A DNA stretch of 64,000 nucleotides, taken from contig JAHBUR010000012.1 of the NCBI GenBank assembly GCA_019637975.1, positions 1 to 64,000 on the forward strand, given 5' to 3'. Both the position numbers and the translations under genes were made by a program. Positions 1 through 64,000 of the stretch are shown here, one piece after another. Each line of letters starts with the position of its first letter. Position 1 is the first letter of the stretch. Below the pieces are notes generated by a model. That model did no database searches. It worked only from the letters and a program-made list of their open reading frames with translations, and was not told the DNA's origin. The DNA is from Bacteroidota bacterium (GTDB lineage: Bacteria > Bacteroidota > Ignavibacteria > UBA10030 > UBA6906).

Positions 1-152
1 GCAGAGAAGTTGCGACGTTGGTTGATGAAATGAAGGAAGCGGGAGAACATTCGGTGCAGTTTCACGCCAACGGTTTGGCAAGCGGCGTATATTTCTATCA
101 ATTATCAACTAACAGCTTTGTCCAGACTATGAAACTTCTCCTGCTTCGGTAG
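1..152 (+). CDS. C-terminal end of a T9SS-secreted protein (5' truncated by window edge)
   Basis: The window opens inside a gene. Reading from base 3 gives REVATLVDEMKEAGEHSV and, further on, SGVYFYQL, ending KLLLLR and a TAG stop at 150-152. This is the last strand region of a type A T9SS (Por secretion) C-terminal sorting domain, which directs periplasmic proteins through the outer membrane and is then usually removed. Only about 49 residues are visible, so the passenger domain is unknown. Bases 3-101 form a 99-bp module that aligns without gaps to modules at 915-1013, 2580-2678 and 3512-3610. Confidence 0.75.
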   Translation, partial: REVATLVDEMKEAGEHSVQFHANGLASGVYFYQLSTNSFVQTMKLLLLR

Positions 153-211
153 CCCGACTGCTTTGCCGAACGATCGAAGGATGATCATCTACCTCTGAAA
201 GGAACGCAACC

Positions 212-316
212 ATGACACACGCATGTTCAATTCTGATTTCCCTGTTCTTTGTCACCCTCAGAGTATCCTTTTCACAAGGACGCCTCCTGTCAGGGGGGCA
301 AGGAGGTGCACAATGA
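212..316 (+). CDS. Possible 34-aa signal-peptide-like small ORF, coupled to the next gene
   Basis: An ATG at 212 behind a GAAAGGAACG Shine-Dalgarno-like stretch opens a 34-codon frame. Its start, MTHACSILISLFFVTLRVSF followed by SQ, looks like a Sec signal peptide and resembles the start of the protein at 1083 (M-H-S-K-C-S-G-L-I-I...). It stops at 314-316, overlapping the ATG at 313 as ATGA. I see no mature domain. It may be the 5' stump of a deleted secreted gene, or a real small coupled leader ORF. The overlap and signal-like composition are seen; the interpretation is inference. Confidence 0.35.
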   Translation: MTHACSILISLFFVTLRVSFSQGRLLSGGQGGAQ

Positions 317-870
317 ACAAGAGCGCAATCGTTACTCCATTAATCTACTTTTCTGCGTTCACGATTTCATGCACCGATAAGGGGGTTCCCATTGAGTCCA
401 CACCCATCGGCTCGAATTTGGTTTCCAATCCATCATTTGAAAGTAACGGCCAGCCTTCGTCATCCGGCTGGCTTGGTTTTGGGAATCCTATGGCTACATT
501 CTCGATAGACGTTCCGCAAGGCGGTGGTAGCTACAGTGCTTCAATTCCATCTACATGGCCTGCCGGGCTCGTGCGCCTTCAGACGGGCATTCCTGCTATT
601 GAGGGCACACACATTTATCGTTTTGGCGTGTGGGCCAAATACGCCGGTCCTGTGAGTGGTGAGATCCACTTCTCGGTTTTACGAGCCGGTGCGATCACTC
701 TGCGCAAAACGATAACAATCACCGACACGGTTTGGAGTGAATACTCAACACTTGATACAGTTGCAAGTGTACCGGGCGATACGCTCCTATTGCGGTTGTT
801 TGGAGGCGGCGACCCCGTCTCTGTTGGGGATAGCTACTTCGACCTTTGTACTCTCGAGCGAGTAAACTAA
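313..870 (+). CDS. Secreted lipoprotein with carbohydrate-binding-like domain
   Basis: The protein has 185 residues. The start at 313 is chosen because AGGAGGTG lies at 301-308 and the N-terminus then forms a lipoprotein signal peptide ending FTISC. The sequence NLVSNPSFESNG followed by SSGWLGFG, and a run of beta-strand-rich sequence, resembles CBM4/9-type jelly-roll modules that begin with an NPSFE motif. It carries no T9SS tail of its own; the stop at 868-870 falls just before an out-of-frame tail fragment. Function is not known beyond probable surface or periplasmic glycan or protein binding. It may once have continued into the downstream tail. Confidence 0.6.
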   Translation: MNKSAIVTPLIYFSAFTISCTDKGVPIESTPIGSNLVSNPSFESNGQPSSSGWLGFGNPMATFSIDVPQGGGSYSASIPSTWPAGLVRLQTGIPAIEGTHIYRFGVWAKYAGPVSGEIHFSVLRAGAITLRKTITITDTVWSEYSTLDTVASVPGDTLLLRLFGGGDPVSVGDSYFDLCTLERVN

Positions 871-1064
871 GTGTAACTCAAAACCAACGGCTATTGGTGT
901 ATGATGTATTGGGACGGGAAGTGGCAACGTTTGTTGATGAAATGAAAGAAGCGGGAGAACATTCCGTGACTTTTGACGCTCGTAACCTGCCGAGCGGAGT
1001 CTATTTCTACCAACTCAAAACCAACGGCCATTCACAGACAAAGAAAATGGCTCTTATACAGTGA
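846..1064 (+). pseudogene. Orphan T9SS sorting tail without passenger
   Basis: This frame encodes LLVYDVLGREVATFVDEMKE and continues through GEHSVTFDARNLPSGVYFYQ to a TAA-type end after KKMALIQ. It is a complete type A sorting tail core but lacks the NPFNP segment and any signal peptide or passenger. It overlaps the end of the preceding lipoprotein gene in another frame. The only available ATG (846) lies inside that gene. I read it as a leftover tail after recombination or frameshift, not as an independent gene. An error in the assembly here would give the same picture. Confidence 0.55.
875..1028 (+). repeat. 17-bp direct repeat flanking the orphan tail
   Basis: The 17-mer aactcaaaaccaacggc occurs at 875-891 and again at 1012-1028. 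The second copy codes for LKTNG inside the tail; the first lies in the junction between the lipoprotein stop and the tail fragment. Direct repeats bracketing a fragment are what a slipped or homologous recombination between tail modules would leave. Confidence 0.7.
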
Positions 1065-1082
1065 TTCTGATGGGGCACTATC

Positions 1083-2729
1083 ATGCACAGTAAATGCAGT
1101 GGTCTTATCATTATGACCTTCATTGCCGTTCACGTCGTCTCAGCGCAATCATTTCTCACACTCATATCCCCCGCTGGAAACGAGCAATGGAGTATGGGGT
1201 TCACCTATCCAATAAAATGGACGGCGTTCGGTGTTGACACCGTTAGAATCGAGTACTCGACATCAGGACAAAGCGGCCCTTGGATGCTCATAACGCCGGG
1301 CGTGCCGTCGGATCTGCAAGCACCCGGTTCCCTCTCAGATCTGGAAGAACAGGATGAGTTTACCCGATCGATTATACGGGGACGCTATTACTGGACTATC
1401 CCATGGTCTATCAACGACAGTTGTTACATTCGCATCTCGCACAAATCAAATCCGTCACTGTCCGATGTGAAGAGGTTCACCGTCAAACCCTACTGGGGTT
1501 GGATAGTTCAAGTGAGCGAGGTGGATATCCCCCTATATACAGTCCAGGCAATAGGGCGCGTCGCATTTGATGCTCAATACTGGGCCGGTGGAAAACACGG
1601 CGTTGTCATCAGAACAACTGACAGGGGCATTCATTGGATTGTATCCGGTATTTTGGAGGGTGACGTCCGAACGATAGCCGCGTGGGTGGGCTTCTATCCC
1701 GGAACCGCCGTTGCAGGAAGTGTAATGCCGTCCGGTCGTGCGAGAATCAGCAGAACGACGAACGAGGGGAGGACGTGGAGTGTTGTTGACACAACCGCCA
1801 CCGTGTGGAGATCAATACGATTCGTCAATGCTAATAAGGCCTATGCAATCGGAGACCCTGTTGGTAATTTCTGGGTGTTGAAGAAAACAACCAATGACGG
1901 CATTACTTGGATCGACATTCAACCCCCTCTCCCTGCCACAGCAGGTGAGGGTGGGTTCTACAACGCTGCCGCGTGGATCGATTCCACCCGCGGTTGGTTC
2001 GGCACGAACGACAACGCAATATATCGTACAACCGACGGCGGATCGACGTGGACAAAGGTATTCGTGCAACCGGGCTCTTCCGGCATAACCGCAATCCATT
2101 TCTTTTCCATTTTGCACGGGCTTGCAGGTTCCGCCGACGGCTCGGTGTACCGGAGTACCGACGGCGGGGTGAGTTGGACCAAGTACACGACAAAACTTCC
2201 CACAGCCATTACGGGAATTTCTGGACTTACGTATCCCTCGGAATGTTGGGCCATATCGGGGCCGAATATCTATCACAGCCAGAATGGCGGCGAGACATGG
2301 GCAATTACACAGTATGATGGATATGCAGGAATTGCTCAGTTGCATCATATCTCACTCGCAGGCGAACAGACGGCGGGGTTAGGTTGCGCAGTCGGAGAAA
2401 ATGGAACTGCCATTGGCTTCTATAGATTCCTTACCGGCGTACAACCTCAGCCACATACCCGGGCAGAGGCGTTTGAGTTGTTCCAGAGTTTTCCCAACCC
2501 GTTCAATCCGAGCACGACCATCGAATTTCGGATTTCGAATTTCGGATTTGTTTCATTGAAGGTGTTTGATGTGTTGGGGCGGGAAGTGGCGACATTGGTA
2601 AATGAGGTGAACGAAGCGGGAGAACATTCGGTGACTTTTGACGGTCGTAACTTGCCGAGCGGAGTGTTTTTTTATCAAATGAAATCCGGCAGTTTCACTC
2701 AAACACGAAAACTCTTACTACTTCGATAA
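1083..2729 (+). CDS. Secreted beta-propeller protein with T9SS tail
   Basis: 548 residues. Residues 1-21 are a Sec signal peptide ending VVSAQ. Residues about 25-110 form an Ig-like domain (LTLISPAGNEQW, IKWTAFGVDTVRIEYS) of the kind that precedes many T9SS cargo proteins. Residues about 150-450 hold several YCF48/BNR-type propeller blades, each with a TTDGGxTW-like turn (TTNEGRTW, TTNDGITW, TTDGGSTW, STDGGVSW, SQNGGETW). The last 80 residues are a full type A sorting tail with SFPNPFNPSTTIEF and VFDVLGREVATLVNEV. Such proteins are exported across the outer membrane by T9SS; ligand and role cannot be told from sequence. The stop lies 5 bp before the next gene, suggesting co-transcription. Confidence 0.85.
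   Translation: MHSKCSGLIIMTFIAVHVVSAQSFLTLISPAGNEQWSMGFTYPIKWTAFGVDTVRIEYSTSGQSGPWMLITPGVPSDLQAPGSLSDLEEQDEFTRSIIRGRYYWTIPWSINDSCYIRISHKSNPSLSDVKRFTVKPYWGWIVQVSEVDIPLYTVQAIGRVAFDAQYWAGGKHGVVIRTTDRGIHWIVSGILEGDVRTIAAWVGFYPGTAVAGSVMPSGRARISRTTNEGRTWSVVDTTATVWRSIRFVNANKAYAIGDPVGNFWVLKKTTNDGITWIDIQPPLPATAGEGGFYNAAAWIDSTRGWFGTNDNAIYRTTDGGSTWTKVFVQPGSSGITAIHFFSILHGLAGSADGSVYRSTDGGVSWTKYTTKLPTAITGISGLTYPSECWAISGPNIYHSQNGGETWAITQYDGYAGIAQLHHISLAGEQTAGLGCAVGENGTAIGFYRFLTGVQPQPHTRAEAFELFQSFPNPFNPSTTIEFRISNFGFVSLKVFDVLGREVATLVNEVNEAGEHSVTFDGRNLPSGVFFYQMKSGSFTQTRKLLLLR
2521..2548 (+). repeat. 14-bp tandem duplication inside a sorting tail
   Basis: The unit tcgaatttcggatt is present twice in perfect tandem (2521-2534 and 2535-2548). 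It codes for FRISNFGF between the NPFNPSTTIE and VSLKVFDVLG parts of the tail. The repeat is in frame and may be a short inserted element used as linker. Confidence 0.7.
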
Positions 2730-2734
2730 TCAAA

Positions 2735-3661
2735 ATGAAACAGACACTTCTTCTGCTCACTATCCTTGCTTGCGCAGATGCAGCACGCAGTCAACCGGAC
2801 TCATTGGTTGATGTCTTTCCGTTGGCAATCGGGAATCAATGGCGTCATCTGTACACAACATTTCTGCTTGAACCTCCACAGGACATAATCTTCACTGATA
2901 CGGGATGGGTCGAACATTCAGTATCGAGCAAGCAACAGTTCACCGACTCTACAGTCTGGAGCCTGACTCGAATTCGACATTTTAACCACTGTCGAAGGTC
3001 AATGCCGCCATGGCCCGGTTGGGATACTTGCTATGCTATAATGGACACAGCTACGATCCAATTGGTTGAACAACATGCAGGTGCGCACAGAATGAACGTA
3101 CAGGCTTTCGAGTGGAGAGACATATTTCCATTTGCCGCAACACTGACGGATACGACAGGCATGTACCGGTATCGACGCGTGGATTCATCAGGCATCGTGA
3201 CAATACGTATGTCACAGCCGGATCAATTCTGCGCTCATTCGTTCTTAACGACACTGCAGAGCGGAGTCGGACTTATCAACATACAATGCTCTCTTCTGAG
3301 ATGCACAGACTTCCATCGAACAAACCACACTCTGTTGAACTATCTCGTGCTTTCCTCACCGGAACCTGACAATCGGGCGACAACGTATGCCCTCTATCAG
3401 AACTACCCCAACCCGTTCAATCCCACCACCACGATACAATACTCCCTCTCCTCACAGGAGAGGGGCGGGGTGAGGTCGCTTGTGACTTTGAGGGTGTTTG
3501 ATGTGTTGGGAAGAGAGGTGGCAACGTTGGTGAATGAGGTGAAGGAAGCGGGAGAACATTCGGTGACTTTTGACGCTCGCAACCTGCCAAGCGGAGTATA
3601 TTTCTATCACATGAAATCCGGCACTTTTTCGGCAACGCGCAAATTAGTATTGATGAAATAA
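2735..3661 (+). CDS. Secreted protein of unknown function with T9SS tail
   Basis: 308 residues with a signal peptide (MKQTLLLLTILACADAARSQ). The passenger, about residues 21-210, begins DVFPLAIGNQWRHLY, a pattern common in Ignavibacteria/Chlorobi secreted proteins but without an assigned function. It has several Cys (for example FNHCRRSMPPWPGWDTC) that could pair in the oxidising periplasm. The end is a type A sorting tail (NYPNPFNPTTTIQYSL, VFDVLGREVATLVNEV, LVLMK). A palindromic sequence is inserted in frame inside the tail (SSQERGGVRS). It follows the propeller gene by 5 bp and probably shares its transcript. Confidence 0.75.
   Translation: MKQTLLLLTILACADAARSQPDSLVDVFPLAIGNQWRHLYTTFLLEPPQDIIFTDTGWVEHSVSSKQQFTDSTVWSLTRIRHFNHCRRSMPPWPGWDTCYAIMDTATIQLVEQHAGAHRMNVQAFEWRDIFPFAATLTDTTGMYRYRRVDSSGIVTIRMSQPDQFCAHSFLTTLQSGVGLINIQCSLLRCTDFHRTNHTLLNYLVLSSPEPDNRATTYALYQNYPNPFNPTTTIQYSLSSQERGGVRSLVTLRVFDVLGREVATLVNEVKEAGEHSVTFDARNLPSGVYFYHMKSGTFSATRKLVLMK
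3444..3464 (+). repeat. Palindromic element inserted in coding sequence
   Basis: ccctctcct (3444-3452) and aggagaggg (3456-3464) are perfect 9-bp inverted arms around a 3-bp loop, followed by gcggggtgagg. This matches a GC-rich palindromic motif that I recall as recurring in unrelated bacterial genomes. Here it adds about ten residues to the T9SS tail of the 2735-3661 gene without breaking the frame. Confidence 0.7.
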
Positions 3662-3721
3662 GGAAAATGCGTTACAATGGGATATATTTGAAACCGTTCT
3701 TTCATCTTTCCTAATCATCTC

Positions 3722-4567
3722 ATGCGGGTTGCGTTTCAGGGTGTTCACGGGGCGTACAGCGAGTTTGCTGCAACAAAGTTCTTCACAGCTAAATGCACAG
3801 CTCTTCCGTTAGAACGTTTTGAGGATGTCTTTGCCGCTGTCGAACAGCGACGGGCAGACCGGGGCATCATCCCCATCGAAAACTCGCTTGCCGGAAGCAT
3901 CCATCAGAACTACGACCTCCTTCTCGCACACAAACTCTATATTGTCGGCGAGATGCATCTCCGCATCGAACATGCGCTGATGTGTCATTCTTCATCTTCC
4001 CTCAAGCATATTACGCAAGTCCGTTCCCACCCGATGGCGCTGGCGCAATGCAGTTCGTTCCTCTCACGAAATCCAATGCTCAAGCAGGTCCCCTATTTCG
4101 ACACGGCAGGCGCCGCCAAATTCATCGCCGACAACGAAGTCCGTGACACGGCGGCCATTGCAAGCGAGCTTGCGACAAAACTCTACGGCTTGAAAATCCT
4201 CAAGCGAGGCATTTCGAACAGCAAGCAGAACTTCACCCGCTTTCTCATCATCTCCCGCAAAGCGGTGAAGCCCGACAGGAAAGCGAAATCCAAAAGCAGT
4301 ATCGTCTTCGTTCCGCATTCGAACGAGACAGGAATTTTGTTCAAGATTCTTGGCATCTTCTACGTCCGCAATATCGACTTGCTGAAAATTGAATCCCGTC
4401 CCGACCCCGACTCACCGTTCGAGTATCTTTTCTATCTAGATATAGCGGGAAGTCCGGCACAGAACAAGGTGGCGCAAGCGCTTGAGCATATTCAGGAGAA
4501 AACCAGATTCTTCCGTCTGTTGGGATCATACCCGGTCGGAAGAGGCAAATTCAATGGTGGAGTGTAA
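3722..4567 (+). CDS. pheA: Prephenate dehydratase
   Basis: Converts prephenate to phenylpyruvate in phenylalanine synthesis. 281 residues, the normal length for a stand-alone cytosolic enzyme without a chorismate mutase domain. The N-terminal catalytic domain has GVHGAYSE (8-14), IPIENSLAGSI (50-60) and the signature T-R-F with the catalytic Thr at 172. Residues about 190-270 form an ACT regulatory domain with ESRP at 224-227, the conserved element of the phenylalanine site, so feedback inhibition by Phe is expected. The ATG at 3722 has no clear Shine-Dalgarno sequence. The next gene starts 13 bp after the stop. Confidence 0.93.
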   Translation: MRVAFQGVHGAYSEFAATKFFTAKCTALPLERFEDVFAAVEQRRADRGIIPIENSLAGSIHQNYDLLLAHKLYIVGEMHLRIEHALMCHSSSSLKHITQVRSHPMALAQCSSFLSRNPMLKQVPYFDTAGAAKFIADNEVRDTAAIASELATKLYGLKILKRGISNSKQNFTRFLIISRKAVKPDRKAKSKSSIVFVPHSNETGILFKILGIFYVRNIDLLKIESRPDPDSPFEYLFYLDIAGSPAQNKVAQALEHIQEKTRFFRLLGSYPVGRGKFNGGV

Positions 4568-4580
4568 GCAGGAGTGATAG

Positions 4581-5657
4581 ATGAGGGATAGCGGAACGAG
4601 AAGAGGAAGAGGTTCGGGATTCAACACCCCTAACAGATTCGAGAAGACACATCTTGAGCCGCTGGATATAGACCTTCAGTACGAGGAGGACGAGCCGCAA
4701 CTTAAGACCACGTTTTATCCCGATGCGTCGAAATCCATTCTCGCAAAGAACGACTCGCCTGATCTGCCGTTTGACTACAGCCTGAACCCGTACCGAGGCT
4801 GCGAACACGGCTGCATTTATTGCTACGCACGGCCTTCGCATGAGTACCTCGGATTTTCGGCAGGACTCGATTTCGAAAGCAAGATTATGGTAAAGCTGGA
4901 TGCGGCGAAGCTGCTTGAGCAGACTCTGCAGAAAAAAAGCTGGCAGCCGCAAATGGTCGCATTTTCGGGCAACACGGATTGCTATCAGCCTGTTGAGCGG
5001 AAACTGCAACTGACCAGACAATGTCTCGAAGTGTTTCTGAAATTCAGAAATCCTGTCGGATTGATTACGAAGAATGCGCTTGTGCTTCGTGACATTGATG
5101 TTTTTCAGGAGATGGCAAAACTCAATCTCATTCACATCATGATTTCGATAACAAGTCTCGATGCGGATTTGATTCGAAAAATGGAGTCGAGAACTTCAAC
5201 TCCCATAAACAGATTGAAAACGATTGAGGAGTTGGCGAAGAAAGGAATTCCCGTCGGCGTGAACGCGGCGCCGATCATTCCGGGCCTCACAGATGAAGAA
5301 CTGCCGGCAATTCTCAAGTCTGCAGCGGAACACGGAGCGACGAGTGCCGGCTACATTCTGCTGCGTTTGCCCGGCGCTGTGAAGCCGCTTTTTCTTGATT
5401 GGCTGCAACGCGAGTTGCCGCAACGGGCGGGAAAAGTTGTGAGCAGAATAAAGGATACAAGAGACGGAGAGTTGAGTGATTCGCGTTTTGGAAAGCGTTT
5501 GAAAGGCGGTGGAGAAATTGCGGAGGCTATCAACAGCCTGTTCCATCTACACGCAAAAAAATACCGTCTCGACAAGCGATGGAGCGGCCTTTCGACAGAA
5601 CATTTTCAAGGAAATAGCGGACCGGAAAGCCCGCGCCGGCAACTCGAACTCTTCTAA
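4581..5657 (+). CDS. Radical SAM protein, PA0069/SPL-like family
   Basis: 358 residues with the radical SAM cluster motif C74-x3-C78-x2-C81 (RGCEHGCIYCYARP), which binds a 4Fe-4S cluster and S-adenosylmethionine. The motif context and the GLDFESKIMVK and FSGNTDCYQPVE stretches place it in the PA0069 group, distantly related to spore photoproduct lyase. The substrate is unknown. It starts with ATG after AGGAG (4570s) and lies 13 bp behind pheA, so the two are probably co-transcribed, although no functional link is evident. Its TAA overlaps the stop codon of the convergent gene on the other strand. Confidence 0.85.
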   Translation: MRDSGTRRGRGSGFNTPNRFEKTHLEPLDIDLQYEEDEPQLKTTFYPDASKSILAKNDSPDLPFDYSLNPYRGCEHGCIYCYARPSHEYLGFSAGLDFESKIMVKLDAAKLLEQTLQKKSWQPQMVAFSGNTDCYQPVERKLQLTRQCLEVFLKFRNPVGLITKNALVLRDIDVFQEMAKLNLIHIMISITSLDADLIRKMESRTSTPINRLKTIEELAKKGIPVGVNAAPIIPGLTDEELPAILKSAAEHGATSAGYILLRLPGAVKPLFLDWLQRELPQRAGKVVSRIKDTRDGELSDSRFGKRLKGGGEIAEAINSLFHLHAKKYRLDKRWSGLSTEHFQGNSGPESPRRQLELF

Positions 5658-6142
5658 TGCCCGTTGCCCTGAGCTGGTTTGGTAATTCGGTTGAGCGTCT
5701 CCGTCTTGGCTTCGCGATCCAACGGCGCAAGATCATACACTTCGTCGGGAAGAATTTTCGACCCCAGGAAGAAGCCCGCAACACCGCCCACGACAACGCC
5801 GAACGCCGCGCTGTAAATATCGGCCTGTTCCTGATCGCGGGCAACGGGCTTCAGCGCAAACCCGATCGCGCCCCCGCCCGCGCCGCCGATGATTGTCGCG
5901 GGCAAAATTGCCCCTGTACGCTCACGCCGTACTTCCGTCAGCGAATCGAGTAGGACCCAATCAGAGAAGTTCTTTTTGTGGAGGAAATGGAGGGTATCGC
6001 CGCCCAGTTCAACAAGGGCAACGTTTGCATAGCGTTCTCCGTTTATCAGCCGGATTTCGTAGTCGAAATCCTGGGCAGCGCATACGGACACACCTGCACA
6101 GATCGCGGCGGCTGCCAGCACACTACAAAAACGAGCGTTCAT
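5654..6142 (-). CDS. Secreted or membrane protein with glycine-rich segments, unknown function
   Basis: 162 residues from the ATG at 6142, chosen because GGGGAGAG precedes it by a suitable distance. It begins with a signal peptide (MNARFCSVLAAAAICAGVSV, then CAAQ). After a short SH3-like region (YEIRLINGERYANVALVEL) there are two glycine-rich hydrophobic stretches (IIGGAGGGAIGFAL and VVVGGVAGFFLGSKI) that look like glycine-zipper membrane hairpins. I do not recognise a named family. It lies 40-65 bp downstream of gcvH on the same strand and its stop overlaps the stop of the convergent radical SAM gene by 4 bp. Confidence 0.65.
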   Translation of the reverse strand: MNARFCSVLAAAAICAGVSVCAAQDFDYEIRLINGERYANVALVELGGDTLHFLHKKNFSDWVLLDSLTEVRRERTGAILPATIIGGAGGGAIGFALKPVARDQEQADIYSAAFGVVVGGVAGFFLGSKILPDEVYDLAPLDREAKTETLNRITKPAQGNGH

Positions 6143-6207
6143 GTTTCTCTCCCCGTTCATGAAACACCACAACCCTCTTTGACTACACCTCGGATGTTAC
6201 TGCCCGA

Positions 6208-6579
6208 TCAGTGCCTTTGTAGGCTGTCGTATCCAGTAGATCGGACAGCCTGACGGCGCTTCGAGAGTTTTATCTTCACCATCCACCCCGCTCCGTACGG
6301 ATCTTTGTTGACGGTTTCGGGACTTTTTTCGAGTTCCTTGTTGACTTCAAGAATGGCTCCGGAAACCGGCGCGTACAAATCGGACACAGCCTTTACGGCT
6401 TCGATGGTTCCGAATGAATCGTGAGCCTTGACCGCCTTGCCGATGGCAGGCAACTCAACAAACACGACATCCCCCAACTCACCTTGTGCATAGTCTGTAA
6501 TGCCGATTGTGCCTGTGTCGCCATCTACTTTCAGCCACTCGTGGTCTTTTGTGTACTTGAGATCTGCGGGAAAATTCAT
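6208..6579 (-). CDS. gcvH: Glycine cleavage system H protein (C-terminus frameshifted)
   Basis: Lipoyl carrier that shuttles the aminomethyl group between the P, T and L proteins of glycine cleavage. The N-terminal 100 residues are canonical: KYTKDHEWLKV, GITDYAQGELGDVVFVELP and the lipoylation site TIEAVKAVSDL. An AAAGGT sequence sits before the ATG. After GWMVKIKLS the frame becomes KRRQAVRSTGYDSLQRH, unlike any GcvH. One frame over, the same DNA gives LSDLLDTTAYKGTDRAV, the expected C-terminal helix, ending at a stop at 6183-6185. A one-base insertion near 6258-6264 explains this. The other gcv genes are not nearby. Confidence 0.9.
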   Translation of the reverse strand: MNFPADLKYTKDHEWLKVDGDTGTIGITDYAQGELGDVVFVELPAIGKAVKAHDSFGTIEAVKAVSDLYAPVSGAILEVNKELEKSPETVNKDPYGAGWMVKIKLSKRRQAVRSTGYDSLQRH

Positions 6580-6657
6580 GATTGGACCTTTCAGGATTGA
6601 AGGATCATTGACAATTGAAATATGAAGACGTGAAACCCCTGTTTTAATGCAACGAAC

Positions 6658-8004
<1,347 letters not shown>

Positions 8005-8018
8005 GGGCGCTCCCGAAA

Positions 8019-8525
8019 TTAGGCTGGCTCGATGAGGAAGAGCACCTGATCGTATTCGACAGGTTGACCGTTTTCTACCATAATTTGCACAATCTTGCCT
8101 GCAACATCCGATTCAATTTCGTTCATCAATTTCATGGCTTCGACAATGCAAAGGACAGATCCCTTCTGCACCGTTCCGCCGACCTGAACAAATGCCGGTG
8201 CTTCAGGTGCCGGCGAGCGGTAGAATGTTCCGACGATTGGCGATTTGACTTCATGGTATTTCGGGCCTGCAGTTGCTGCCGGAGCGGGTTGCTCCGCAGG
8301 AAGTGCGGAAGCCAGCGCTTGTGAAACGGGTGCGGCCGGCATGACCGGAGTTTGGGAAAGAGAATTCTGTGGTGGAGCAACTTGATATACGGTTTGAGTC
8401 GGAGCGGCAGCCGATTGGTGTGTTTTAGCTACGCGAATCTTCTTTCCATCCTCCTCAATTTCAATCTCGTCAACCTTGCTTTCTGAAACAAGCTCGATGA
8501 GTTTTGTTACGTATTCAATGTCCAT
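8019..8525 (-). CDS. accB: Biotin carboxyl carrier protein of acetyl-CoA carboxylase
   Basis: 168 residues. The N-terminal helix region ([20 protein letters not shown]) is followed by a Pro/Ala/Gln-rich flexible linker (about 36-88) and the biotinyl domain (89-168) with the E-A-M-K-L motif and biotinylated Lys at 132. It presents biotin to AccC and to the carboxyltransferase AccA/AccD. The ATG at 8525 has AGGAG upstream. It sits between efp (44 bp upstream) and accC (14 bp downstream). Confidence 0.95.
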
Positions 8526-8568
8526 GCAGACTCCTGATTGGTGGCACGTAGTAGTTCGGGTAGGAGGT

Positions 8569-9132
8569 TTAGTTCTTTACACGTTCGAGGTATTGCCCCG
8601 TTCGTGTATCGATTTTAACGACATCCCCCTCATTGATGAAGAGCGGTACATTGACGGTTGCTCCGGTTTCGACTTTCGCTGGTTTCGTACCGGGATTGGC
8701 ACTGTCGCCTTTCACTCCGGGAACTGTCTCAACAACCGCGAGTTCGACAGTAATGGGAAGCTCGACGCCGGTGATTTCAGGACCGTTCATCAGAATGTCC
8801 ACCACAAGGCCGTCTTTAAGGAAATCCGCTCCGTCGCCGATCTGTTCCTTCTGGACAGCCATTTGCTCATAGTTCTCCTGATCCATGAACACATAGCCGG
8901 TAGCGTCATGGTAGAGATATTGGAATTGCTTTCGTTCTATGCGAATGATATCGATGGACTCACCGGCGCGGAACCGATTCTCGATGACTTTGCCGCTCTT
9001 CAAATTTTTCAACTTCGTCCGCACAAATGCCCGCCAGTTACCCGGATTGACGTGTTGAAACTCGATTATAGTCCAAGGTTCGTTATTGTATTTGATAACC
9101 AAACCTGGCCGAAAATCTGATGTAGAGGGCAT
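8569..9132 (-). CDS. efp: Translation elongation factor P
   Basis: 187 residues, the standard three-domain EF-P that relieves ribosome stalling at polyproline. The tip of domain I reads [10 protein letters not shown], so Asn32 stands where most EF-P proteins have a modified Lys or Arg (PGKG in E. coli). The rest is canonical ([41 protein letters not shown]). A PGN tip agrees, as I recall, with EF-P from Chlorobi. TAAGGA precedes the ATG. It heads the efp-accB-accC group. Confidence 0.95.
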
Positions 9133-9315
9133 AATTCCTTACATTATCTTAATGAATTGAACAGACAGCGTGGTAAATCTTTGAACAGAACGGGTGAAAA
9201 ATATACCCACATTGATGCTGAAAGTCAAGAAAACGGCTTCGGAAGCGATTCCACGGAGGCCTTTCTTGATTAAGATGTTGAGAATGACTACTCTTTGGAC
9301 AGAAGGATATAATGT
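9133..9315. other. Divergent intergenic region between efp and a lipoprotein gene
   Basis: 183 bp that must hold the efp promoter (minus strand) and the promoter of the lipoprotein gene (plus strand). On the plus strand AAGGA at 9303-9307 is a clear ribosome binding site for the ATG at 9316. A weak TTGATT (9266-9271) with TACTCT 17 bp later is a possible but poor promoter. I found no riboswitch or repeat here. Confidence 0.4.
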
Positions 9316-9636
9316 ATGAGACAAATAGTCACTCTTGCCCTGTTGCTTTTTCTCGCCTCATGTTCAGAACGGAAATCACCTGTCTCGGCAATAGACGCCG
9401 ACAAGTTCGAGAAGATCTATCTTGAATTGGTCGATTCGGCACTTGTCATCCAGGCACAGCCTGATTCACTTGTCAGCCCGGTTGCGGAGAGAATTTTAGA
9501 GCGGCATGAGGTTACAGCGGAACAATTCAGGGCGACCGTGCGCGAGTACAACAACGACACGCGTGTGTGGAAGGAATTCTACGACAACGTTCTCCTACGA
9601 ATTGATGAGCGGATGAAACGAGTCCCGCCCCCGTAA
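9316..9636 (+). CDS. Small lipoprotein, DUF4296-like
   Basis: 106 residues with a lipoprotein signal peptide (LLFLASC lipobox, Cys about 16). The mature part is helical and charged, with ERHEVTAEQFRATVREYNND, which fits the DUF4296 family of Bacteroidota lipoproteins (helical, function unknown). It begins after AAGGA at 9303-9307 and ends 5 bp before the stop of the convergent purM gene. Confidence 0.7.
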   Translation: MRQIVTLALLLFLASCSERKSPVSAIDADKFEKIYLELVDSALVIQAQPDSLVSPVAERILERHEVTAEQFRATVREYNNDTRVWKEFYDNVLLRIDERMKRVPPP

Positions 9637-9641
9637 ATCAT

Positions 9642-10643
9642 TCAACGACGAACCACCTCACCGACAACAACAGGCGCTTCCCCTTTTTTCTTCAGGAAGC
9701 GAATAACATTATCGGCTTGTGCATGCGGAATGACAATAATAAGTCCGATGCCAAGATTGAATGCTCGCCGCATATCTTCTTCAGGAACGCTGCCAACACG
9801 TTGTATCAAATTGAAGATGGCATTGCGGTCCCATGCACTCCACTCAATCCTAAGTCTCAGACTCTTCGGCACAATACGCATTGTGTTGCCGACTATTCCG
9901 CCGCCTGTAATGTGAGACAGGCCACGAACATCAAACTTCGCCACTACCGCTTGAACAGACTTCAGGTAAGAACGGTGTACGGCAAGCAATGCTTCGCCGA
10001 CAGCTGAGTTGAGTTCATCAACATGCTGATCGAGTCGGAAGACGGGGAGCAGCACAGAGCGGGCAAGCGAGTATCCGTTTGTGTGCAATCCGGTCGAACG
10101 GAGTCCAATAAGAACATCTCCCTTGCGAATTCTCTTTCCATCAACAATCTTCTTCTTCTCGACAACGCCGACAATCGTTCCGGCAAGATCGTATTCATTC
10201 TCGTTATAGAACCCGGGCATCTCCGCAGTTTCGCCGCCAATCAATGAGCAGCCGTTCTCGTTGCATGCTTTGACGAACCCATCAATAACATCCCTCGCCA
10301 CGTTGAGGTTGAGCTTTCCGCACGCAAAATAATCCATGAAAAAAAGGGGTCGCGCTCCACAGGCGAGAATATCATTCACGCAGTGGTTCACCAGATCCTG
10401 CCCGACTGTGTCGTGTTTGTTCATCATGTGGGCAACCATCAACTTCGTGCCGACACCATCGACGCTTGAGACAAGAACAGGCGACTTATAGCCCTTGAAC
10501 GTTCCGTCGAACAATGCTCCGAACGAACCGATCCCCCCGAGAACAGATTTGTTGAATGTCGAGCGGACGGCCTTTTTGATATGATGGACAAGCCGGTCGC
10601 CTCTCCCGATATCAACACCCGCTTCGGCATAGGTCTGCGACAA
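9642..10643 (-). CDS. purM: Phosphoribosylformylglycinamidine cyclo-ligase (AIR synthetase)
   Basis: Closes the imidazole ring in de novo purine synthesis (FGAM plus ATP to AIR). From a TTG at 10643, preceded by AAGGAAGGG, the protein has 333 residues and begins LSQTYAEAGVDIGRGDRLV, as expected for PurM. Further motifs are DGVGTKLMVAHMM, MDYFACGKLN, IGGETAEMPGFY, GLRSTGLHTNGYSLAR and HITGGGIVGN. An in-frame extension upstream to 10724 has no PurM character and is not counted. Other pur genes are not in the window. Confidence 0.93.
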   Translation of the reverse strand: MSQTYAEAGVDIGRGDRLVHHIKKAVRSTFNKSVLGGIGSFGALFDGTFKGYKSPVLVSSVDGVGTKLMVAHMMNKHDTVGQDLVNHCVNDILACGARPLFFMDYFACGKLNLNVARDVIDGFVKACNENGCSLIGGETAEMPGFYNENEYDLAGTIVGVVEKKKIVDGKRIRKGDVLIGLRSTGLHTNGYSLARSVLLPVFRLDQHVDELNSAVGEALLAVHRSYLKSVQAVVAKFDVRGLSHITGGGIVGNTMRIVPKSLRLRIEWSAWDRNAIFNLIQRVGSVPEEDMRRAFNLGIGLIIVIPHAQADNVIRFLKKKGEAPVVVGEVVRR

Positions 10644-10732
10644 CTTAATCCCTTCCTTTGAAGAAGAACTTGAATGGCAAAATGTTAGAGATTCTCGCAG
10701 ACAAAAGCAATGCAAATTTGTCACGATTTCCC

Positions 10733-10761
10733 TTGATAAAAGTTGTTTAGGTCGTTATATT
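10733..10761 (+). promoter_or_regulatory. Predicted sigma-70-type promoter for the FAH-family gene
   Basis: TTGATA (10733-10738) and TATATT (10756-10761) are separated by exactly 17 bp, about 30 bp upstream of the ATG at 10791. The match is good, but the assignment rests on consensus only. Confidence 0.45.
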
Positions 10762-10790
10762 CAGCCGTAGCGAGTTATCGTAAACCGTTG

Positions 10791-11447
10791 ATGGCTTTAG
10801 TCCAATTCCGTAATTCTAACAAGAAATTCCTAGTAGGTAAAATTGTCTGCCTCGGGCGCAACTATGCGGCGCATGCAAAGGAAATGCACGCCGAGGCGCC
10901 TGAAGTTCCTGTGCTTTTCTTGAAGCCCTCTACTGCCATCGTGCACGATGGCAGCAACGTTATGATTCCGCAGTTCTCATCGGAGCTTCACCACGAAGTC
11001 GAGATGGTTGTTGTGATCGGGAAAAGGGGAACGAGAATCTCAAAGCATGAAGCGATGGAACATGTGGGCGGTTATGCAGTCGCGTTGGATATGACGTTGC
11101 GGGATGTTCAATCAGAAGCGAAGAAGAAAGGGTTGCCATGGTCGGTTTCGAAAGGATTCGACACATCGGCGCCGTTGTCGCACGCAGTCGAGAAAGAGCA
11201 TGTCGCGAACCCGCACAATCTGGACATCACGCTGAAAGTGAACGGAGTTTTGCGGCAACATTCAAACACCCGGAACATGATTTTTTCAGTTGAGGAGATG
11301 ATCACGTATATCTCTTCGATTTTTACCCTTGAAGTTGGAGATTTGATTTTTACCGGTACACCCGAAGGCGTTGGGGGAGTTGTTTCGGGAGACCAACTCG
11401 AAGCTGAACTCGAGTCTGTTGGAACGTTGCGGGTCGGCATACAGTAA
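10791..11447 (+). CDS. Fumarylacetoacetate hydrolase family protein (FAHD1-like)
   Basis: 218 residues from the ATG at 10791, the normal length for the short FAHD1/YcgM branch. These are metal-dependent acylpyruvate hydrolases or oxaloacetate decarboxylases. Seen are VCLGRNYAAHAKEM, FLKPSTAIVHDG, the metal-binding HHEVEMVVVIGK, ALDMTLRDVQ, KGFDTSAPL and DLIFTGTPEGVGGV. Substrate cannot be set from sequence. It follows a predicted promoter at 10733-10761 and is followed 23 bp later by the ParA gene. Confidence 0.88.
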   Translation: MALVQFRNSNKKFLVGKIVCLGRNYAAHAKEMHAEAPEVPVLFLKPSTAIVHDGSNVMIPQFSSELHHEVEMVVVIGKRGTRISKHEAMEHVGGYAVALDMTLRDVQSEAKKKGLPWSVSKGFDTSAPLSHAVEKEHVANPHNLDITLKVNGVLRQHSNTRNMIFSVEEMITYISSIFTLEVGDLIFTGTPEGVGGVVSGDQLEAELESVGTLRVGIQ

Positions 11448-11470
11448 GCCCACCATCTTTAGACAGTTTT

Positions 11471-12292
11471 ATGGCAAAGGTTATCGCAATTGCAATCCCC
11501 AAGGGCGGGGTTGGAAAGACGACAACGGCAATAAATCTCGCCGCCAGTCTCGCCTTCTGCGACCAGCGAACACTTCTGATCGACCTTGATACCTCGGGAG
11601 CTTCCGGCCTCGGTCTCGGCTTTACCGAAGCGAACACGAAATCCGGCATGTTCGAAGTATTCAACTTCATCTGCGGATTGAATCACACCGTTCACAAAAC
11701 TGAAATCCCGAATCTCCATGTCGTTCCGGCAAATGTTCACACTCTTCTGCGTGAAGAGCGGTTGATGAAGCTTGCCGACAACCGGCTCATTCTGAAGAAT
11801 GCGCTTCGATCTGTTGAGAACAGTTATGATTACGTTCTCATTGACTGCCCGCCATTCCTTCGCGGGCTTACAACCAACGCGCTCACGGCAGCCGACTCCG
11901 TGCTTGTGCCCGTCAAATCCGGACACTTTGCTCTTGACGCTGTTGACAAGTTCTTCAAGTATATCGATTGGATTCGCGAGGTAGCCAACAAGATGATCTT
12001 GATCGAAGGTATTCTTCTGACGATGTACGAACAAAGCACAAAGGTCACGGAAATCACCACGCGTGAGTTGCAAGCGAAGTACCGGAAATACGTTTTTGAA
12101 TCAGTCATCCCCCGCAATGCCCCTCTTTCAGAAGCAAGTTTTTACGGGAAACCTGCCTTGCTGTATGATATCAATTCTCTCGGCGCACAGGCGTATCTTG
12201 ACCTTGCCCGCGAAATCTCCGGGCGGAGTTCAACAACGAAACCGGTCATGCCGAACGTAGTGGAGCCTGTCGTTTTAAGCCGTCAGGCATAG
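11471..12292 (+). CDS. ParA/Soj-family ATPase without ParB partner
   Basis: 273 residues. Deviant Walker A motif PKGGVGKTTT at 10-19, Walker A' DLDTSGASG (the usual form is DLDPQGN) and Walker B VLIDCPPF. ParA-type ATPases dimerise on ATP and position DNA or protein cargo on the nucleoid. No parB or centromere-like repeats lie next to it, so it is either an orphan cargo-positioning ATPase or the chromosomal ParA with ParB elsewhere. It lies between the FAH gene and a gene for an M23 cell-wall peptidase (17 bp gap), with which it may be co-transcribed. Confidence 0.85.
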   Translation: MAKVIAIAIPKGGVGKTTTAINLAASLAFCDQRTLLIDLDTSGASGLGLGFTEANTKSGMFEVFNFICGLNHTVHKTEIPNLHVVPANVHTLLREERLMKLADNRLILKNALRSVENSYDYVLIDCPPFLRGLTTNALTAADSVLVPVKSGHFALDAVDKFFKYIDWIREVANKMILIEGILLTMYEQSTKVTEITTRELQAKYRKYVFESVIPRNAPLSEASFYGKPALLYDINSLGAQAYLDLAREISGRSSTTKPVMPNVVEPVVLSRQA

Positions 12293-12309
12293 CTTCTTCA
12301 CGGGGGTAC

Positions 12310-14574
12310 ATGGTCAGGTTCTTGGTGTTGTGTTTCTGCTGTATCTTCTTCCTCTCGCTCATTCGTTCTCCCGTCACTGAACATCCGAACAGCAGCGAAG
12401 AGGCGCTTCGCCTTCTTCCGCCGGCCGGACTTCTCTACGATTCACTTCGCACGGATTTCTCCGATTACATGTGGCCTACCGATGCAGGGCGGCTTGTCAC
12501 GTCGGTATTCGCCGAGTATCGCAGCACACATTTCCACGGCGGTATTGATGTCAGCACGGGCGATGATACCGGATTCAGAGTGTTTGCTTCGCGGGATGGA
12601 TATGTTGAACGGATTCTCGTGAGTCCTACCGGATACGGCAAAATGCTCTGGGTTCGTCATGCAGACGGATTCTCGACGACATACGCACACCTGAGAAATT
12701 TCAACGAAGCAATTGACGCATTTGTGGAAAGAGAACAACTCCGGCTCGAACGCTATCCGGTGGATATTGACTGCGGGCCGCAGCAGTTTCCTGTCAAGAA
12801 AGGCGAACTCATTGCGTATACCGGTGAAACAGGCACAGGCTCCCCCCATCTCCATTTCGAAATTCGTGATCAGAACAGAAACTTTGTCAACCCGCTTCTT
12901 TCTCCGCACTTTACGTTTCCCGACAATCTCCTCCCCAGTTTCTACCTTCTTGCGGTAACGCCCCTCGGAGAAGAATCTGTCGTAAATGGCTCATTCGACT
13001 CTCATGTTATTCGGTTTAAGAATCCCTTGCAAGGCACAACGGTAGTTCGTGATACAATTTACGTCTACGGTTCATTTGGCTTTGCCGTTGATGTGAGAGA
13101 CAGGATCGACAATTCACGATTCAGAAACGGCGTGTACAGCATCAGGGTTTTCCTGAATGATTCGTTGATTTACTCCGTGCAGCTCGACCGTGCTCCTTCT
13201 TCCGGCGACTTGCAGTCGGGCTTGTATTTCGACTACGCTTTGGTTGCGGAGGAAGGGGGCAAAATTGCAAAGCTCTACATGCACTCGCCCAACCGTCTTC
13301 CCTTCCACCATCCTCAGACCGACAACGCGGGCATCATCAACACGGCGCTGTTCCACAGTGGACCGCACAGATACAGGATTGTAACCAGCGATTTCTGGAA
13401 GAATTCTTCCGAAATATCCGGAACGATTGTATTCTCAAATCCGGGGAAACTTTCCATCGCGGAATCCTCGGGATTGCTGCAGTTCAATTCCGGCGGGGCA
13501 GAATTGAACAGATTGAGATTGTTTTCATCAATCATTTCCAAACAGGGCCGGATACGATGGAAGGAGGAGTTTCTGAGACAAGAAGGAGCGGCTGTGCGGT
13601 TGTCGGGAATCAAAGGGAACTACGACGTTCTCCGAATCGAAGGGTGGGATCGATATGCTCCAAGCACGCTACCGGCATACTACTTCCCCAAAAAGAGGAG
13701 CTTACCCGCAGCGCGTGTGGAGTTTGATCACAAGGTCGAGCAAGACTTTGTCCGCATTTCATTGAAAACGGATGGCGCCTTCACATCAACTCCATCAATC
13801 GCCCTCGTCGAAGGATCTTCGTCAAGAACATTGACTGTGGCTCCGGTGGAATACAATTTCTACACGGCAACGTTCCGCCCCCTTGCGTCCCACATGGGAA
13901 GACGGACGCTCTTTGCAGAATATGAAGTCAACGGGCATCTTCAGACTCAGCAGAAAGAGATGACACTCTACCCCGTTCTTCCCGGCCAACCCTCGGTGAT
14001 TTCGATTGATGGAGGCAGGCTGCACATTATTGCTGATTCTTCATCGGTGTACAAGCCTCTCTTTCTTGAAGCAAAGAGGACGGGTGACATGCGGTATTCT
14101 CTTTTTCCGAAGCATGTTGTGTTGGATGGAGGACTCCGGGTCAGGCTTCGGCCGGACCCGCATGAACACAACCAAGGCCTCTTCTTTCGCCGACGCAATT
14201 CGTGGATACTTCTAACCAATCAGAGGGAGGGTGAGTACTTCACAGGCCATCTTCGTCGCACGCCTGTTGATATTGCACTGCTGACAGACTCTCAGCCGCC
14301 GGCTGTTTCGAATCTCAGACTGCCGACAACCTACGGAAAACAGCCTCATAGAATCGTGTTCAATGTTCGCGACAACATGAGCGGCGTTGAATATGACGAG
14401 CTAAAGCTCTACATTAATGGCGTGTTCGCAATTCCGGAAATCGACGGTGAACATCGTCGGGTTGAGCATCGGTTCAAAACGCCTCTTGCACGCGGTTCCC
14501 ACTCTCTTCTGATTCTTCTGAAAGATAGAATCGGCAATTCCGGCGAAGTACGCCGGACCTTCACGGTACGCTGA
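12310..14574 (+). CDS. Secreted M23 (LytM-type) peptidase with long beta-rich C-terminus
   Basis: 754 residues. A hydrophobic N-terminus (residues 1-20) acts as signal or anchor. The LytM domain covers about 60-195 with the zinc ligands H76-x3-D80 (THFHGGID) and H180-L-H182 (SPHLHFE). An insertion lies between YAHLRNF and the KGELIAYTGETGTG part. The remaining 550 residues are beta-rich with no named domain, ending in Ig-like sequence (FNVRDNMSGVEYDELKLYIN). This large C-terminal part is typical of Ignavibacteria/Chlorobi M23 proteins. It probably cleaves peptidoglycan cross-links or activates amidases in the periplasm; all zinc ligands are present. Confidence 0.87.
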   Translation: MVRFLVLCFCCIFFLSLIRSPVTEHPNSSEEALRLLPPAGLLYDSLRTDFSDYMWPTDAGRLVTSVFAEYRSTHFHGGIDVSTGDDTGFRVFASRDGYVERILVSPTGYGKMLWVRHADGFSTTYAHLRNFNEAIDAFVEREQLRLERYPVDIDCGPQQFPVKKGELIAYTGETGTGSPHLHFEIRDQNRNFVNPLLSPHFTFPDNLLPSFYLLAVTPLGEESVVNGSFDSHVIRFKNPLQGTTVVRDTIYVYGSFGFAVDVRDRIDNSRFRNGVYSIRVFLNDSLIYSVQLDRAPSSGDLQSGLYFDYALVAEEGGKIAKLYMHSPNRLPFHHPQTDNAGIINTALFHSGPHRYRIVTSDFWKNSSEISGTIVFSNPGKLSIAESSGLLQFNSGGAELNRLRLFSSIISKQGRIRWKEEFLRQEGAAVRLSGIKGNYDVLRIEGWDRYAPSTLPAYYFPKKRSLPAARVEFDHKVEQDFVRISLKTDGAFTSTPSIALVEGSSSRTLTVAPVEYNFYTATFRPLASHMGRRTLFAEYEVNGHLQTQQKEMTLYPVLPGQPSVISIDGGRLHIIADSSSVYKPLFLEAKRTGDMRYSLFPKHVVLDGGLRVRLRPDPHEHNQGLFFRRRNSWILLTNQREGEYFTGHLRRTPVDIALLTDSQPPAVSNLRLPTTYGKQPHRIVFNVRDNMSGVEYDELKLYINGVFAIPEIDGEHRRVEHRFKTPLARGSHSLLILLKDRIGNSGEVRRTFTVR

Positions 14575-14613
14575 CACTCATCCTTACTTCTTACAAGCAT
14601 TACGGAGACATTC

Positions 14614-17331
14614 TTGTCAGATTCATCATCTCTTGCCAAAGTCTATTCGCCTAACGAAGTCGAATCAAAGTGGTACGCGTATTGGGAAAGTCATGATTTT
14701 TTCCATGCGGAAGTGAACCCGTCGAAGCCTTCGTACACAATCGTCATTCCCCCTCCGAACGTTACGGGCGTTCTTCACATGGGGCATATTCTCAACAATA
14801 CACTTCAGGATGCTTTCATCCGCTACAAGCGAATGAAGGGATTTGAAGCATGCTGGATTCCCGGAACTGATCATGCGGGCATCGCAACGCAAAATGTTGT
14901 TGAAAAATCTCTGAAGAAGGAAAACAAAACCCGCCACGATCTCGGGCGTGAACAGTTCGTCAAGCGTGTGTGGGAGTGGAAAGAACGGTACGGAGGCGTT
15001 ATCATCAAACAATTGCGCACGCTCGGATGCTCGTGCGACTGGCAACGTGAACGCTTCACGATGGATGCAACACTCTCCGTTGCCGTACGTGAAGTCTTCG
15101 TCCGTATGTTCGATGACGGCCTCATCTATCGCGGCAAGTATATCGTCAATTGGTGTCCGAAAGATCATACCGCCATCAGCGACGATGAAGTGAATTACTC
15201 TGAACAACAGGGGAAGATTTACTATCTCAAGTACCCGATTCGCGAAACGTCCGATTTTGCGATCGTGGCAACCACCCGGCCCGAGACAATGTTAGGCGAT
15301 ACGGCCGTCGCAGTCAATCCGAACGATCCGCGATATATCCATCTTGTCGGAACGATGGTAGAGTTGCCGCTGACGGGGCGCGAGATCCCCATCATTGCCG
15401 ACGAATATGTTGACGCATCATTCGGCTCGGGAATGGTCAAGATTACTCCGGCTCACGACCCGAACGATTACTGGGTCGGGCAGCGGCACAATCTCCCCCA
15501 AATAAATATCTTCGACGTCTCGGCGACTCTAAACGACGAAGCTCCGGCACAGTACCGGGGGATGGATCGGTATGAGGCACGAAGGGCCGTTCTCAACGAT
15601 CTTGAGGAACAAGGATTGATTCTTAAGATCGAAGATCATGTCAACAATATCGGAAGGTGTTATCGCTGCGACACGGTGATCGAGCCGTATCTTTCAGACC
15701 AGTGGTTTGTGAAGATGAAGCCGCTTGCCGAACCCGCCTTGAAGGTTGTACTTGATGGCACAATCTCGTTCTACCCCGATCGTTGGACGAAGGTGTATGA
15801 ACACTGGATGACGAATATCCGCGACTGGTGCATCTCGCGCCAACTATGGTGGGGACATCGCATTCCTGTGTACTATGCTGATGACGGACGCTTCACAGCT
15901 GCGCGTAGCGAAGACGAAGCTCGCAAGAAACTCGGCCTCGACTCCGTGGCATCCCTTCGTCAGGATGAAGATGTGCTGGATACGTGGTTCTCGTCCTGGC
16001 TCTGGCCTTTTTCGGTTCACGACTGGCCACAGCATGAGAAGCTCGGCAAGAAAAACGATCTCGCCTATTTCTATCCGACGGATACGCTGGTTACCGCCCC
16101 GGAGATCATTTTCTTCTGGGTCGCACGCATGATCATGTCGGGCCTGTATTTCGGGCCGAGCTTCACGGGAAGCAACGATCCGAAGAAGAACATCCCCTTC
16201 AAGCATGTGTACTTCACAAGCATCGTGCGGGATGCGAAAGGACGGAAAATGTCGAAGTCGCTCGGCAATTCACCGGAGCCGCTCGACTTGATTGCGGAAT
16301 ACGGAGCCGATGCCGTCCGCTTCACAATACTCTATCTCGCGCCGTTGGGACAGGATATCATCTACGCAAAGGAGAAGAATGAAATCGGCCGGAACTTCGC
16401 CAACAAGATCTGGAATGCAGGCCGCTTTCTTCTGATGAATCGCGACCAGATCGGCGAGGCCGCAAAGAAAACGGAATTCAACATTGATCATCTTGATTTA
16501 GCAGACAGGTGGATTCTTTCCCGGTATCATTCAACGGCTCTCGACATCCAGAAGGTAATGGATGAATTCGAAATCAACAAAGTCACGAAAGTGATCTACG
16601 ATTTCTTCTGGCATGACTACTGCGACTGGTACATCGAAATGGTGAAGTCAAGATTTTACGGCGATGAGCCTGCAGATATCAAGCAAGCTGTCGTGTCGAG
16701 GGCTCTTGACCTGTATGATGCTGCGCTGCGCCTTCTCCATCCCGTTATGCCTTTTGTGACGGAAGAATTGTGGCAACACATCCGTCAGCGAGGCACAGGG
16801 GAAACGATCATGCGCTCGCGGATATCTGAACCCGACACGTCGTTTGTGGACAAAGAAGTGGAGAATGAAATGCAGTTCGTGCAGAACGTGATTGAGTCGG
16901 TACGCAACATCCGGGGAGAGATGAGCATACCGCCATCAAAAGAACTCTCTCTCGTAGTGAAACTCTCCGGCATGCACAAGGAAGATCGGGTCCAACAATA
17001 CAGCGGCTATCTGAAGCGGCTTGCCCGCGTCGCTTCGCTCACATTCCTGCACGATTCCACACGCCCCAAAGTTTCAGCAAGCGCCGTTGCGCAGGGAGCC
17101 GAACTTTTCGTTCCGCTTGAGGGGATTATTGATGTTGCCGTGGAGAAGGCACGGCTTGCAAAGGAGATTGACCGACTCTCAAACCTCCTGAAGAATGTTC
17201 AGGAAAAACTCACGAACCCGAAATTTGTCGACAAAGCGCCGAAGGATGTAGTGGAGAAAGAGAACGAGAAGATGAAAAATTTCGGCGAGACCCTCGAGAA
17301 ATTGCAAAGGAGTTACGATGCGTTCAGTTAA
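14614..17331 (+). CDS. valS: Valyl-tRNA synthetase
   Basis: Charges tRNA-Val. 905 residues starting from a TTG at 14614 with GGAG seven bases upstream; no nearer ATG fits. The class I signatures are HMGH (55-58, within PPPNVTGVLHMGH) and KMSKS (545-549). The CP1 editing domain is present with TTRPETMLGDTAVAVNP. The C-terminal coiled-coil tRNA-binding arm is seen (LAKEIDRLSNLLKNVQEKL to the end). Nothing is missing. A short GGGCA/TGCCC inverted repeat follows within 30 bp but lacks a T run. Confidence 0.97.
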   Translation: MSDSSSLAKVYSPNEVESKWYAYWESHDFFHAEVNPSKPSYTIVIPPPNVTGVLHMGHILNNTLQDAFIRYKRMKGFEACWIPGTDHAGIATQNVVEKSLKKENKTRHDLGREQFVKRVWEWKERYGGVIIKQLRTLGCSCDWQRERFTMDATLSVAVREVFVRMFDDGLIYRGKYIVNWCPKDHTAISDDEVNYSEQQGKIYYLKYPIRETSDFAIVATTRPETMLGDTAVAVNPNDPRYIHLVGTMVELPLTGREIPIIADEYVDASFGSGMVKITPAHDPNDYWVGQRHNLPQINIFDVSATLNDEAPAQYRGMDRYEARRAVLNDLEEQGLILKIEDHVNNIGRCYRCDTVIEPYLSDQWFVKMKPLAEPALKVVLDGTISFYPDRWTKVYEHWMTNIRDWCISRQLWWGHRIPVYYADDGRFTAARSEDEARKKLGLDSVASLRQDEDVLDTWFSSWLWPFSVHDWPQHEKLGKKNDLAYFYPTDTLVTAPEIIFFWVARMIMSGLYFGPSFTGSNDPKKNIPFKHVYFTSIVRDAKGRKMSKSLGNSPEPLDLIAEYGADAVRFTILYLAPLGQDIIYAKEKNEIGRNFANKIWNAGRFLLMNRDQIGEAAKKTEFNIDHLDLADRWILSRYHSTALDIQKVMDEFEINKVTKVIYDFFWHDYCDWYIEMVKSRFYGDEPADIKQAVVSRALDLYDAALRLLHPVMPFVTEELWQHIRQRGTGETIMRSRISEPDTSFVDKEVENEMQFVQNVIESVRNIRGEMSIPPSKELSLVVKLSGMHKEDRVQQYSGYLKRLARVASLTFLHDSTRPKVSASAVAQGAELFVPLEGIIDVAVEKARLAKEIDRLSNLLKNVQEKLTNPKFVDKAPKDVVEKENEKMKNFGETLEKLQRSYDAFS

Positions 17332-17436
17332 GGAAAAACGGGCAAAGCATGTTGTCTGCCCATTCTTCATATCTGAAACAACCGGAATGGTATCGCCGGG
17401 AGAACAATCCCGTTCCTCCATCGCAGCTTTCCGGTG

Positions 17437-17868
17437 TTAGCGTGTTCCTATTCTCCGTACATCCTCGAAGATAGTCCCCTCACTTCTCACCGAAAGTCTG
17501 TACAAGCGCGGGAATTTCAATTCATTTTCCGCCAAACCCACATAGTGAACGCCCGCCTTGAATGGCGCCTCATTGAAGATTCGCGCAATCTCTTCGCCTG
17601 CACTATCGAAAAGCTGCAGGGTTACGAATCCGTCGTTCTTCAGCAGAAACTCAATAGACGAGTATTGCCTCGGGGGCCGGTTTGCGTGAGTGAGTTCCTG
17701 AACTCTCTGCAATTGCTGCTGCTTTCCATAGGAGAGACCGGGAACGTGTTGCGGCGGCGCTGCGGGTGAAAGCGCTTGGCGGATTGTGTCAACTTCTGAT
17801 GTTGGTTTCATTGTGGGGGATTTCTCATGAACACGCAGCAAAGATAGACAAACAAAGGCAAGAAACAA
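17437..17868 (-). CDS. Small protein with FlgD/T9SS-tail-like domain
   Basis: 143 residues if the TTG at 17868 is used (GGAA upstream, weakly signal-like start), or 124 from the ATG at 17811. The second half (FVTLQLFDSAGEEIARIF through FKAGVHYVGLAE to LYRLSVRSEG) matches the FlgD-Ig/T9SS type A sorting-domain fold, but with diverged residues and no NPFNP segment. It may be a free-standing version of the fold or a decayed secreted protein. It stands alone between valS and the regulator gene, in the opposite direction to valS. Confidence 0.55.
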   Translation of the reverse strand: MFLAFVCLSLLRVHEKSPTMKPTSEVDTIRQALSPAAPPQHVPGLSYGKQQQLQRVQELTHANRPPRQYSSIEFLLKNDGFVTLQLFDSAGEEIARIFNEAPFKAGVHYVGLAENELKFPRLYRLSVRSEGTIFEDVRRIGTR

Positions 17869-17928
17869 TCAGGAAATTCCTGATTTTGTTTCGCTTATTC
17901 CCCACACGCCTGTCAGGGAAAACGAGTC

Positions 17929-18582
17929 TCAGTTGTCCAATTTGATCAATCCTTCGCGGATTGCGTATTTTATGAGGTCAGCTAACGAATGGATGTTGAG
18001 TTTTTCAGCAATGCGTGCACGGTAGGTTTCCACGGTTTTGACCGAAATGTTCAATTCAGTAGCGATCTGCTTCATATTCTGCCCCTCTGCAAGACGGGTC
18101 AAGACTTGGATCTCCTGTGTTGAGAGCAGAGACGAAGTTACGGACTTCGTTTTCTGGAGAATGTCAATGTAGTCATAAACGACCACGTCCGTCAAGTTCG
18201 GACTGATGTACTTGCCGTTTTTGCTTACTGTTTCTATTGCTTCCTCCAGCTCTTCAAATGCACAATCCTTTAGCAGATAGCCTGAGGCGCCCGCCCGCAA
18301 CATGTCGGTAACGAACCGCTTGTCGGAATACATCGAAAGGGCAATAATCTTCACCGACGGAGACGACTTCAAAATCTCCCGTGTCGCGTCAATGCCGGTC
18401 ATATCCGGAAGTGAGATGTCCATGATGATGATATCCGGAGAAAGTTCACCGGCAAGCCGGAGGGCTTGGCTTCCATCCTCGGCTTCTCCGACAACGGTAT
18501 TGTTCATCTGCGTATCCAGCAAGGCACGCAAACCATCCCGAAGAATCTTGTGATCGTCAACCAACAAGATGCGATTGTTCAT
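17929..18582 (-). CDS. NarL/FixJ-family response regulator
   Basis: 217 residues: receiver domain 1-120 with D9/D10, phosphoacceptor D55 (IIIMDISLPDMTG) and the K in YLLKD, then a LuxR-type helix-turn-helix at about 150-210 (STQEIQVLTRLAEGQNMKQI, VKTVETYRARIAEKLNI). It binds DNA when phosphorylated. Its ATG overlaps the TGA of the sensor kinase gene upstream (ATGA at 18579-18582), so the two form one translationally coupled two-component system. Confidence 0.93.
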   Translation of the reverse strand: MNNRILLVDDHKILRDGLRALLDTQMNNTVVGEAEDGSQALRLAGELSPDIIIMDISLPDMTGIDATREILKSSPSVKIIALSMYSDKRFVTDMLRAGASGYLLKDCAFEELEEAIETVSKNGKYISPNLTDVVVYDYIDILQKTKSVTSSLLSTQEIQVLTRLAEGQNMKQIATELNISVKTVETYRARIAEKLNIHSLADLIKYAIREGLIKLDN

Positions 18583-21500
18583 ACACGTATTCCCTGACTC
18601 TGAATAGCATTCTGTTTTTGAATGGGAAGGATGAGTTCAACCGACGTGCCGGACCCTTTGGACGACACAATCTCCATCCGTCCGCCGATCTGTGCAAACC
18701 GTTCGCGGATGTTGAACAAGCCGAAACCCTGATTACGCAACCGGCCTTCCCTTTCTTGTTTCAGATCCTGACCTACTCCGTCATCAGATACGGAAACGTG
18801 CAGATGATGCTGTCTGATTCCGACAGAGATGATGACGTTTTTCGCTTTGGCGTGTTTTGCCACATTGAGCAGCAACTCGCGCACCGAGTGAAACATTAAT
18901 GTTCTTATTTCGTCGGTAAGCGGCAATTTTGATTTGTCGGCGTCTACGCTCACCGAGATGTTGTGTTGTGTATGAAACTGCTCGGCAAGCCAATCAAGAG
19001 TGGCTACCAATCCGAGTTCGTGCAGGGTGGGCGGACTTAACTCGAAGGTGAGAGTGCGGGTATGGTAGATAGCCGTCTCAATCAATGAACGTATCTCGTT
19101 CATGGCATCCGCCGGCCCGTCCGTCGATGCGGTTTTCTGCAACAAGCCGAGTTTGATTTTGCATACGGCAAGCGCCTGCCCGACGGAATCATGCAGCGTG
19201 GTTGCCAGGCTGCGGCGCTCACGCTCTTCGGTAACGGATAATTCTGCCGCCAACGAACGGAGTTGATGCTGGTTGGCCAGAATTTTCTCCTCAGCCTTTT
19301 TTCGTTCAGTCACGTCAAATCCGGTTCCGACGATCGCTTGTTTACCGTTGAAGTTGAGCCTTCCCTCCGAATAGTCAATCCAACACTCTTCACCGCCCTT
19401 CTTGAGAATCTTCAGTTCAGCGCGCCGGGTGCCTTCGTCATGCCGGCGGAAGAGAAGGCTTTGTTGTCTGAATTCTTCCCGAGAATCGGGATGAACGATG
19501 TTGAAAATACTATCCTTCAACAATTCGTCTGCCGAAAAACCTGTCAGAACCTCTGCGCTCGGATTGACAAACAGCACCTTGTGTTCATTGTAGATGAGAA
19601 GTGCGGAAGAGGTTGTTTCGGATATCGCCCGGAATTTCGATTCACTTGCACGGAGTTCCGCATCATACCGAACCTTTCTGTTATACAGGACCCCTCCGAA
19701 AGTCAGCACCAAACCGACTAAGCCCCCCGCAAGCACGAGCACAATTGGTTGGCGGTACAGCGGTGCCACAATCTCAAAGGAAGCTGATGCCCCCGCGGGA
19801 TCAAAGACGCCAAAGGGGCTGATGGCCTGCATTTGAATTGAGTACACACCCGGCGAAAGATTGTCAATGGTTACGGTTCGCTTTGTGTTCCAAGATGACC
19901 ATCGTCCGGTATTGAGCCGATAGCGTGTTAGGATGCTGCTCGATGCCGGATCGCCCCAATACGCGAAAACACTCCACAGCACCACGGCCGAGGATGCATG
20001 GGTTGTGGGTTGTTCAATCACAATTTTCGGGGCGGGTAATTGTTCTGTTGAGCGGTCAAGAATGGAGACGCCCCGGCCACGCGTGCCGACATACACTTTG
20101 TCCTCTGTCGGGAGAACCGGCCACAGTTCTGCACCGGAAAGCCCGGTGCGAGAGTCAATCGACGTCCAAATATCATTATCGTAGTGGCTCAATCCGCCCG
20201 ACGTTGCCGCCCAGATTCGCCCCCGATCATCAACCCTCAGATCCCATACCTCGTTGTTTACAAGACCGTCGGCAATGCTAAACCAATGAATCGAATCGCG
20301 GTCATCAATATACGCTACGCCATGACTTTGCGTCGAAAACCATACTTTGTCATCATTGCCGATACACAGTGCGAAGATTCTGTCGACACCCGATGGATTC
20401 TTGGAAGCGGGGGATCTCCAATATGTCCAATCTCCCCCCTTCAGTCTGGCCAATCCGGCAAACGTACCGAACCAAAGTGCCCCATCCCTTCCCTCGGCAA
20501 ATGCATATACTTTCCGCGAGGGCAGGCCCTCTTTTTCCCCCCAGTGAGACTCGAACTTGCCGTTTGCATAGACGTAGGCACCAAGAAGGACGGTAGAATC
20601 AGTGAGGGGAAAGACAGGCCAAATCGCAAGAAACCAAAGCCTGCCTTCAGAATCCATTCGGATTTTGTGAACCTTGTTCCCTTCAAGAGGTGTGCCTCGG
20701 GCAAAGCGTTGCCACTGTTTTCCATCCCATCGAAAAGCACCGTCAAAACCGCCGCCGCTGGAGATCCACACATTTCCGTCTCTATCTTCAATCAAACCTG
20801 TAACCACATACAGATGCACACCCAGAATCTTGTAAATTGTTTTCACGGTTCCATTGGGCTTACGAATCTCTATTCCTTTGGCTGAGGCAATCCACAAAGA
20901 TCCGTCTCTGGTTTTGATGATTTCATTAATCGAGTTGCGGGGATCCGGGAATTCGTACTGGAGATACGTCCAGCGGCGGGATGTTTCTCTAAAAAGAAAA
21001 AGACCGCGCTGAGTACCAATCCACAAGTCATCGTTCTTACGATAGCCCACAAATTCAATATCGCGCACTTGAGGCTGGCGAAAATCCACAGGTTCCCATT
21101 TGTCATACTGCCTCAAACGTGCCGATCCGGATTCGTGTATGGCGAGAATCCATCCCTTCGAATTCATCGCAGCGGATTTCAGTGAGAAGCCTTTGGTTTC
21201 CGGGGCAAGCCGGGGTTTCCTTCCGCGATCCCATTCCCATATCCCCCAGGCATCGAAAGGAAGGGAAATTGACACAAGTCCCCGTCCGTCGCTGTTCTCC
21301 AGAAGTACGTGGCGTTGCGATTTCAGCATTGTGGTCGACCACCGCATTTGCTCAGCCCATCCTCCCCCATCCCATTTGAACAGTGCCTCATTCGAATTCA
21401 CCCAAACAGTTCCGCTTGCCGTCTGCCACATATCATGCACTTTTTCTCCCGGCATCATGGGTATCAGCGTGTCGCGGGAAGCTAAAAATAACTCCTCGCG

Positions 21501-21935
21501 GGATGTGAGAAGAATACTGTCCGATGAGAATGGAATGGCATGTTCAACATGTCCTGTCACAATTGACCGGAAACCGGTTTTTCCCCCGATGAAGGCCTTT
21601 CCCCGGGTGACAAGCAGAATCCTGTCGTCGGGAAGTGCATAGAATGCGTTCGTGCGGCCGACGGGAAGCACAAGCGACGTATCAACCGTGTTCCAGCGAT
21701 AGCCATCAAACCAAGCCACTCCGCGCGATGTTGCAACCCAAGGTGTGCCGTCGCTGGTTTCAACTACATTGTAGATGTTATCCGAGGGAAGGCCGGATTC
21801 TGTTGTGAAGTGAACCCAGCGCCACTCTTGATCGAACGGAGGAAGTTGAGCATGCGCTGGCGGCAGCATACCAAGCACCGCGTACGCAGACGCAGCGCAG
21901 ATTCTGATGACTAACCGGTGGCAAGCTTTCTGCAT
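18579..21935 (-). CDS. Sensor histidine kinase with extracellular propeller and PAS domain
   Basis: 1118 residues from the ATG at 21935. An upstream TTG at 21998 lies before the predicted -10 box and is unlikely. Order of parts: signal peptide ending PPAHAQ; about 650 residues of two-component-regulator propeller blades (for example DLWIGTQRGLFLF, ALWFGTFAGLARL, RIWAATSGGLSHY); a Y_Y_Y-like Ig domain; one membrane segment (PIVLVLAGGLVGLVL); a PAS domain; a HisKA_3 dimerisation helix with the phospho-His in TTLHDSVGQALAV; and a HATPase with DDGVGQ and GFGLFNIRER. The sensor probably detects polysaccharide or envelope ligands outside the cytosol. Coupled to the regulator downstream. Confidence 0.9.
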   Translation of the reverse strand: MQKACHRLVIRICAASAYAVLGMLPPAHAQLPPFDQEWRWVHFTTESGLPSDNIYNVVETSDGTPWVATSRGVAWFDGYRWNTVDTSLVLPVGRTNAFYALPDDRILLVTRGKAFIGGKTGFRSIVTGHVEHAIPFSSDSILLTSREELFLASRDTLIPMMPGEKVHDMWQTASGTVWVNSNEALFKWDGGGWAEQMRWSTTMLKSQRHVLLENSDGRGLVSISLPFDAWGIWEWDRGRKPRLAPETKGFSLKSAAMNSKGWILAIHESGSARLRQYDKWEPVDFRQPQVRDIEFVGYRKNDDLWIGTQRGLFLFRETSRRWTYLQYEFPDPRNSINEIIKTRDGSLWIASAKGIEIRKPNGTVKTIYKILGVHLYVVTGLIEDRDGNVWISSGGGFDGAFRWDGKQWQRFARGTPLEGNKVHKIRMDSEGRLWFLAIWPVFPLTDSTVLLGAYVYANGKFESHWGEKEGLPSRKVYAFAEGRDGALWFGTFAGLARLKGGDWTYWRSPASKNPSGVDRIFALCIGNDDKVWFSTQSHGVAYIDDRDSIHWFSIADGLVNNEVWDLRVDDRGRIWAATSGGLSHYDNDIWTSIDSRTGLSGAELWPVLPTEDKVYVGTRGRGVSILDRSTEQLPAPKIVIEQPTTHASSAVVLWSVFAYWGDPASSSILTRYRLNTGRWSSWNTKRTVTIDNLSPGVYSIQMQAISPFGVFDPAGASASFEIVAPLYRQPIVLVLAGGLVGLVLTFGGVLYNRKVRYDAELRASESKFRAISETTSSALLIYNEHKVLFVNPSAEVLTGFSADELLKDSIFNIVHPDSREEFRQQSLLFRRHDEGTRRAELKILKKGGEECWIDYSEGRLNFNGKQAIVGTGFDVTERKKAEEKILANQHQLRSLAAELSVTEERERRSLATTLHDSVGQALAVCKIKLGLLQKTASTDGPADAMNEIRSLIETAIYHTRTLTFELSPPTLHELGLVATLDWLAEQFHTQHNISVSVDADKSKLPLTDEIRTLMFHSVRELLLNVAKHAKAKNVIISVGIRQHHLHVSVSDDGVGQDLKQEREGRLRNQGFGLFNIRERFAQIGGRMEIVSSKGSGTSVELILPIQKQNAIQSQGIRV

Positions 21936-21976
21936 TAAGCAATGGAGACTGTTCAGGAATGGATTGCGTGTGAAAA

Positions 21977-22005
21977 ATGATAGGCGAAACCGTCGCAAAA
22001 GTCAA
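21977..22005 (-). promoter_or_regulatory. Predicted sigma-70-type promoter for the propeller kinase operon
   Basis: On the minus strand TTGACT (22005-22000) and TATCAT (21982-21977) are spaced by 17 bp, a very good consensus match. Transcription would begin near 21970, which supports the ATG at 21935 as kinase start. Confidence 0.55.
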
Positions 22006-22020
22006 GCAACTCTCTCTATA

Positions 22021-22049
22021 TTGACTGAACTATCCAAAATGTGCATATT
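22021..22049 (+). promoter_or_regulatory. Predicted sigma-70-type promoter for the PilM-like gene
   Basis: TTGACT (22021-22026), 17-bp spacer and CATATT (22044-22049), about 75 bp before the ATG at 22124. It is arranged back to back with the kinase promoter, 15 bp between the two -35 boxes. Confidence 0.4.
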
Positions 22050-22123
22050 GGTTGGGAGTTGCAGCATGGTGGTTCCCCTTCGACTCATCATTCCTCTGAC
22101 ATTGTAGCCCTAATGCAGTTTGT

Positions 22124-23017
22124 ATGAAGAACAATGCGCTTGGCTTATACCTCAGCGAGACAACAGCTCAGGCAATTATTATCGAACGTCTCGGCAACCG
22201 TTCCGTTCTGGCCGCTGCCCGGGAATGGGAGAACACGTTGTTCGACTATGCCGGGGATGATACACCCGGCATGGACGCCTTTGTGGATTTGCTTGACCAA
22301 TTCTTGAATTCCACGCCTGTCAGGGTACAACGTTCAGGAGTAGCCCTCGACACTTCCCTGCTTTTTTTTAACACCATTCCGTTCGAGGCAACTGCCACGC
22401 ACGAGCAGATGCTGCAACACATCCGCTGGGAATTGGGAGAGTATTTTCCGGGGCTGCCTCGGAATGCGTTCATCTCCGATACACACACGCTCGCACGGCA
22501 CAACGGCAGTCAGTTTGACAATATCCTTGCCGTATCGGTACGACGGGATCTTATCGGCAAGCTCCGGCACGGACTCGGAAAACTCCAACTTCGACTCGAC
22601 GTTGTGGATTCCGACCACTTCAGTGCCGACGGGCTTCTTCGTATGAATTATCCCGAAGCAGTCAACAAATCTCATGCTCTCCTCGGCCTGAAAGGAGAGC
22701 GGCTCGATGCGAGCATTCTCCGTTCCAGTGAAGTCGAGTCGTTTGCCTACTTTTCGCTCCACTCGTCACGCGCTGTTCTTGAGAGGATCGGATGGCTTAA
22801 CCGGATTTCCCCGACGCTCAACACCATCTACGTGTACGGAACTGAAGTCACACGCGAACTTCTTGCAGAAATCCGCAACTCCTCCCCTATCCCGGTCGAA
22901 GAACTGGATCCGTTCCGACACATTGAAGTAGCAGAAGGTGTCCGCCAGGAGAGTAACCCGGAATTCACACCCGCACGGTACGTTGCCTCAATCGGTATTG
23001 CCCTTCGTCCTGAATGA
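22124..23017 (+). CDS. PilM-like actin-fold protein
   Basis: 297 residues. The start (LGLYLSETTAQAIIIER) resembles the first phosphate loop of the actin/PilM fold, and the end (ARYVASIGIALRPE) is the typical C-terminal motif of PilM. PilM is the cytoplasmic actin-like platform of type IV pili and type II secretion systems. The middle part (QMLQHIRWELGEYFPGLP, then LLGLKGERLDASIL) also fits. No pilN, pilO, pilP or pilQ gene follows; instead rsmD starts 28 bp later. It could be an orphan PilM-type scaffold with its partners elsewhere. Confidence 0.6.
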   Translation: MKNNALGLYLSETTAQAIIIERLGNRSVLAAAREWENTLFDYAGDDTPGMDAFVDLLDQFLNSTPVRVQRSGVALDTSLLFFNTIPFEATATHEQMLQHIRWELGEYFPGLPRNAFISDTHTLARHNGSQFDNILAVSVRRDLIGKLRHGLGKLQLRLDVVDSDHFSADGLLRMNYPEAVNKSHALLGLKGERLDASILRSSEVESFAYFSLHSSRAVLERIGWLNRISPTLNTIYVYGTEVTRELLAEIRNSSPIPVEELDPFRHIEVAEGVRQESNPEFTPARYVASIGIALRPE

Positions 23018-23045
23018 TGCTATTGAACAATTGAATCGGACTCAC

Positions 23046-23600
23046 ATGCGTGTCATTAGCGGTACATACAAAGGGCGAATCCTCAAAACGGTCAAAAACT
23101 TCTCCGTCCGTCCGGCAACAGACCGGGTGAAGCAAACGCTGTTCGACATGCTGGCAACACGGCTGGAGATGGATGATGCAACTGTACTTGATTTATTTGC
23201 CGGAAGCGGGGGACTTGGCATTGAGGCGCTAAGCCGGGGCGCGGCACATGTAACGTTCGTCGAACATGACGAAGAGGCCGCACTCTACATAGAAAAGAAT
23301 CTGTACACTCTCGGTTGTGAAGACCGGACGGCAATCGTCGAAACCGATGCTGTGTCATTTGTCCGCCGGTGCAAGGATTCGTTTGATTTGATTTTTGCCG
23401 ACCCGCCGTATCTCTTTCCCGAAACGCCGGAACTCCCCCGGTTGATTCTCGGACAACAGATGTTGACGCGCAACGGGTACTTGCTTATCGAACACACGAC
23501 GGATATACAATTCGAGACTACAGAACTGTTTCATGCCGGACCGGAGAAGCGATTCGGCAGAACCGTTGTTACGTTCTTCCGACATCACGAACAAGAATAG
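23046..23600 (+). CDS. rsmD: 16S rRNA (guanine(966)-N2)-methyltransferase
   Basis: 184 residues from the ATG at 23046, where the typical MRVISGTYKGRIL start lies. Motif I DLFAGSGGLGIEALSRGA binds SAM, and the catalytic D-P-P-Y (FADPPY) matches the N2-guanine methyltransferase class. RPATDRVKQTLFDML is also diagnostic. It modifies G966 of 16S rRNA during 30S assembly. It is followed by coaD 8 bp later, a very common rsmD-coaD pairing. Confidence 0.93.
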   Translation: MRVISGTYKGRILKTVKNFSVRPATDRVKQTLFDMLATRLEMDDATVLDLFAGSGGLGIEALSRGAAHVTFVEHDEEAALYIEKNLYTLGCEDRTAIVETDAVSFVRRCKDSFDLIFADPPYLFPETPELPRLILGQQMLTRNGYLLIEHTTDIQFETTELFHAGPEKRFGRTVVTFFRHHEQE

Positions 23601-23608
23601 CCCCGCTC

Positions 23609-24109
23609 ATGGCACGAAAACCGATAGCTATTTATCCAGGCACATTCGACCCTGTAACGAACGGCCACGTTGATGTTGTTCAACGTGCTACTCAAATGTT
23701 CTCAAAGGTGATCGTGCTTGTTGCCCGCAACGTAACTAAAACTCCCATGTTCAACGATGTTGAACGTGTCGAGATGATCAAGGAAGTGTTCAACGGAAAC
23801 AAACACGTTTCTGTGGATCTCTTCGATGGATTGGTTGTAGACTACGCACACAGAAACAATGCAAGCGTGATTGTTCGCGGACTCCGTGCTGTTTCTGATT
23901 TCGAGTATGAATTCCAGATGGCGCTGATGAATCGTAAACTCGATGCCGATGTCGATACTGTGTTTCTGATGCCGCATGCCCGGTACACATATCTCAACTC
24001 TACCATTGTGCGGGAAGTTGCACGACTTGGCGGAGATGTCTCGGGATTCGTGCCGCCCAACGTACGTCGGCGACTGCAGGAAAAGCTGAATTCGCGTAAA
24101 CGCAACTGA
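23609..24109 (+). CDS. coaD: Phosphopantetheine adenylyltransferase
   Basis: 166 residues. Catalyses the fourth step of coenzyme A synthesis (4'-phosphopantetheine plus ATP to dephospho-CoA). Visible motifs are YPGTFDPVTNGHVDVVQRA with the nucleotidyl-transferase TNGH, VRGLRAVSDFEYEFQMALMN and YLNSTIVREVARLGGDVSGF. Full length. It lies 8 bp after rsmD and 4 bp before the aminotransferase, so a shared transcript is likely. Confidence 0.96.
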   Translation: MARKPIAIYPGTFDPVTNGHVDVVQRATQMFSKVIVLVARNVTKTPMFNDVERVEMIKEVFNGNKHVSVDLFDGLVVDYAHRNNASVIVRGLRAVSDFEYEFQMALMNRKLDADVDTVFLMPHARYTYLNSTIVREVARLGGDVSGFVPPNVRRRLQEKLNSRKRN

Positions 24110-24113
24110 GTGA

Positions 24114-25307
24114 ATGCTCGTTCTTTCGGATAAAATCAAACACATCGAAGAATCACAGACGCTCGCTCTCTCAGGCAAAGCGAAGCGCATGAAGGATTCG
24201 GGAATCGATGTTGTGAGCCTGACTGCCGGTGAACCGGATTTCCCCACCCCGCGTCATATCAAAGACGCGGCGATCACGGCCATTGAAAATAACTTCACGA
24301 AATACACGCAGAACGCCGGTTCGCCCGACCTCATCGACGCCATCGTTCGAAAGTTCACGCACGAGAACAATCTCTTCTTCGGACACAACCAGATTCTCGT
24401 TTCGGCGGGAGCAAAACAATCCATCTTCAACGTCCTGCAAGCAATCTGTAACAAGGGCGATGAGGTGTTGTTCTTCAGTCCGTATTGGGTAAGCTATCCC
24501 GAGATTGTGAAGCTTGCCGATGCAATTCCGGTCCCCGTGCCGACAAGCATCGCAAACAACTTCAAGCCTGATATCGAGCAACTACGCAAAGCAATTACTC
24601 CGAAGACGAAGGCGTTAATCATCAACTCTCCGAACAATCCGTCGGGGGTGGTGTTCTCCCAGGACGATATGGAATCGATCGGGTCGATTGTCAAGGATGC
24701 AAACATTTTTGTCATCGCAGACGAGATCTATGAAAAAGTCGTGTACGATAGCAACAGGCATTTCAGCATCGGCTCCATCAAATCCCTTCGCGATAACGCG
24801 ATAACGGTAAACGGCGTGTCGAAAGCATTCTCGATGACGGGATGGAGAGTCGGCTATGCAGGCGGGCCCGCGGCTGTAATCGAAGCGGCCGCTAAAGTGC
24901 AGACGCAGGTTACTTCAAACGCAAACTCGATTGCACAGAAGGCAACCGTTACTGCCCTCACCGTTCCCACGCCCGATTTGCAGACCATGGTGAGTGCTTT
25001 CAAGGAGAGAAGGGATGTTGTGTACAAACATCTTTCCGCCATGACGGATGTGCGTGTAGCGCTGCCCGGGGGAGCTTTCTACTTTTTCTTCGATGTCAGT
25101 AAATTGTACGGAAGGAAATTTCAGAATCACGTCATGAGAAACTCAGCCGATATGGGAACCTATCTGCTCGATCATCATCATGTAGCCACGGTTCCCGGCG
25201 TGGCGTTCGGAGATGACTCATGTCTCAGAATCTCCTACGCGTGCTCACTGCCTGAATTGGAAAAAGGATTGGAGCGAATCAAGACAGGCTTCGAAATGCT
25301 CAGCTAA
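24114..25307 (+). CDS. Class I/II pyridoxal-phosphate aminotransferase (aspartate aminotransferase type)
   Basis: 397 residues. Motifs: SLTAGEPDFPTPRHIK, YTQNAGSPDLIDAI, SPYWVSYPEIV, NSPNNPSGVV and the PLP-binding lysine in NGVSKAFSMTGWRVGY, with the phosphate-site arginine near CLRISYA. This fits the subgroup I gamma aspartate aminotransferases (AspC/AatA of thermophiles and many Bacteroidota), some of which also act on prephenate or glutamate. Substrate specificity is inferred from family. Starts 4 bp after coaD. Confidence 0.9.
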   Translation: MLVLSDKIKHIEESQTLALSGKAKRMKDSGIDVVSLTAGEPDFPTPRHIKDAAITAIENNFTKYTQNAGSPDLIDAIVRKFTHENNLFFGHNQILVSAGAKQSIFNVLQAICNKGDEVLFFSPYWVSYPEIVKLADAIPVPVPTSIANNFKPDIEQLRKAITPKTKALIINSPNNPSGVVFSQDDMESIGSIVKDANIFVIADEIYEKVVYDSNRHFSIGSIKSLRDNAITVNGVSKAFSMTGWRVGYAGGPAAVIEAAAKVQTQVTSNANSIAQKATVTALTVPTPDLQTMVSAFKERRDVVYKHLSAMTDVRVALPGGAFYFFFDVSKLYGRKFQNHVMRNSADMGTYLLDHHHVATVPGVAFGDDSCLRISYACSLPELEKGLERIKTGFEMLS

Positions 25308-25332
25308 CCGAAACCACACAACAAGACTTTCT

Positions 25333-25650
25333 ATGCCAACATATCAATACCTCTGTAAAAACTGCGGACATCAACTTGAGGAACTGCAATCCATCAAAGA
25401 ACCCCCTCTCACCCAATGCCCCGAATGCAAGCAGGAAGCGCTTTTACGCATTGTCGGTTCGGGTTCGGGCGTAATATTCAAGGGGACGGGCTTTTACAAG
25501 ACCGATTATGTCAAGAGTGAGAGAAACGAGGCCAAATCATCCGGCGCCGAGGAGAAGAAGAAAGACAGCGGAACCCCTTCGCCTGCAGCCGATACGAAAA
25601 CACCGCCTGCCTCCCCGTCTGATTCCGGAAAGAAGAAGGATGAGATGTGA
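25333..25650 (+). CDS. FmdB-family zinc ribbon protein
   Basis: 105 residues beginning MPTYQYLCKNCGHQLEELQ, with two C-x2-C knuckles (CKNC and CPEC) that bind one zinc. The family (FmdB/regulatory zinc ribbon) has no settled function. FKGTGFYKTDY is typical of it. The C-terminal 40 residues are charged and low-complexity (Lys, Glu, Ala, Pro). The start at 25333 is the one that gives the canonical N-terminus. A terminator follows at once. Confidence 0.88.
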   Translation: MPTYQYLCKNCGHQLEELQSIKEPPLTQCPECKQEALLRIVGSGSGVIFKGTGFYKTDYVKSERNEAKSSGAEEKKKDSGTPSPAADTKTPPASPSDSGKKKDEM

Positions 25651-25692
25651 AAAAAGAAACGTCCCGCAGAAGTTGCAGGACGTTCTTTCTGT
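25651..25692. terminator. Bidirectional intrinsic terminator between convergent genes
   Basis: acgtcc...gca / tgc...ggacgt form a stem of six plus three pairs with one mismatch, flanked by an A-rich stretch (aaaaaagaa) on the left and a T-rich stretch (ttctttct) on the right. It is well placed to end both the FmdB gene and the minus-strand gene. Confidence 0.7.
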
Positions 25693-25708
25693 TGAAGTGC
25701 AGGAATGC

Positions 25709-26203
25709 TTACTTGTGATCATGCCCGTGGTGTGCATCATCCTTCATTGGCTTGTCGGCGTCAGGCTTCTTTGATTCCACCAACGATGCAACAAAGAATT
25801 TCTCGCCCTTGATTTCACCGGTCACGTCTGCTTGGAAATCGCTGGTTTTCTGGCTGCTCTCAAACATCTCTCTGGCAAGTCTGTCTCCGTTATCATCGAA
25901 CTTAATCCACTTGCCATTTTCGTAGAACAGGCCGTAGCCGCTTGCAGCGCAGGCTTCTTCAAGGGCGCATTCTTTCGTATGTTTCGCAGCGCGCACCATC
26001 GGATCGCCTTTCTTTGCCATCCCTTTCGCACACATCTGATCCACAACATAGCCGTGGAGAGCCTTGCCCTTCTCCGCCTTGACATTTTCAGACGAAATCT
26101 CTTTCACCTGTGCCTTCTTGGACTTCACATCTGATTTTGTGTCGGCATCTTGCGAAAACGCCGCAACCGACATGCACATCAGCAACACAAGTGCAGTTTT
26201 CAT
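25709..26203 (-). CDS. Secreted Cys/His-rich small protein, unknown function
   Basis: 164 residues from the ATG at 26203, chosen for the GGAGGAGG just ahead of it. Signal peptide MKTALVLLMCMSVAAFSQ, a Lys-rich spacer, then a conserved-looking core with GYVVDQMCAKG, HTKECALEEACAASGYGLF and GKWIKFDDNGDRLAREMF, ending in HHGHDHK. Three Cys and the His-rich tail suggest metal or redox function in the periplasm; this is inference. I recall similar unnamed proteins in Acidobacteria and Bacteroidota but no characterised member. Confidence 0.7.
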   Translation of the reverse strand: MKTALVLLMCMSVAAFSQDADTKSDVKSKKAQVKEISSENVKAEKGKALHGYVVDQMCAKGMAKKGDPMVRAAKHTKECALEEACAASGYGLFYENGKWIKFDDNGDRLAREMFESSQKTSDFQADVTGEIKGEKFFVASLVESKKPDADKPMKDDAHHGHDHK

Positions 26204-26310
26204 ACTACCCTCCTCCATGAATGATGATTAATGCTGTAAGATGTAATTGCATTCCCCTGATTACTGCTCACATAAACGCCGCGGCACTCAAAATTGTTCC
26301 TGCACGAACA

Positions 26311-27075
26311 CTATTCGTAGCGGTCGAGTTTGAATTTTTCGCCTAAGTACAACTTCCTCGCTTCGGGATCGTTGGCAAGCGCTTCGGCTGTTCCGGACAT
26401 CAGGATCTTTCCTTCAAAGAGAAGATAGGCTCTATCGGTTATCGATAGTGTTTCGTGCACGTTGTGATCCGTGACCAGAACGCCGATATTGCGTTGCTTG
26501 AGTCGTGCCACAATCCGCATAATTTCCTCGACGGCAATCGGGTCGATGCCTGCAAACGGCTCGTCGAGCAGAATGAACTTCGGTTCTGTTGCAAGAGATC
26601 GTGCGATCTCCGTCCTGCGACGTTCACCTCCCGACAGCATGTACCCCTTGCTGCGCGCGATATGCGTGATGCTGAAATCGTTCATCAATTCCTCGCACCG
26701 TTGCTTGCGCCGGGTATGGCTGAGATCCATCATCTGCAGCACTGCCATCAGATTCTCTTCCACCGTCATCTTCCGGAACACGGATGCTTCCTGCGGCAGA
26801 TACCCCAAACCCATGCGTGCCCGCTTGTACATTGCAACCTTTGTAATCTCAACGTCGTCCAGAAACACCTTGCCGCTGTCGGGCGTGACCATTCCGACCA
26901 CCATATAGAACGTCGTTGTTTTTCCCGCACCGTTCGGGCCGAGCAATCCGACGACTTCGCCCTGCCGCACGTCAATGCTGACGGTGTTCACGACTGTGCG
27001 CTTCTTGTACGCTTTGACAAGATTCTCCGAACGGAGAATCCGGGACGTTTGTACGAAATGGGTTTCGGGTGTCAT
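26311..27075 (-). CDS. lptB: LPS export ABC transporter ATP-binding protein
   Basis: 254 residues from the ATG at 27075, which overlaps the TGA of the lptA-like gene (ATGA). Walker [19 protein letters not shown]-loop YLPQEASVF, signature MLSGGERRR, Walker [14 protein letters not shown] and switch His in [10 protein letters not shown]. This is the LptB type: the conserved FYMVVG and the [12 protein letters not shown] are diagnostic. It powers transfer of LPS from the inner membrane through LptFG and the LptC-LptA bridge. lptF and lptG are not in the window. Confidence 0.95.
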
Positions 27076-28367
27076 TTCTTCTTGATGTCTTGTCTGTTCG
27101 GTGTCGTGAATGTGAAGTCCGATTCGCGGCGTACCGGCCTGTCTTCCCTCCACACAAATCCGGCAACCGCATATTCAAGTTCCCGCCCGTGAACGAGGTT
27201 TTCCGGAATGTACTCTCCTTCAACACCACCAAACACTTTGATGGAACTGAGTTTCCCTTCTTCCCACAACATCACAATTCTGTCGCCGCTTGTTTTGTTC
27301 AGGCCATTGGCAAGACTGTCCTCGTACACGTGATACACGGAAATTGCCCTCGTGTTCACTTCCATCCGTTCCATTCCATTCTCCCCGAAATGAAGGATCA
27401 TCTCTTCACCCGTTATCTGATCAAATTTTTGGGGATAGAGAGTGTCGCTTTGGGATATTGCAAGACTTCTGCCGGATACGAACACACGATCCAATTTGTT
27501 TCTTCTGAGATACACATTGATGGAATCGCCGGTAACCTGTGTACGCTCGTACCAAATGACGGGCGACCGGCGAAGCAGGATGCTGTCATCTTGCGTATAG
27601 AAGATTGCAACGCCAGCGATGGAGGCCATATCGGCGCGAAGGATTTCAACACTGTCGGTGGCAATCAATCGCTTGTCCGCGCCGCCTCGATACGCCTCCA
27701 TCACTCTGCTTCGAACAATGAGTGTGTCGATCGTTCCTGAACTCGCAGTCGTATCGTACTTGACAAGAACAGGAAATACGGTCATGCGGCTGTACTCCTG
27801 CTTCTTGAACGATTCAAAATGCCCGCCCCGAATCGTCAGATTGTCTGCATAGCTTTGAATCTCGACTTTCCCGAGAGCGATTGTTCGCCCGTCGTCACGG
27901 TAATACGTCAGCGAATCGGCAATCAGGTTGGACTCTTTGTCATTGGCGACAACTTTCGATCTGAAGAACGCTTTCTTCGGGCCGATGTCGTACTCGCCGA
28001 AGTGAGCCGAGAGCGTCATACTTCTGTCATCAAGGTGAACAGTGTCGTATGCAACGGCACGCCTGTCTTCACGAAAATACATTCCCCGAGGAAACTTCAT
28101 CGTTAGACTGTCATCCACAACAACAACATTTCCGAGAAGTTGGACATTCCCTGTTTCCTGAAACTGCACGGCCCTGTCGCACGAAATTCTGACACGTTCT
28201 TGGGAGAATCGGACATTCCCTATCAATTCGCGGGCGCTTTCGCCATCCACAACCCGCGCAACAAGGCTGTCTGCATTTTCGATGACAATGAGCCTTTCAC
28301 TTTGACTGCGGACTTCAGTAAACGTCGAAAGGAAGAATGCAAGAAAGAGGAACGTCCACTTCGTCAT
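27072..28367 (-). CDS. OstA/LptA-like periplasmic LPS transport protein, enlarged
   Basis: 431 residues with signal peptide ([12 protein letters not shown]). Repeated beta-jellyroll units of the OstA type are visible: [54 protein letters not shown]. coli LptA has about 185 residues; this protein is more than twice that, so it could span a longer stretch of the periplasm or combine LptA- and LptD-N-terminal-like units. Position between lptC and lptB fixes the pathway. It starts 1 bp after lptC ends. Confidence 0.85.
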
Positions 28368-28368
28368 C

Positions 28369-28896
28369 TCATTCCTTCGTTACCGCACTGCCGGTAACAC
28401 GGAAGATCTTGTAGTTCTTCAGATTCTGATCACTCTCCATTCCATGTCCCATAATGTGTTCCGTTGGAGAAACAATATCAACAAAGGCCTGCGTTGTAAT
28501 CTTTCGGGTGGAATTGTTCCAGAACAATGAATCGGTTTTCAATGTTGTTCCGCTGTCGGAAACAACGACAACATTGTCGTACGCTACAAAGTCCTGCGTG
28601 GCATCATCTACTTTGCCCCGCCTTGCGGTAAGAACAGACGTGTGATGCTGATCGGCATCAAAAAAATCCACGCGAAGGCTGTCGGAAAGAAGTGTGTTCC
28701 GTCTGGCAGAGAATTGCGCAATGTGACCCGCCCACAGGATGGCTTTGACTTTGGCGGAATCGGAAAAGGTAATTGTACTGTTCCAGCTTTCTTGGCTTGG
28801 AAGTTCTTCGTCGGGAAGTGCTACCACCGAAGGCTTGACCTTCTCTTCACATCCCAGCAGCGCAAGCGAGAGGACAAAAAGGATACAGAATCTCAT
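28369..28896 (-). CDS. lptC: LptC-like lipoprotein
   Basis: 175 residues with a lipobox (LLGC, Cys about 16), so it is lipid-anchored and not held by the N-terminal helix used in E. coli LptC. Beta-jellyroll sequence follows, with FSDSAKVKAILWAGHI, SDSLRVDFFD, LTARRGKVDDATQDFVAYDN and TLKTDSLFWN, the LptC pattern in Bacteroidota-type genomes. It accepts LPS from LptBFG and passes it to LptA. Its ATG overlaps the stop of kdsD by 4 bp. Confidence 0.85.
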   Translation of the reverse strand: MRFCILFVLSLALLGCEEKVKPSVVALPDEELPSQESWNSTITFSDSAKVKAILWAGHIAQFSARRNTLLSDSLRVDFFDADQHHTSVLTARRGKVDDATQDFVAYDNVVVVSDSGTTLKTDSLFWNNSTRKITTQAFVDIVSPTEHIMGHGMESDQNLKNYKIFRVTGSAVTKE

Positions 28897-29888
28897 GCGG
28901 CGTCGTCTCCTACCAAACCGGTTTTCACAAGATCGTGAAGATGAACGACGCCAACCGGCCGACCTGTACTGTCAACCACAACAATTTGCGTGATGTTGTA
29001 CGTTTCCATCTCTTGTAACGCAACGACTGCAAGGCTCCCAAGCGGAACGGTTTTCGGTTTGCGCGTCATTGCATCAACGACGCTGATGTTGGTGATATCG
29101 CTGGTCTTTTGAAGGAGCCGACGAAGGTCGCCATCTGTTACCAACCCGGCAAGTGTACCATCCTCTTCAAGCACAAGGGTACAGCCAAGACGTTTTGTAG
29201 TAATTTCCATGATCGCCTCCCGCACCGAGGCATTCAGCCCGACTCGGGGAATGCCGTCACCTGTTACCATCAATTCATCGATTTTGAGAAGCAATCGCTT
29301 GCCCAACATTCCCGCGGGATGATACAAAGCGAAATCTTCTTTCGTAAACTGGCGCTTGTTCAGCAACGCAATTGCCAGTGCATCGCCCATCACAAGCGTA
29401 GCGGTTGTCGAAGATGTCGGCGCGAGATCATGCGGGCACGCTTCCTCTTCGACTGATGCGTCAAGAACAACCGTGGAATCTTGAGCGAGCGGTGAATTCA
29501 ATCGGCCGACAATCGAAACAATCGGGACACCGAGACGCTTGAACATCGGCAACAAGTGGCTGAGTTCATCCGTGTTGCCGCTTTTGGAAATGCAGACAAC
29601 GACGTCGTTTTTGCGCACCATACCAAGATCGCCATGAATGGCATCGGAAGGATGGAGGAACATTGCAGGCGTACCGGTTGAGTTCATCGTCGCGACAATC
29701 TTCCGGGCGATAATGCCCGACTTGCCGACACCCGTAACGATGACCCTTCCCGTGCATTGCAAAATCAACTCAACAGCGCGGGCAAAGTTCGCATCAATAC
29801 GTTTCTCCAATTCGGCAACAGATTGTGCCTCGATGCGAACGACCTTCTTCCCTTCCTCGATGATGTTGATATCAGAATCGGCTTTCAT
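28893..29888 (-). CDS. kdsD: Arabinose-5-phosphate isomerase (KpsF/GutQ family)
   Basis: 331 residues. Interconverts ribulose 5-phosphate and arabinose 5-phosphate, the first step of KDO synthesis. The SIS domain carries GRVIVTGVGKSGIIARK, PSDAIHGDLGMV, ISKSGNTDEL and PTSSTTATLVMGDALA; two CBS domains occupy about 210-331. The position in a kds/lpt operon supports the KdsD over the GutQ role. Confidence 0.93.
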   Translation of the reverse strand: MKADSDINIIEEGKKVVRIEAQSVAELEKRIDANFARAVELILQCTGRVIVTGVGKSGIIARKIVATMNSTGTPAMFLHPSDAIHGDLGMVRKNDVVVCISKSGNTDELSHLLPMFKRLGVPIVSIVGRLNSPLAQDSTVVLDASVEEEACPHDLAPTSSTTATLVMGDALAIALLNKRQFTKEDFALYHPAGMLGKRLLLKIDELMVTGDGIPRVGLNASVREAIMEITTKRLGCTLVLEEDGTLAGLVTDGDLRRLLQKTSDITNISVVDAMTRKPKTVPLGSLAVVALQEMETYNITQIVVVDSTGRPVGVVHLHDLVKTGLVGDDAA

Positions 29889-29889
29889 A

Positions 29890-30666
29890 CTATGAGTTCT
29901 TTCGTACTATCCTTCTGAAGAAAGCGGCAAAACCGGTTTCTTGAGGTTTCGGCTGCTCAAGAACGATCTCGACCCGCTTCTTCAGTCTGTTGTATGCGAT
30001 GAAAGCCGCCTGCATGTCTGCATCAGAATGGGATTCCGCATGCTCGAACAGCAGGTTCGAATTCAACGCAACGTTCGGATCACGAATTCCCTTATGCAGC
30101 ATCAACTCATTATAGAAATTCGTAATCGGAATAAGATGATTCATCAGCGTCACTGCATCATGAAGCCACAAGCGTTTTTCCTGCGTCGCAATCACAAACG
30201 TGAGCGTATCGGAAATCCTGACTTCCCGCACCGGTGAATGCAGAGCCGGAGAAAGAGACCCGGGCTTCCAACCGGAGTACGTCCATCGCCGCTTCTCTTC
30301 AAAATGATCCGGAATCTCGGTTCCGTGCGCGGATACAATCTCTGCATCAATCTGATCCCCCACACATTCCCGCACTGTAATTGTAAACCTGTCGATAGTA
30401 GTTTCCACAACGCCGTATGCAACGACCGGAGCAAGCGGGGATACGATGTCGGCAACATCATCCGGATTTCCAAGAACAAGGTTTCCCTTCCCTCTTCTTC
30501 CTTCCGCGAGCACAAGCATGCTGCGGAGGAGATTGCGGTATTCAGCATACCCCAGACTTTCCGCCGGCAGGACGAACTCCAGAAGGTCACGCTCTTTCGC
30601 TCGCAGCTTGCGCGGATATGTTTCGCTGTTTGGCTCCACAACGATGTTGACCGGACTACTATTCAT
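29890..30666 (-). CDS. Conserved-looking protein of unknown function within the KDO/LPS operon
   Basis: 258 residues, no signal peptide and no membrane segment visible, so probably cytosolic. I do not recognise a family. It is acidic-to-neutral with a regular alternation of strands and helices in the first half (NIVVEPNSETYPRKLR, VVETTIDRFTITVRECVGDQ) and a helical second half (HDAVTLMNHLIPITNFYNEL, DADMQAAFIAYNRLKKRVEI), with a basic tail FFRRIVRKNS. Its ATG overlaps the stop of kdsC by 4 bp and kdsD follows after 1 bp, so it is made in step with KDO enzymes. A role in KDO or LPS supply is inference from context only. Confidence 0.8.
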   Translation of the reverse strand: MNSSPVNIVVEPNSETYPRKLRAKERDLLEFVLPAESLGYAEYRNLLRSMLVLAEGRRGKGNLVLGNPDDVADIVSPLAPVVAYGVVETTIDRFTITVRECVGDQIDAEIVSAHGTEIPDHFEEKRRWTYSGWKPGSLSPALHSPVREVRISDTLTFVIATQEKRLWLHDAVTLMNHLIPITNFYNELMLHKGIRDPNVALNSNLLFEHAESHSDADMQAAFIAYNRLKKRVEIVLEQPKPQETGFAAFFRRIVRKNS

Positions 30667-31166
30667 TTCTTTTGAAGGGAGAGAATCATGTCAACTGCTT
30701 CGCGCACAGCGCCGTCGCCGCCACCTGCCTTGCAGACATAGTCGACGCGTTTCTTTACTTCAGCGACAGCATTTGCGGGGGCAATCGAGAGCCCGACTAA
30801 TTCGAGCAGCGGCAAATCGAACACATCATCTCCCACAAAACAAAACTCGTTGTCCGCAAGCTTGTGCCTTTTCTGGATATCCCTGAACACCGTCACCTTG
30901 TCCACCCTGCCCTGATGAAGTTCGGCAATTTTCAAATCTTTTGCACGGCGCGTCACCACCGGCGTGTCGCGCCCGCTGATGATGCCGAATTTAATGCCGA
31001 GATCGCGTGCATGCGCAATGCCGTAACCGTCGTGCGCGTTGAAGCGCTTGAGTTCCACGCCGTCGGCCGTGTAGTAAATACCTCCGTCCGTCATCACTCC
31101 GTCAACGTCAAGGAGAATGAACTTGATGCGCTTTGCCTTGCGTGAAAGGGATTGTCGGGTAATCAT
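30663..31166 (-). CDS. kdsC: 3-deoxy-D-manno-octulosonate 8-phosphate phosphatase
   Basis: 167 residues, HAD superfamily (C0 type without cap). Catalytic D-x-D in LLDVDGVMTDGGIYY, motif II IISGRDTPVV, motif III/IV FVGDDVFDLPLLELVGLSI, and the C-terminal RVDYVCKAGGGDGAVRE that closes the active site in KdsC tetramers. It removes phosphate from KDO-8-phosphate. ATGA overlap with kdsA upstream and with the unknown gene downstream. Confidence 0.94.
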   Translation of the reverse strand: MITRQSLSRKAKRIKFILLDVDGVMTDGGIYYTADGVELKRFNAHDGYGIAHARDLGIKFGIISGRDTPVVTRRAKDLKIAELHQGRVDKVTVFRDIQKRHKLADNEFCFVGDDVFDLPLLELVGLSIAPANAVAEVKKRVDYVCKAGGGDGAVREAVDMILSLQKK

Positions 31167-31993
31167 GCAAATTGTTTTACGATTTTGTCAATTGCGGTTA
31201 CCTCTCGAAGAAGCCCGTCAAGCAACTCCAGCCTCAACTGGCTTGCCGCATCACTCAGAGCTTTCTTGGGGTCGGGGTAGACTTCTACAAAAAGCCCGTC
31301 AATACCAACAGCAGCAGCGGCTCGCGCAAGAGGAAAAATAAACTCCGGCTGCCCCGCCGTCTGCGCCGCCGACTTGTCGCCGCCGGGCAATTGAACAGAA
31401 TGCGTCGCATCAAATACAACCGGATATCCAAGTTCACGCATGATCTTCAGTGAACGCATATCTACCACAAGATTGTTGTAGCCGAACGTTGTTCCCCGTT
31501 CCGTGAACAGAATATTCTTGTTGCCGGTCTCCTCGACTTTGGCGGCGGCGTGCTTCATATCCTCGGGCGCAAGAAATTGTCCCTTCTTGATATTCACGAC
31601 GCGGCCAGTTCGTCCGGCTGCTTGCAGCAGTTCTGTTTGCCGGCAGAGGAACGCAGGAATCTGAAGTACATCGGCAACTTCGGCGGCGACGGCGGCTTCC
31701 GGCTCTGTGTGAATATCGGTAAGAATGGAAAGATCGAACTCCCTCTTCACCTCGGCAAGAATTTTCAACGCTTCATCCATTCCAATTCCAACAAATGACT
31801 TGCCGCTCGTCCGGTTCGCCTTTTTGTAGGATGATTTGAAGACAACGGGAGTATTGTGTTTACGGGCAATCTCCTTAACTACTTTTGCCGTCTGCATTGT
31901 CACCTCCCTGCTTTCCACAACGCATGGTCCGGCAAACAACACAAGCGGTTTGCCTTGTCCTATTTCTATATTTCTGATTCGGATCGTATTCAT
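31163..31993 (-). CDS. kdsA: 3-deoxy-8-phosphooctulonate synthase (KDO-8-P synthase)
   Basis: 276 residues. Condenses arabinose 5-phosphate and phosphoenolpyruvate. Motifs: LFAGPCVVESREV, FKSSYKKANRTSGKSFVGIGMD, TDIHTEPEA, DVLQIPAFLCRQTELLQA, IKKGQFLAPEDM, ERGTTFGYNNLVVDMRSL and DATHSVQLPGGD. FLCRQTELL contains the Cys that may take part in metal binding. Begins 19 bp after the symporter stop. Confidence 0.96.
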   Translation of the reverse strand: MNTIRIRNIEIGQGKPLVLFAGPCVVESREVTMQTAKVVKEIARKHNTPVVFKSSYKKANRTSGKSFVGIGMDEALKILAEVKREFDLSILTDIHTEPEAAVAAEVADVLQIPAFLCRQTELLQAAGRTGRVVNIKKGQFLAPEDMKHAAAKVEETGNKNILFTERGTTFGYNNLVVDMRSLKIMRELGYPVVFDATHSVQLPGGDKSAAQTAGQPEFIFPLARAAAAVGIDGLFVEVYPDPKKALSDAASQLRLELLDGLLREVTAIDKIVKQFA

Positions 31994-32012
31994 CAGTTCA
32001 AGACATCAATTT

Positions 32013-33539
32013 TCAAACATCAATGGCATCAGGATTTGGTTTGCCAAGCACGCCTTCCTGCCGTGCCATAATAACGGTAACAACCGCATCGCCCGTAACA
32101 TTGAGCACGGTTCTGCACATATCGAGAAACCGGTCAACGCCTAAAATCAGTGCGATGCCTTCTTCCGGGATATTGACCGAACGCAGCACGATAATCAGCA
32201 TGACGATACCGACACCCGGCACCGGTGCGGTACCAATTGATGCCAGCACAGCCGTCAGGATAATCGTAAGCTGTGCGCCAATGTTCAGGTCAATGCCGTA
32301 CACCTGCGCAATGAATACGGCAGCAACCGCCTGATACATTGATGTTCCATCCATATTGATCGTTGCGCCGAGAGGAAGGACGAAACTGGTAATCTTTTTG
32401 GGAACGCCGAGATTCTTCTGGCAACAGTCCATGTTCACCGGAAGCGACGCCGCGCTTGAGCTGGAACTGAACGCAATCAGCATCACATCCTTGATGCCGC
32501 GGAAGAATGTTGCCGGATTCATTCCCCCAAAAATCCTGACCAACAATCCGAGCGTGATGAACTGATGCAGTGCATACGCGAGAAGAAGCGTACCGACATA
32601 CCACGCAAGCGTCTGGAGAATATCGAATCCGAATTCGCCTACCACCGCGGCAATCAAGGCAAACACGCCGTATGGTGCAATCACCAAAATCAATTCCACC
32701 ATCCTGATCATTGTGTCGCTCACACCGTCGAAGAAGCGGATAACGGGCTCGGATTTCTGTTTCGACACCATCGTCAGCGAAACTCCCAACATTAGCGCAA
32801 AGAAGATGATCGCCAACATATCTCCGCGAGACATCGCCTCCACCGGGTTCGTCGGGACAATACGCATCAGCAGATCGACGAGGTCGATCGAGGTTTCCTC
32901 CTGAATCTTGTCCGCAATGTTCGCCTCAAAGTTGACCATGAGTTTTTCACGCGAGTCCGTACTCAACCGGGTTCCCGGCTGAATGGTATTCACCAATAGC
33001 AAGCCCATGGTGATCGCGGTGACAATCGTTATCATATAAAAGCCGACGGTTTTTGACCCGATACTCCCCACTTTCTTGATGTCGCCTAAACTTGCTGCGC
33101 CGACAAGCAGCGACGACAGCACAAGCGGGATTGCGACAAACATCAGTAGGCGGATGAACAACGTTCCGACGGGTTTGATGAGAACGGCTATCGTCTTCAC
33201 CTTTTCGATCTTTCTCACGTTCTCGAAACTCATCGGGTCGCCGGTTTCGGGCGTAACGTTCACAATCAGCTTGGCCTTGTCGGCGGCAGATAGTTTGCCG
33301 ACATACGACAGGATTCGCAACTGATCCTCAGCGCCAAACGCTGCCTTCACCGTCATCGTTTCTTTGTCCTTGAACGAGATTTCCTTCCAGCGCTCGACGA
33401 CCTTGGATGCCGTCTCCGTTTTGTCGAGACGGTAGGTGATTTCGAGTTTGTATTTGGAGATGTTGAAGACGGCGCCGAAAATGGCCCCGAGAACAAGGGC
33501 AAGCAGGATTTTATGATGGAGTTTCAGTTTACGTGGCAT
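32013..33539 (-). CDS. Sodium/proton:dicarboxylate-type symporter (DAACS) with N-terminal insertion
   Basis: 508 residues, against about 420 for GltPh. The core is typical: re-entrant loop HP1 AFSSSSSAASLPV, TM7 motif NMDGT, HP2 region ASIGTAPVPGVGIVML and DRFLDMCRTVLNVTGDA with the Asp/Asn that bind substrate. The 80-90 extra residues fall between TM1 (HHKILLALVLGAIFGAV) and TM2: a hydrophilic stretch (KYKLEITYRLDKTE to FENVRKIEKVKT) expected to be periplasmic. Substrate (glutamate, aspartate or C4-dicarboxylate) cannot be fixed. It is the first gene of the run into kdsA. Confidence 0.88.
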   Translation of the reverse strand: MPRKLKLHHKILLALVLGAIFGAVFNISKYKLEITYRLDKTETASKVVERWKEISFKDKETMTVKAAFGAEDQLRILSYVGKLSAADKAKLIVNVTPETGDPMSFENVRKIEKVKTIAVLIKPVGTLFIRLLMFVAIPLVLSSLLVGAASLGDIKKVGSIGSKTVGFYMITIVTAITMGLLLVNTIQPGTRLSTDSREKLMVNFEANIADKIQEETSIDLVDLLMRIVPTNPVEAMSRGDMLAIIFFALMLGVSLTMVSKQKSEPVIRFFDGVSDTMIRMVELILVIAPYGVFALIAAVVGEFGFDILQTLAWYVGTLLLAYALHQFITLGLLVRIFGGMNPATFFRGIKDVMLIAFSSSSSAASLPVNMDCCQKNLGVPKKITSFVLPLGATINMDGTSMYQAVAAVFIAQVYGIDLNIGAQLTIILTAVLASIGTAPVPGVGIVMLIIVLRSVNIPEEGIALILGVDRFLDMCRTVLNVTGDAVVTVIMARQEGVLGKPNPDAIDV

Positions 33540-33754
33540 GAACCGGTGGTTGTATGGATTGATGGCAGTTCAGGGCGGGGCATACTGAGCAGCCCGGCCT
33601 AATTTCGATGCTATTATACGGAAAAGGTGAAAGAAGCGAAAGGCGAGCCCTGAGGCTATTCTGCAGAATGTCAGTATTTCCAACTCTTTCTGGATTTTGG
33701 TATCATATCACGAGTTTACTTGATTCAAAGAGCCGAAAGTCTACGCTATTAGTT
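33540..33754. other. Divergent intergenic region upstream of symporter and ispE
   Basis: 215 bp between divergent starts. A TTGATT-like hexamer lies at about 33720 before ispE, but no good -10 is spaced from it. No ribosome binding site of strength precedes ispE. I see no other structure. Confidence 0.3.
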
Positions 33755-34630
33755 ATGTCATTCCTTCGCGCCTACGCCAAAATCAACCTCGGGCTTCGCA
33801 TCCTCGAAAAACGTCCCGACGGCTACCACAACATTGAGACAGTGTTTCACCGGATTGATCTGTTTGATGAGATTGAGCTTTCGAGTTCGCCTGCAATCAA
33901 AGTCGTGAGTACGTCGGATGAGGCGCCGGGGGATGAGTCGAACATCTGCCACAAAGCTGCACGGTTGCTGAGGAATCACTTCGGCATTCGTGACGGCGTG
34001 TGCATTTCCATCAACAAGAAAATTCCCGTCGGTGCCGGACTCGGCGGCGGCAGTTCGGATGCGGCAACGGTTCTTCGGGCGTTGCCGGCGTTTTGGAATC
34101 AGAGCATTGATGAAGAATCACTCCGCTCCATCGCTCTTCAACTCGGCTCCGACGTTCCGTTCTTCCTCGGAAACGGCTCGGCAGTAGGAAGAGGCCGGGG
34201 CGAAATTCTGGAGTACTTTTCGCTTGCGCTCCCCTATTACATTCTTCTCTGCAATCCCAACATTCACGTCTCGACGGCTCAAGCGTACACGAAGATAAGG
34301 CCGGCAACCCCTGATGTTCCCATTTCTCTGCAGGAAATTCTCTTAGCGCATTTGCACGAACCGGCCCGCTTATCGGAGTTGTTGCGGAATGATTTTGAGT
34401 CTGTTGTATTCGAAGAATATCCGACTATTGGAGCGGTGAAACACGCAATGCTCGAACAGGGCGCGGTGTTTGCGCTGATGTCGGGAAGCGGCTCGTCGGT
34501 ATTCGGATTTTTTGAGAATGAAGCAACAGCAGGACGGACAGCCGACCGATTCCGTTCACAAGGGTACCGTACATTTCTCACGAAGCCGGGATTCGTGCCC
34601 CGGATTCATGAACATTCAATTGCATATTGA
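33755..34630 (+). CDS. ispE: 4-diphosphocytidyl-2-C-methyl-D-erythritol kinase
   Basis: GHMP kinase of the MEP isoprenoid pathway. 291 residues from the ATG at 33755, which gives the canonical start FLRAYAKINLGLRILEKRPD with GYHNIETVF after it. The ATP-binding glycine loop is PVGAGLGGGSSDAATVLRAL, and the third motif is LMSGSGSSVFGFF. A longer in-frame extension to 33608 has no homology-like features. The last 15 bp overlap the end of the convergent kinase gene (34616). Confidence 0.94.
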   Translation: MSFLRAYAKINLGLRILEKRPDGYHNIETVFHRIDLFDEIELSSSPAIKVVSTSDEAPGDESNICHKAARLLRNHFGIRDGVCISINKKIPVGAGLGGGSSDAATVLRALPAFWNQSIDEESLRSIALQLGSDVPFFLGNGSAVGRGRGEILEYFSLALPYYILLCNPNIHVSTAQAYTKIRPATPDVPISLQEILLAHLHEPARLSELLRNDFESVVFEEYPTIGAVKHAMLEQGAVFALMSGSGSSVFGFFENEATAGRTADRFRSQGYRTFLTKPGFVPRIHEHSIAY

Positions 34631-36844
34631 CTCCGCCTCCCTGCTCACCAACTCGCGTACCCGGTTGAGAATTTCATCAGGCAGGTATGGTTTCTGGACC
34701 AGATCCTTCGCCCCCGCCCTCAACAAGTTCGAACGCAACGTTGTGTCAATATACCCGCTCGCGAAAACAACCTTCACGTTCGGATTGATCTCTTTCATCC
34801 TTTGGAATGCCTCCCATCCATCAATCTTCGGAAGTCCGAGGTCGGTGAGAACCAAATCAATCTCATCTTTTTTGCTTGAGTAGATGTTGATTGCTTCAAG
34901 ACCATCGACCGCTGAAAGTACTTTGTATCCCTTGCTTTCCAGCAATCCTTTCACGAGATCGAGCAGAAGCTGTTCATCTTCAACGACAAGAATCGTCTCG
35001 CCGCCTGACGATTGATCAGCTTGCATTTGTTCGGCTTTTGCCTCATGCTCAACATCCTCACGTCGGACAGGAAAATAGAGTGTGAATGTTGTTCCTTTCC
35101 CCGGTTCGCTCGTCACATCAACAAACCCTGAATGACTTCTTGTAACTCCGTACACCACCGCCAGTCCCAACCCCGTTCCCTTCCCGATTTCTTTCGTTGT
35201 AAAGAACGGTTCAAACATCCGGTTGAGAACTTCGGGAGGCATACCTGTACCGGAATCACTGACACGGATGCCTGCGTACATGTGTTCATGCGCTTCAGGG
35301 TAACGCTCACGCAGGAACAACCCTCTGATCAATTCTGTTTCGATGCCGAGCGTGCCTCCGTTCGGCATTGCGTCACGCGCATTGACACACAGATTCAACA
35401 ACGCCTGATGGACCTGGTTGGAGTCTGCAATGGTAGCGGGCAGCGCGGGGTCCAGTTGAAGACGGAAGTCGATGATCTTGGGAAATGTTTCCGACAGCAT
35501 TTTCTGCAGTTCTTGAATCACATGATTCAGATCGACAGGTTCAAAGACGGTTTCGTTCCGTCGGGCAAACGTCAGAATTTGCTTCACGAGCTTCGTGCCG
35601 CGTTGAACGGCACGGTTGATCGTATCGACGCTGTTCGCTTTGCGGATTAATTCGGGGTCGCCTTTCAGCAGAATGTGGGCGTGCCCCATGATGATGGCGA
35701 GTATGTTGTTGAAATCGTGCGCGATGCCTCCGGCAAGCGTGCCGATGCTTTCCATTTTCTGCGCCTGGCGGAGTTGTTCTTCGAGCAGCTTGTGACGCGT
35801 GTTGTCGAACACGTATCCCTTGATTTCTGTTAACTCGCCGGCGGCGTCATACTTTCCGATGACATTCTGAATCACAAACACCTGTGAACCGTCCCGCCGA
35901 CGAAGTTGAAGTTCCTGATGTTCGAGTTTCAGATTTACTCTTAACAAATCCCGAACCTCCGCAAACTGTCTCGATTTCGGGTACAACCCAATGAGGTTGA
36001 AGGCCAGCGCCTCTTCAACCGAATCAAAGCCGAAGATACGCGCAAACGAAGGATTGCACGAGAGCAGCCGCCCGTTCGGCGCGGAAGTGAATGCTCCGGC
36101 CAGATCATCATTGAAGAAATCCCGGTACTGTTCCTCACTTGCCCGCAACGCCTCTTCGGAACGTTTTCGCTCGGTAATATCGCGTCCGACCGTAACGATT
36201 GCGGTGACCGCATCATGCTCATCCCTCACAATCGAGCGGGACAGCGAAACGTAGAATTCGGTTCCGTTCTTGCGGCGGTGGATCGTTTCACCGTCGCTAT
36301 GCTCGTCGCATACGGCTCTCTCATGCAATCCGACTACTTCTTCCTCGGTGTAGCCGTATGATTCGCAAAATGCTTTGTTTGCAAACTGAATAGTGCCGGT
36401 CACATCGGTCACAAAAACCGTGTCATTCGTGTGCATGATCGCGTGAAGCAGCATGTCGCGTTGCTTCTTTGCCCGGTTGCTATCGACGGCTTTTTGAACA
36501 GTCAGCGGAAGCATGTTGAGATAGTTGCGTTCCGGATCTTTGATAAGATAATCGTACGCTCCGGCTTTCATGGCTCGGACGGCAATCTCCTCATTCCCTG
36601 CTCCGGTAATGATAATGAGGGGAATACTCTTCGCCTGCTCGCACACGTCAAGGGCGGTTCCGTCCCCGAGATGGTAGTCGGAAATAACAGCGTCGAAGCG
36701 TTGGGCGCGAAGAAGCGGCAGGGCGCGGGCAAAGGAATCCGCGATGTCGAACCGGAAAGGAATGTTCTCCCGTTCGATATGCCGCTTGAACGCAAGCCGG
36801 TCGACGATGTCATCTTCTATGAGGAGTATCCGGATGTCATCCAT
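34616..36844 (-). CDS. Hybrid histidine kinase: receiver-PAS-PAS-kinase-receiver
   Basis: 742 residues, no membrane segment, so cytosolic. N-terminal receiver (1-120) with D56 in AVISDYHLGD; PAS 1 (about 130-230, DVTGTIQFANKAFCESYGYT); PAS 2 (about 240-355, NGRLLSCNPSFARIFGF); HisKA with H376 (GTLAGGIAHDFNNIL); HATPase with SDSGTGMPPEVL and GKGTGLGLAVVYG; C-terminal receiver (about 620-742, VLTDLGLPKIDGWEAF). The receiver at both ends lets it act as a relay between another kinase and an output. The start lies 5 bp from the stand-alone receiver gene upstream, so they form one unit. Confidence 0.92.
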   Translation of the reverse strand: MDDIRILLIEDDIVDRLAFKRHIERENIPFRFDIADSFARALPLLRAQRFDAVISDYHLGDGTALDVCEQAKSIPLIIITGAGNEEIAVRAMKAGAYDYLIKDPERNYLNMLPLTVQKAVDSNRAKKQRDMLLHAIMHTNDTVFVTDVTGTIQFANKAFCESYGYTEEEVVGLHERAVCDEHSDGETIHRRKNGTEFYVSLSRSIVRDEHDAVTAIVTVGRDITERKRSEEALRASEEQYRDFFNDDLAGAFTSAPNGRLLSCNPSFARIFGFDSVEEALAFNLIGLYPKSRQFAEVRDLLRVNLKLEHQELQLRRRDGSQVFVIQNVIGKYDAAGELTEIKGYVFDNTRHKLLEEQLRQAQKMESIGTLAGGIAHDFNNILAIIMGHAHILLKGDPELIRKANSVDTINRAVQRGTKLVKQILTFARRNETVFEPVDLNHVIQELQKMLSETFPKIIDFRLQLDPALPATIADSNQVHQALLNLCVNARDAMPNGGTLGIETELIRGLFLRERYPEAHEHMYAGIRVSDSGTGMPPEVLNRMFEPFFTTKEIGKGTGLGLAVVYGVTRSHSGFVDVTSEPGKGTTFTLYFPVRREDVEHEAKAEQMQADQSSGGETILVVEDEQLLLDLVKGLLESKGYKVLSAVDGLEAINIYSSKKDEIDLVLTDLGLPKIDGWEAFQRMKEINPNVKVVFASGYIDTTLRSNLLRAGAKDLVQKPYLPDEILNRVRELVSREAESICN

Positions 36845-36849
36845 GGTTT

Positions 36850-37269
36850 CTAGTCGGGTAGTTCGCTCAGCGTCCAGTAGAGATTGATGTTGCGCACGAC
36901 ATCAACAAACTGAGGATATTCCACCGGTTTGATCATGTATCCGGCAACACTCAAGTTGAATGACTCGAACCGATCCTGCTCAGCTTTCGATGTTGTGAGG
37001 ACGACAGCCGGAATGCGCCGGAGATGTTCATCCTGCTTCAGTGCTTTAAGCAGTTCAAGTCCGTTCATCTTCGGCATGTTGAGATCGAGAATGATGATGC
37101 ACGGTCTCGGATTGCCGGTATCCCGAAGATACGACAGGGCTTCTTCGCCGTTCGCCTTCACGACAAGATTGTTTGTCACGTTGATTTCTCTCAGTGCCCT
37201 CTTGACCGTCATCGCGTCAACAACGTCGTCTTCAACAAGAAGTATGGTTTCGTCCGTCTTCATTTCCAT
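36850..37269 (-). CDS. Stand-alone response regulator (Rcp1/CheY-like)
   Basis: 139 residues, a single receiver domain with phosphoacceptor D62 (IIILDLNMPKMNG), acidic pair E13/D14/D15, T in VLTTSKAEQD and K in MIKPVEYPQF. The YLRDTGNPRPCIIILDLNMP pattern and extended C-terminal helix are typical of Rcp1-type partners of bacteriophytochrome-like kinases, which matches the kinase class of the gene upstream. AGGAG precedes the ATG. No output domain. Confidence 0.92.
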   Translation of the reverse strand: MEMKTDETILLVEDDVVDAMTVKRALREINVTNNLVVKANGEEALSYLRDTGNPRPCIIILDLNMPKMNGLELLKALKQDEHLRRIPAVVLTTSKAEQDRFESFNLSVAGYMIKPVEYPQFVDVVRNINLYWTLSELPD

Positions 37270-37442
37270 TGCATCTCCTGATTTCTGTCAGATGGTTCGT
37301 CTTCTGTGTCAAAAAATGTGTGCCGACTTCATGGTACGGGCTCGGGCGTATTTCCGTCGCCCTTTGGCCTCTTTTCCAACGGAATGTATGGGTGTGTGAA
37401 TGATGTTTCCTCACACCTCTCACGTTTTCGTGTGAAGGTTCT
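37270..37442 (-). other. Hairpin-rich spacer between kinase and receiver gene
   Basis: 173 bp. Read on the minus strand it has cacg-aaaa-cgtg directly after the kinase stop, then ggtgtga/tcacac (with a bulge) across about 37390-37417, then gggcg/cgccc at about 37342-37364. None is followed by a T run, so these are not ordinary terminators. They may slow or process the transcript between the two genes. I could not match them to a riboswitch family. Confidence 0.35.
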
Positions 37443-40328
37443 TCAATTTACAGTTCCGGGAAGGGTGAAATAGAACGTCGTCCCCTTTCCGACTTCCGAC
37501 TCCAGCCATATTCTCCCGCCGTGAAGTTCGACAATCTTCTTCACTATCGTCAACCCGATTCCGGTGCTTTCGAATTCATCCCGGGCCGCAAGTGTCTGGA
37601 AGATTTGGAATACCTTCGCAAAATGTTTCTCTTCGATGCCGGGCCCGTTGTCCGCAACAGAGAATTTCCAATGCCCGTTCTCGCGCTCGCATCCGATACG
37701 GATTTTGCCGTTCGGCTTATCCATGAACTTGACGGCATTGCTCAGCAGGTTCTGGAACACCTGCTGTAAGCGTGTCTCCTCGCCGACAACAACAGGAAGC
37801 GGTGATGCTATCTGCACATTAATATGGTCCGGCGGATCGATCATCTCAACTGTTCCTGCAACGAGTTTCTCCAATTCGACCGGAGCGGTATCGCCCTTCG
37901 TTCTGCCGATGCGGGAATACTTGAGAACGCCGTCAATCAGATCGTGCATGCGCTTTGTTCTTCCGAGAAGTACTTTGAGCATCTCATTACCGTCGTTGCC
38001 AAGCATGTCGCCGTAATCGTTCATCAACCAATCTGCCAGCGACCCGATAGCGCGGAGAGGAGCCTTCAAATCGTGCGAAACGATATAGGCAAAATCGTTC
38101 AGTTCTTTGTTGATCTCTTCAAGTTCCTTCATCAGAGATGCCTGCTTTCGCTCGATGCTCTTTCGCTCGGTAACGTCGCGGGCAACTCCGACCATTGCGA
38201 GCGGAATGCCGGCCTCGTTCCTCACTACCGATGTCCAGAGTTCGACGGGAAAATCGGTTCCGTCTTTACGCGTGTTCATGATCTCGCCATACCATCCGCC
38301 CGCCAGGGTGGTCGGACGAATCTCGTTGGCAATGTGCTCGGGCGTTTCTGACGAACGAAGCAGAGAGACATGCTTGCCGAGAACTTCGTCGCGTTGATAG
38401 CCGTAGTTTTTTTGGAACGCCTCATTCACAAAGATGACCCGATCCTGAAGGTCGGTAATCGTCACGCAGTCTTTTGTTGATTCAACCGTATGTGCGAGCA
38501 AGCGAACCTGCCGCTCGGCTTTCTTCCGCTCGGACGTGTCAACATAGATTCCGAACAGGCCCACCGATTCGCCGTTCGCAATGATCGGCACGCCGTACAG
38601 ATCAACATCAATGGTACTGCCGTTCTTACGTCGGCGGATTGCCTCGCCGTGTATCGGCTCGCCCGCCAACACCCGGTTCGTGTAGGCGTTCCCTTCATCC
38701 AAATATTCCTCGGGAAGAAGGACGTCATTGATGCGTTTTCCGAGAAGTTCATTGAGTTCATAGCCGAACATCTCAACGAACTTGGAATTCGTATGGAGGA
38801 TCCGTTCCACGCTATCGCACAACACAATGCCTATGGGGGCGTTCTCGAAAAGCTGTTCAAAACGTGCCTTTTCGAACAGCAATGCATGCTCCGCCTGCTT
38901 GCGCGACGTAATATCACGGAGAGAGGACATGCGGTATGTGTGCCCGTCGCGATTGTAGTTCTGCGCCCGGACTTCGACGTATATCAGCGAGCCGTCACGC
39001 CGGACAAGGCGATGTTCGTACGCATCCGCTCGGCCCGATTGAATCCGACTGCTGACATACTCATGATCGTCGGGACAAATCAGATCAAACACGCGTGTTC
39101 CAATGAGTTCTGTGCGATCATAGCCGAGCATCGCCGCGTACTGTTTATTCAATTCAACGATGATGCCGTTTTCCGTTAAGGAAATCCCTTCAAACGTTGC
39201 TTCGGAGAGAATACGGTTCCGCTCTTCGCTTTCGCGCAGCTTGGTTTCCGCACGGAGCCGGGTAGTAATGTCATTGGCAAGAATCAGACGTGCCTTCTGC
39301 CCGCTGGCCAAAGGCAGCGGATGCGAACTCATCTCGACATCGATGACAGTTCCATCCTTTGTCACATGCCGCCAACCGGTGGAACGGTACAGGCTTCCGT
39401 TCCGGCCCTTCAGTTCTTGCATCTCCGCGGGAGGACCTTCAACAACAATGTCGTTGATTGTCTTTGCGAGGAATTCCTCACGAGTGTACCCGTAGCTTTC
39501 CAGCGCCGATGTATTGACGTCGATAATCGCGCCGGTGTCAATGTTGTTCACCCACATCGGATGGGGATTGGAGGCAAAGAGATCGCGATAACCTTTCTCA
39601 CTGCGCCGCAAATCGCGGTAGGCACGCTCAAGATTATCAACCATCATGTCGAATGCCGATGAAAGATCTCCCACCTCATCGCTCGATTGGATTCTGGTTC
39701 GTTGAGTCCATTCTCCAGCCGAAATCCTTTGGGCAGTCTTGACGACTTTCAGCAACGGAGTCATGACAAGTGCATTAAGGGCGACAACGAGAATAATGCC
39801 GGAAAGAAAAATGCCAATACTCACTCCTGCAATGGTGCCGCGTGCCTGAGCGACGTTGCTTGCAAGATCGCGAAGCGAGAATCCGATGTAGACCCTGCCC
39901 ATCAGCCTTGATGAAACAATGATGGGCGTGACGGTTTGATATGTTAGTCCGTCCTCCGAAACACGTTCTGCGAAGGCGACATTCTCATAGCCGGATTCAG
40001 TAGCTCGTGCCAAATTGACCGCCGCGATCATACCACCCGAGTCATCCTCCACCACGAGATACTCGATATCGGGGTTCAGTTCGGCGCTCTTCAGCACATC
40101 ATGGAGAGTAGCATTAGCCGCGAAAGCGGGAGTGATGTGATACGCCATCATCGCAGTAATCGCATTGGCTTTGCCTTCCAGCGCTGCCGTAATCTCCCGT
40201 TCCAATTGGGCGGGGAAAAACCACGCGATGAAGAGCGAGATGATGGCCATCGGAATACTGATGGCAAGAACGAGCTTCATGCGAATCGAGTAGCACCATC
40301 GGGGAAGAAGTATTCTCGGAATCTGCAT
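37443..40328 (-). CDS. Membrane histidine kinase with HAMP and four PAS domains
   Basis: 961 residues. TM1 (about 17-36, MKLVLAISIPMAIISLFIAW), a periplasmic sensor of about 130 residues, TM2 (GVSIGIFLSGIILVVALNAL), HAMP (TAQRISAGEWTQRTRI), then four PAS/PAC units (PMWVNNIDTGAIIDVNTSAL, TENGIIVELNKQYAAMLGY, SVERILHTNSKFVEMFGYE, DLQDRVIFVNEAFQKNYGY), HisKA (DFAYIVSHDLKAPLRAIG) and HATPase (DNGPGI, FESTGIGLTIVKKIVEL). The HisKA/HATPase sequence is of the phytochrome-kinase type, which commonly signals to Rcp1-like receivers such as the one encoded next. Confidence 0.93.
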   Translation of the reverse strand: MQIPRILLPRWCYSIRMKLVLAISIPMAIISLFIAWFFPAQLEREITAALEGKANAITAMMAYHITPAFAANATLHDVLKSAELNPDIEYLVVEDDSGGMIAAVNLARATESGYENVAFAERVSEDGLTYQTVTPIIVSSRLMGRVYIGFSLRDLASNVAQARGTIAGVSIGIFLSGIILVVALNALVMTPLLKVVKTAQRISAGEWTQRTRIQSSDEVGDLSSAFDMMVDNLERAYRDLRRSEKGYRDLFASNPHPMWVNNIDTGAIIDVNTSALESYGYTREEFLAKTINDIVVEGPPAEMQELKGRNGSLYRSTGWRHVTKDGTVIDVEMSSHPLPLASGQKARLILANDITTRLRAETKLRESEERNRILSEATFEGISLTENGIIVELNKQYAAMLGYDRTELIGTRVFDLICPDDHEYVSSRIQSGRADAYEHRLVRRDGSLIYVEVRAQNYNRDGHTYRMSSLRDITSRKQAEHALLFEKARFEQLFENAPIGIVLCDSVERILHTNSKFVEMFGYELNELLGKRINDVLLPEEYLDEGNAYTNRVLAGEPIHGEAIRRRKNGSTIDVDLYGVPIIANGESVGLFGIYVDTSERKKAERQVRLLAHTVESTKDCVTITDLQDRVIFVNEAFQKNYGYQRDEVLGKHVSLLRSSETPEHIANEIRPTTLAGGWYGEIMNTRKDGTDFPVELWTSVVRNEAGIPLAMVGVARDVTERKSIERKQASLMKELEEINKELNDFAYIVSHDLKAPLRAIGSLADWLMNDYGDMLGNDGNEMLKVLLGRTKRMHDLIDGVLKYSRIGRTKGDTAPVELEKLVAGTVEMIDPPDHINVQIASPLPVVVGEETRLQQVFQNLLSNAVKFMDKPNGKIRIGCERENGHWKFSVADNGPGIEEKHFAKVFQIFQTLAARDEFESTGIGLTIVKKIVELHGGRIWLESEVGKGTTFYFTLPGTVN

Positions 40329-40398
40329 CGCTATGCCCCGGAAGGCTCTGTCATGATTTGCAAGCCGGACATCATGAGCCGGTGCCCTCGCGGATTTC

Positions 40399-40427
40399 TT
40401 GCATCTCGAAAGAGTTCTGGATATATT
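40399..40427 (+). promoter_or_regulatory. Predicted sigma-70-type promoter for the TonB receptor gene
   Basis: TTGCAT (40399-40404), 17-bp spacer, TATATT (40422-40427), about 35 bp before the likely start codon. Based on consensus only. Confidence 0.45.
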
Positions 40428-40461
40428 TTTCGCACGATTTCGACGATTTCATTGATCAGGA

Positions 40462-42540
40462 TTGAGATTGCAGCACGTTTTCCCGCCCTTCATCACATTG
40501 CTTCCCATCTTGGTAATCGGCAGTTTTTCCGGCCATCTTCATGCACAGAGCCCTGCACTTGATACCGCACAACCGGATACAGTGCAAGCGTCGAAAACTC
40601 CCGGCGATACAACGCAGGTCGAGAGCCGGGACACGACCGGATTCGCTGCCGCATTAAGCGATACAACGCACGCGGTGGATACAACACGCATGAGTACACC
40701 TTCCCTTGTCGGAACATTCGACCGGTTGCTGGATTCAACCCGACTTATATCCCATGACGAGTTAACGTTTCTCGACTACCGCAGCCTGGCGGGAGTTCTT
40801 GAGTCTATGCCGGGCGTTTTTGTGCGTGATCACTTCTCGATTGGCTCGTACGATCAGCTGAATATCAGGGGAGCGGATTGGCGAAGCATTGCCGTAACCG
40901 CCAACGGCCGGCTGATGAACGATCCGGCTTCCGGCGTTTACAAACTCTCATACTTCACAACAGAATATGCCGACAGAATCGAGTTCATTTCCGGGCCGAG
41001 GAGTTTCCTGTACGGCGTGAACAGTACCGGCGGAGCCGTTAATCTTGTAACGAAAAACTACAACAGCAATCGCCCTCTCTCAAAAATCAACTACACCGAA
41101 TCTGCGTACGGATACCAGTACAGCGACGGGACGTTCAGCCAGAATATTTCACGAAAAGTGAACTTCACGTTCGGCTTCCAACATCAGGGAAATCTCGGTC
41201 GTTTCACAAATGCGGCGTATGATGCGTGGAATATGCGGCTCAAAATCCGCTACAACATTTCCAAAGATTTGAATATCGTTTTCTCGGAATATCTTACCAG
41301 ATCGGAAACGCAACTCAACGGCGGAATTGATCTTGAGAAAACCGGCATTCCAGCCCTTGCATTCAACCGCAACTGGGCTGTCCCCGTCAATGCCGAATCA
41401 TTCGAGAAGATTTCCCGAAACGATGTTGATCTCTCCCTTGTGGGTACGTTTCTCGGTGATACGACAAACGTCAGTATATTGACGTTCTATTATTCCAACA
41501 ACTTCCGTGAGTATCGCGACAAGGGGACGGGAACTTCCACCAATGTTCAAATCGATAGCGATCATCGTTCGTCGTGGATGGGGGCGTTGTTCACGCAGGA
41601 TTTTCACACGGAATGGCAGCGCTTCAATCTCGGCGTCAATATCGAGTTGCGACAGATTGAAGGAAGCCCCAACTTGGGACGAAGAAGAAACTCCCTCGGA
41701 AGTGTCTGGATCAAAGAGGAACTTCTCCTTACCAATTTGCTGACCGTGGCAGGCTTTGCACGATACGACAGCTACATCGCAAAGGAAACGAATCTCAGCG
41801 CCGGGGCGGATGCAACGTTAAATCCCCTTCCGTGGCTATCGCTGTACGGCGGGTTATCAACCTCGAAACGATTTCCGTCATATCAGGAACTGTTTTGGAG
41901 TGACAGCACGGTGAGCCGCTTGGCGCCCCTCACTTCGGAACGGCATCACACAGTGGAAATCGGCCTCCGCATCAGGGTTGATGATTTTGATTTGAACGCC
42001 AGCTACTTCCATCGAACCATCAACAATCCAATTTTGCTGCAACCGGACGGCAGCGGATATGTGTTTCCCGGAATTCACTTTGTCAACGGCGACCGGCGCA
42101 TTACCAATGGTATTGAAGCAAAGCTCGTCTGGCGATTCTGGCTGCTGTACCTCGACGGCACAGCAACGTTCCTGACGCAACAAGACGGCGGCGGCACTAT
42201 GCTTGCCGTTTACCCGAAGCTTTCGGCAAGCGGAGGTATTTATCTCTGGCAAAAACTCCTTAACGACAATCTGAATCTGAAGATCGGCTTCAAAGGAAGA
42301 TATGTCTCCGGCTCACAAGGCGAGCGTTTTAATCCCGAAGTGCTAGCGTATGTTCCCAACACAGGCACGCGACTCGGCTTCGGTTCGTCGGTAGACGGAT
42401 TTGTAATTGCTGGCCTCGGCAAAGCGTACGTGACATTGATGTGGGAGAATCTAACAAACTCACGCTACTATATCACCCCGTACTATCCTGTGCTTGACAG
42501 GGCTGTCAGGTTCGGCATCTCGTGGCAGTTTTTTGATTGA
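40462..42540 (+). CDS. TonB-dependent outer membrane receptor
   Basis: 692 residues with a signal peptide ending LHAQ. The start is one of two TTG codons (40462 or 40468); AGGA at 40457-40460 fits the second better. A low-complexity Thr/Asp-rich stretch (30-90) precedes the plug domain (LAGVLESMPGVFVRD, QLNIRGADWRS, IEFISGPRSFLYGVNSTGGA). The rest is a beta-barrel that ends in IRFGISWQF-type aromatic residue (VRFGISWQFFD). No CarboxypepD-like or SusD partner is next to it. It probably imports a siderophore, vitamin or metal complex; the ligand is unknown. Confidence 0.9.
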   Translation: MRLQHVFPPFITLLPILVIGSFSGHLHAQSPALDTAQPDTVQASKTPGDTTQVESRDTTGFAAALSDTTHAVDTTRMSTPSLVGTFDRLLDSTRLISHDELTFLDYRSLAGVLESMPGVFVRDHFSIGSYDQLNIRGADWRSIAVTANGRLMNDPASGVYKLSYFTTEYADRIEFISGPRSFLYGVNSTGGAVNLVTKNYNSNRPLSKINYTESAYGYQYSDGTFSQNISRKVNFTFGFQHQGNLGRFTNAAYDAWNMRLKIRYNISKDLNIVFSEYLTRSETQLNGGIDLEKTGIPALAFNRNWAVPVNAESFEKISRNDVDLSLVGTFLGDTTNVSILTFYYSNNFREYRDKGTGTSTNVQIDSDHRSSWMGALFTQDFHTEWQRFNLGVNIELRQIEGSPNLGRRRNSLGSVWIKEELLLTNLLTVAGFARYDSYIAKETNLSAGADATLNPLPWLSLYGGLSTSKRFPSYQELFWSDSTVSRLAPLTSERHHTVEIGLRIRVDDFDLNASYFHRTINNPILLQPDGSGYVFPGIHFVNGDRRITNGIEAKLVWRFWLLYLDGTATFLTQQDGGGTMLAVYPKLSASGGIYLWQKLLNDNLNLKIGFKGRYVSGSQGERFNPEVLAYVPNTGTRLGFGSSVDGFVIAGLGKAYVTLMWENLTNSRYYITPYYPVLDRAVRFGISWQFFD

Positions 42541-42562
42541 GGGTACACGCTATCCGACCCGT

Positions 42563-43114
42563 ATGAATCCGACGATCACAGTATTTGGCAGCGCGCATCC
42601 GAAACAGGGAGATGAGGAATACGCGTTGGCGTTCGAGATCGGCAGTGAATTGGCGAAAGCGGGCTTCACAATCTGCAACGGCGGATATGGCGGTATCATG
42701 GAGGCTTCAGCGCGAGGCGCCAAATCCGCCGGCGGGCATGCAATCGGAGTGACCTGCAAGGCCTTCCACAACAGGACTGTCAACGCGTGGATTGATACGA
42801 ACATTGAGACGTACGATCTGAGTGATCGTATGATGAAACTCATATCGTTGGGTGATGGATATGTTGTCCTGAAGGGCGGGACAGGCACGCTGCTTGAACT
42901 TGCCGCCGCGTGGGAGTTTATGAACAAGATGATGATTGCCCCGAAACCGATTGTTATTGTGGGGGATTTTTGGAGGCCGGTGATCTCCACCCTGCAGGAG
43001 GCGCTTGTAGCCGAGGGCTCGCACAACGCGGCACATCTTGTTACACATGTCAATGAACCGAAACAATGCGTCGAACTGCTTCGTCTAATTCTCGAAAACA
43101 GGAGTGACAGATGA
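42563..43114 (+). CDS. LOG/TIGR00725-like nucleotide-binding protein
   Basis: 183 residues from the ATG at 42563 (NPTITVFGSAHPKQGD). The Rossmann-type fold of the lysine-decarboxylase-like/LOG family is shown by CNGGYGGIMEASARGA and by LKGGTGTLLELAAAWEF, a variant of the family motif PGGxGTxxE in which Pro is replaced by Lys. LOG enzymes release cytokinin-like bases or hydrolyse nucleotide monophosphates; the role in bacteria of this branch is unsettled. The stop overlaps the next ATG (ATGA). Confidence 0.82.
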   Translation: MNPTITVFGSAHPKQGDEEYALAFEIGSELAKAGFTICNGGYGGIMEASARGAKSAGGHAIGVTCKAFHNRTVNAWIDTNIETYDLSDRMMKLISLGDGYVVLKGGTGTLLELAAAWEFMNKMMIAPKPIVIVGDFWRPVISTLQEALVAEGSHNAAHLVTHVNEPKQCVELLRLILENRSDR

Positions 43115-43599
43115 AAACACCCTCGGCAGAAATCCGGCTTCTTCTTCAGTTGATCGACGAAGCGTACGAGCGCAAAACGTGGCACGGCCCGAACCTGAAA
43201 GGTTCCTTGCGCGGCGTATCCGCCGAAGAAGCAGCATGGCGTCCGAACGCACACCGCCACAGCATTTGGGAGATTGCGGTTCATGCGGCGTATTGGAAAT
43301 ACACAGTCAGACGACGGCTGCTTGACGAGAAGCGCGGATCGTTTCCGCTGAAGGGAAGCAACTGGTTCACGCTTCCGGCTGACCAATCCGATGCACTGTG
43401 GAAACAACATCTTCACGTACTCGAACAGACTCATCGCTCGATGCGTGAAGCAATCGGACAATTCCCTGCATCGAAGCTGTATGCGACAACATCGCAGAGT
43501 AAGGTGACGAACATTGCAGTCATCTACGGCATAGCAAATCACGACATCTACCATGCGGGCCAGATCCAATTGCTGAAACGCTTGCATGAAAGAAAGTAA
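43111..43599 (+). CDS. DinB-family protein
   Basis: 162 residues. Four-helix bundle of the DinB/YfiT superfamily with three metal-ligand His: one in IWEIAVHAAYWKY and two in ANHDIYHAGQI. Members act as thiol-dependent transferases or hydrolases; the substrate here is unknown. Translationally coupled to the LOG-like gene by a 4-bp overlap. Confidence 0.85.
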   Translation: MKTPSAEIRLLLQLIDEAYERKTWHGPNLKGSLRGVSAEEAAWRPNAHRHSIWEIAVHAAYWKYTVRRRLLDEKRGSFPLKGSNWFTLPADQSDALWKQHLHVLEQTHRSMREAIGQFPASKLYATTSQSKVTNIAVIYGIANHDIYHAGQIQLLKRLHERK

Positions 43600-43695
43600 G
43601 ATTCGGCTCCCGATTCTCAGTATGACTTTGCCGGCATTTGTGTTACATTGAGTCCGCCGAAACGTAATTCCGTTCTCATACATTCATGACATTGC

Positions 43696-44604
43696 ATGCC
43701 CTCATCGACTGAACGCCTGTCGCCTCGAGTTATCCTCGCCTACCTCAGCGTCTTCATCATCTGGGGCTCAACATATCTCGCGATAAGCGTGGGAGTGAGA
43801 GATTGGCCACCGGCACTGTTCGCCGGCGTGCGCTTCCTTGCAGCAGGCAGCGTACTGTTGTTGGTTGCCAGAATCAAGGGAAGCCCGTTGCCCGACAAGC
43901 GCGGGATTTTCGATTTGTCGGTCGTCGGATTGTTTCTTCTCGTCGGCGGAAACTGGCTTGTTGTCTGGGCTGAGAAGACAATTCCGTCGGGTCTTGCAGC
44001 TCTCATCATTGCGATCGTTCCGCTGTTCATGTCAACGATTGATTCGTTTGTCCCGAACGGACAACGGCTTTCACTCCTTGGTTGGATTGGTATAGTTGTC
44101 GGATTCGCGGGCATGTTCATTCTCGTTTCGCCAAGTCTCGGAATGGCCGAGGGACTGAGTCTCGATCCGATGGGCATTGCCGGACTTGTCATCGCGTCGT
44201 TCTTGTGGTCGATTGGTTCAGTATATTCGAAACATCATCCGGTTCACGGGGATATTTTCGTCAACTCAAGCATACAAAATCTGGCTGCGGGAATTGTACT
44301 AACGTCAATCGGAACGTCCCTCAACGAATGGCCTGAAATCCGCATCACCGAGCCGGGCGTGCTGTCTCTTCTCTACTTGATCATCTTCGGTTCAATTGTG
44401 GGCTACACATCATACGCATATTTGTTGAGACACGTTCCGCCCGCCAAGGCATCAACGTATGCGTACGTCAATCCCGTTGTCGCAATCTTTCTCGGCTGGC
44501 TTATCCTCGCAGAACCCATCGACACACGAACAGTCTTTGCCGCCGCTGTTATTCTTGCGGGCGTCGCCATAGTCCAGACTTCAAAAATGAGGAGTAAAGG
44601 ATGA
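43696..44604 (+). CDS. EamA-family (drug/metabolite) transporter
   Basis: 302 residues with about ten membrane helices and two EamA repeats. Features are FIIWGSTYLAISVGVRDWPP, GNWLVVWAEKTIPSGLAALI (first half) and YTSYAYLLRHVPPAKASTYAYVN (second half), the last close to YedA-type exporters of amino acids or metabolites. The stop overlaps the ATG of the next gene by 4 bp. Confidence 0.9.
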   Translation: MPSSTERLSPRVILAYLSVFIIWGSTYLAISVGVRDWPPALFAGVRFLAAGSVLLLVARIKGSPLPDKRGIFDLSVVGLFLLVGGNWLVVWAEKTIPSGLAALIIAIVPLFMSTIDSFVPNGQRLSLLGWIGIVVGFAGMFILVSPSLGMAEGLSLDPMGIAGLVIASFLWSIGSVYSKHHPVHGDIFVNSSIQNLAAGIVLTSIGTSLNEWPEIRITEPGVLSLLYLIIFGSIVGYTSYAYLLRHVPPAKASTYAYVNPVVAIFLGWLILAEPIDTRTVFAAAVILAGVAIVQTSKMRSKG

Positions 44605-45503
44605 GATTTCATCAATTCCGTCTTCTGTTCTTCATACTGCTGTTGTCATTCATTCCGGGGCGCTTGCTTCCGGCACTTGACGTTCCCTATCTCGCTTCAC
44701 GCGTTAACGACTATGCGGGCATCCTCTCGCCCGAAACAATTCAGCGTCTTGAGGAAACACTGAAAGTACACGAGGATTCCACCTCGAACCAGGTAGTCGT
44801 ATTAACAATTCCGAGTCTTGCGGGAGAAGTCATTGAGGAATACTCGATGAAAGTTGCAGAGGCCTGGAAACTCGGCACAGCACAAAATGACAACGGCGTA
44901 CTCCTACTCATAGCGAAGGAAGACAGGGCGCTGCGCATAGAAGTCGGCAACGGACTCGAAGGCGTGTTGCCCGATGGTTTGTGCGGCACGATCATCCGGC
45001 AGGAGATCGTCCCGCACTTCAAAGATCAACGATATGATGATGGAGTTGAGGCAGGCATTTCGGCAATTCTCCGGGCAATAGCAAACGAGTATCAGGCGGA
45101 ATCGAATTTTTCCGATTTCGATCAGGATGTTCCCCCCTTGCCTTTGGCCCTCGGTGTCTTTGCGTTCTTTCTTTTTGTCGTTGGAACATTCACGCTCTCG
45201 GCGGTGTTCACTTCCGGGTTCATGTCGTGGTTCATGTATGTTTTTCTGATCCCGTTTTGGCTGATGTTTCCCATGGGACTCTTTGGAGTTACCATCGGAT
45301 TTGCTATCTTTGCCCTGTACGCTATCGGCTTTATTATTGCTAAGATATTCTTTGCTACAAACCCTTCGGGAAAGAAATTCTCGAAGCAATGGGGCACCAA
45401 GTTCGCCTCCACCGGACGCTCATCAAGTGGCGGGTCGTCGCGCAGCAGCTTTTCCGGAGGCGGGGGAAGCTTTTCCGGTGGCGGGTCATCGGGCAGATGG
45501 TGA
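44601..45503 (+). CDS. TPM-domain membrane protein
   Basis: 300 residues. Signal peptide, then a TPM domain (about 30-170) with VNDYAGILSPETIQRLEE, SNQVVVLTIPSL, QNDNGVLLLIAKEDRALRIE and GLEGVLPDG. Three hydrophobic segments follow (about 177-250) and the C-terminus is the Ser/Gly-rich FSGGGGSFSGGGSSGRW, which is typical of this family (YgcG-like). TPM domains have been linked to photosystem repair and to phosphatase activity, but the function of the bacterial membrane form is not settled. The next gene begins 13 bp later. Confidence 0.9.
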   Translation: MRFHQFRLLFFILLLSFIPGRLLPALDVPYLASRVNDYAGILSPETIQRLEETLKVHEDSTSNQVVVLTIPSLAGEVIEEYSMKVAEAWKLGTAQNDNGVLLLIAKEDRALRIEVGNGLEGVLPDGLCGTIIRQEIVPHFKDQRYDDGVEAGISAILRAIANEYQAESNFSDFDQDVPPLPLALGVFAFFLFVVGTFTLSAVFTSGFMSWFMYVFLIPFWLMFPMGLFGVTIGFAIFALYAIGFIIAKIFFATNPSGKKFSKQWGTKFASTGRSSSGGSSRSSFSGGGGSFSGGGSSGRW

Positions 45504-45516
45504 TCTTTTTGAGTAA

Positions 45517-46002
45517 ATGGAAACAACAGGAATCTCCAAATTGACACTCACCGTTCGCGAAGCGATTATCATCATTCTCGCGTCAACCGTACTTGGGTTC
45601 TCTTATTCGTACATCATGAAGAAGGGGCTCTTTCTCCCTCCCGTTCCTCTCATTGCAGCACCTCAGGCTGTCGTTCCTCCGGAGTTTGTATCGTATGAAG
45701 AAGCACTCAAATTGTTCAACGAAGGAAAGGCCATTTTTGCCGATGCGCGGCATGAGTACGATTTCAAGCTGGGTCATATTCCGGGGGCAGTCAATGTTCC
45801 GTTGAAAGACTTCATTCTGCAAACATCCCCTCTCGCAAACACTCCCGAAGACAGGCTCATCATTACATATTGCGACGGCGAGGATTGCAATTCGAGCATT
45901 GAGCTTGCCCAAAAACTTTCCGAGGCCGGCTTCACGAAAGTGAGGATGTTCTTCGGGGGCTGGAATGAATGGCAACAACACAACTTGAGTACCGAACGGT
46001 AA
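45517..46002 (+). CDS. Membrane-anchored rhodanese-like sulfurtransferase
   Basis: 161 residues. One membrane segment (EAIIIILASTVLGFSYSYIM), then a rhodanese domain with FADARHEYDFKLGHIPGAVNVP and an active loop YCDGEDCNSS, in which either Cys may be the persulfide carrier. GGWNEWQ at the end is typical. The domain faces the periplasm if the N-terminus is inside. It lies 4 bp before the MauE-like gene, a common pairing. Confidence 0.87.
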   Translation: METTGISKLTLTVREAIIIILASTVLGFSYSYIMKKGLFLPPVPLIAAPQAVVPPEFVSYEEALKLFNEGKAIFADARHEYDFKLGHIPGAVNVPLKDFILQTSPLANTPEDRLIITYCDGEDCNSSIELAQKLSEAGFTKVRMFFGGWNEWQQHNLSTER

Positions 46003-46006
46003 CCTC

Positions 46007-46504
46007 ATGAAACGCATTCTTGACAATGATTTCGTTGCCATGCTCGTTCGGGTCTTTCTCGGATTCGTTTTCATCGTTGCTGCTGTTGACAAGGCCGCCG
46101 ATCCGAATGCTTTCGCTGTTTCGATCGGCTACTACAAACTTGCCGGCCCGGATACCTCGCTTCTGATTGCCACCGTTCTGCCGTGGATGGAATTGTTGTG
46201 CGGTATCTTTCTCATCTTCGGCTACATGCCGCGAGGAAGCACCCTGCTCGTCTTACTCATGCTCGTTGTGTTCACTGCCGGAGTGATAGCGGGAATCATC
46301 CGCAACCTGGATATTTCATGCGGTTGCTTTTCACGTGACCCTGCAGTCGGCAAGATCGGATGGATGAAAGTTCTGGAAAACACCGGGCTGATTGTGCTCA
46401 GTGTGATCAGCCTCTTCTCGCGCAGCGAGCGGACAACGGTATCCGTTTTGTCATATTCTTCCCCTGAAGCAAGCGACAATGCCAAGAAAGCTCCTCTTTC
46501 CTGA
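46007..46504 (+). CDS. MauE/DoxX-like membrane protein
   Basis: 165 residues with four membrane helices. MauE family features are VRVFLGFVFIVAAVDKA, FAVSIGYYKLAGP, LPWMELLCGIFLIF and the cysteine pair ISCGCFSRD. MauE is needed for disulfide formation in methylamine dehydrogenase; many relatives occur beside rhodanese or thioredoxin-like proteins and probably handle periplasmic thiol redox. The C-terminal end overlaps the next gene by 26 bp. Confidence 0.85.
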   Translation: MKRILDNDFVAMLVRVFLGFVFIVAAVDKAADPNAFAVSIGYYKLAGPDTSLLIATVLPWMELLCGIFLIFGYMPRGSTLLVLLMLVVFTAGVIAGIIRNLDISCGCFSRDPAVGKIGWMKVLENTGLIVLSVISLFSRSERTTVSVLSYSSPEASDNAKKAPLS

Positions 46505-48029
46505 ATTCTTCAGAAGTGACCGGGGCGTGCTCGTCTCGCTTTCCTTCCTTGTGTTTCTCATTCACGTGATCGTCAACGCAACAACCGCGTACGGATACTT
46601 CCGTGATGAATTCTACTATATCGCTTGCAGCGAACGGCTTGCTTTCGGCTACGTGGACCAGCCGCCGTTATCGATTTTGCTGCTTGCCGCTACCCGGTTT
46701 GTTCTTGGAGACTCTCTCGTTGCATTGCGGCTTCTTCCGGCAGTTGCGGCAGGAATTGTTGTTTTTCTAACGGGAAGAGTAACAGGCATTCTTGGAGGCG
46801 GGAGATATGCTCAAATTCTTGCGGCGTTGTGTTCACTGACAGCGCCCCAATATCTCGGCATGTTGAATTTCTTTTCGATGAACGCATTCGACGTCTTGTT
46901 TTGGACAATAGCAATCTATCTCACACTGCGGATTGTCAAGGAAGATGCGCCGCACCTCTGGATTCCATTCGGCATCGTTGCCGGACTTGGGTCACAAAAC
47001 AAAGTCAGCATTCTGTTTCTCTGCTTCGGTATTGTCGGTGGATTGTTGCTCACCTCGGGGCGGAAACATCTGTGGAACCGGAACTTCTGGATTGGCGGCT
47101 CTGCAGGCTTACTTATCTTCCTCCCCCACATCATCTGGCAAATCGTAAATGACTTCCCGACGGCCGAGTTTGTGAAGCATGCGACCGAGAACAAGAATAT
47201 CATCAGTTCGCCGCTTGAATTTCTTGTTTCGCAAATCATGATGATGTCGCCCTTTACATTTCCTATCTGGGGTACCGGGTTGGTGTATTTCTTTTTAGTG
47301 AAGGACGTAAAACGGTTTCGATTTCTTGGATGGACGTATGTGTTGATTTTCGTTCTCTTCATCCTGCAGAACGGAAAGCCATACTATCTCTCCCCTATGT
47401 ACCCGGTGCTCTTTGCAGGTGGAGCCGTCGCAATCAGCAGTTTCATCGGGAAGTCTCGTCGTGTGTGGCTTCGCACTGGAATAGTCACGGTCCTTCTTAT
47501 CGGGGGCATCATAGCTGCGCCCTTCGCCTTGCCTGTGCTGCCCCCAGAGAAATTCATTGCATACTCAAATGCCCTCGGCATTCAACCCCGTCCCCAAGAA
47601 CGACACGAAATGGGAAAGCTCCCTCAACACTATGCAGACATGTTCGGTTGGAAGGAGAAAGCCGAAGCTGTAGCCCGTGCATTTCACTCACTGAAACCGA
47701 AAGAAAAACAGCAATGTGCCATCTTTACATTCAACTACGGACGAGCGGGTGCAATTGATTTTTTTGGCAAAGAACTCGGTTTGCCCAAGGCAATTTCCAA
47801 CCACAACAACTACTGGCTCTGGGGTCCGAAACAGTACACGGGAGAAATCGTCATCATTCTGGCAAAAGACTTGGGAGAATTGCGTGAACGTTTTGAATCG
47901 GTTCAATTGGTTGAGACCATCCCGTGCGACTACTGTATGCCGTACGAGAAAGACACGCAAGTGTTCATCTGCCGTGGATTGAAGCAACCGATACAGGAGT
48001 TGTGGGAGTCAATCAAATCATTTGGATAG
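46479..48029 (+). CDS. Glycosyltransferase family 39 / ArnT-like membrane protein
   Basis: 516 residues with about eleven membrane helices. The first periplasmic loop has [20 protein letters not shown] followed by QPPLS, containing the acidic pair expected for the metal-dependent GT-C fold (PMT_2/ArnT). These enzymes move a sugar from a polyprenyl-phosphate donor to lipid A, protein or another acceptor in the periplasm; the acceptor is unknown. The first 26 bp overlap the MauE-like gene. Confidence 0.88.
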
Positions 48030-48033
48030 AGGC

Positions 48034-48426
48034 ATGAAACGACAGAATATTTCGAGCGGTGTGAAATGGGAATCGATTGTCGGTTACTCACGGGCGGTAC
48101 GCGTCGGGCAATTCGTGTATGTCACGGGCACAACGGCAACCGACGAGAACGGAAATATTGTCGGGAAGGATGATGCGTATGCCCAGACTAATCAGGCTTT
48201 GAAGAACATCGAACGGGCGCTGAACAAAGCAGGATGTGATTTGAAAGATGTTGTCCGGACGAGAATATTCGTCACGCATATCGAGCGGGATTGGGAGAAA
48301 GTCGGGAAGGCGCATCAGGAATTTTTCAAGGATATTCTCCCCGCAACAACAATGGTTGAAGTTGGCAGGTTGATCGTTACCGATATGCTTGTAGAGATCG
48401 AGGCGGACGCCGTAGTAATCGGATAA
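48034..48426 (+). CDS. RidA-family protein
   Basis: 130 residues from the ATG at 48034 (GGC spacer, weak ribosome site; the stop of the previous gene is 5 bp upstream). RidA/YjgF fold with [32 protein letters not shown], the catalytic-type Arg in [15 protein letters not shown] and [13 protein letters not shown]. Members hydrolyse reactive enamines/imines. The subgroup is not the housekeeping RidA (which has the IPxAxGPYSQA start); specificity is open. Confidence 0.87.
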
Positions 48427-48789
48427 GTAACCCACCCAATGGACATTCCTCAAAACACCGTGGGAATGGGAAAAATGAAGTTTGTTACCGCGCAACGTTG
48501 AACATCTTCTCTCTCATCCTGTTCATTCCGTTGATCCTGTCAAGAATTTTGACGGGATAATAGGATGAACAGGATTGTTTTTGAAGCAGAGCCTTGAGTT
48601 AGTCTGTAAAAGCTCCGAGGCGACGTTTTCAACACCAATGCAACGTCGGAGTAAACGAAAATCAACTTGGGGAATCTCCACCCCGCCCACGCTGGAAGTA
48701 CTCTGCCTGACTGCGTATATTCAACCTGTAACATATCTATTCATCCGCCGTTGATATAGATAACTCACGACACTTCTTAAGGGAATTGC
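48427..48789. other. Non-coding interval with palindromic repeat
   Basis: 363 bp without a convincing gene. It contains the long imperfect palindrome at 48515-48576 and a second, shorter inverted repeat (ctcc...gacgtt / aacgtcggag, 48613-48651). The promoter of the phosphatase gene at 48790 should lie in the last 100 bp (TATAGAT near 48755 is a possible -10). No ribosome site of note except AAGGGA at 48778. Confidence 0.5.
48515..48576. repeat. Imperfect palindromic repeat element
   Basis: Outer arms atcctgttcat (48516-48526) and atgaacaggat (48565-48575) are perfect over 11 bp. The inner arms gtcaa / ttgac (48539-48543, 48549-48553) close on a 5-bp loop. The motif atcctgttcatyc...atcctgtcaa recurs in a range of bacterial genomes as dispersed intergenic palindromes (recalled, not searched). 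It could form a long hairpin in RNA on either strand. Confidence 0.75.
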
Positions 48790-51225
48790 ATGGAACTCTC
48801 ATTCCTCCGCAGATTCAGCGTGCTGATACTCCTTGCCGTTTTGGGGGCAATCGCATTCTTCTATACCTATCCCCGGTTCGCGCCGAAAGCATCCATCAAT
48901 CTTGAATACAACCGCAGCGAGATTATGGGAAGGGCCAACGAGTTCATGATCGCCCGCGGGTTCGATGTCCGGCAATATCATCAGGATGCGTGGTTTGATT
49001 TCGACGGCAGCACACAACTCGCGTTGAGAATCCGCTTCGGGATCGACTCGGCAATTGCGCTGCTCAGGCAAAACACACTTCCCTCACATAATTGGTATAT
49101 CACCTGGTACGATGCGGGGGTTTCGCGGAGCCAGTCAGTCGAATCGTTTGAGTTGTGGATGACGCCGGGCGCCCGCGTGTTCGGGATGAAGCATAATGTC
49201 AAAGACACAGTGCCGGGGGCCTCACTTACCGAAGAAGAGGCCCGCACGCTCGCCGAAACCTTTGTCAAGCAGCAAGGAATCGAACTTGAAGACTATCGGT
49301 TGAAGAGTTCATCACAAATCAAGCAGCAGAACCGGCTGGACTACAATTTTAACTGGATAACAATCGACACAACTGTCCAATTAGGACTTTGGGTTCGGAT
49401 TCAGGGAGATGAGGTGGGCGGCTACCGGCGCTGGATTGAGCGTGATGCAAGCTTCGAATCGCAGAGCAGCCAGACCGGCACTTCGGCAACGTTGCTTGTT
49501 TCGGTTTCCTTTGCGGTAGTGTTTCTCCTGTTCTTCTTCATCGTGATCTTCTTCCTCAAGAAATATCACGATGGTGAGGTCGGCATCAAAACAGCGGTCA
49601 TGGTGTTTGTCGGATTGTTTGCAGTTTACGTACTGGGGGCGATCAACGTCTTCAACTCGATCGGCGCCACCGCTCAAATGGCAGACTTGAACAAGCTGAA
49701 TGTTCGCTGGGTAGTTTTCGGTTGGAACGTACTTGTTGTCAATGTCTTCCTTGCGGTGATGGTGTTTGCGGCGTGGAGCGTGGGCGAATCCTACTCGCGC
49801 AGCCTCTGGCCGAACAAACTCCTCGGCGTCGACAGTGCGTTGTTCCGTCGCTTCTTCACTATTGATGTTGCCGAAGGCGTCCTTCGCGGATTCACCTTCG
49901 GCCTGATCATCCTCGGCACATTCTCGATTCTCTCGTTTCTCGCAATCAGAAATCTGCCGACCGGATTGTTTGCGATGTCTGCATCCGGCGTCACCGATGG
50001 ACTTCTCCCCGGCGTGCATCCGATTATTGCGGGACTCGAAGCTGCCATTTTCGGCGAAATCGTTTTCAGGTTCTTCTTCCTCTCTATGTTTCGTGAAAAG
50101 ATGAAGAAGACCTGGGTGGGCGTTCTTGTCTCATCAGCGTTGTGGGCTGTAGCAATGTTTGCTCTATGGCCGATTCCGTTCGGGTTTTTTCAGATTCCCA
50201 TTACCGTTGCTCTGTTTTTTTGCTTCGGCCTGCTGTTCTCTTTCCTCTTTCTGAAGTACGATTTGCTGACAACCATGGTTACGCAGTTTGTGCTTGTCAG
50301 CCTCGCAACGGCTATTCCTCTCTTCGCATCAGACAGCGCATACTTTTCGGGACAGGCGATTCTGTACTTCGTACTCTTTTCTCTCCCGTTGCTTGTGGCG
50401 TTCGTGGGATTTGTCAAGCAGGAACGATTCGAGCTTACGCAGGAACTCACTCCCGAACACGTCAAGCGTATCAGTGAACGCGAACGCATGGCAAAAGAAC
50501 TTGAAATTGCCCGCAGAGTGCAGATGAGCTTGCTGCCAAAATCAAGCCCGACGGCAAAGGGGTACGACATTGCCGGAACCTGTATTCCGGCCTTCGAAGT
50601 TGGCGGCGATTATTATGACTTCGTCAACCTGGGTGGAACAAAAATCGGCATCGCCATCGGCGATGTTTCGGGGAAAGGCGTTCCGGCCGCCATCTACATG
50701 ACGCTGACAAAAGGCATACTTCAATCACATGCAGAAGAAAACATCTCGCCCAAGAAAGTCCTGAGCAAAGTCAACAGCCTGATGTACCGGACGATCGACC
50801 GCAACTCGTTCGTCAGTATGTTTTATGCGATTCTTGATGTCGAGGCACGAAGAATTCGCTTCGCGCGTGCCGGCCAATGTCCTGTTATTCTCGCGCAACG
50901 ACATAACGAAGATGGCACATTCCTGACACCGAAAGGCATGGCCCTTGGCCTTGAAGTCGGAACGGTGTTCGACTCGGTGCTCGAAGAACAGGAGATGAAC
51001 CTGAAACAGGATGAAGTTCTTGTCTTTTACACCGACGGCTTCACCGAGGCGATGAACGAACGCGGAGATGAATTCGGAGAAGAACGACTCGTGCAATCCG
51101 TTGCGCGCCACAGGCACAGATCCGCCGCCGATATCATCAACGGCATCTGCGCCGACGTAACGGCATTCACCCGCGGCTGGCAGCAGCACGATGATATGAC
51201 GATGGTGGTGGTGAAGGTTGGATGA
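48790..51225 (+). CDS. SpoIIE/RsbU-type phosphatase fused to a degenerate CPBP-protease-like membrane domain
   Basis: 811 residues. TM1 (about 9-26), then a periplasmic region of about 200 residues with two PepSY-like halves (NRSEIMGRANEFMIARGFDV, TEEEARTLAETFVKQQGIEL). A block of about nine membrane helices (230-545) contains a CPBP-like motif 1, EAAIFGEIVFR (E423, R427), but the motif 2 and motif 3 histidines are replaced (SSALWAVAMF, TTMVTQFVL). After a cytosolic linker helix (ERERMAKELEIARRVQMSLLP) comes a PP2C/SpoIIE domain with EVGGDYYDFV, AIGDVSGKGVPAAIYM, FYTDGFTEAMN and QHDDMTMVVV. It probably dephosphorylates an anti-sigma antagonist in response to an envelope signal. Confidence 0.88.
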   Translation: MELSFLRRFSVLILLAVLGAIAFFYTYPRFAPKASINLEYNRSEIMGRANEFMIARGFDVRQYHQDAWFDFDGSTQLALRIRFGIDSAIALLRQNTLPSHNWYITWYDAGVSRSQSVESFELWMTPGARVFGMKHNVKDTVPGASLTEEEARTLAETFVKQQGIELEDYRLKSSSQIKQQNRLDYNFNWITIDTTVQLGLWVRIQGDEVGGYRRWIERDASFESQSSQTGTSATLLVSVSFAVVFLLFFFIVIFFLKKYHDGEVGIKTAVMVFVGLFAVYVLGAINVFNSIGATAQMADLNKLNVRWVVFGWNVLVVNVFLAVMVFAAWSVGESYSRSLWPNKLLGVDSALFRRFFTIDVAEGVLRGFTFGLIILGTFSILSFLAIRNLPTGLFAMSASGVTDGLLPGVHPIIAGLEAAIFGEIVFRFFFLSMFREKMKKTWVGVLVSSALWAVAMFALWPIPFGFFQIPITVALFFCFGLLFSFLFLKYDLLTTMVTQFVLVSLATAIPLFASDSAYFSGQAILYFVLFSLPLLVAFVGFVKQERFELTQELTPEHVKRISERERMAKELEIARRVQMSLLPKSSPTAKGYDIAGTCIPAFEVGGDYYDFVNLGGTKIGIAIGDVSGKGVPAAIYMTLTKGILQSHAEENISPKKVLSKVNSLMYRTIDRNSFVSMFYAILDVEARRIRFARAGQCPVILAQRHNEDGTFLTPKGMALGLEVGTVFDSVLEEQEMNLKQDEVLVFYTDGFTEAMNERGDEFGEERLVQSVARHRHRSAADIINGICADVTAFTRGWQQHDDMTMVVVKVG

Positions 51226-51516
51226 ACGTTTTTCGGGTTGCGAAAAGCAGGTTTGATGCCTACATTAGAAGCACGGAGGATAGCATGAAAACGGAATACC
51301 GAAAAACCCGAGCATTGGGGCGATTCATCGTTTCAGAGTACCATCGTTTGTGCCACCATCGGTATTGTCTCGCCCGGTTTGACGTTCCAATTCTCAGATT
51401 ACGCCCGGTTGTTTCTTCAGCACGCATTTCGAACCCGGCGACAGCGGCTCGGCAAAGCAGTTCACATCGGTATCGGCGGAATTGCATACTGGAGTCTCAA
51501 AAGCAGAGTTAACCCC

Positions 51517-52302
51517 TTGCATTCTGCGCTCCGCTCAATATGGATTTGGTTCGCCACAGTGTCGCTTATCGTGATGTGGCTTCCCCTGCTCGCGTTCATC
51601 CGGGTGTTCGACCGCGATCCCGTTCGGTATCGGACCGGCAGATGGTTTCGCAGACTCGGCATCGCCATCACGAAAGTCAATCCCGCATGGCGGCTGCATA
51701 TCTCGGGCGAGACCATCACGAATCCGCGGCGCCCGTATGTTGTTGTCAGCAATCACCAATCCCACGCCGACATTCCGCTACTTTCCCATTTGCCGTGGGA
51801 GATGAAGTGGTTGGCGAAGGTTGAGTTGTTCAAACTTCCGGTTGTCGGGTGGATGCTGAAACTTGCGGGCGATATTCCGGTTGACAGAAAAGACAAACGG
51901 CAAGGAGTTGCAGTTCTTTCAACGGCGGGCAACTATCTCAAACAGAACTGTTCCGTCATGTTCTTTCCAGAGGGAACTCGGTCGCCGGATGGCAGGGTTC
52001 ATAGTTTCAACGAGGGCGGTTTTCGCGTTGCCATTAAGGCAGGCGTCCCCGTTCTCCCACTTGTTATCGAAGGTTCACGGGATTGCCTGCCAAAACACGG
52101 TTGGAGATTCGGCAAACCCGGTGATATTCAACTGAAGGTTCTGCCCCCTGTTGAAACCACCGGTTTGGGTGTCAAGGATACAAGCGAGTTGACCGGGCAA
52201 GTCCGGCAAATGATCATCCGGCAGATCGCGGAATGGCGAAAGGTTTCACCCGCTGAAGTAGATGCAATAACAGAACGAACGCGTGCGGAGGTTGCGGCAT
52301 GA
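51517..52302 (+). CDS. plsC: 1-acyl-sn-glycerol-3-phosphate acyltransferase family protein
   Basis: 261 residues if the TTG at 51517 is used; the frame stays open to a TTG at 51379 but that extension has no membrane or family character. One membrane segment (SIWIWFATVSLIVMWLPLLA), then the acyltransferase motifs NHQSHADIPLL (H-x4-D), PVDRKDKR and FFPEGTRSPDG, and VPVLPLVIEGS. It adds the second acyl chain to lysophosphatidate. No good ribosome site marks the start: a strong GGAGGA before an ATG at 51285 is in another frame. The stop overlaps the lspA ATG. Confidence 0.87.
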   Translation: MHSALRSIWIWFATVSLIVMWLPLLAFIRVFDRDPVRYRTGRWFRRLGIAITKVNPAWRLHISGETITNPRRPYVVVSNHQSHADIPLLSHLPWEMKWLAKVELFKLPVVGWMLKLAGDIPVDRKDKRQGVAVLSTAGNYLKQNCSVMFFPEGTRSPDGRVHSFNEGGFRVAIKAGVPVLPLVIEGSRDCLPKHGWRFGKPGDIQLKVLPPVETTGLGVKDTSELTGQVRQMIIRQIAEWRKVSPAEVDAITERTRAEVAA

Positions 52303-52823
52303 TAGCAACAAAAAAACTGATTCTGATTTCCATCCTTCTCGTCTCAAGCATCGGCTGCGATCAGACGACGAAAGGGATTGCAAAATCATCGCTGCAGGAT
52401 GCGTTTCCGCAGTCGTTGCTCAACGGCCTCCTGCTGCTGCAATACGCGGAAAACCCCGGCGGCATGATGAGTTTCGGTGCCGGACTCCATCCCGAAGTAC
52501 GATTCTGGTTCCTTACGGTGTTTGTTGGCGTGATGCTTCTGGGAATGTTCCTCTTCACACTCTTCAGCCGGAAACTCACAATCATGCAAATCACGGCACT
52601 GACGCTGATCGTCGGCGGGGGGTTCAGCAATCTTCTCGACAGAATCTTCAACGACGGCCACGTAGTAGATTTTCTGAATGTCGGAATCGGCTCAATGAGG
52701 ACGGCAATCTTCAATATTGCGGATGTCGTCATTCTTCTCGGAACTCTGCTGCTGCTCATCGCCACACCATTTCAAAACGGAAAATCGGGCGGGCAAACTC
52801 CGGAACACATAGCAGAAAAATAA
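52299..52823 (+). CDS. lspA: Lipoprotein signal peptidase
   Basis: 174 residues, aspartyl protease that removes the signal peptide from prolipoproteins. Four membrane helices; conserved blocks GCDQTTKGIAKSSL, AENPGGMMSFGAG, VGGGFSNLLDRIFNDGHVVD and FNIADVVILLG with the two catalytic Asp (in VVDF and IADV). The expected N-x-G-x-F loop is NPGGMMSF here, two residues longer or shifted. Coupled to plsC (4-bp overlap) and to the thioesterase (TAATG). Confidence 0.93.
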   Translation: MIATKKLILISILLVSSIGCDQTTKGIAKSSLQDAFPQSLLNGLLLLQYAENPGGMMSFGAGLHPEVRFWFLTVFVGVMLLGMFLFTLFSRKLTIMQITALTLIVGGGFSNLLDRIFNDGHVVDFLNVGIGSMRTAIFNIADVVILLGTLLLLIATPFQNGKSGGQTPEHIAEK

Positions 52824-53248
52824 TGTCGCGTATCAAGCTCGATCTGCCGGCCGCAACTCACTTTACCACAGACATTCCGGTCAGGATTACTGACATCAAC
52901 TACGGCGGGCACTTGGGGAATGATGCGTTGTTATCACTGATTCATGAAGCGAGAGTGAGATTTCTCCGCCGCTACGGTTATTCCGAACTGGATATTGAGG
53001 GGCGAAGCATCATTATGAGCGATGTTGCCATTGTGTACAAAGCGGAGGCCTTTCATGGCAACATTCTGGAATTTGCCGTTTCTGCTGTTGACTTTCACCG
53101 ATTTGGTTGCGACCTTTTTTACAGGATTACGCATAAGGATTCAGGGAAGGAAGTTGCACGGGCGAAGACGGGCATCGTGTTCTATGACTATCCGGCCAAG
53201 AAGCTCGTGAGCGTTCCGGCAACGTTTCAGCAATTGTTCACGCCCTGA
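52823..53248 (+). CDS. Hotdog-fold acyl-CoA thioesterase (4HBT type)
   Basis: 141 residues starting at the ATG that shares its A with the TAA of lspA. Single hotdog domain with VRITDINYGGHLGNDALLSLIHEAR, in which the Asp and the GGH replace the DxxGH-type catalytic element of the 4-hydroxybenzoyl-CoA thioesterase family. Cytosolic. Substrate unknown; the neighbours (plsC, lspA) suggest an acyl-lipid context. Confidence 0.85.
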   Translation: MSRIKLDLPAATHFTTDIPVRITDINYGGHLGNDALLSLIHEARVRFLRRYGYSELDIEGRSIIMSDVAIVYKAEAFHGNILEFAVSAVDFHRFGCDLFYRITHKDSGKEVARAKTGIVFYDYPAKKLVSVPATFQQLFTP

Positions 53249-53332
53249 CGCCAATCCGGGGTTGTTGCTTTACCATCCAACACAAATCAAGACTGTTCAT
53301 CTCTTCACACACTATTCACACGAGGTATCTAC

Positions 53333-54559
53333 ATGGAAACCGCATTAGACAAGTTCATCCGCTATGCAAAGATCGATACACAGTCGGACGAGAATTCAAC
53401 CACCTATCCCAGCACGAAGAAGCAGTTCGACCTTCTCCATCTTCTCGTCAAAGAACTGAAACAACTCGGCCTGAAAGACGTCGAGATAGACGAGTACGGT
53501 TATGTGATGGCAACACTCCCGGGTAATCAAAGCAAGAAGGTCCCCCGCATCGGGTTTGTCGCTCACGTTGATACGTCGCCTTCGGCAAGCGGCAAAGATG
53601 TGAAACCGCAAGTCATGACGTATAACGGCGGCGATATTGTTCTCCCGGGCAACACTTCCGTTGTTATTACAGAAGCGGAAAATCCTGAACTCAAGCATAA
53701 CATCGGCAAGACGATTGTTACGAGCGACGGCACGACGCTTCTCGGTGCCGACGACAAAGCGGGCGTTGCCATTATCATGACGGCGGCGCAGACCCTGATG
53801 AACGATCCCAAGATTCCCCGCGGCGACATCCGCATTTGCTTCACGCCGGATGAGGAGATCGGGGCGGGCACGAAGTATTTTGACCTCAAGAAATTCGGAT
53901 GCGAATTTGCCTATACCGTTGACGGCGACACGCCCGGCGAATTGAACAAGGAAACCTTCAGCGCCAACCTTGCCGTGATTACGGTGCACGGACGGAACAT
54001 TCATCCCGGCAGCGCAAAGAACATCATGGTCAACTCCATCAAGTGTATGGCGGACATCATCGCCCGATTCCCGAAAGATTGCTCGCCGGAAACCACTGAA
54101 GGCTACGAGCCGTACATTCACCCGCATATTGTCGAGGGCGAAGAGGCGAAATCCACATTGAAGATTTTGCTGCGGGACTTCAACACACCCGGACTTGAAG
54201 TACTGAAGAAGCGCCTCAACTCGATCATTGCCGAAGTGCAGCCGTTGCACCCGAAGGCAAAAATCGAGCTGAACATCATCGAACAGTACCGCAACATGAA
54301 GGACTATATGGGAGATGATGCGCCGGGACTTGCCTGCATGTGGGAAGCAACGAAACGTTCCGGCCTCGAACCGAAATGGCAGCCAATTCGCGGCGGCACG
54401 GACGGCTCACGCCTGACGGAAAAAGGACTCCCTACTCCCAATATCTTCACCGGCGGACAAAACTACCACGGCCCGACCGAGTGGCTTTCCGTGTGGGGGA
54501 TGGAAAAATCCGTTGAAACAGTCGTACACCTCGCTCAGGTGTGGGTGGAGAAGAGTTGA
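53333..54559 (+). CDS. pepT: Tripeptide aminopeptidase (peptidase T)
   Basis: 408 residues, M20B family dizinc enzyme that releases N-terminal residues from tripeptides in the cytosol. Ligands and catalytic residues sit in VAHVDTSPSASG, LGADDKAGVAI, FTPDEEIGAGTKYFDL, TVDGDTPGEL, HGRNIHPGSAKN and IRGGTDGSRLTEKG with NIFTGGQNYHGPTEW. Full length. GAGG lies 10 bp before the ATG. Confidence 0.96.
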   Translation: METALDKFIRYAKIDTQSDENSTTYPSTKKQFDLLHLLVKELKQLGLKDVEIDEYGYVMATLPGNQSKKVPRIGFVAHVDTSPSASGKDVKPQVMTYNGGDIVLPGNTSVVITEAENPELKHNIGKTIVTSDGTTLLGADDKAGVAIIMTAAQTLMNDPKIPRGDIRICFTPDEEIGAGTKYFDLKKFGCEFAYTVDGDTPGELNKETFSANLAVITVHGRNIHPGSAKNIMVNSIKCMADIIARFPKDCSPETTEGYEPYIHPHIVEGEEAKSTLKILLRDFNTPGLEVLKKRLNSIIAEVQPLHPKAKIELNIIEQYRNMKDYMGDDAPGLACMWEATKRSGLEPKWQPIRGGTDGSRLTEKGLPTPNIFTGGQNYHGPTEWLSVWGMEKSVETVVHLAQVWVEKS

Positions 54560-54634
54560 GGTCAATGGCGAAATGAACGACACAGTGTCACAATTTGTAC
54601 ACAATAGGAACAAAAGACGAGGAGGAAACACATT

Positions 54635-54682
54635 ATGAGGACTCAGTTATGCTATTTTCCGGGATGGAACCACAAGACATAA
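54635..54682 (+). CDS. 15-aa ORF overlapping the start of the membrane protein gene
   Basis: GGAGGAAACACATT stands before the ATG at 54635, a much better site than that of the main gene. The frame reads M-R-T-Q-L-C-Y-F-P-G and so on, ending TAA at 54680-54682. It could be a leader that controls entry to the gene at 54649 or just a chance start. No relatives known to me. Confidence 0.25.
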   Translation: MRTQLCYFPGWNHKT

Positions 54683-55467
54683 AGGATCTCTCCGTATACA
54701 GCTTCTCGGCCCTCATCCAGGCGGATGCGGCAATTTTTGGTTTGCTTGCTGTTTTTGTAGTCTACCAGCTGCAGGCCCTCGCGCACAACCAAATGCAATC
54801 GTACAACCTGATTGCGAAAACCACCGCCAGGCATGATTTCGAGCAGTTGCTTCTTCCCATCCTTGTTGAGACGAAACACTGGATTCTCATGAAGCATGAC
54901 GGCTCTCCCTACTATAGTCGTCTGCTGACTACGGCTGCGTTTACGGAATACTGGAGATCAAATGTCATCAATGCCTCCAAATCAACATTCATTCTGATCA
55001 TCCTGCATGTGACAATCACTTCAATCGGGCTCAACTATTCAATGGAGGTGAATCCTGTGTTAGGAATTGATGCCCGGTGGAGAGTCATCATTGGGTTGGC
55101 AACCTTTGTATTGCTGCTTGCCGTTATTTCGCGTGTGGGGTACAGCTTCCTCTCAAAGAATTCGTACGGCCGCGTTCCCAAAACGCCTTCAATTGATCTC
55201 GCTTCGATTACCCCGGAGCAGTTCAGATCGTGTTCACCGAAGAACGACAAATTCGGCCATCTCTATTCCATCAAACGGCACGACAAATCCAAGTTCATCG
55301 GATTCAAGCGTGGCAGCGGAAATACCGTAAGCGTGACTTGCCTTCTCAGGTCGAGGGACGGCAGATATGTCAGCGTGCGGTCGCAAGAAGATATGGACGA
55401 CAGCAACCTTCAGTCGTTCCTGCAAGGTATGAAATCCGATCCGGAGCGGTATTGGTCGAACACATGA
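54649..55467 (+). CDS. Membrane protein of unknown function
   Basis: 272 residues from the ATG at 54649 (GAGG upstream). Three hydrophobic segments are visible: about 20-40 (LIQADAAIFGLLAVFVVYQL), about 115-135 (STFILIILHVTITSIG) and about 150-170 (WRVIIGLATFVLLLAVI), followed by a basic cytosolic tail of about 100 residues (SIKRHDKSKFIGFKRG). I recognise no family. A stronger ribosome site (GGAGGA at 54621) serves an out-of-frame 15-codon ORF at 54635-54682 that overlaps the start. Confidence 0.6.
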   Translation: MLFSGMEPQDIKDLSVYSFSALIQADAAIFGLLAVFVVYQLQALAHNQMQSYNLIAKTTARHDFEQLLLPILVETKHWILMKHDGSPYYSRLLTTAAFTEYWRSNVINASKSTFILIILHVTITSIGLNYSMEVNPVLGIDARWRVIIGLATFVLLLAVISRVGYSFLSKNSYGRVPKTPSIDLASITPEQFRSCSPKNDKFGHLYSIKRHDKSKFIGFKRGSGNTVSVTCLLRSRDGRYVSVRSQEDMDDSNLQSFLQGMKSDPERYWSNT

Positions 55468-55495
55468 TTCACGACAGTGCAAGGCGACAGATGAT

Positions 55496-56221
55496 ATGAA
55501 CCTGACAAACCCGTTAATGACTTTACTCGCTCTACTCTTCACGCTCTTCGACGTGCATAGTTCGCCTGCTCAACACTCCGACAAAGCAGTACATGTTGTC
55601 GGCGCAATGAGAAACGTCATGTGGAAAGGCGAATTGTACGGCACAATCGATCTTGACACTATTTCAAACAAAAAGCATCTGTACGGACTCGGGCCGGTCG
55701 AGTACTTATCCGGCGAGCTTCTGGTTTTTGACGGAACGGCGTACAAATCGACAGTCCTGACGGACTCAACGATGGTGGTCAAGGAAACTTTCGCGGCAAA
55801 AGCTCCGTTCTTTGTCTATAGCAACATTGATTCGTGGAGGGAACACCCTCTTCCCGACAGCGTCCGAACGATGCAGCAACTGGAGGCATACCTGAATCTC
55901 ACGAACAAGCATGCGAGAAAGCCGTTTGCATTCAAATTGAGGGGCGAAGTCGAGTCAGCAACAATCCATGTTGTGAATCTGCCCAAAGGAGCGGTAGTTC
56001 GCTCACCGGATGATGCACATCAAGGACGAAAGAATTATCGCCTGATCAATCGACAATCTGACATTGTCGGCTTCTTTTCGCGGGAGCATCGGGCTGTGTT
56101 CACTCATCATGACTCATTTATTCACATGCATTTGCTTACATCAGATAAAACCATGATGGGCCACGTGGACGAGATGGTTTTCAAGACGGGCATGAAGCTG
56201 TTCTTGCCAACAGACAAATGA
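55496..56221 (+). CDS. Secreted acetolactate decarboxylase-like protein
   Basis: 241 residues with a signal peptide (LLALLFTLFDVHSSPAQ). The pattern YGLGPVEYLSGELLVFDG (E74) and the zinc-binding set H210, H212 (FIHMHLL) and H223 (MMGHVDEM) match the alpha-acetolactate decarboxylase family (BudA/AlsD). The 2 and 11 residue spacing equals that of the Bacillus brevis enzyme (His194, 196, 207). The known enzyme makes acetoin from acetolactate in the cytosol; a signal peptide is unusual, and the protein ends soon after the third His. Other activities of the fold are possible. The barrel protein starts 35 bp later. Confidence 0.75.
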   Translation: MNLTNPLMTLLALLFTLFDVHSSPAQHSDKAVHVVGAMRNVMWKGELYGTIDLDTISNKKHLYGLGPVEYLSGELLVFDGTAYKSTVLTDSTMVVKETFAAKAPFFVYSNIDSWREHPLPDSVRTMQQLEAYLNLTNKHARKPFAFKLRGEVESATIHVVNLPKGAVVRSPDDAHQGRKNYRLINRQSDIVGFFSREHRAVFTHHDSFIHMHLLTSDKTMMGHVDEMVFKTGMKLFLPTDK

Positions 56222-56256
56222 AGAAACACAGAACTGCGCGTAATGGAGAACAACTT

Positions 56257-57105
56257 ATGAAACGACTTCTCATCCCCATCATGTCCATCCTCGTCATGTT
56301 CACGCAGGCTCTCTACTCCCAATGCTCGGACGCCGGCGTTTGCTCCATCGGTTCACAGCATGAGCAGCTCCGTCACAGTTTCAGCGCGGGTTACGTGTTC
56401 GGCAAGAGCAGCAAGTCGGATGATCTGACGTTCCATTCGTTTCAAGTTGAAGGAAGTATCCGGGTTCTTGAAGACTCGCGACTTTCCATCGTTTTGCCCT
56501 GGTCGAGCGCAAGCGGGCCGTTGGGAAAAGCGAGCGGCATCGGCGACCTGACGATTCTTTGGAGTCAGGTCGTACTAAAGAATGATGCCCATCAGCTCAG
56601 CGTTCAGATTGGCGGCAAGTTCGCGACAGGAAACGCAGATCTCGGCAACCTTCCGCAGGCCTATCAACCGGGATTGGGAACAAACGATCTGTTGCTCGGT
56701 ATTTCGTTCGACACAGAGCCTTGGTTGTTCGCTTTGGGATATCAACTCTCACGAGGGAGAAGCGACAATGCAGCCACACAGTTGAAGCGAGGGGACGATG
56801 TGCTCGCGCGGGTTGGATACAAGACTGGGGCCGACGATTTCACGTTCGGGTTGGAGTTGTTGGCCATAAAGCGGCTTCAGGAGGCAAGCATTCTGAGTCC
56901 TTCCGCACAAATCATCAGTTCGTTCATGTCTATTCCGGAAAGCGACCGGCTTCAGGTCAATGTCCTTGGCACCGCTTCCATGAAGCTATCGGAAAGCTAC
57001 AGCCTGCGAGTCCTTGGAGCGGTACCGTTGCGCAGTCGGCCCGTCAACGTCGATGGATTGACCCGGAGTATTACTCTTTCCCTTGGGTTGCAGTACGCTA
57101 TATAG
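56257..57105 (+). CDS. Outer membrane beta-barrel protein with paired Cys at the N-terminus
   Basis: 282 residues from the ATG at 56257, where GGAG precedes by a good distance. Signal peptide, then QCSDAGVCSIGS with two close Cys, then about ten amphipathic strands (FSAGYVFGKSSKSDD, GIGDLTILWSQVVLKND, HQLSVQIGGKFATGNADL, ITLSLGLQYAI) ending in an aromatic-plus-hydrophobic terminal strand. The C-S-D-A-G-x-C start followed by a barrel is, as I recall, a recurring unnamed family in Bacteroidota. It follows the decarboxylase-like gene and is probably made with it. Confidence 0.7.
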   Translation: MKRLLIPIMSILVMFTQALYSQCSDAGVCSIGSQHEQLRHSFSAGYVFGKSSKSDDLTFHSFQVEGSIRVLEDSRLSIVLPWSSASGPLGKASGIGDLTILWSQVVLKNDAHQLSVQIGGKFATGNADLGNLPQAYQPGLGTNDLLLGISFDTEPWLFALGYQLSRGRSDNAATQLKRGDDVLARVGYKTGADDFTFGLELLAIKRLQEASILSPSAQIISSFMSIPESDRLQVNVLGTASMKLSESYSLRVLGAVPLRSRPVNVDGLTRSITLSLGLQYAI

Positions 57106-57265
57106 CTGAGTGAGGCACGATACGGCAGTACCGTCACTTCTGCAGAAGAACAAATCTCTTTACCTTGCCGAAAAGATTCCTTACTTTGATCCAGCCTTCT
57201 TGCTGCACTCCGGCATCTGATCTCTCATTACTCAAGCACATCAAGCCACATACACAGGAACATGT

Positions 57266-59245
57266 ATGGAACATCATTCTACCACCACAAGCGGTTTACC
57301 CGAAAATGCCTACAAAGTACTGAAACCCGGCGAAGAGTATCGCCCGATAATGGACCCGACGGGCACCCCGCCCGAAGTAACACCATGGTCGCTGTTCTGG
57401 GGGTTGATAATGGCCGTGCTGTTCTCGGCGGCGGCGGCATATTCAGGTTTGAAAATCGGACAAGTGTTTGAAGCGGCAATCCCGATTGCCATTCTTGCCG
57501 TCGGCCTGTCAAGCCTTGCAAAGACAAGAGGCGCCCTCGGCCAAAACGTGATCATCCAATCCATCGGGGCAAGTTCGGGGGTTATTGTAGCCGGGGCGAT
57601 CTTCACGATCCCCGCGCTCTACATTCTCGACCTGCCTGTTGATTTCTTCAAGATTTTCTTTGCATCAGCTCTCGGCGGATCTCTCGGCGTTTTGTTTCTG
57701 ATACCGTTTAGAAAATATTTCGTGAAGGATATGCACGGAAAGTTCCCCTTCCCCGAAGCAACGGCTACAACGGAAATTCTGGTTGCCGGCGAAAAGGGCG
57801 GAAAGCAGGCGGGCGTGTTAGTGGTTGCCGGACTCATCGGCGGTTTCTTTGATTTCATGTTCAGCGCATTCGGATTATGGGCGGAGACAATTACTTCCCG
57901 CATGTTCGATGCCGGAGCAATGGTTGCAGACAAGTTCAAGATGGTGTTCAAGCTGAATGTCTCTGCAATGATTTTCGGATTGGGCTATATCGTCGGATTG
58001 AAGTATTCGGCCATTATTGCGGCCGGATCGTTCCTGTCGTGGTTTATACTGGTTCCCCTCTTTTCAGAGATCGGCTCGTCGCTAACGATTCCCCTTGGCG
58101 CGACGGCGGACAAGCTCATTTCTCAAATGAGTGCGGAGGAGATTTTCCGGAATTACGTCCGCCAAATCGGTATTGGCGGCATTGCAATGGCAGGCATCAT
58201 CGGCGTCATCCGTTCTTCCAAGATTATTGCCGGAGCATTCAAGCTTGCCGTGAAGGAAATGTTTGGTGAGAGGGGTGGAAACGACAACAACTCGGTCAGA
58301 TGGCAAACCGATATCAAGATGTCATTCGTCGTCATGGCAATCATCCTTACAGCCCTGATGATTTTTGTTTTCTTCTATGCGGGTGTTGTGTTTAATCTTA
58401 CCCACGCCTTTGTCGGCCTTTTGATCGTCTTGATCATCTCTTTCCTCTTCACCACAGTCGCCGCGAATGCCATCGCCATCGTCGGCACCAACCCCATCTC
58501 CGGCATGACGCTGATGACGCTGATTCTCTCATCGTATATTCTGGTAAGCGTTGGATTATCGGGAACGGAGGGCATGGTCAGCGCGCTGATTATCGGCGGA
58601 GTTGTGTGTACGGCACTCTCGATGGCAGGTGGTTTCATCACGGACTTGAAAATCGGATACTGGCTCGGCAGCACGCCGAAGAAGCAGGAACAATTCAAGT
58701 TCCTCGGTATCCTCGTTTCGGCAGCAACCGTCGGGGGCGTCATCTACATTCTCAACGAAACATACGGTTTCAAGGGCCCGAATGCGATGGTGGCCCCGCA
58801 AGCAAACGCGATGGCGGCGGTTATTCAACCACTTATGTCTAATACGCCCGCCCCGTGGGTGTTGTATCTTGTCGGGGCCTGTATCTCCTTGATTCTGTTG
58901 ATGGTCAATGTTTCCCCGCTCGCCTTTGCTCTCGGCATGTATATCCCCCAGGATTTGAATACTCCGCTTCTTTTCGGGGGACTCGTTGCATGGTACGTTT
59001 CAACCCGGACAAAAGATGAGAAGAAGAACAACGCCCGCAGCCAACGCGGAACACTTATCGCATCAGGATTGATTGCAGGAGGATCACTGTTCGGCGTTCT
59101 CAACGCCTTATTGCGGTTCGGCGGATTGGATGTCTACAACGCGCATTGGGCCGAATCCAACAGCGCGGAGATCCTTGGACTCTTCATGTTCCTTTTTCTC
59201 GCGGCGTATGTCATCATGGATTCAATGCGCGCCAAAGAAGAGTAG
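57266..59245 (+). CDS. OPT-family oligopeptide transporter
   Basis: 659 residues with about 15 membrane helices. The region SLFWGLIMAVLFSAAAAYSG with LKIGQVFEAAIPIAIL, the ASSGVIVAGAIFTIPALYIL block, and FPEATATTEILVAGEKGG are typical of the bacterial OPT group. FTTVAANAIAIVGTNPISGM is the second conserved block. The family imports oligopeptides or metal chelates in exchange for proton symport. AGGA lies before the ATG. The gene is followed 15 bp later by a Nudix gene. Confidence 0.93.
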   Translation: MEHHSTTTSGLPENAYKVLKPGEEYRPIMDPTGTPPEVTPWSLFWGLIMAVLFSAAAAYSGLKIGQVFEAAIPIAILAVGLSSLAKTRGALGQNVIIQSIGASSGVIVAGAIFTIPALYILDLPVDFFKIFFASALGGSLGVLFLIPFRKYFVKDMHGKFPFPEATATTEILVAGEKGGKQAGVLVVAGLIGGFFDFMFSAFGLWAETITSRMFDAGAMVADKFKMVFKLNVSAMIFGLGYIVGLKYSAIIAAGSFLSWFILVPLFSEIGSSLTIPLGATADKLISQMSAEEIFRNYVRQIGIGGIAMAGIIGVIRSSKIIAGAFKLAVKEMFGERGGNDNNSVRWQTDIKMSFVVMAIILTALMIFVFFYAGVVFNLTHAFVGLLIVLIISFLFTTVAANAIAIVGTNPISGMTLMTLILSSYILVSVGLSGTEGMVSALIIGGVVCTALSMAGGFITDLKIGYWLGSTPKKQEQFKFLGILVSAATVGGVIYILNETYGFKGPNAMVAPQANAMAAVIQPLMSNTPAPWVLYLVGACISLILLMVNVSPLAFALGMYIPQDLNTPLLFGGLVAWYVSTRTKDEKKNNARSQRGTLIASGLIAGGSLFGVLNALLRFGGLDVYNAHWAESNSAEILGLFMFLFLAAYVIMDSMRAKEE

Positions 59246-59260
59246 TTTTTGAATCGAGAG

Positions 59261-59695
59261 ATGACCCTCAATTCCCCCGCGCCAACACCTCGTGTCGGAG
59301 TTGGCGCGGTTGTGTTCAACGATGCACGAGTTCTGCTGGTGAAGAGAGGCACGCCTCCCTCGGAAGGCTTGTGGGCTATTCCCGGCGGCAGGCTTGAGCT
59401 TGGCGAATCCTTGCAGCAGGCTGCCGAAAGGGAGATTCTGGAGGAAACGGGAGTTGTGATTCGGGCAGGGAGCCCGGTGTTCACATTCGATGTGATTGAA
59501 AGAAATGCATCGGGGGAAATTCGCTTCCATTATGTCATTGTCGATCTTGCGGCAGAATACATCAGCGGCGAACCGATTCCGGATGACGACGCGCATGAAG
59601 CACGGTGGATTTCGGAAGGCGAATTGTCAGATCTTGATGTAAGCGACAAGACGCTGGAGTTGCTGAGAGAGATATTTCATTTCGGAAAAGAGTAA
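59261..59695 (+). CDS. Nudix hydrolase
   Basis: 144 residues from the ATG at 59261; an upstream TTG at 59249 would add four residues. The Nudix box, GGRLELGESLQQAAEREILE and the following ETG, is intact, with the catalytic Glu pair. N-terminal GVGAVVFNDARVLLVKRG and the phosphate-handling DVIERNASGEI region suggest an ADP-ribose or nucleoside-diphosphate-sugar pyrophosphatase. Substrate not settled. Confidence 0.88.
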   Translation: MTLNSPAPTPRVGVGAVVFNDARVLLVKRGTPPSEGLWAIPGGRLELGESLQQAAEREILEETGVVIRAGSPVFTFDVIERNASGEIRFHYVIVDLAAEYISGEPIPDDDAHEARWISEGELSDLDVSDKTLELLREIFHFGKE

Positions 59696-59728
59696 CCGTT
59701 CTGAACCATACACAATCCAGGAGTACTC

Positions 59729-61306
59729 ATGAAGCAGAAGATCCTCATTGTTCTGCTGGCGTTTCTTGCAGCCGGCATTTCGCTCAGTCAAACAAGTTCA
59801 AAAGAGCCGGTAGACACGTCTGCAATCAGAAAGATCTGGAATGAGGGAACCGAAAACTCACAGGCGATGAATCTTCTGCACTACCTCACTGATGTGTGCG
59901 GCCCCCGGCTGACAGGCTCACCGCAGTACACAAAGGCCGCCAACTGGGCAATGCAGAGAATGAAAGAGTGGGGAATGACAAACATTCATCTCGACGGATT
60001 GGGTCCGTTCGGAAGAGGCTGGACATTGCGACGCTACTCCGCCCACGCAACGCTACCCGACATCTTCCCCCTCCTCTCATATCCCAAGGCGTGGTCACCT
60101 GCAACAAAAGGAACCGTGCAGGGCGAGGCAATTCTGTTCGATGCCAAAACCGACAGCGCAATCGAAACGTACCGCGGCAAGTTGAAGGGGAAGTTCGTTC
60201 TGATAGGCAATGAGCGAAAGTTGGAGCCGCTCTTCGAACCGCGTGCATCGCGAAAAACCGACTCCACATTGCTTGAAATGGCAAACTCGGATATTTCCAC
60301 GTTTCGCCGGTTTCGTCGAGGCCCCTTGACTCCCGAGGCCCGGCAAAATGCGGTGCTTGAATACAAGAAGATGAAACTCCTTGAAGAGGAAGGCGTTCAC
60401 GCTATCCTCACCCCGAGCCGCGGCGATGGAGGCACAATTTTCGTTCAGCAGGCAAGCGTAACAACTCACCCCGATACACCCTTCGCGCGACGGCCACGAG
60501 TGTGGGACACGAAAGCGCCATCGATCTTGCCTCAAGTGGCAGTAGCTGCAGAGCATTACAACAGGCTCGTTCGTGTTCTCAACAATGGCGAACGTGTCAG
60601 AATGGAAATGAATCTTGAAGTGAATTTCCATAAAGCCGACTCCATCTATAACGTTATGGGCGAAATTCGCGGCACGGAATTTCCCGACGAAGTGGTGATG
60701 GTTGGCGGCCACTTTGATTCGTGGCACGGCGGCACCGGCGCAACCGACAACGCAACGGGAAGCGTTGTTGCCCTCGAGGCAATGAGAATTTTACGGGCGC
60801 TCGACCTGAAACCCCGAAGAACAATCCGTATCGGACTTTGGACAGGCGAGGAACAAGGATTATTAGGCTCATCAAGTTACGTGAAGAAGCATTTCGGCGA
60901 ACGGAAGGACACGGCATCGCCTGTTATTTTGAAGCCTGCCGGCGAGAAGTTCTCGGTGTACTTCAACGATGATAACGGAGGAGGCAAGTTCCGCGGCATC
61001 TACATGCAAAGTAACCCGGCCGTTCAGCCGATCTTTCGTGCGTGGCTATCTGCAACGGGAGACCCCGCTGCACAAACTCTCACGCTCAGAAATACCGGTT
61101 CAACCGATCATGTGCCGTTCGATCAAATCGGACTGCCGGCGTTTCAGTTCATTCAGGATGAAATCGAATACGGCAGCATGACGTGGCATTCAACAATGGA
61201 CCTGTATGATCGCGTTATCGAGAAAGACCTTCAGCAAAGTGCAGTGAATATGGCAATTTTCGCCTATCATGCCGCTATGCGTGATGAACTCATGCCGAGA
61301 AAATAG
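59729..61306 (+). CDS. Secreted M28-family zinc peptidase
   Basis: 525 residues. Signal peptide ending ISLSQ. A pre-domain (about 25-300) includes a PA-type insert. The catalytic part has GGHFDSWHGGTGATDNATG (H328 and the bridging Asp), WTGEEQGLLGSSSY (E374/E375) and TDHVPFDQIGLPAFQFIQD with the last His. It is likely a periplasmic or extracellular aminopeptidase or carboxypeptidase Q-like enzyme. CCAGGAG lies before the ATG. A strong terminator follows at 61329-61358. Confidence 0.94.
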   Translation: MKQKILIVLLAFLAAGISLSQTSSKEPVDTSAIRKIWNEGTENSQAMNLLHYLTDVCGPRLTGSPQYTKAANWAMQRMKEWGMTNIHLDGLGPFGRGWTLRRYSAHATLPDIFPLLSYPKAWSPATKGTVQGEAILFDAKTDSAIETYRGKLKGKFVLIGNERKLEPLFEPRASRKTDSTLLEMANSDISTFRRFRRGPLTPEARQNAVLEYKKMKLLEEEGVHAILTPSRGDGGTIFVQQASVTTHPDTPFARRPRVWDTKAPSILPQVAVAAEHYNRLVRVLNNGERVRMEMNLEVNFHKADSIYNVMGEIRGTEFPDEVVMVGGHFDSWHGGTGATDNATGSVVALEAMRILRALDLKPRRTIRIGLWTGEEQGLLGSSSYVKKHFGERKDTASPVILKPAGEKFSVYFNDDNGGGKFRGIYMQSNPAVQPIFRAWLSATGDPAAQTLTLRNTGSTDHVPFDQIGLPAFQFIQDEIEYGSMTWHSTMDLYDRVIEKDLQQSAVNMAIFAYHAAMRDELMPRK

Positions 61307-61328
61307 AACACTTCCAGTTCTTTTTTGC

Positions 61329-61358
61329 AGGCCGGACTTTGATTCCGGCCTTTTTGTT
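61329..61358 (+). terminator. Intrinsic terminator after the M28 peptidase gene
   Basis: aggccgga (61329-61336) and tccggcct (61344-61351) form a perfect 8-bp stem with a 7-bp loop, followed by TTTTTG. The strongest terminator in the window. Confidence 0.9.
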
Positions 61359-61433
61359 AAAGAACATTGCTCTTCATGCCGATAATCAAGTTGGACGTGT
61401 ATGCTGTTCCCAACATACGGCTCAAGAGAATAG

Positions 61434-61991
61434 ATGCAGAAGTATTACAGAATTCTGGACTTGCCCTACGATGCACCACTACCTGAAATAAAGCAAGCAT
61501 ACCGCGACCTGGTACGAATCTGGCATCCCGACCGATACACTCGTGATGAGCGGCTGCAGAAACGGGCAACGCTCAAGCTGATGGAGATCAACGAAGCATA
61601 CAAGATGTTATGCTCGATAACGCCAAGTGCTGATCAGGCCGCAGAGCCCGAAGAGGCCGAGCCTATTGACTGGAGCAGACCCGGCAGTATGCCGGCTCCG
61701 AAAGACCATTCGTTTCAAACTGCACGCAAGGAACCCAAACCACAACAGCGGTGGGGATATGCCGCAGTGCCGGTGTGTGTGTCGGCGATACTCATTTGGA
61801 GTGCCGTTTCATTTAGCGAGCCGGATCACGCTGCAAATCCTCTCCCTCCTCCCGATCCCGATTTGATTTCCCAGCTTGCGATACAAACCCGCTTGGCACA
61901 GTCAAGTTCGCTTCAAACCGACGCGGTAAGCAGGGATACAGTGAATGCAGAACTGACCGCGACATCAGAGTCGACCCCGGTAAACCGGTAA
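61434..61991 (+). CDS. J-domain protein with one membrane segment
   Basis: 185 residues. Residues 1-65 form a J domain with the H31-P-D33 motif (IWHPDRYT) that stimulates DnaK. There is no Gly/Phe region or zinc domain; a Glu-rich linker leads to a single membrane helix (YAAVPVCVSAILIWSAVSFS) near 110-130 and a short C-terminal region of low complexity. It is thus a membrane-tethered co-chaperone, possibly recruiting DnaK to the envelope. A terminator separates it from the peptidase gene. Confidence 0.85.
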   Translation: MQKYYRILDLPYDAPLPEIKQAYRDLVRIWHPDRYTRDERLQKRATLKLMEINEAYKMLCSITPSADQAAEPEEAEPIDWSRPGSMPAPKDHSFQTARKEPKPQQRWGYAAVPVCVSAILIWSAVSFSEPDHAANPLPPPDPDLISQLAIQTRLAQSSSLQTDAVSRDTVNAELTATSESTPVNR

Positions 61992-62138
61992 TCATCGGGA
62001 CACATCCCCGTCACACAACGCTTCACCCTCAAGCAACTCTCTAATGCTTGCTTCTCCCGGCATTTCTGTGTACTCTATCGCTGGCAGATGGTTTGCCTTG
62101 CTCACGAATCGAATCGACTAATCCCGCATTCCCCAACC

Positions 62139-62855
62139 ATGCAGACAAAAACCCCGGAACACGTCATGCGCGAAGTAACAACCGACATGGTTCTTCGCGC
62201 AATCACTCTTGCGAAAAAGAAAGGACGCACAGTCCGCATAAGCAAAACTGCAAACGGAGTCGGCGTTGATGTTGCTACGCTCGATCCGCGTACGAGTGAT
62301 GGCAAGGCTGCGCTTGACAAGTTTCTCGCCCAGCCGGCACGCCATTACACAATTTCGGGACTCGGCGCGCCGGAAGAATCGAATGCCATCAACTGGCGAC
62401 AATTGAATCTTCCGGGATGGAGAAAGATTCTCGTCCTGCTTCAAGTCGGATGTTCATTTCTGATGAAAGGCACGCCGTTCAAGAACAAATGGTACCGATG
62501 GATGGGCTGTACTATTGGAAAGAATGTTGAGATCATGCAGATGGCGTGGTTGGATCATTTCCGTCCCGAACTGATTTTCATTGGCAACAACACGCTGCTC
62601 GGGGCTTTCACGCGCATCACTTGTCACGCGTACGAGGGCTGCGGAAAGTTTCGTTACGGACTGGTGGAGATTGGATCGAACTGTACAATCGGGGCGGGAA
62701 CGGGCATCGGAATGATTCGCATCGAGGATAACGTGAGGACGTTGCCCGGTACCACGGTTTCTCCATTTCTAGCGCGTATTCGTGCCGGCTCTGTTGTCGG
62801 TTATGACCCGCCTTCTGTAAAGCTTCCCGAACCGGAAACTCCACCTTCCGCATGA
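62139..62855 (+). CDS. Left-handed beta-helix (hexapeptide) acyltransferase-like protein
   Basis: 238 residues from the ATG at 62139, the first one in the frame with a plausible start; an upstream ATG at 62088 would add 17 unconvincing residues. A helical N-terminal part (about 10-110) is followed by hexapeptide-repeat-like turns (CTIGKNVEIMQMAW, LIFIGNNTLLGAFTRITCHA, VEIGSNCTIGAGTGIGMIRI, VRTLPGTTVSP, IRAGSVVGYDPP). This matches the WbbJ/LbH O-acetyltransferase class. The N-terminal extension is not one I know. Acceptor unknown. Confidence 0.7.
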   Translation: MQTKTPEHVMREVTTDMVLRAITLAKKKGRTVRISKTANGVGVDVATLDPRTSDGKAALDKFLAQPARHYTISGLGAPEESNAINWRQLNLPGWRKILVLLQVGCSFLMKGTPFKNKWYRWMGCTIGKNVEIMQMAWLDHFRPELIFIGNNTLLGAFTRITCHAYEGCGKFRYGLVEIGSNCTIGAGTGIGMIRIEDNVRTLPGTTVSPFLARIRAGSVVGYDPPSVKLPEPETPPSA

Positions 62856-62902
62856 ATGACAACCAAAGGTCGTAGACTCGAAACAACATACACTTGCCTG
62901 AT

Positions 62903-64000
62903 ATGCCGTACAATACACTTACTCCCGAGCTAACCGGTTCGTTCATTTCAATTGTTGGTGGTGAGAATGCTCTTACCGACGACGAGGCAAAATCCGTTTA
63001 CGGTCAGGATGAAACCGAGGACTTCTCATTTCCTCCCGAACTTATTCTCAAGCCATCAACGGCTCAGCAAGTTTCCGAAATCATGAAACTTGCACACCGG
63101 CATATTATTCCTGTTACACCGCGTGGCGGCGGTACGGGACTTTCGGGCGGAGCGTTGCCCGTACACGGGGGCATAGTACTTTCGATGGAGAAGTTCAATC
63201 GCATCATCGATATTGATGAGAAGAACTTTCAGGCAACAGTGGAACCGGGAGTCATCACCCAGATATTTCAGGAAGAATGCGAGAAGCGCGGACTCTACTA
63301 TCCACCCGATCCTTCATCACGCGGCAGCTCACAACTCGGCGGTAATCTCGCAGAATGTGCCGGTGGACCGAGGGCTGTAAAGTACGGTGTGACAAAGGAT
63401 TACGTGCTCGGCGTCGAAGCCGTTCTTCCAACGGGTGAGATCATCAACGCGGGCGGACGGGTCCTCAAGAATGTTTCCGGCTACAACCTGACGCAGTTGA
63501 TCGTCGGAAGTGAAGGAACGCTTGCCGTCATCACGAAAATACTTTTCCGTCTCATTCCTCTTCCACGAATGAAGAAGGTACTCCTCGTCCCCTTCAATTC
63601 TCTTGAGAATGCCGTAGCCGCAGTTGCTGTAATCTTTCAACGCGGCATTACACCGTCGGCGTTGGAGTTCATGGAACAAGCGGCAGTCAGGGCGGCAGAG
63701 ATGCAGTTGGGCAAGACTTTCCCGAATGGAACCGCCGAAGCGCAGCTTCTCATAGAGGTTGACGGCAACTACGAAGAGACACTCGCCAAGGACATCGATG
63801 TCATCGCCGAAGTCGTTGAAAAACACGGCGCCAGCAATGTGCTGCTTGCGGAAGATCGGCAGAAAATTGAAGATGTGTGGGCGCTCCGGCGAAGCATGGG
63901 CGAAGCGGTGAAGAAGATATCAACATATAAAGAAGAAGACACTGTCGTTCCCCGGGCTCATCTTCCGCAACTCATACGGGGAGTAAAGGAAATATGTGGG
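62903..64000 (+). CDS. glcD: FAD-linked oxidase, GlcD-type (3' truncated by window edge)
   Basis: The frame opens at ATG 62903 and stays open to the window end (366 residues). FAD-binding PCMH domain: RGGGTGLSGGALP, VEPGVITQIFQEEC, YPPDPSSRGSSQLGGNLAE, CAGGPRAVKYGVTKDYVLG, LKNVSGYNLTQLIVGSEGTL. The C-terminal oxidase domain begins about 230 (SALEFMEQAAVRAAE, LLIEVDGNYEE). This is the glycolate/D-lactate dehydrogenase FAD subunit family. The iron-sulfur partner (GlcF), if any, would lie beyond the edge. Confidence 0.9.
   Translation, partial: MPYNTLTPELTGSFISIVGGENALTDDEAKSVYGQDETEDFSFPPELILKPSTAQQVSEIMKLAHRHIIPVTPRGGGTGLSGGALPVHGGIVLSMEKFNRIIDIDEKNFQATVEPGVITQIFQEECEKRGLYYPPDPSSRGSSQLGGNLAECAGGPRAVKYGVTKDYVLGVEAVLPTGEIINAGGRVLKNVSGYNLTQLIVGSEGTLAVITKILFRLIPLPRMKKVLLVPFNSLENAVAAVAVIFQRGITPSALEFMEQAAVRAAEMQLGKTFPNGTAEAQLLIEVDGNYEETLAKDIDVIAEVVEKHGASNVLLAEDRQKIEDVWALRRSMGEAVKKISTYKEEDTVVPRAHLPQLIRGVKEICG

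Follow-up and report, generated by a model that had tools for sequence, protein, structure and literature searches.

An exported acetolactate-decarboxylase-like protein of a Bacteroidota bacterium with a possible role in periplasmic copper handling

A 64,000-nucleotide stretch of a Bacteroidota contig (JAHBUR010000012.1; hereafter the window) encodes a protein that resembles acetolactate decarboxylase (ALDC) and appears to be exported. The next gene specifies an outer-membrane-type protein. What does such an ALDC-like protein do outside the cytosol, and are the two neighbors partners? A sequence-only reading had proposed that, acetolactate being a cytosolic metabolite, a periplasmic version points to a new substrate or a non-catabolic role, perhaps linked to the outer-membrane barrel.

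Family, fold, and export of the window protein

The ALDC-like gene occupies 55496..56221 on the forward strand and codes for 241 residues. Its product was compared with the PF03306 profile and passed the cut-off of 25 bits with 61.9 bits (E 6.9e-17). This match is significant and thus not due to chance. The same ORF scored 49.9 bits against TIGR01252 and stayed below the acetolactate decarboxylase equivalog cut-off of 180.65 bits. The PDB entries closest to it in sequence were ALDCs. An AlphaFold2 model, built from 48 aligned sequences, reached a mean pLDDT of 88.6. In a Foldseek search with this model, ALDC structures ranked first (4bt2, E 1e-13), followed by human PTD012 and PPC/PCC proteins. 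Alignment with VIA-align 2 yielded Z scores of 22.6-24.4 over about 200 residues for ALDC structures and of 14.5 for PTD012. The suggested overlay on ALDC crystal structures therefore gave a good match (Z ~24), and the window protein is predicted to have the ALDC fold. The alignment of the model with 4bt2 stopped at residue 224, implying that the C-terminal tail with Glu253 of the Brevibacillus brevis enzyme is absent.

The signal peptide claimed from the sequence was likewise found. The N-terminus MNLTNPLMTLLALLFTLFDVHSSPAQ (55496..55573, forward strand) is signal-peptide-like with a hydrophobic stretch at residues ~6-20 in the hydropathy plot, and relatives carry signal peptides or, in many cases, a lipobox-type cysteine at the N-terminal signal position. 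The argument that a periplasmic location speaks for a new role proved weak: the B. brevis enzyme is an exoenzyme too, and several canonical ALDCs of Bacteroidota have signal- or lipoprotein-like N-termini.

The GC content of the ALDC-like gene equals that of its flanks, and composition thus gave no signal of a recent foreign insertion. Phage carriage was discarded as well, since the viral contigs searched contained no ALDC-like relatives. Among plasmids, one distant match with 23% identity was found in Acinetobacter.

Active site and the His-type clade

The metal triad of the window protein comprises His210, His212, and His223 (HxH-x10-H), which aligned with His194, His196, and His207 of 4bt2, so that the spacing of 2 and 11 read from the bare sequence agrees with B. 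brevis ALDC. The triad lies within 56087..56170 together with His198, Thr203-His204-His205, and Asp225 of a GHxD motif. Glu74 (55715..55717) is the counterpart of the metal ligand Glu65 of the B. brevis enzyme, and His158 (55967..55969) replaces Arg145; all of these positions are on the forward strand. For Arg145, Glu65, and Glu253 we assume the roles in ALDC that stem from work on the B. brevis protein.

Judged by these alignment columns and by the tree, the window protein is assigned to a separate clade, here termed His-type. The Glu74 column held glutamate in 98 of 101 His-type rows and in all 24 other rows. Histidine occupied the Arg145 column in 101/101 His-type rows and arginine in 19 of the 24 comparison proteins, which include one Acinetobacter plasmid protein that is itself His-type in appearance. 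Within the clade, His198 (99/101), Thr203 (101/101), His204 (99/101), and Asp225 (96/101) were conserved. The Thr203-His204-His205 segment (FTHH) in front of HxH is a two-residue insertion relative to ALDC and is common to the clade. The last metal-binding histidine was followed by 16-24 residues in nearly all His-type rows versus ~47 in most canonical ALDCs, whose penultimate glutamate fits Glu253. As only 18 residues follow His223 in the window protein and Glu253 stands 46 residues after His207 in B. brevis ALDC, this position is lacking. The pocket residues were also retained in relatives from the family of genome G143. Across 395 genomes of the phylum, PF03306 scores were bimodal, at least 192 or at most 76 bits with the exception of one short fragment. 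The tree branch between canonical ALDCs and the His-type received a support of 100/100, though branches were long. One genome (G349) carries a canonical as well as a His-type gene.

Compared with acetolactate decarboxylase (PF03306, TIGR01252; 4bt2 of B. brevis and 5xne of Bacillus subtilis), the window protein thus shares the fold, the triad, and the Glu65 counterpart but differs in an identity of ~20%, in histidine for Arg145, in the FTHH insertion and GHxD, in the missing Glu253 tail, and in the linkage of its relatives to metal efflux genes (see below). The shared features, together with the existence of secreted ALDCs such as that of B. brevis, would suit a genuine acetolactate decarboxylase that is exported by chance and acts on leaked acetolactate. 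We consider this improbable in view of the low equivalog score, the exchange of Arg145 for histidine in all His-type proteins, the loss of Glu253, and the metal efflux linkage, and no acetolactate-pathway family was among the neighbors listed. From its sequence features, a His-type protein is probably not an ordinary ALDC. The sequence-only reading is likely to be right in proposing a function outside acetolactate catabolism, because histidine stands at the Arg145 position, Glu253 is missing, the equivalog threshold is not reached, and the neighborhoods are non-catabolic; the link to the barrel that went with this proposal was not supported.

Three further observations concern the distribution of the domain. 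The Acinetobacter plasmid protein mentioned above (L156 3902-4651, NZ_CP024012.1) is annotated as acetolactate decarboxylase, has a short tail and a histidine in place of Arg145, and thus represents a His-type-like form in Gammaproteobacteria; its gene adjoins that for an ammonium transporter. In genome G245 (L040, 895-2190), a His-type ALDC-like domain is fused to an FmdE domain (PF02663), and a second ALDC-like gene stands in tandem. In L033 and L095, the His-type domain ends a 507-residue protein, the N-terminal ~270 residues of which look like a GDSL/SASA-type esterase by eye.

The downstream barrel gene

The neighboring outer-membrane-type protein (56257..57105, forward strand) has 282 residues; 56257 is a better start than 56218. 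Its mature form begins with QCSDAGVCS, and the C-S-D-A-G-x-C start pointed out previously was invariant in 17 aligned homologs. Weak matches of some homologs to outer-membrane barrel families give only indirect support to the assignment of the CSDAGVC protein as a barrel. A single-sequence fold prediction was uninformative (pLDDT 33).

A decarboxylase functionally paired with this barrel would explain why the two genes adjoin in the window and also did so in the common ancestor with the sister genome G001. The pairing did not recur in other genomes, however. In a set of 60 relatives, with the window genome counted among them, nine further genomes had a barrel gene and no ALDC-like match, and genomes with barrel homologs but no ALDC-like gene include G001, G002, G013, G019, G025, G039, G046, and G055. 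Conversely, four other genomes had an ALDC-like gene and no barrel match, one of these genes (G006) being a fragment at a contig end. In the 395 genomes of the phylum, the ALDC family was matched in 31 and the barrel in 36. No further neighboring pair was detected among them; the few genomes with both genes carry them on separate contigs or at a distance of 380 kb. At the other barrel loci tested, neither copper nor RiPP genes were seen alongside.

The corresponding junction of G001 was analyzed by blastn and translation. The window segment 54562..56108 (forward strand), between pepT and the barrel gene, is not common to the two genomes. G001 retained the order pepT-barrel-OPT and has two other ORFs where the window has the ALDC-like gene. 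Directly before its barrel gene, a degraded ALDC-like 3' end was present, NSFMHMHLLTS followed by VNEVVFKTGMMTLFLPPGT in different frames. From this remnant we deduced that the genes adjoined in the ancestor of both species and that one was lost while the other was kept. In the other genomes sampled, the two genes were never neighbors; the adjacency is local and was lost in G001. The lack of co-localization in other genomes ruled out the barrel as a conserved partner, and the neighborhood search that had been suggested for the decarboxylase-barrel pair thereby turned against the proposed link. We consider a functional pairing highly improbable.

A distant homolog in G048 (L029, 6904-10555; CSDAGFC, 25-27% identity) lies between genes of the MbnB/TglH/ChrH family and DUF2063, also near DoxX and a small exported ORF, and this arrangement resembles a copper-RiPP (bufferin-type) cluster. 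Clusters of this type may likewise relate to copper, and the G048 homolog (27% identity) counts in favor of a pairing.

Further features of the locus were noted. A 290-residue ORF directly upstream of the ALDC-like gene (window 54595-55467) has hydrophobic stretches and no family match, and it is missing from the corresponding slot in G001. Instead of orf290 and the ALDC-like gene of the window, that slot (L017, ~10240-11320) contains small ORFs (orf153, DUF2200) set apart by three copies of a ~40-bp palindromic repeat (GTCGTCACGGT ... ACCGTGACGAC; two copies are imperfect). The rest of G001 has few perfect copies of the repeat, and three further genomes that were tested have none.

Metal genes beside His-type genes and the proposed role

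Relatives of the window gene are located in copper efflux operons, which is not true of the window copy. In L196, the order is cusA-cusC-[His-type gene]-copA-cusB-HMA with a 4-base ATGA overlap to copA. In L202, it is cusA-[His-type gene]-cusC-DUF2911-...-cusB with 4-base ATGA overlaps to both neighbors, and in L189, the His-type gene stands between YceI and a copper ATPase with a gap of ~10 bp. NCBIfam models identified CusA/CzcA in L196 and L202 (785 and 797 bits, cut-off 701). The ATPases of L196 (582 bits) and L189 (603 bits) exceeded the cut-off of 397 for copper-translocating enzymes. When the direct neighbors were inspected in 80 named loci, CPx-type ATPases were found less than 500 bp away in five, all close relatives of one another, and none further out. 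A His-type gene was present in 74 of 397 genomes of G143's family. Homologs of CusA, CusC, CusB, CopA, or HMA lay within 1.5 kb in 26 of the best 30 loci from this family, which share ancestry and are not independent events, just as the group II loci of the clade share descent.

The heavy-metal-binding domain HMBD (PF19335) of CopA and CusB is fused N-terminally to three His-type proteins (L113, L114, L124) and is absent from the window protein. HMBD genes were found no more than 5 kb from the His-type gene in 4 of 21 genomes, where 0.075 would be expected by random placement (P ~9e-7); three genomes remained when the fusion case was left out (P 5.7e-5). No canonical ALDC gene was near HMBD in 23 genomes despite the larger number of HMBD genes there (Fisher 0.044 versus 4/21).

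In the majority of group I loci, among them those of the window and of the Pontibacter branch, metal genes were absent from the immediate neighborhood, and a Pfam tally of direct neighbors revealed no single dominant partner in this group. The HMBD and CusA genes of the window genome are on another contig than the ALDC-like gene. On the tree, metal-linked members occurred in group II as well as among the deepest rows of group I (L136, L132, L124, L113/L114). These positions suggest an ancestral metal link and later stand-alone life in the Pontibacter/window branch as the simplest reading.

Because many relatives sit inside copper-pumping operons, a role in copper handling is suggested. We favor the view, and hold it to be reasonably probable, that the window protein is an exported metalloprotein of the ALDC superfamily with a rebuilt pocket that serves periplasmic copper (or related heavy-metal) homeostasis. 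It is probably a previously unrecognized part of copper handling and not a partner of its outer-membrane neighbor. The old triad would still hold a metal, most likely copper or zinc, and His158 and the FTHH segment may contribute ligands or provide a path for proton transfer. The protein might bind or buffer copper, or use a metal to convert a small carboxylate, and would thereby help efflux by CopA and CusABC. In group I, the branch of the window, the gene would mostly live outside the operon and alone, with the adjacency of the CSDAG barrel being incidental. More tentatively, the ALDC fold may have given rise, in Bacteroidota and related phyla, to a new class of periplasmic cuproproteins that have a His-rich site formed around the former zinc triad and cooperate with CusABC and CopA. 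Such a class would carry the annotation acetolactate decarboxylase.

Copper damages the Fe-S dehydratase IlvD, and acetolactate could rise as a result. IlvD damage is cytosolic, however, and the active-site changes also speak against this idea.

The linkage to metal genes shows co-function, not chemistry, and the conserved Ser195, Trp114, and Thr203 are as compatible with an enzyme as with a metal carrier. Alternatively, the protein could be an exported decarboxylase or hydrolase of the ALDC superfamily that depends on a metal and acts on a new small-carboxylate substrate; copper operons would then include it only because this metabolite accumulates or chelates metal under copper stress. The retained triad and Glu74 and the invariant polar pocket residues are in line with such an enzyme. 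A precedent is human PTD012/C11orf54 (PF08925), which was shown in 2025 to be 3-dehydro-L-gulonate decarboxylase (PMC12435205). It has a related fold (Z 14.5) and a three-His zinc site but only ~11% identity; PTD012 is eukaryotic and intracellular, and the window protein has no PF08925 match. As the ALDC superfamily changes substrate in this way, an enzyme is a serious rival. We nevertheless rate it as rather unlikely, since no substrate-pathway gene recurred in the neighborhoods and the gained histidines and HMBD fusions suit metal handling.

With respect to the favored copper role, CusF, CueO, PcoC/PcoE, and other periplasmic copper proteins of the Cus/Cop/Pco systems are similar in that they stand beside CusABC/CopA, are exported, and are rich in metal ligands. 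Their folds differ from that of the ALDC-like protein. The headings of a gamma-proteobacterial survey of 14 periplasmic copper components list no ALDC-like protein (PMC3548706). Open-licence literature of limited coverage on ALDC with copper, on zinc structures, and on Bacteroidetes did not report a copper link. If the proposed role is correct, a large family named after a fermentation enzyme would be an unrecognized component of copper resistance in Bacteroidota, where copper proteins of the periplasm have received less attention than in proteobacteria. Besides PTD012, it would also be a further documented case in which the ALDC fold was repurposed, and it would provide a directly testable gene in Cus operons of the Flavobacteriaceae type.

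In two further loci (L198 and L199 of genomes G366 and G312), a large RND pump of the AcrB type and a conserved 103-residue protein are encoded in the vicinity of the His-type gene.
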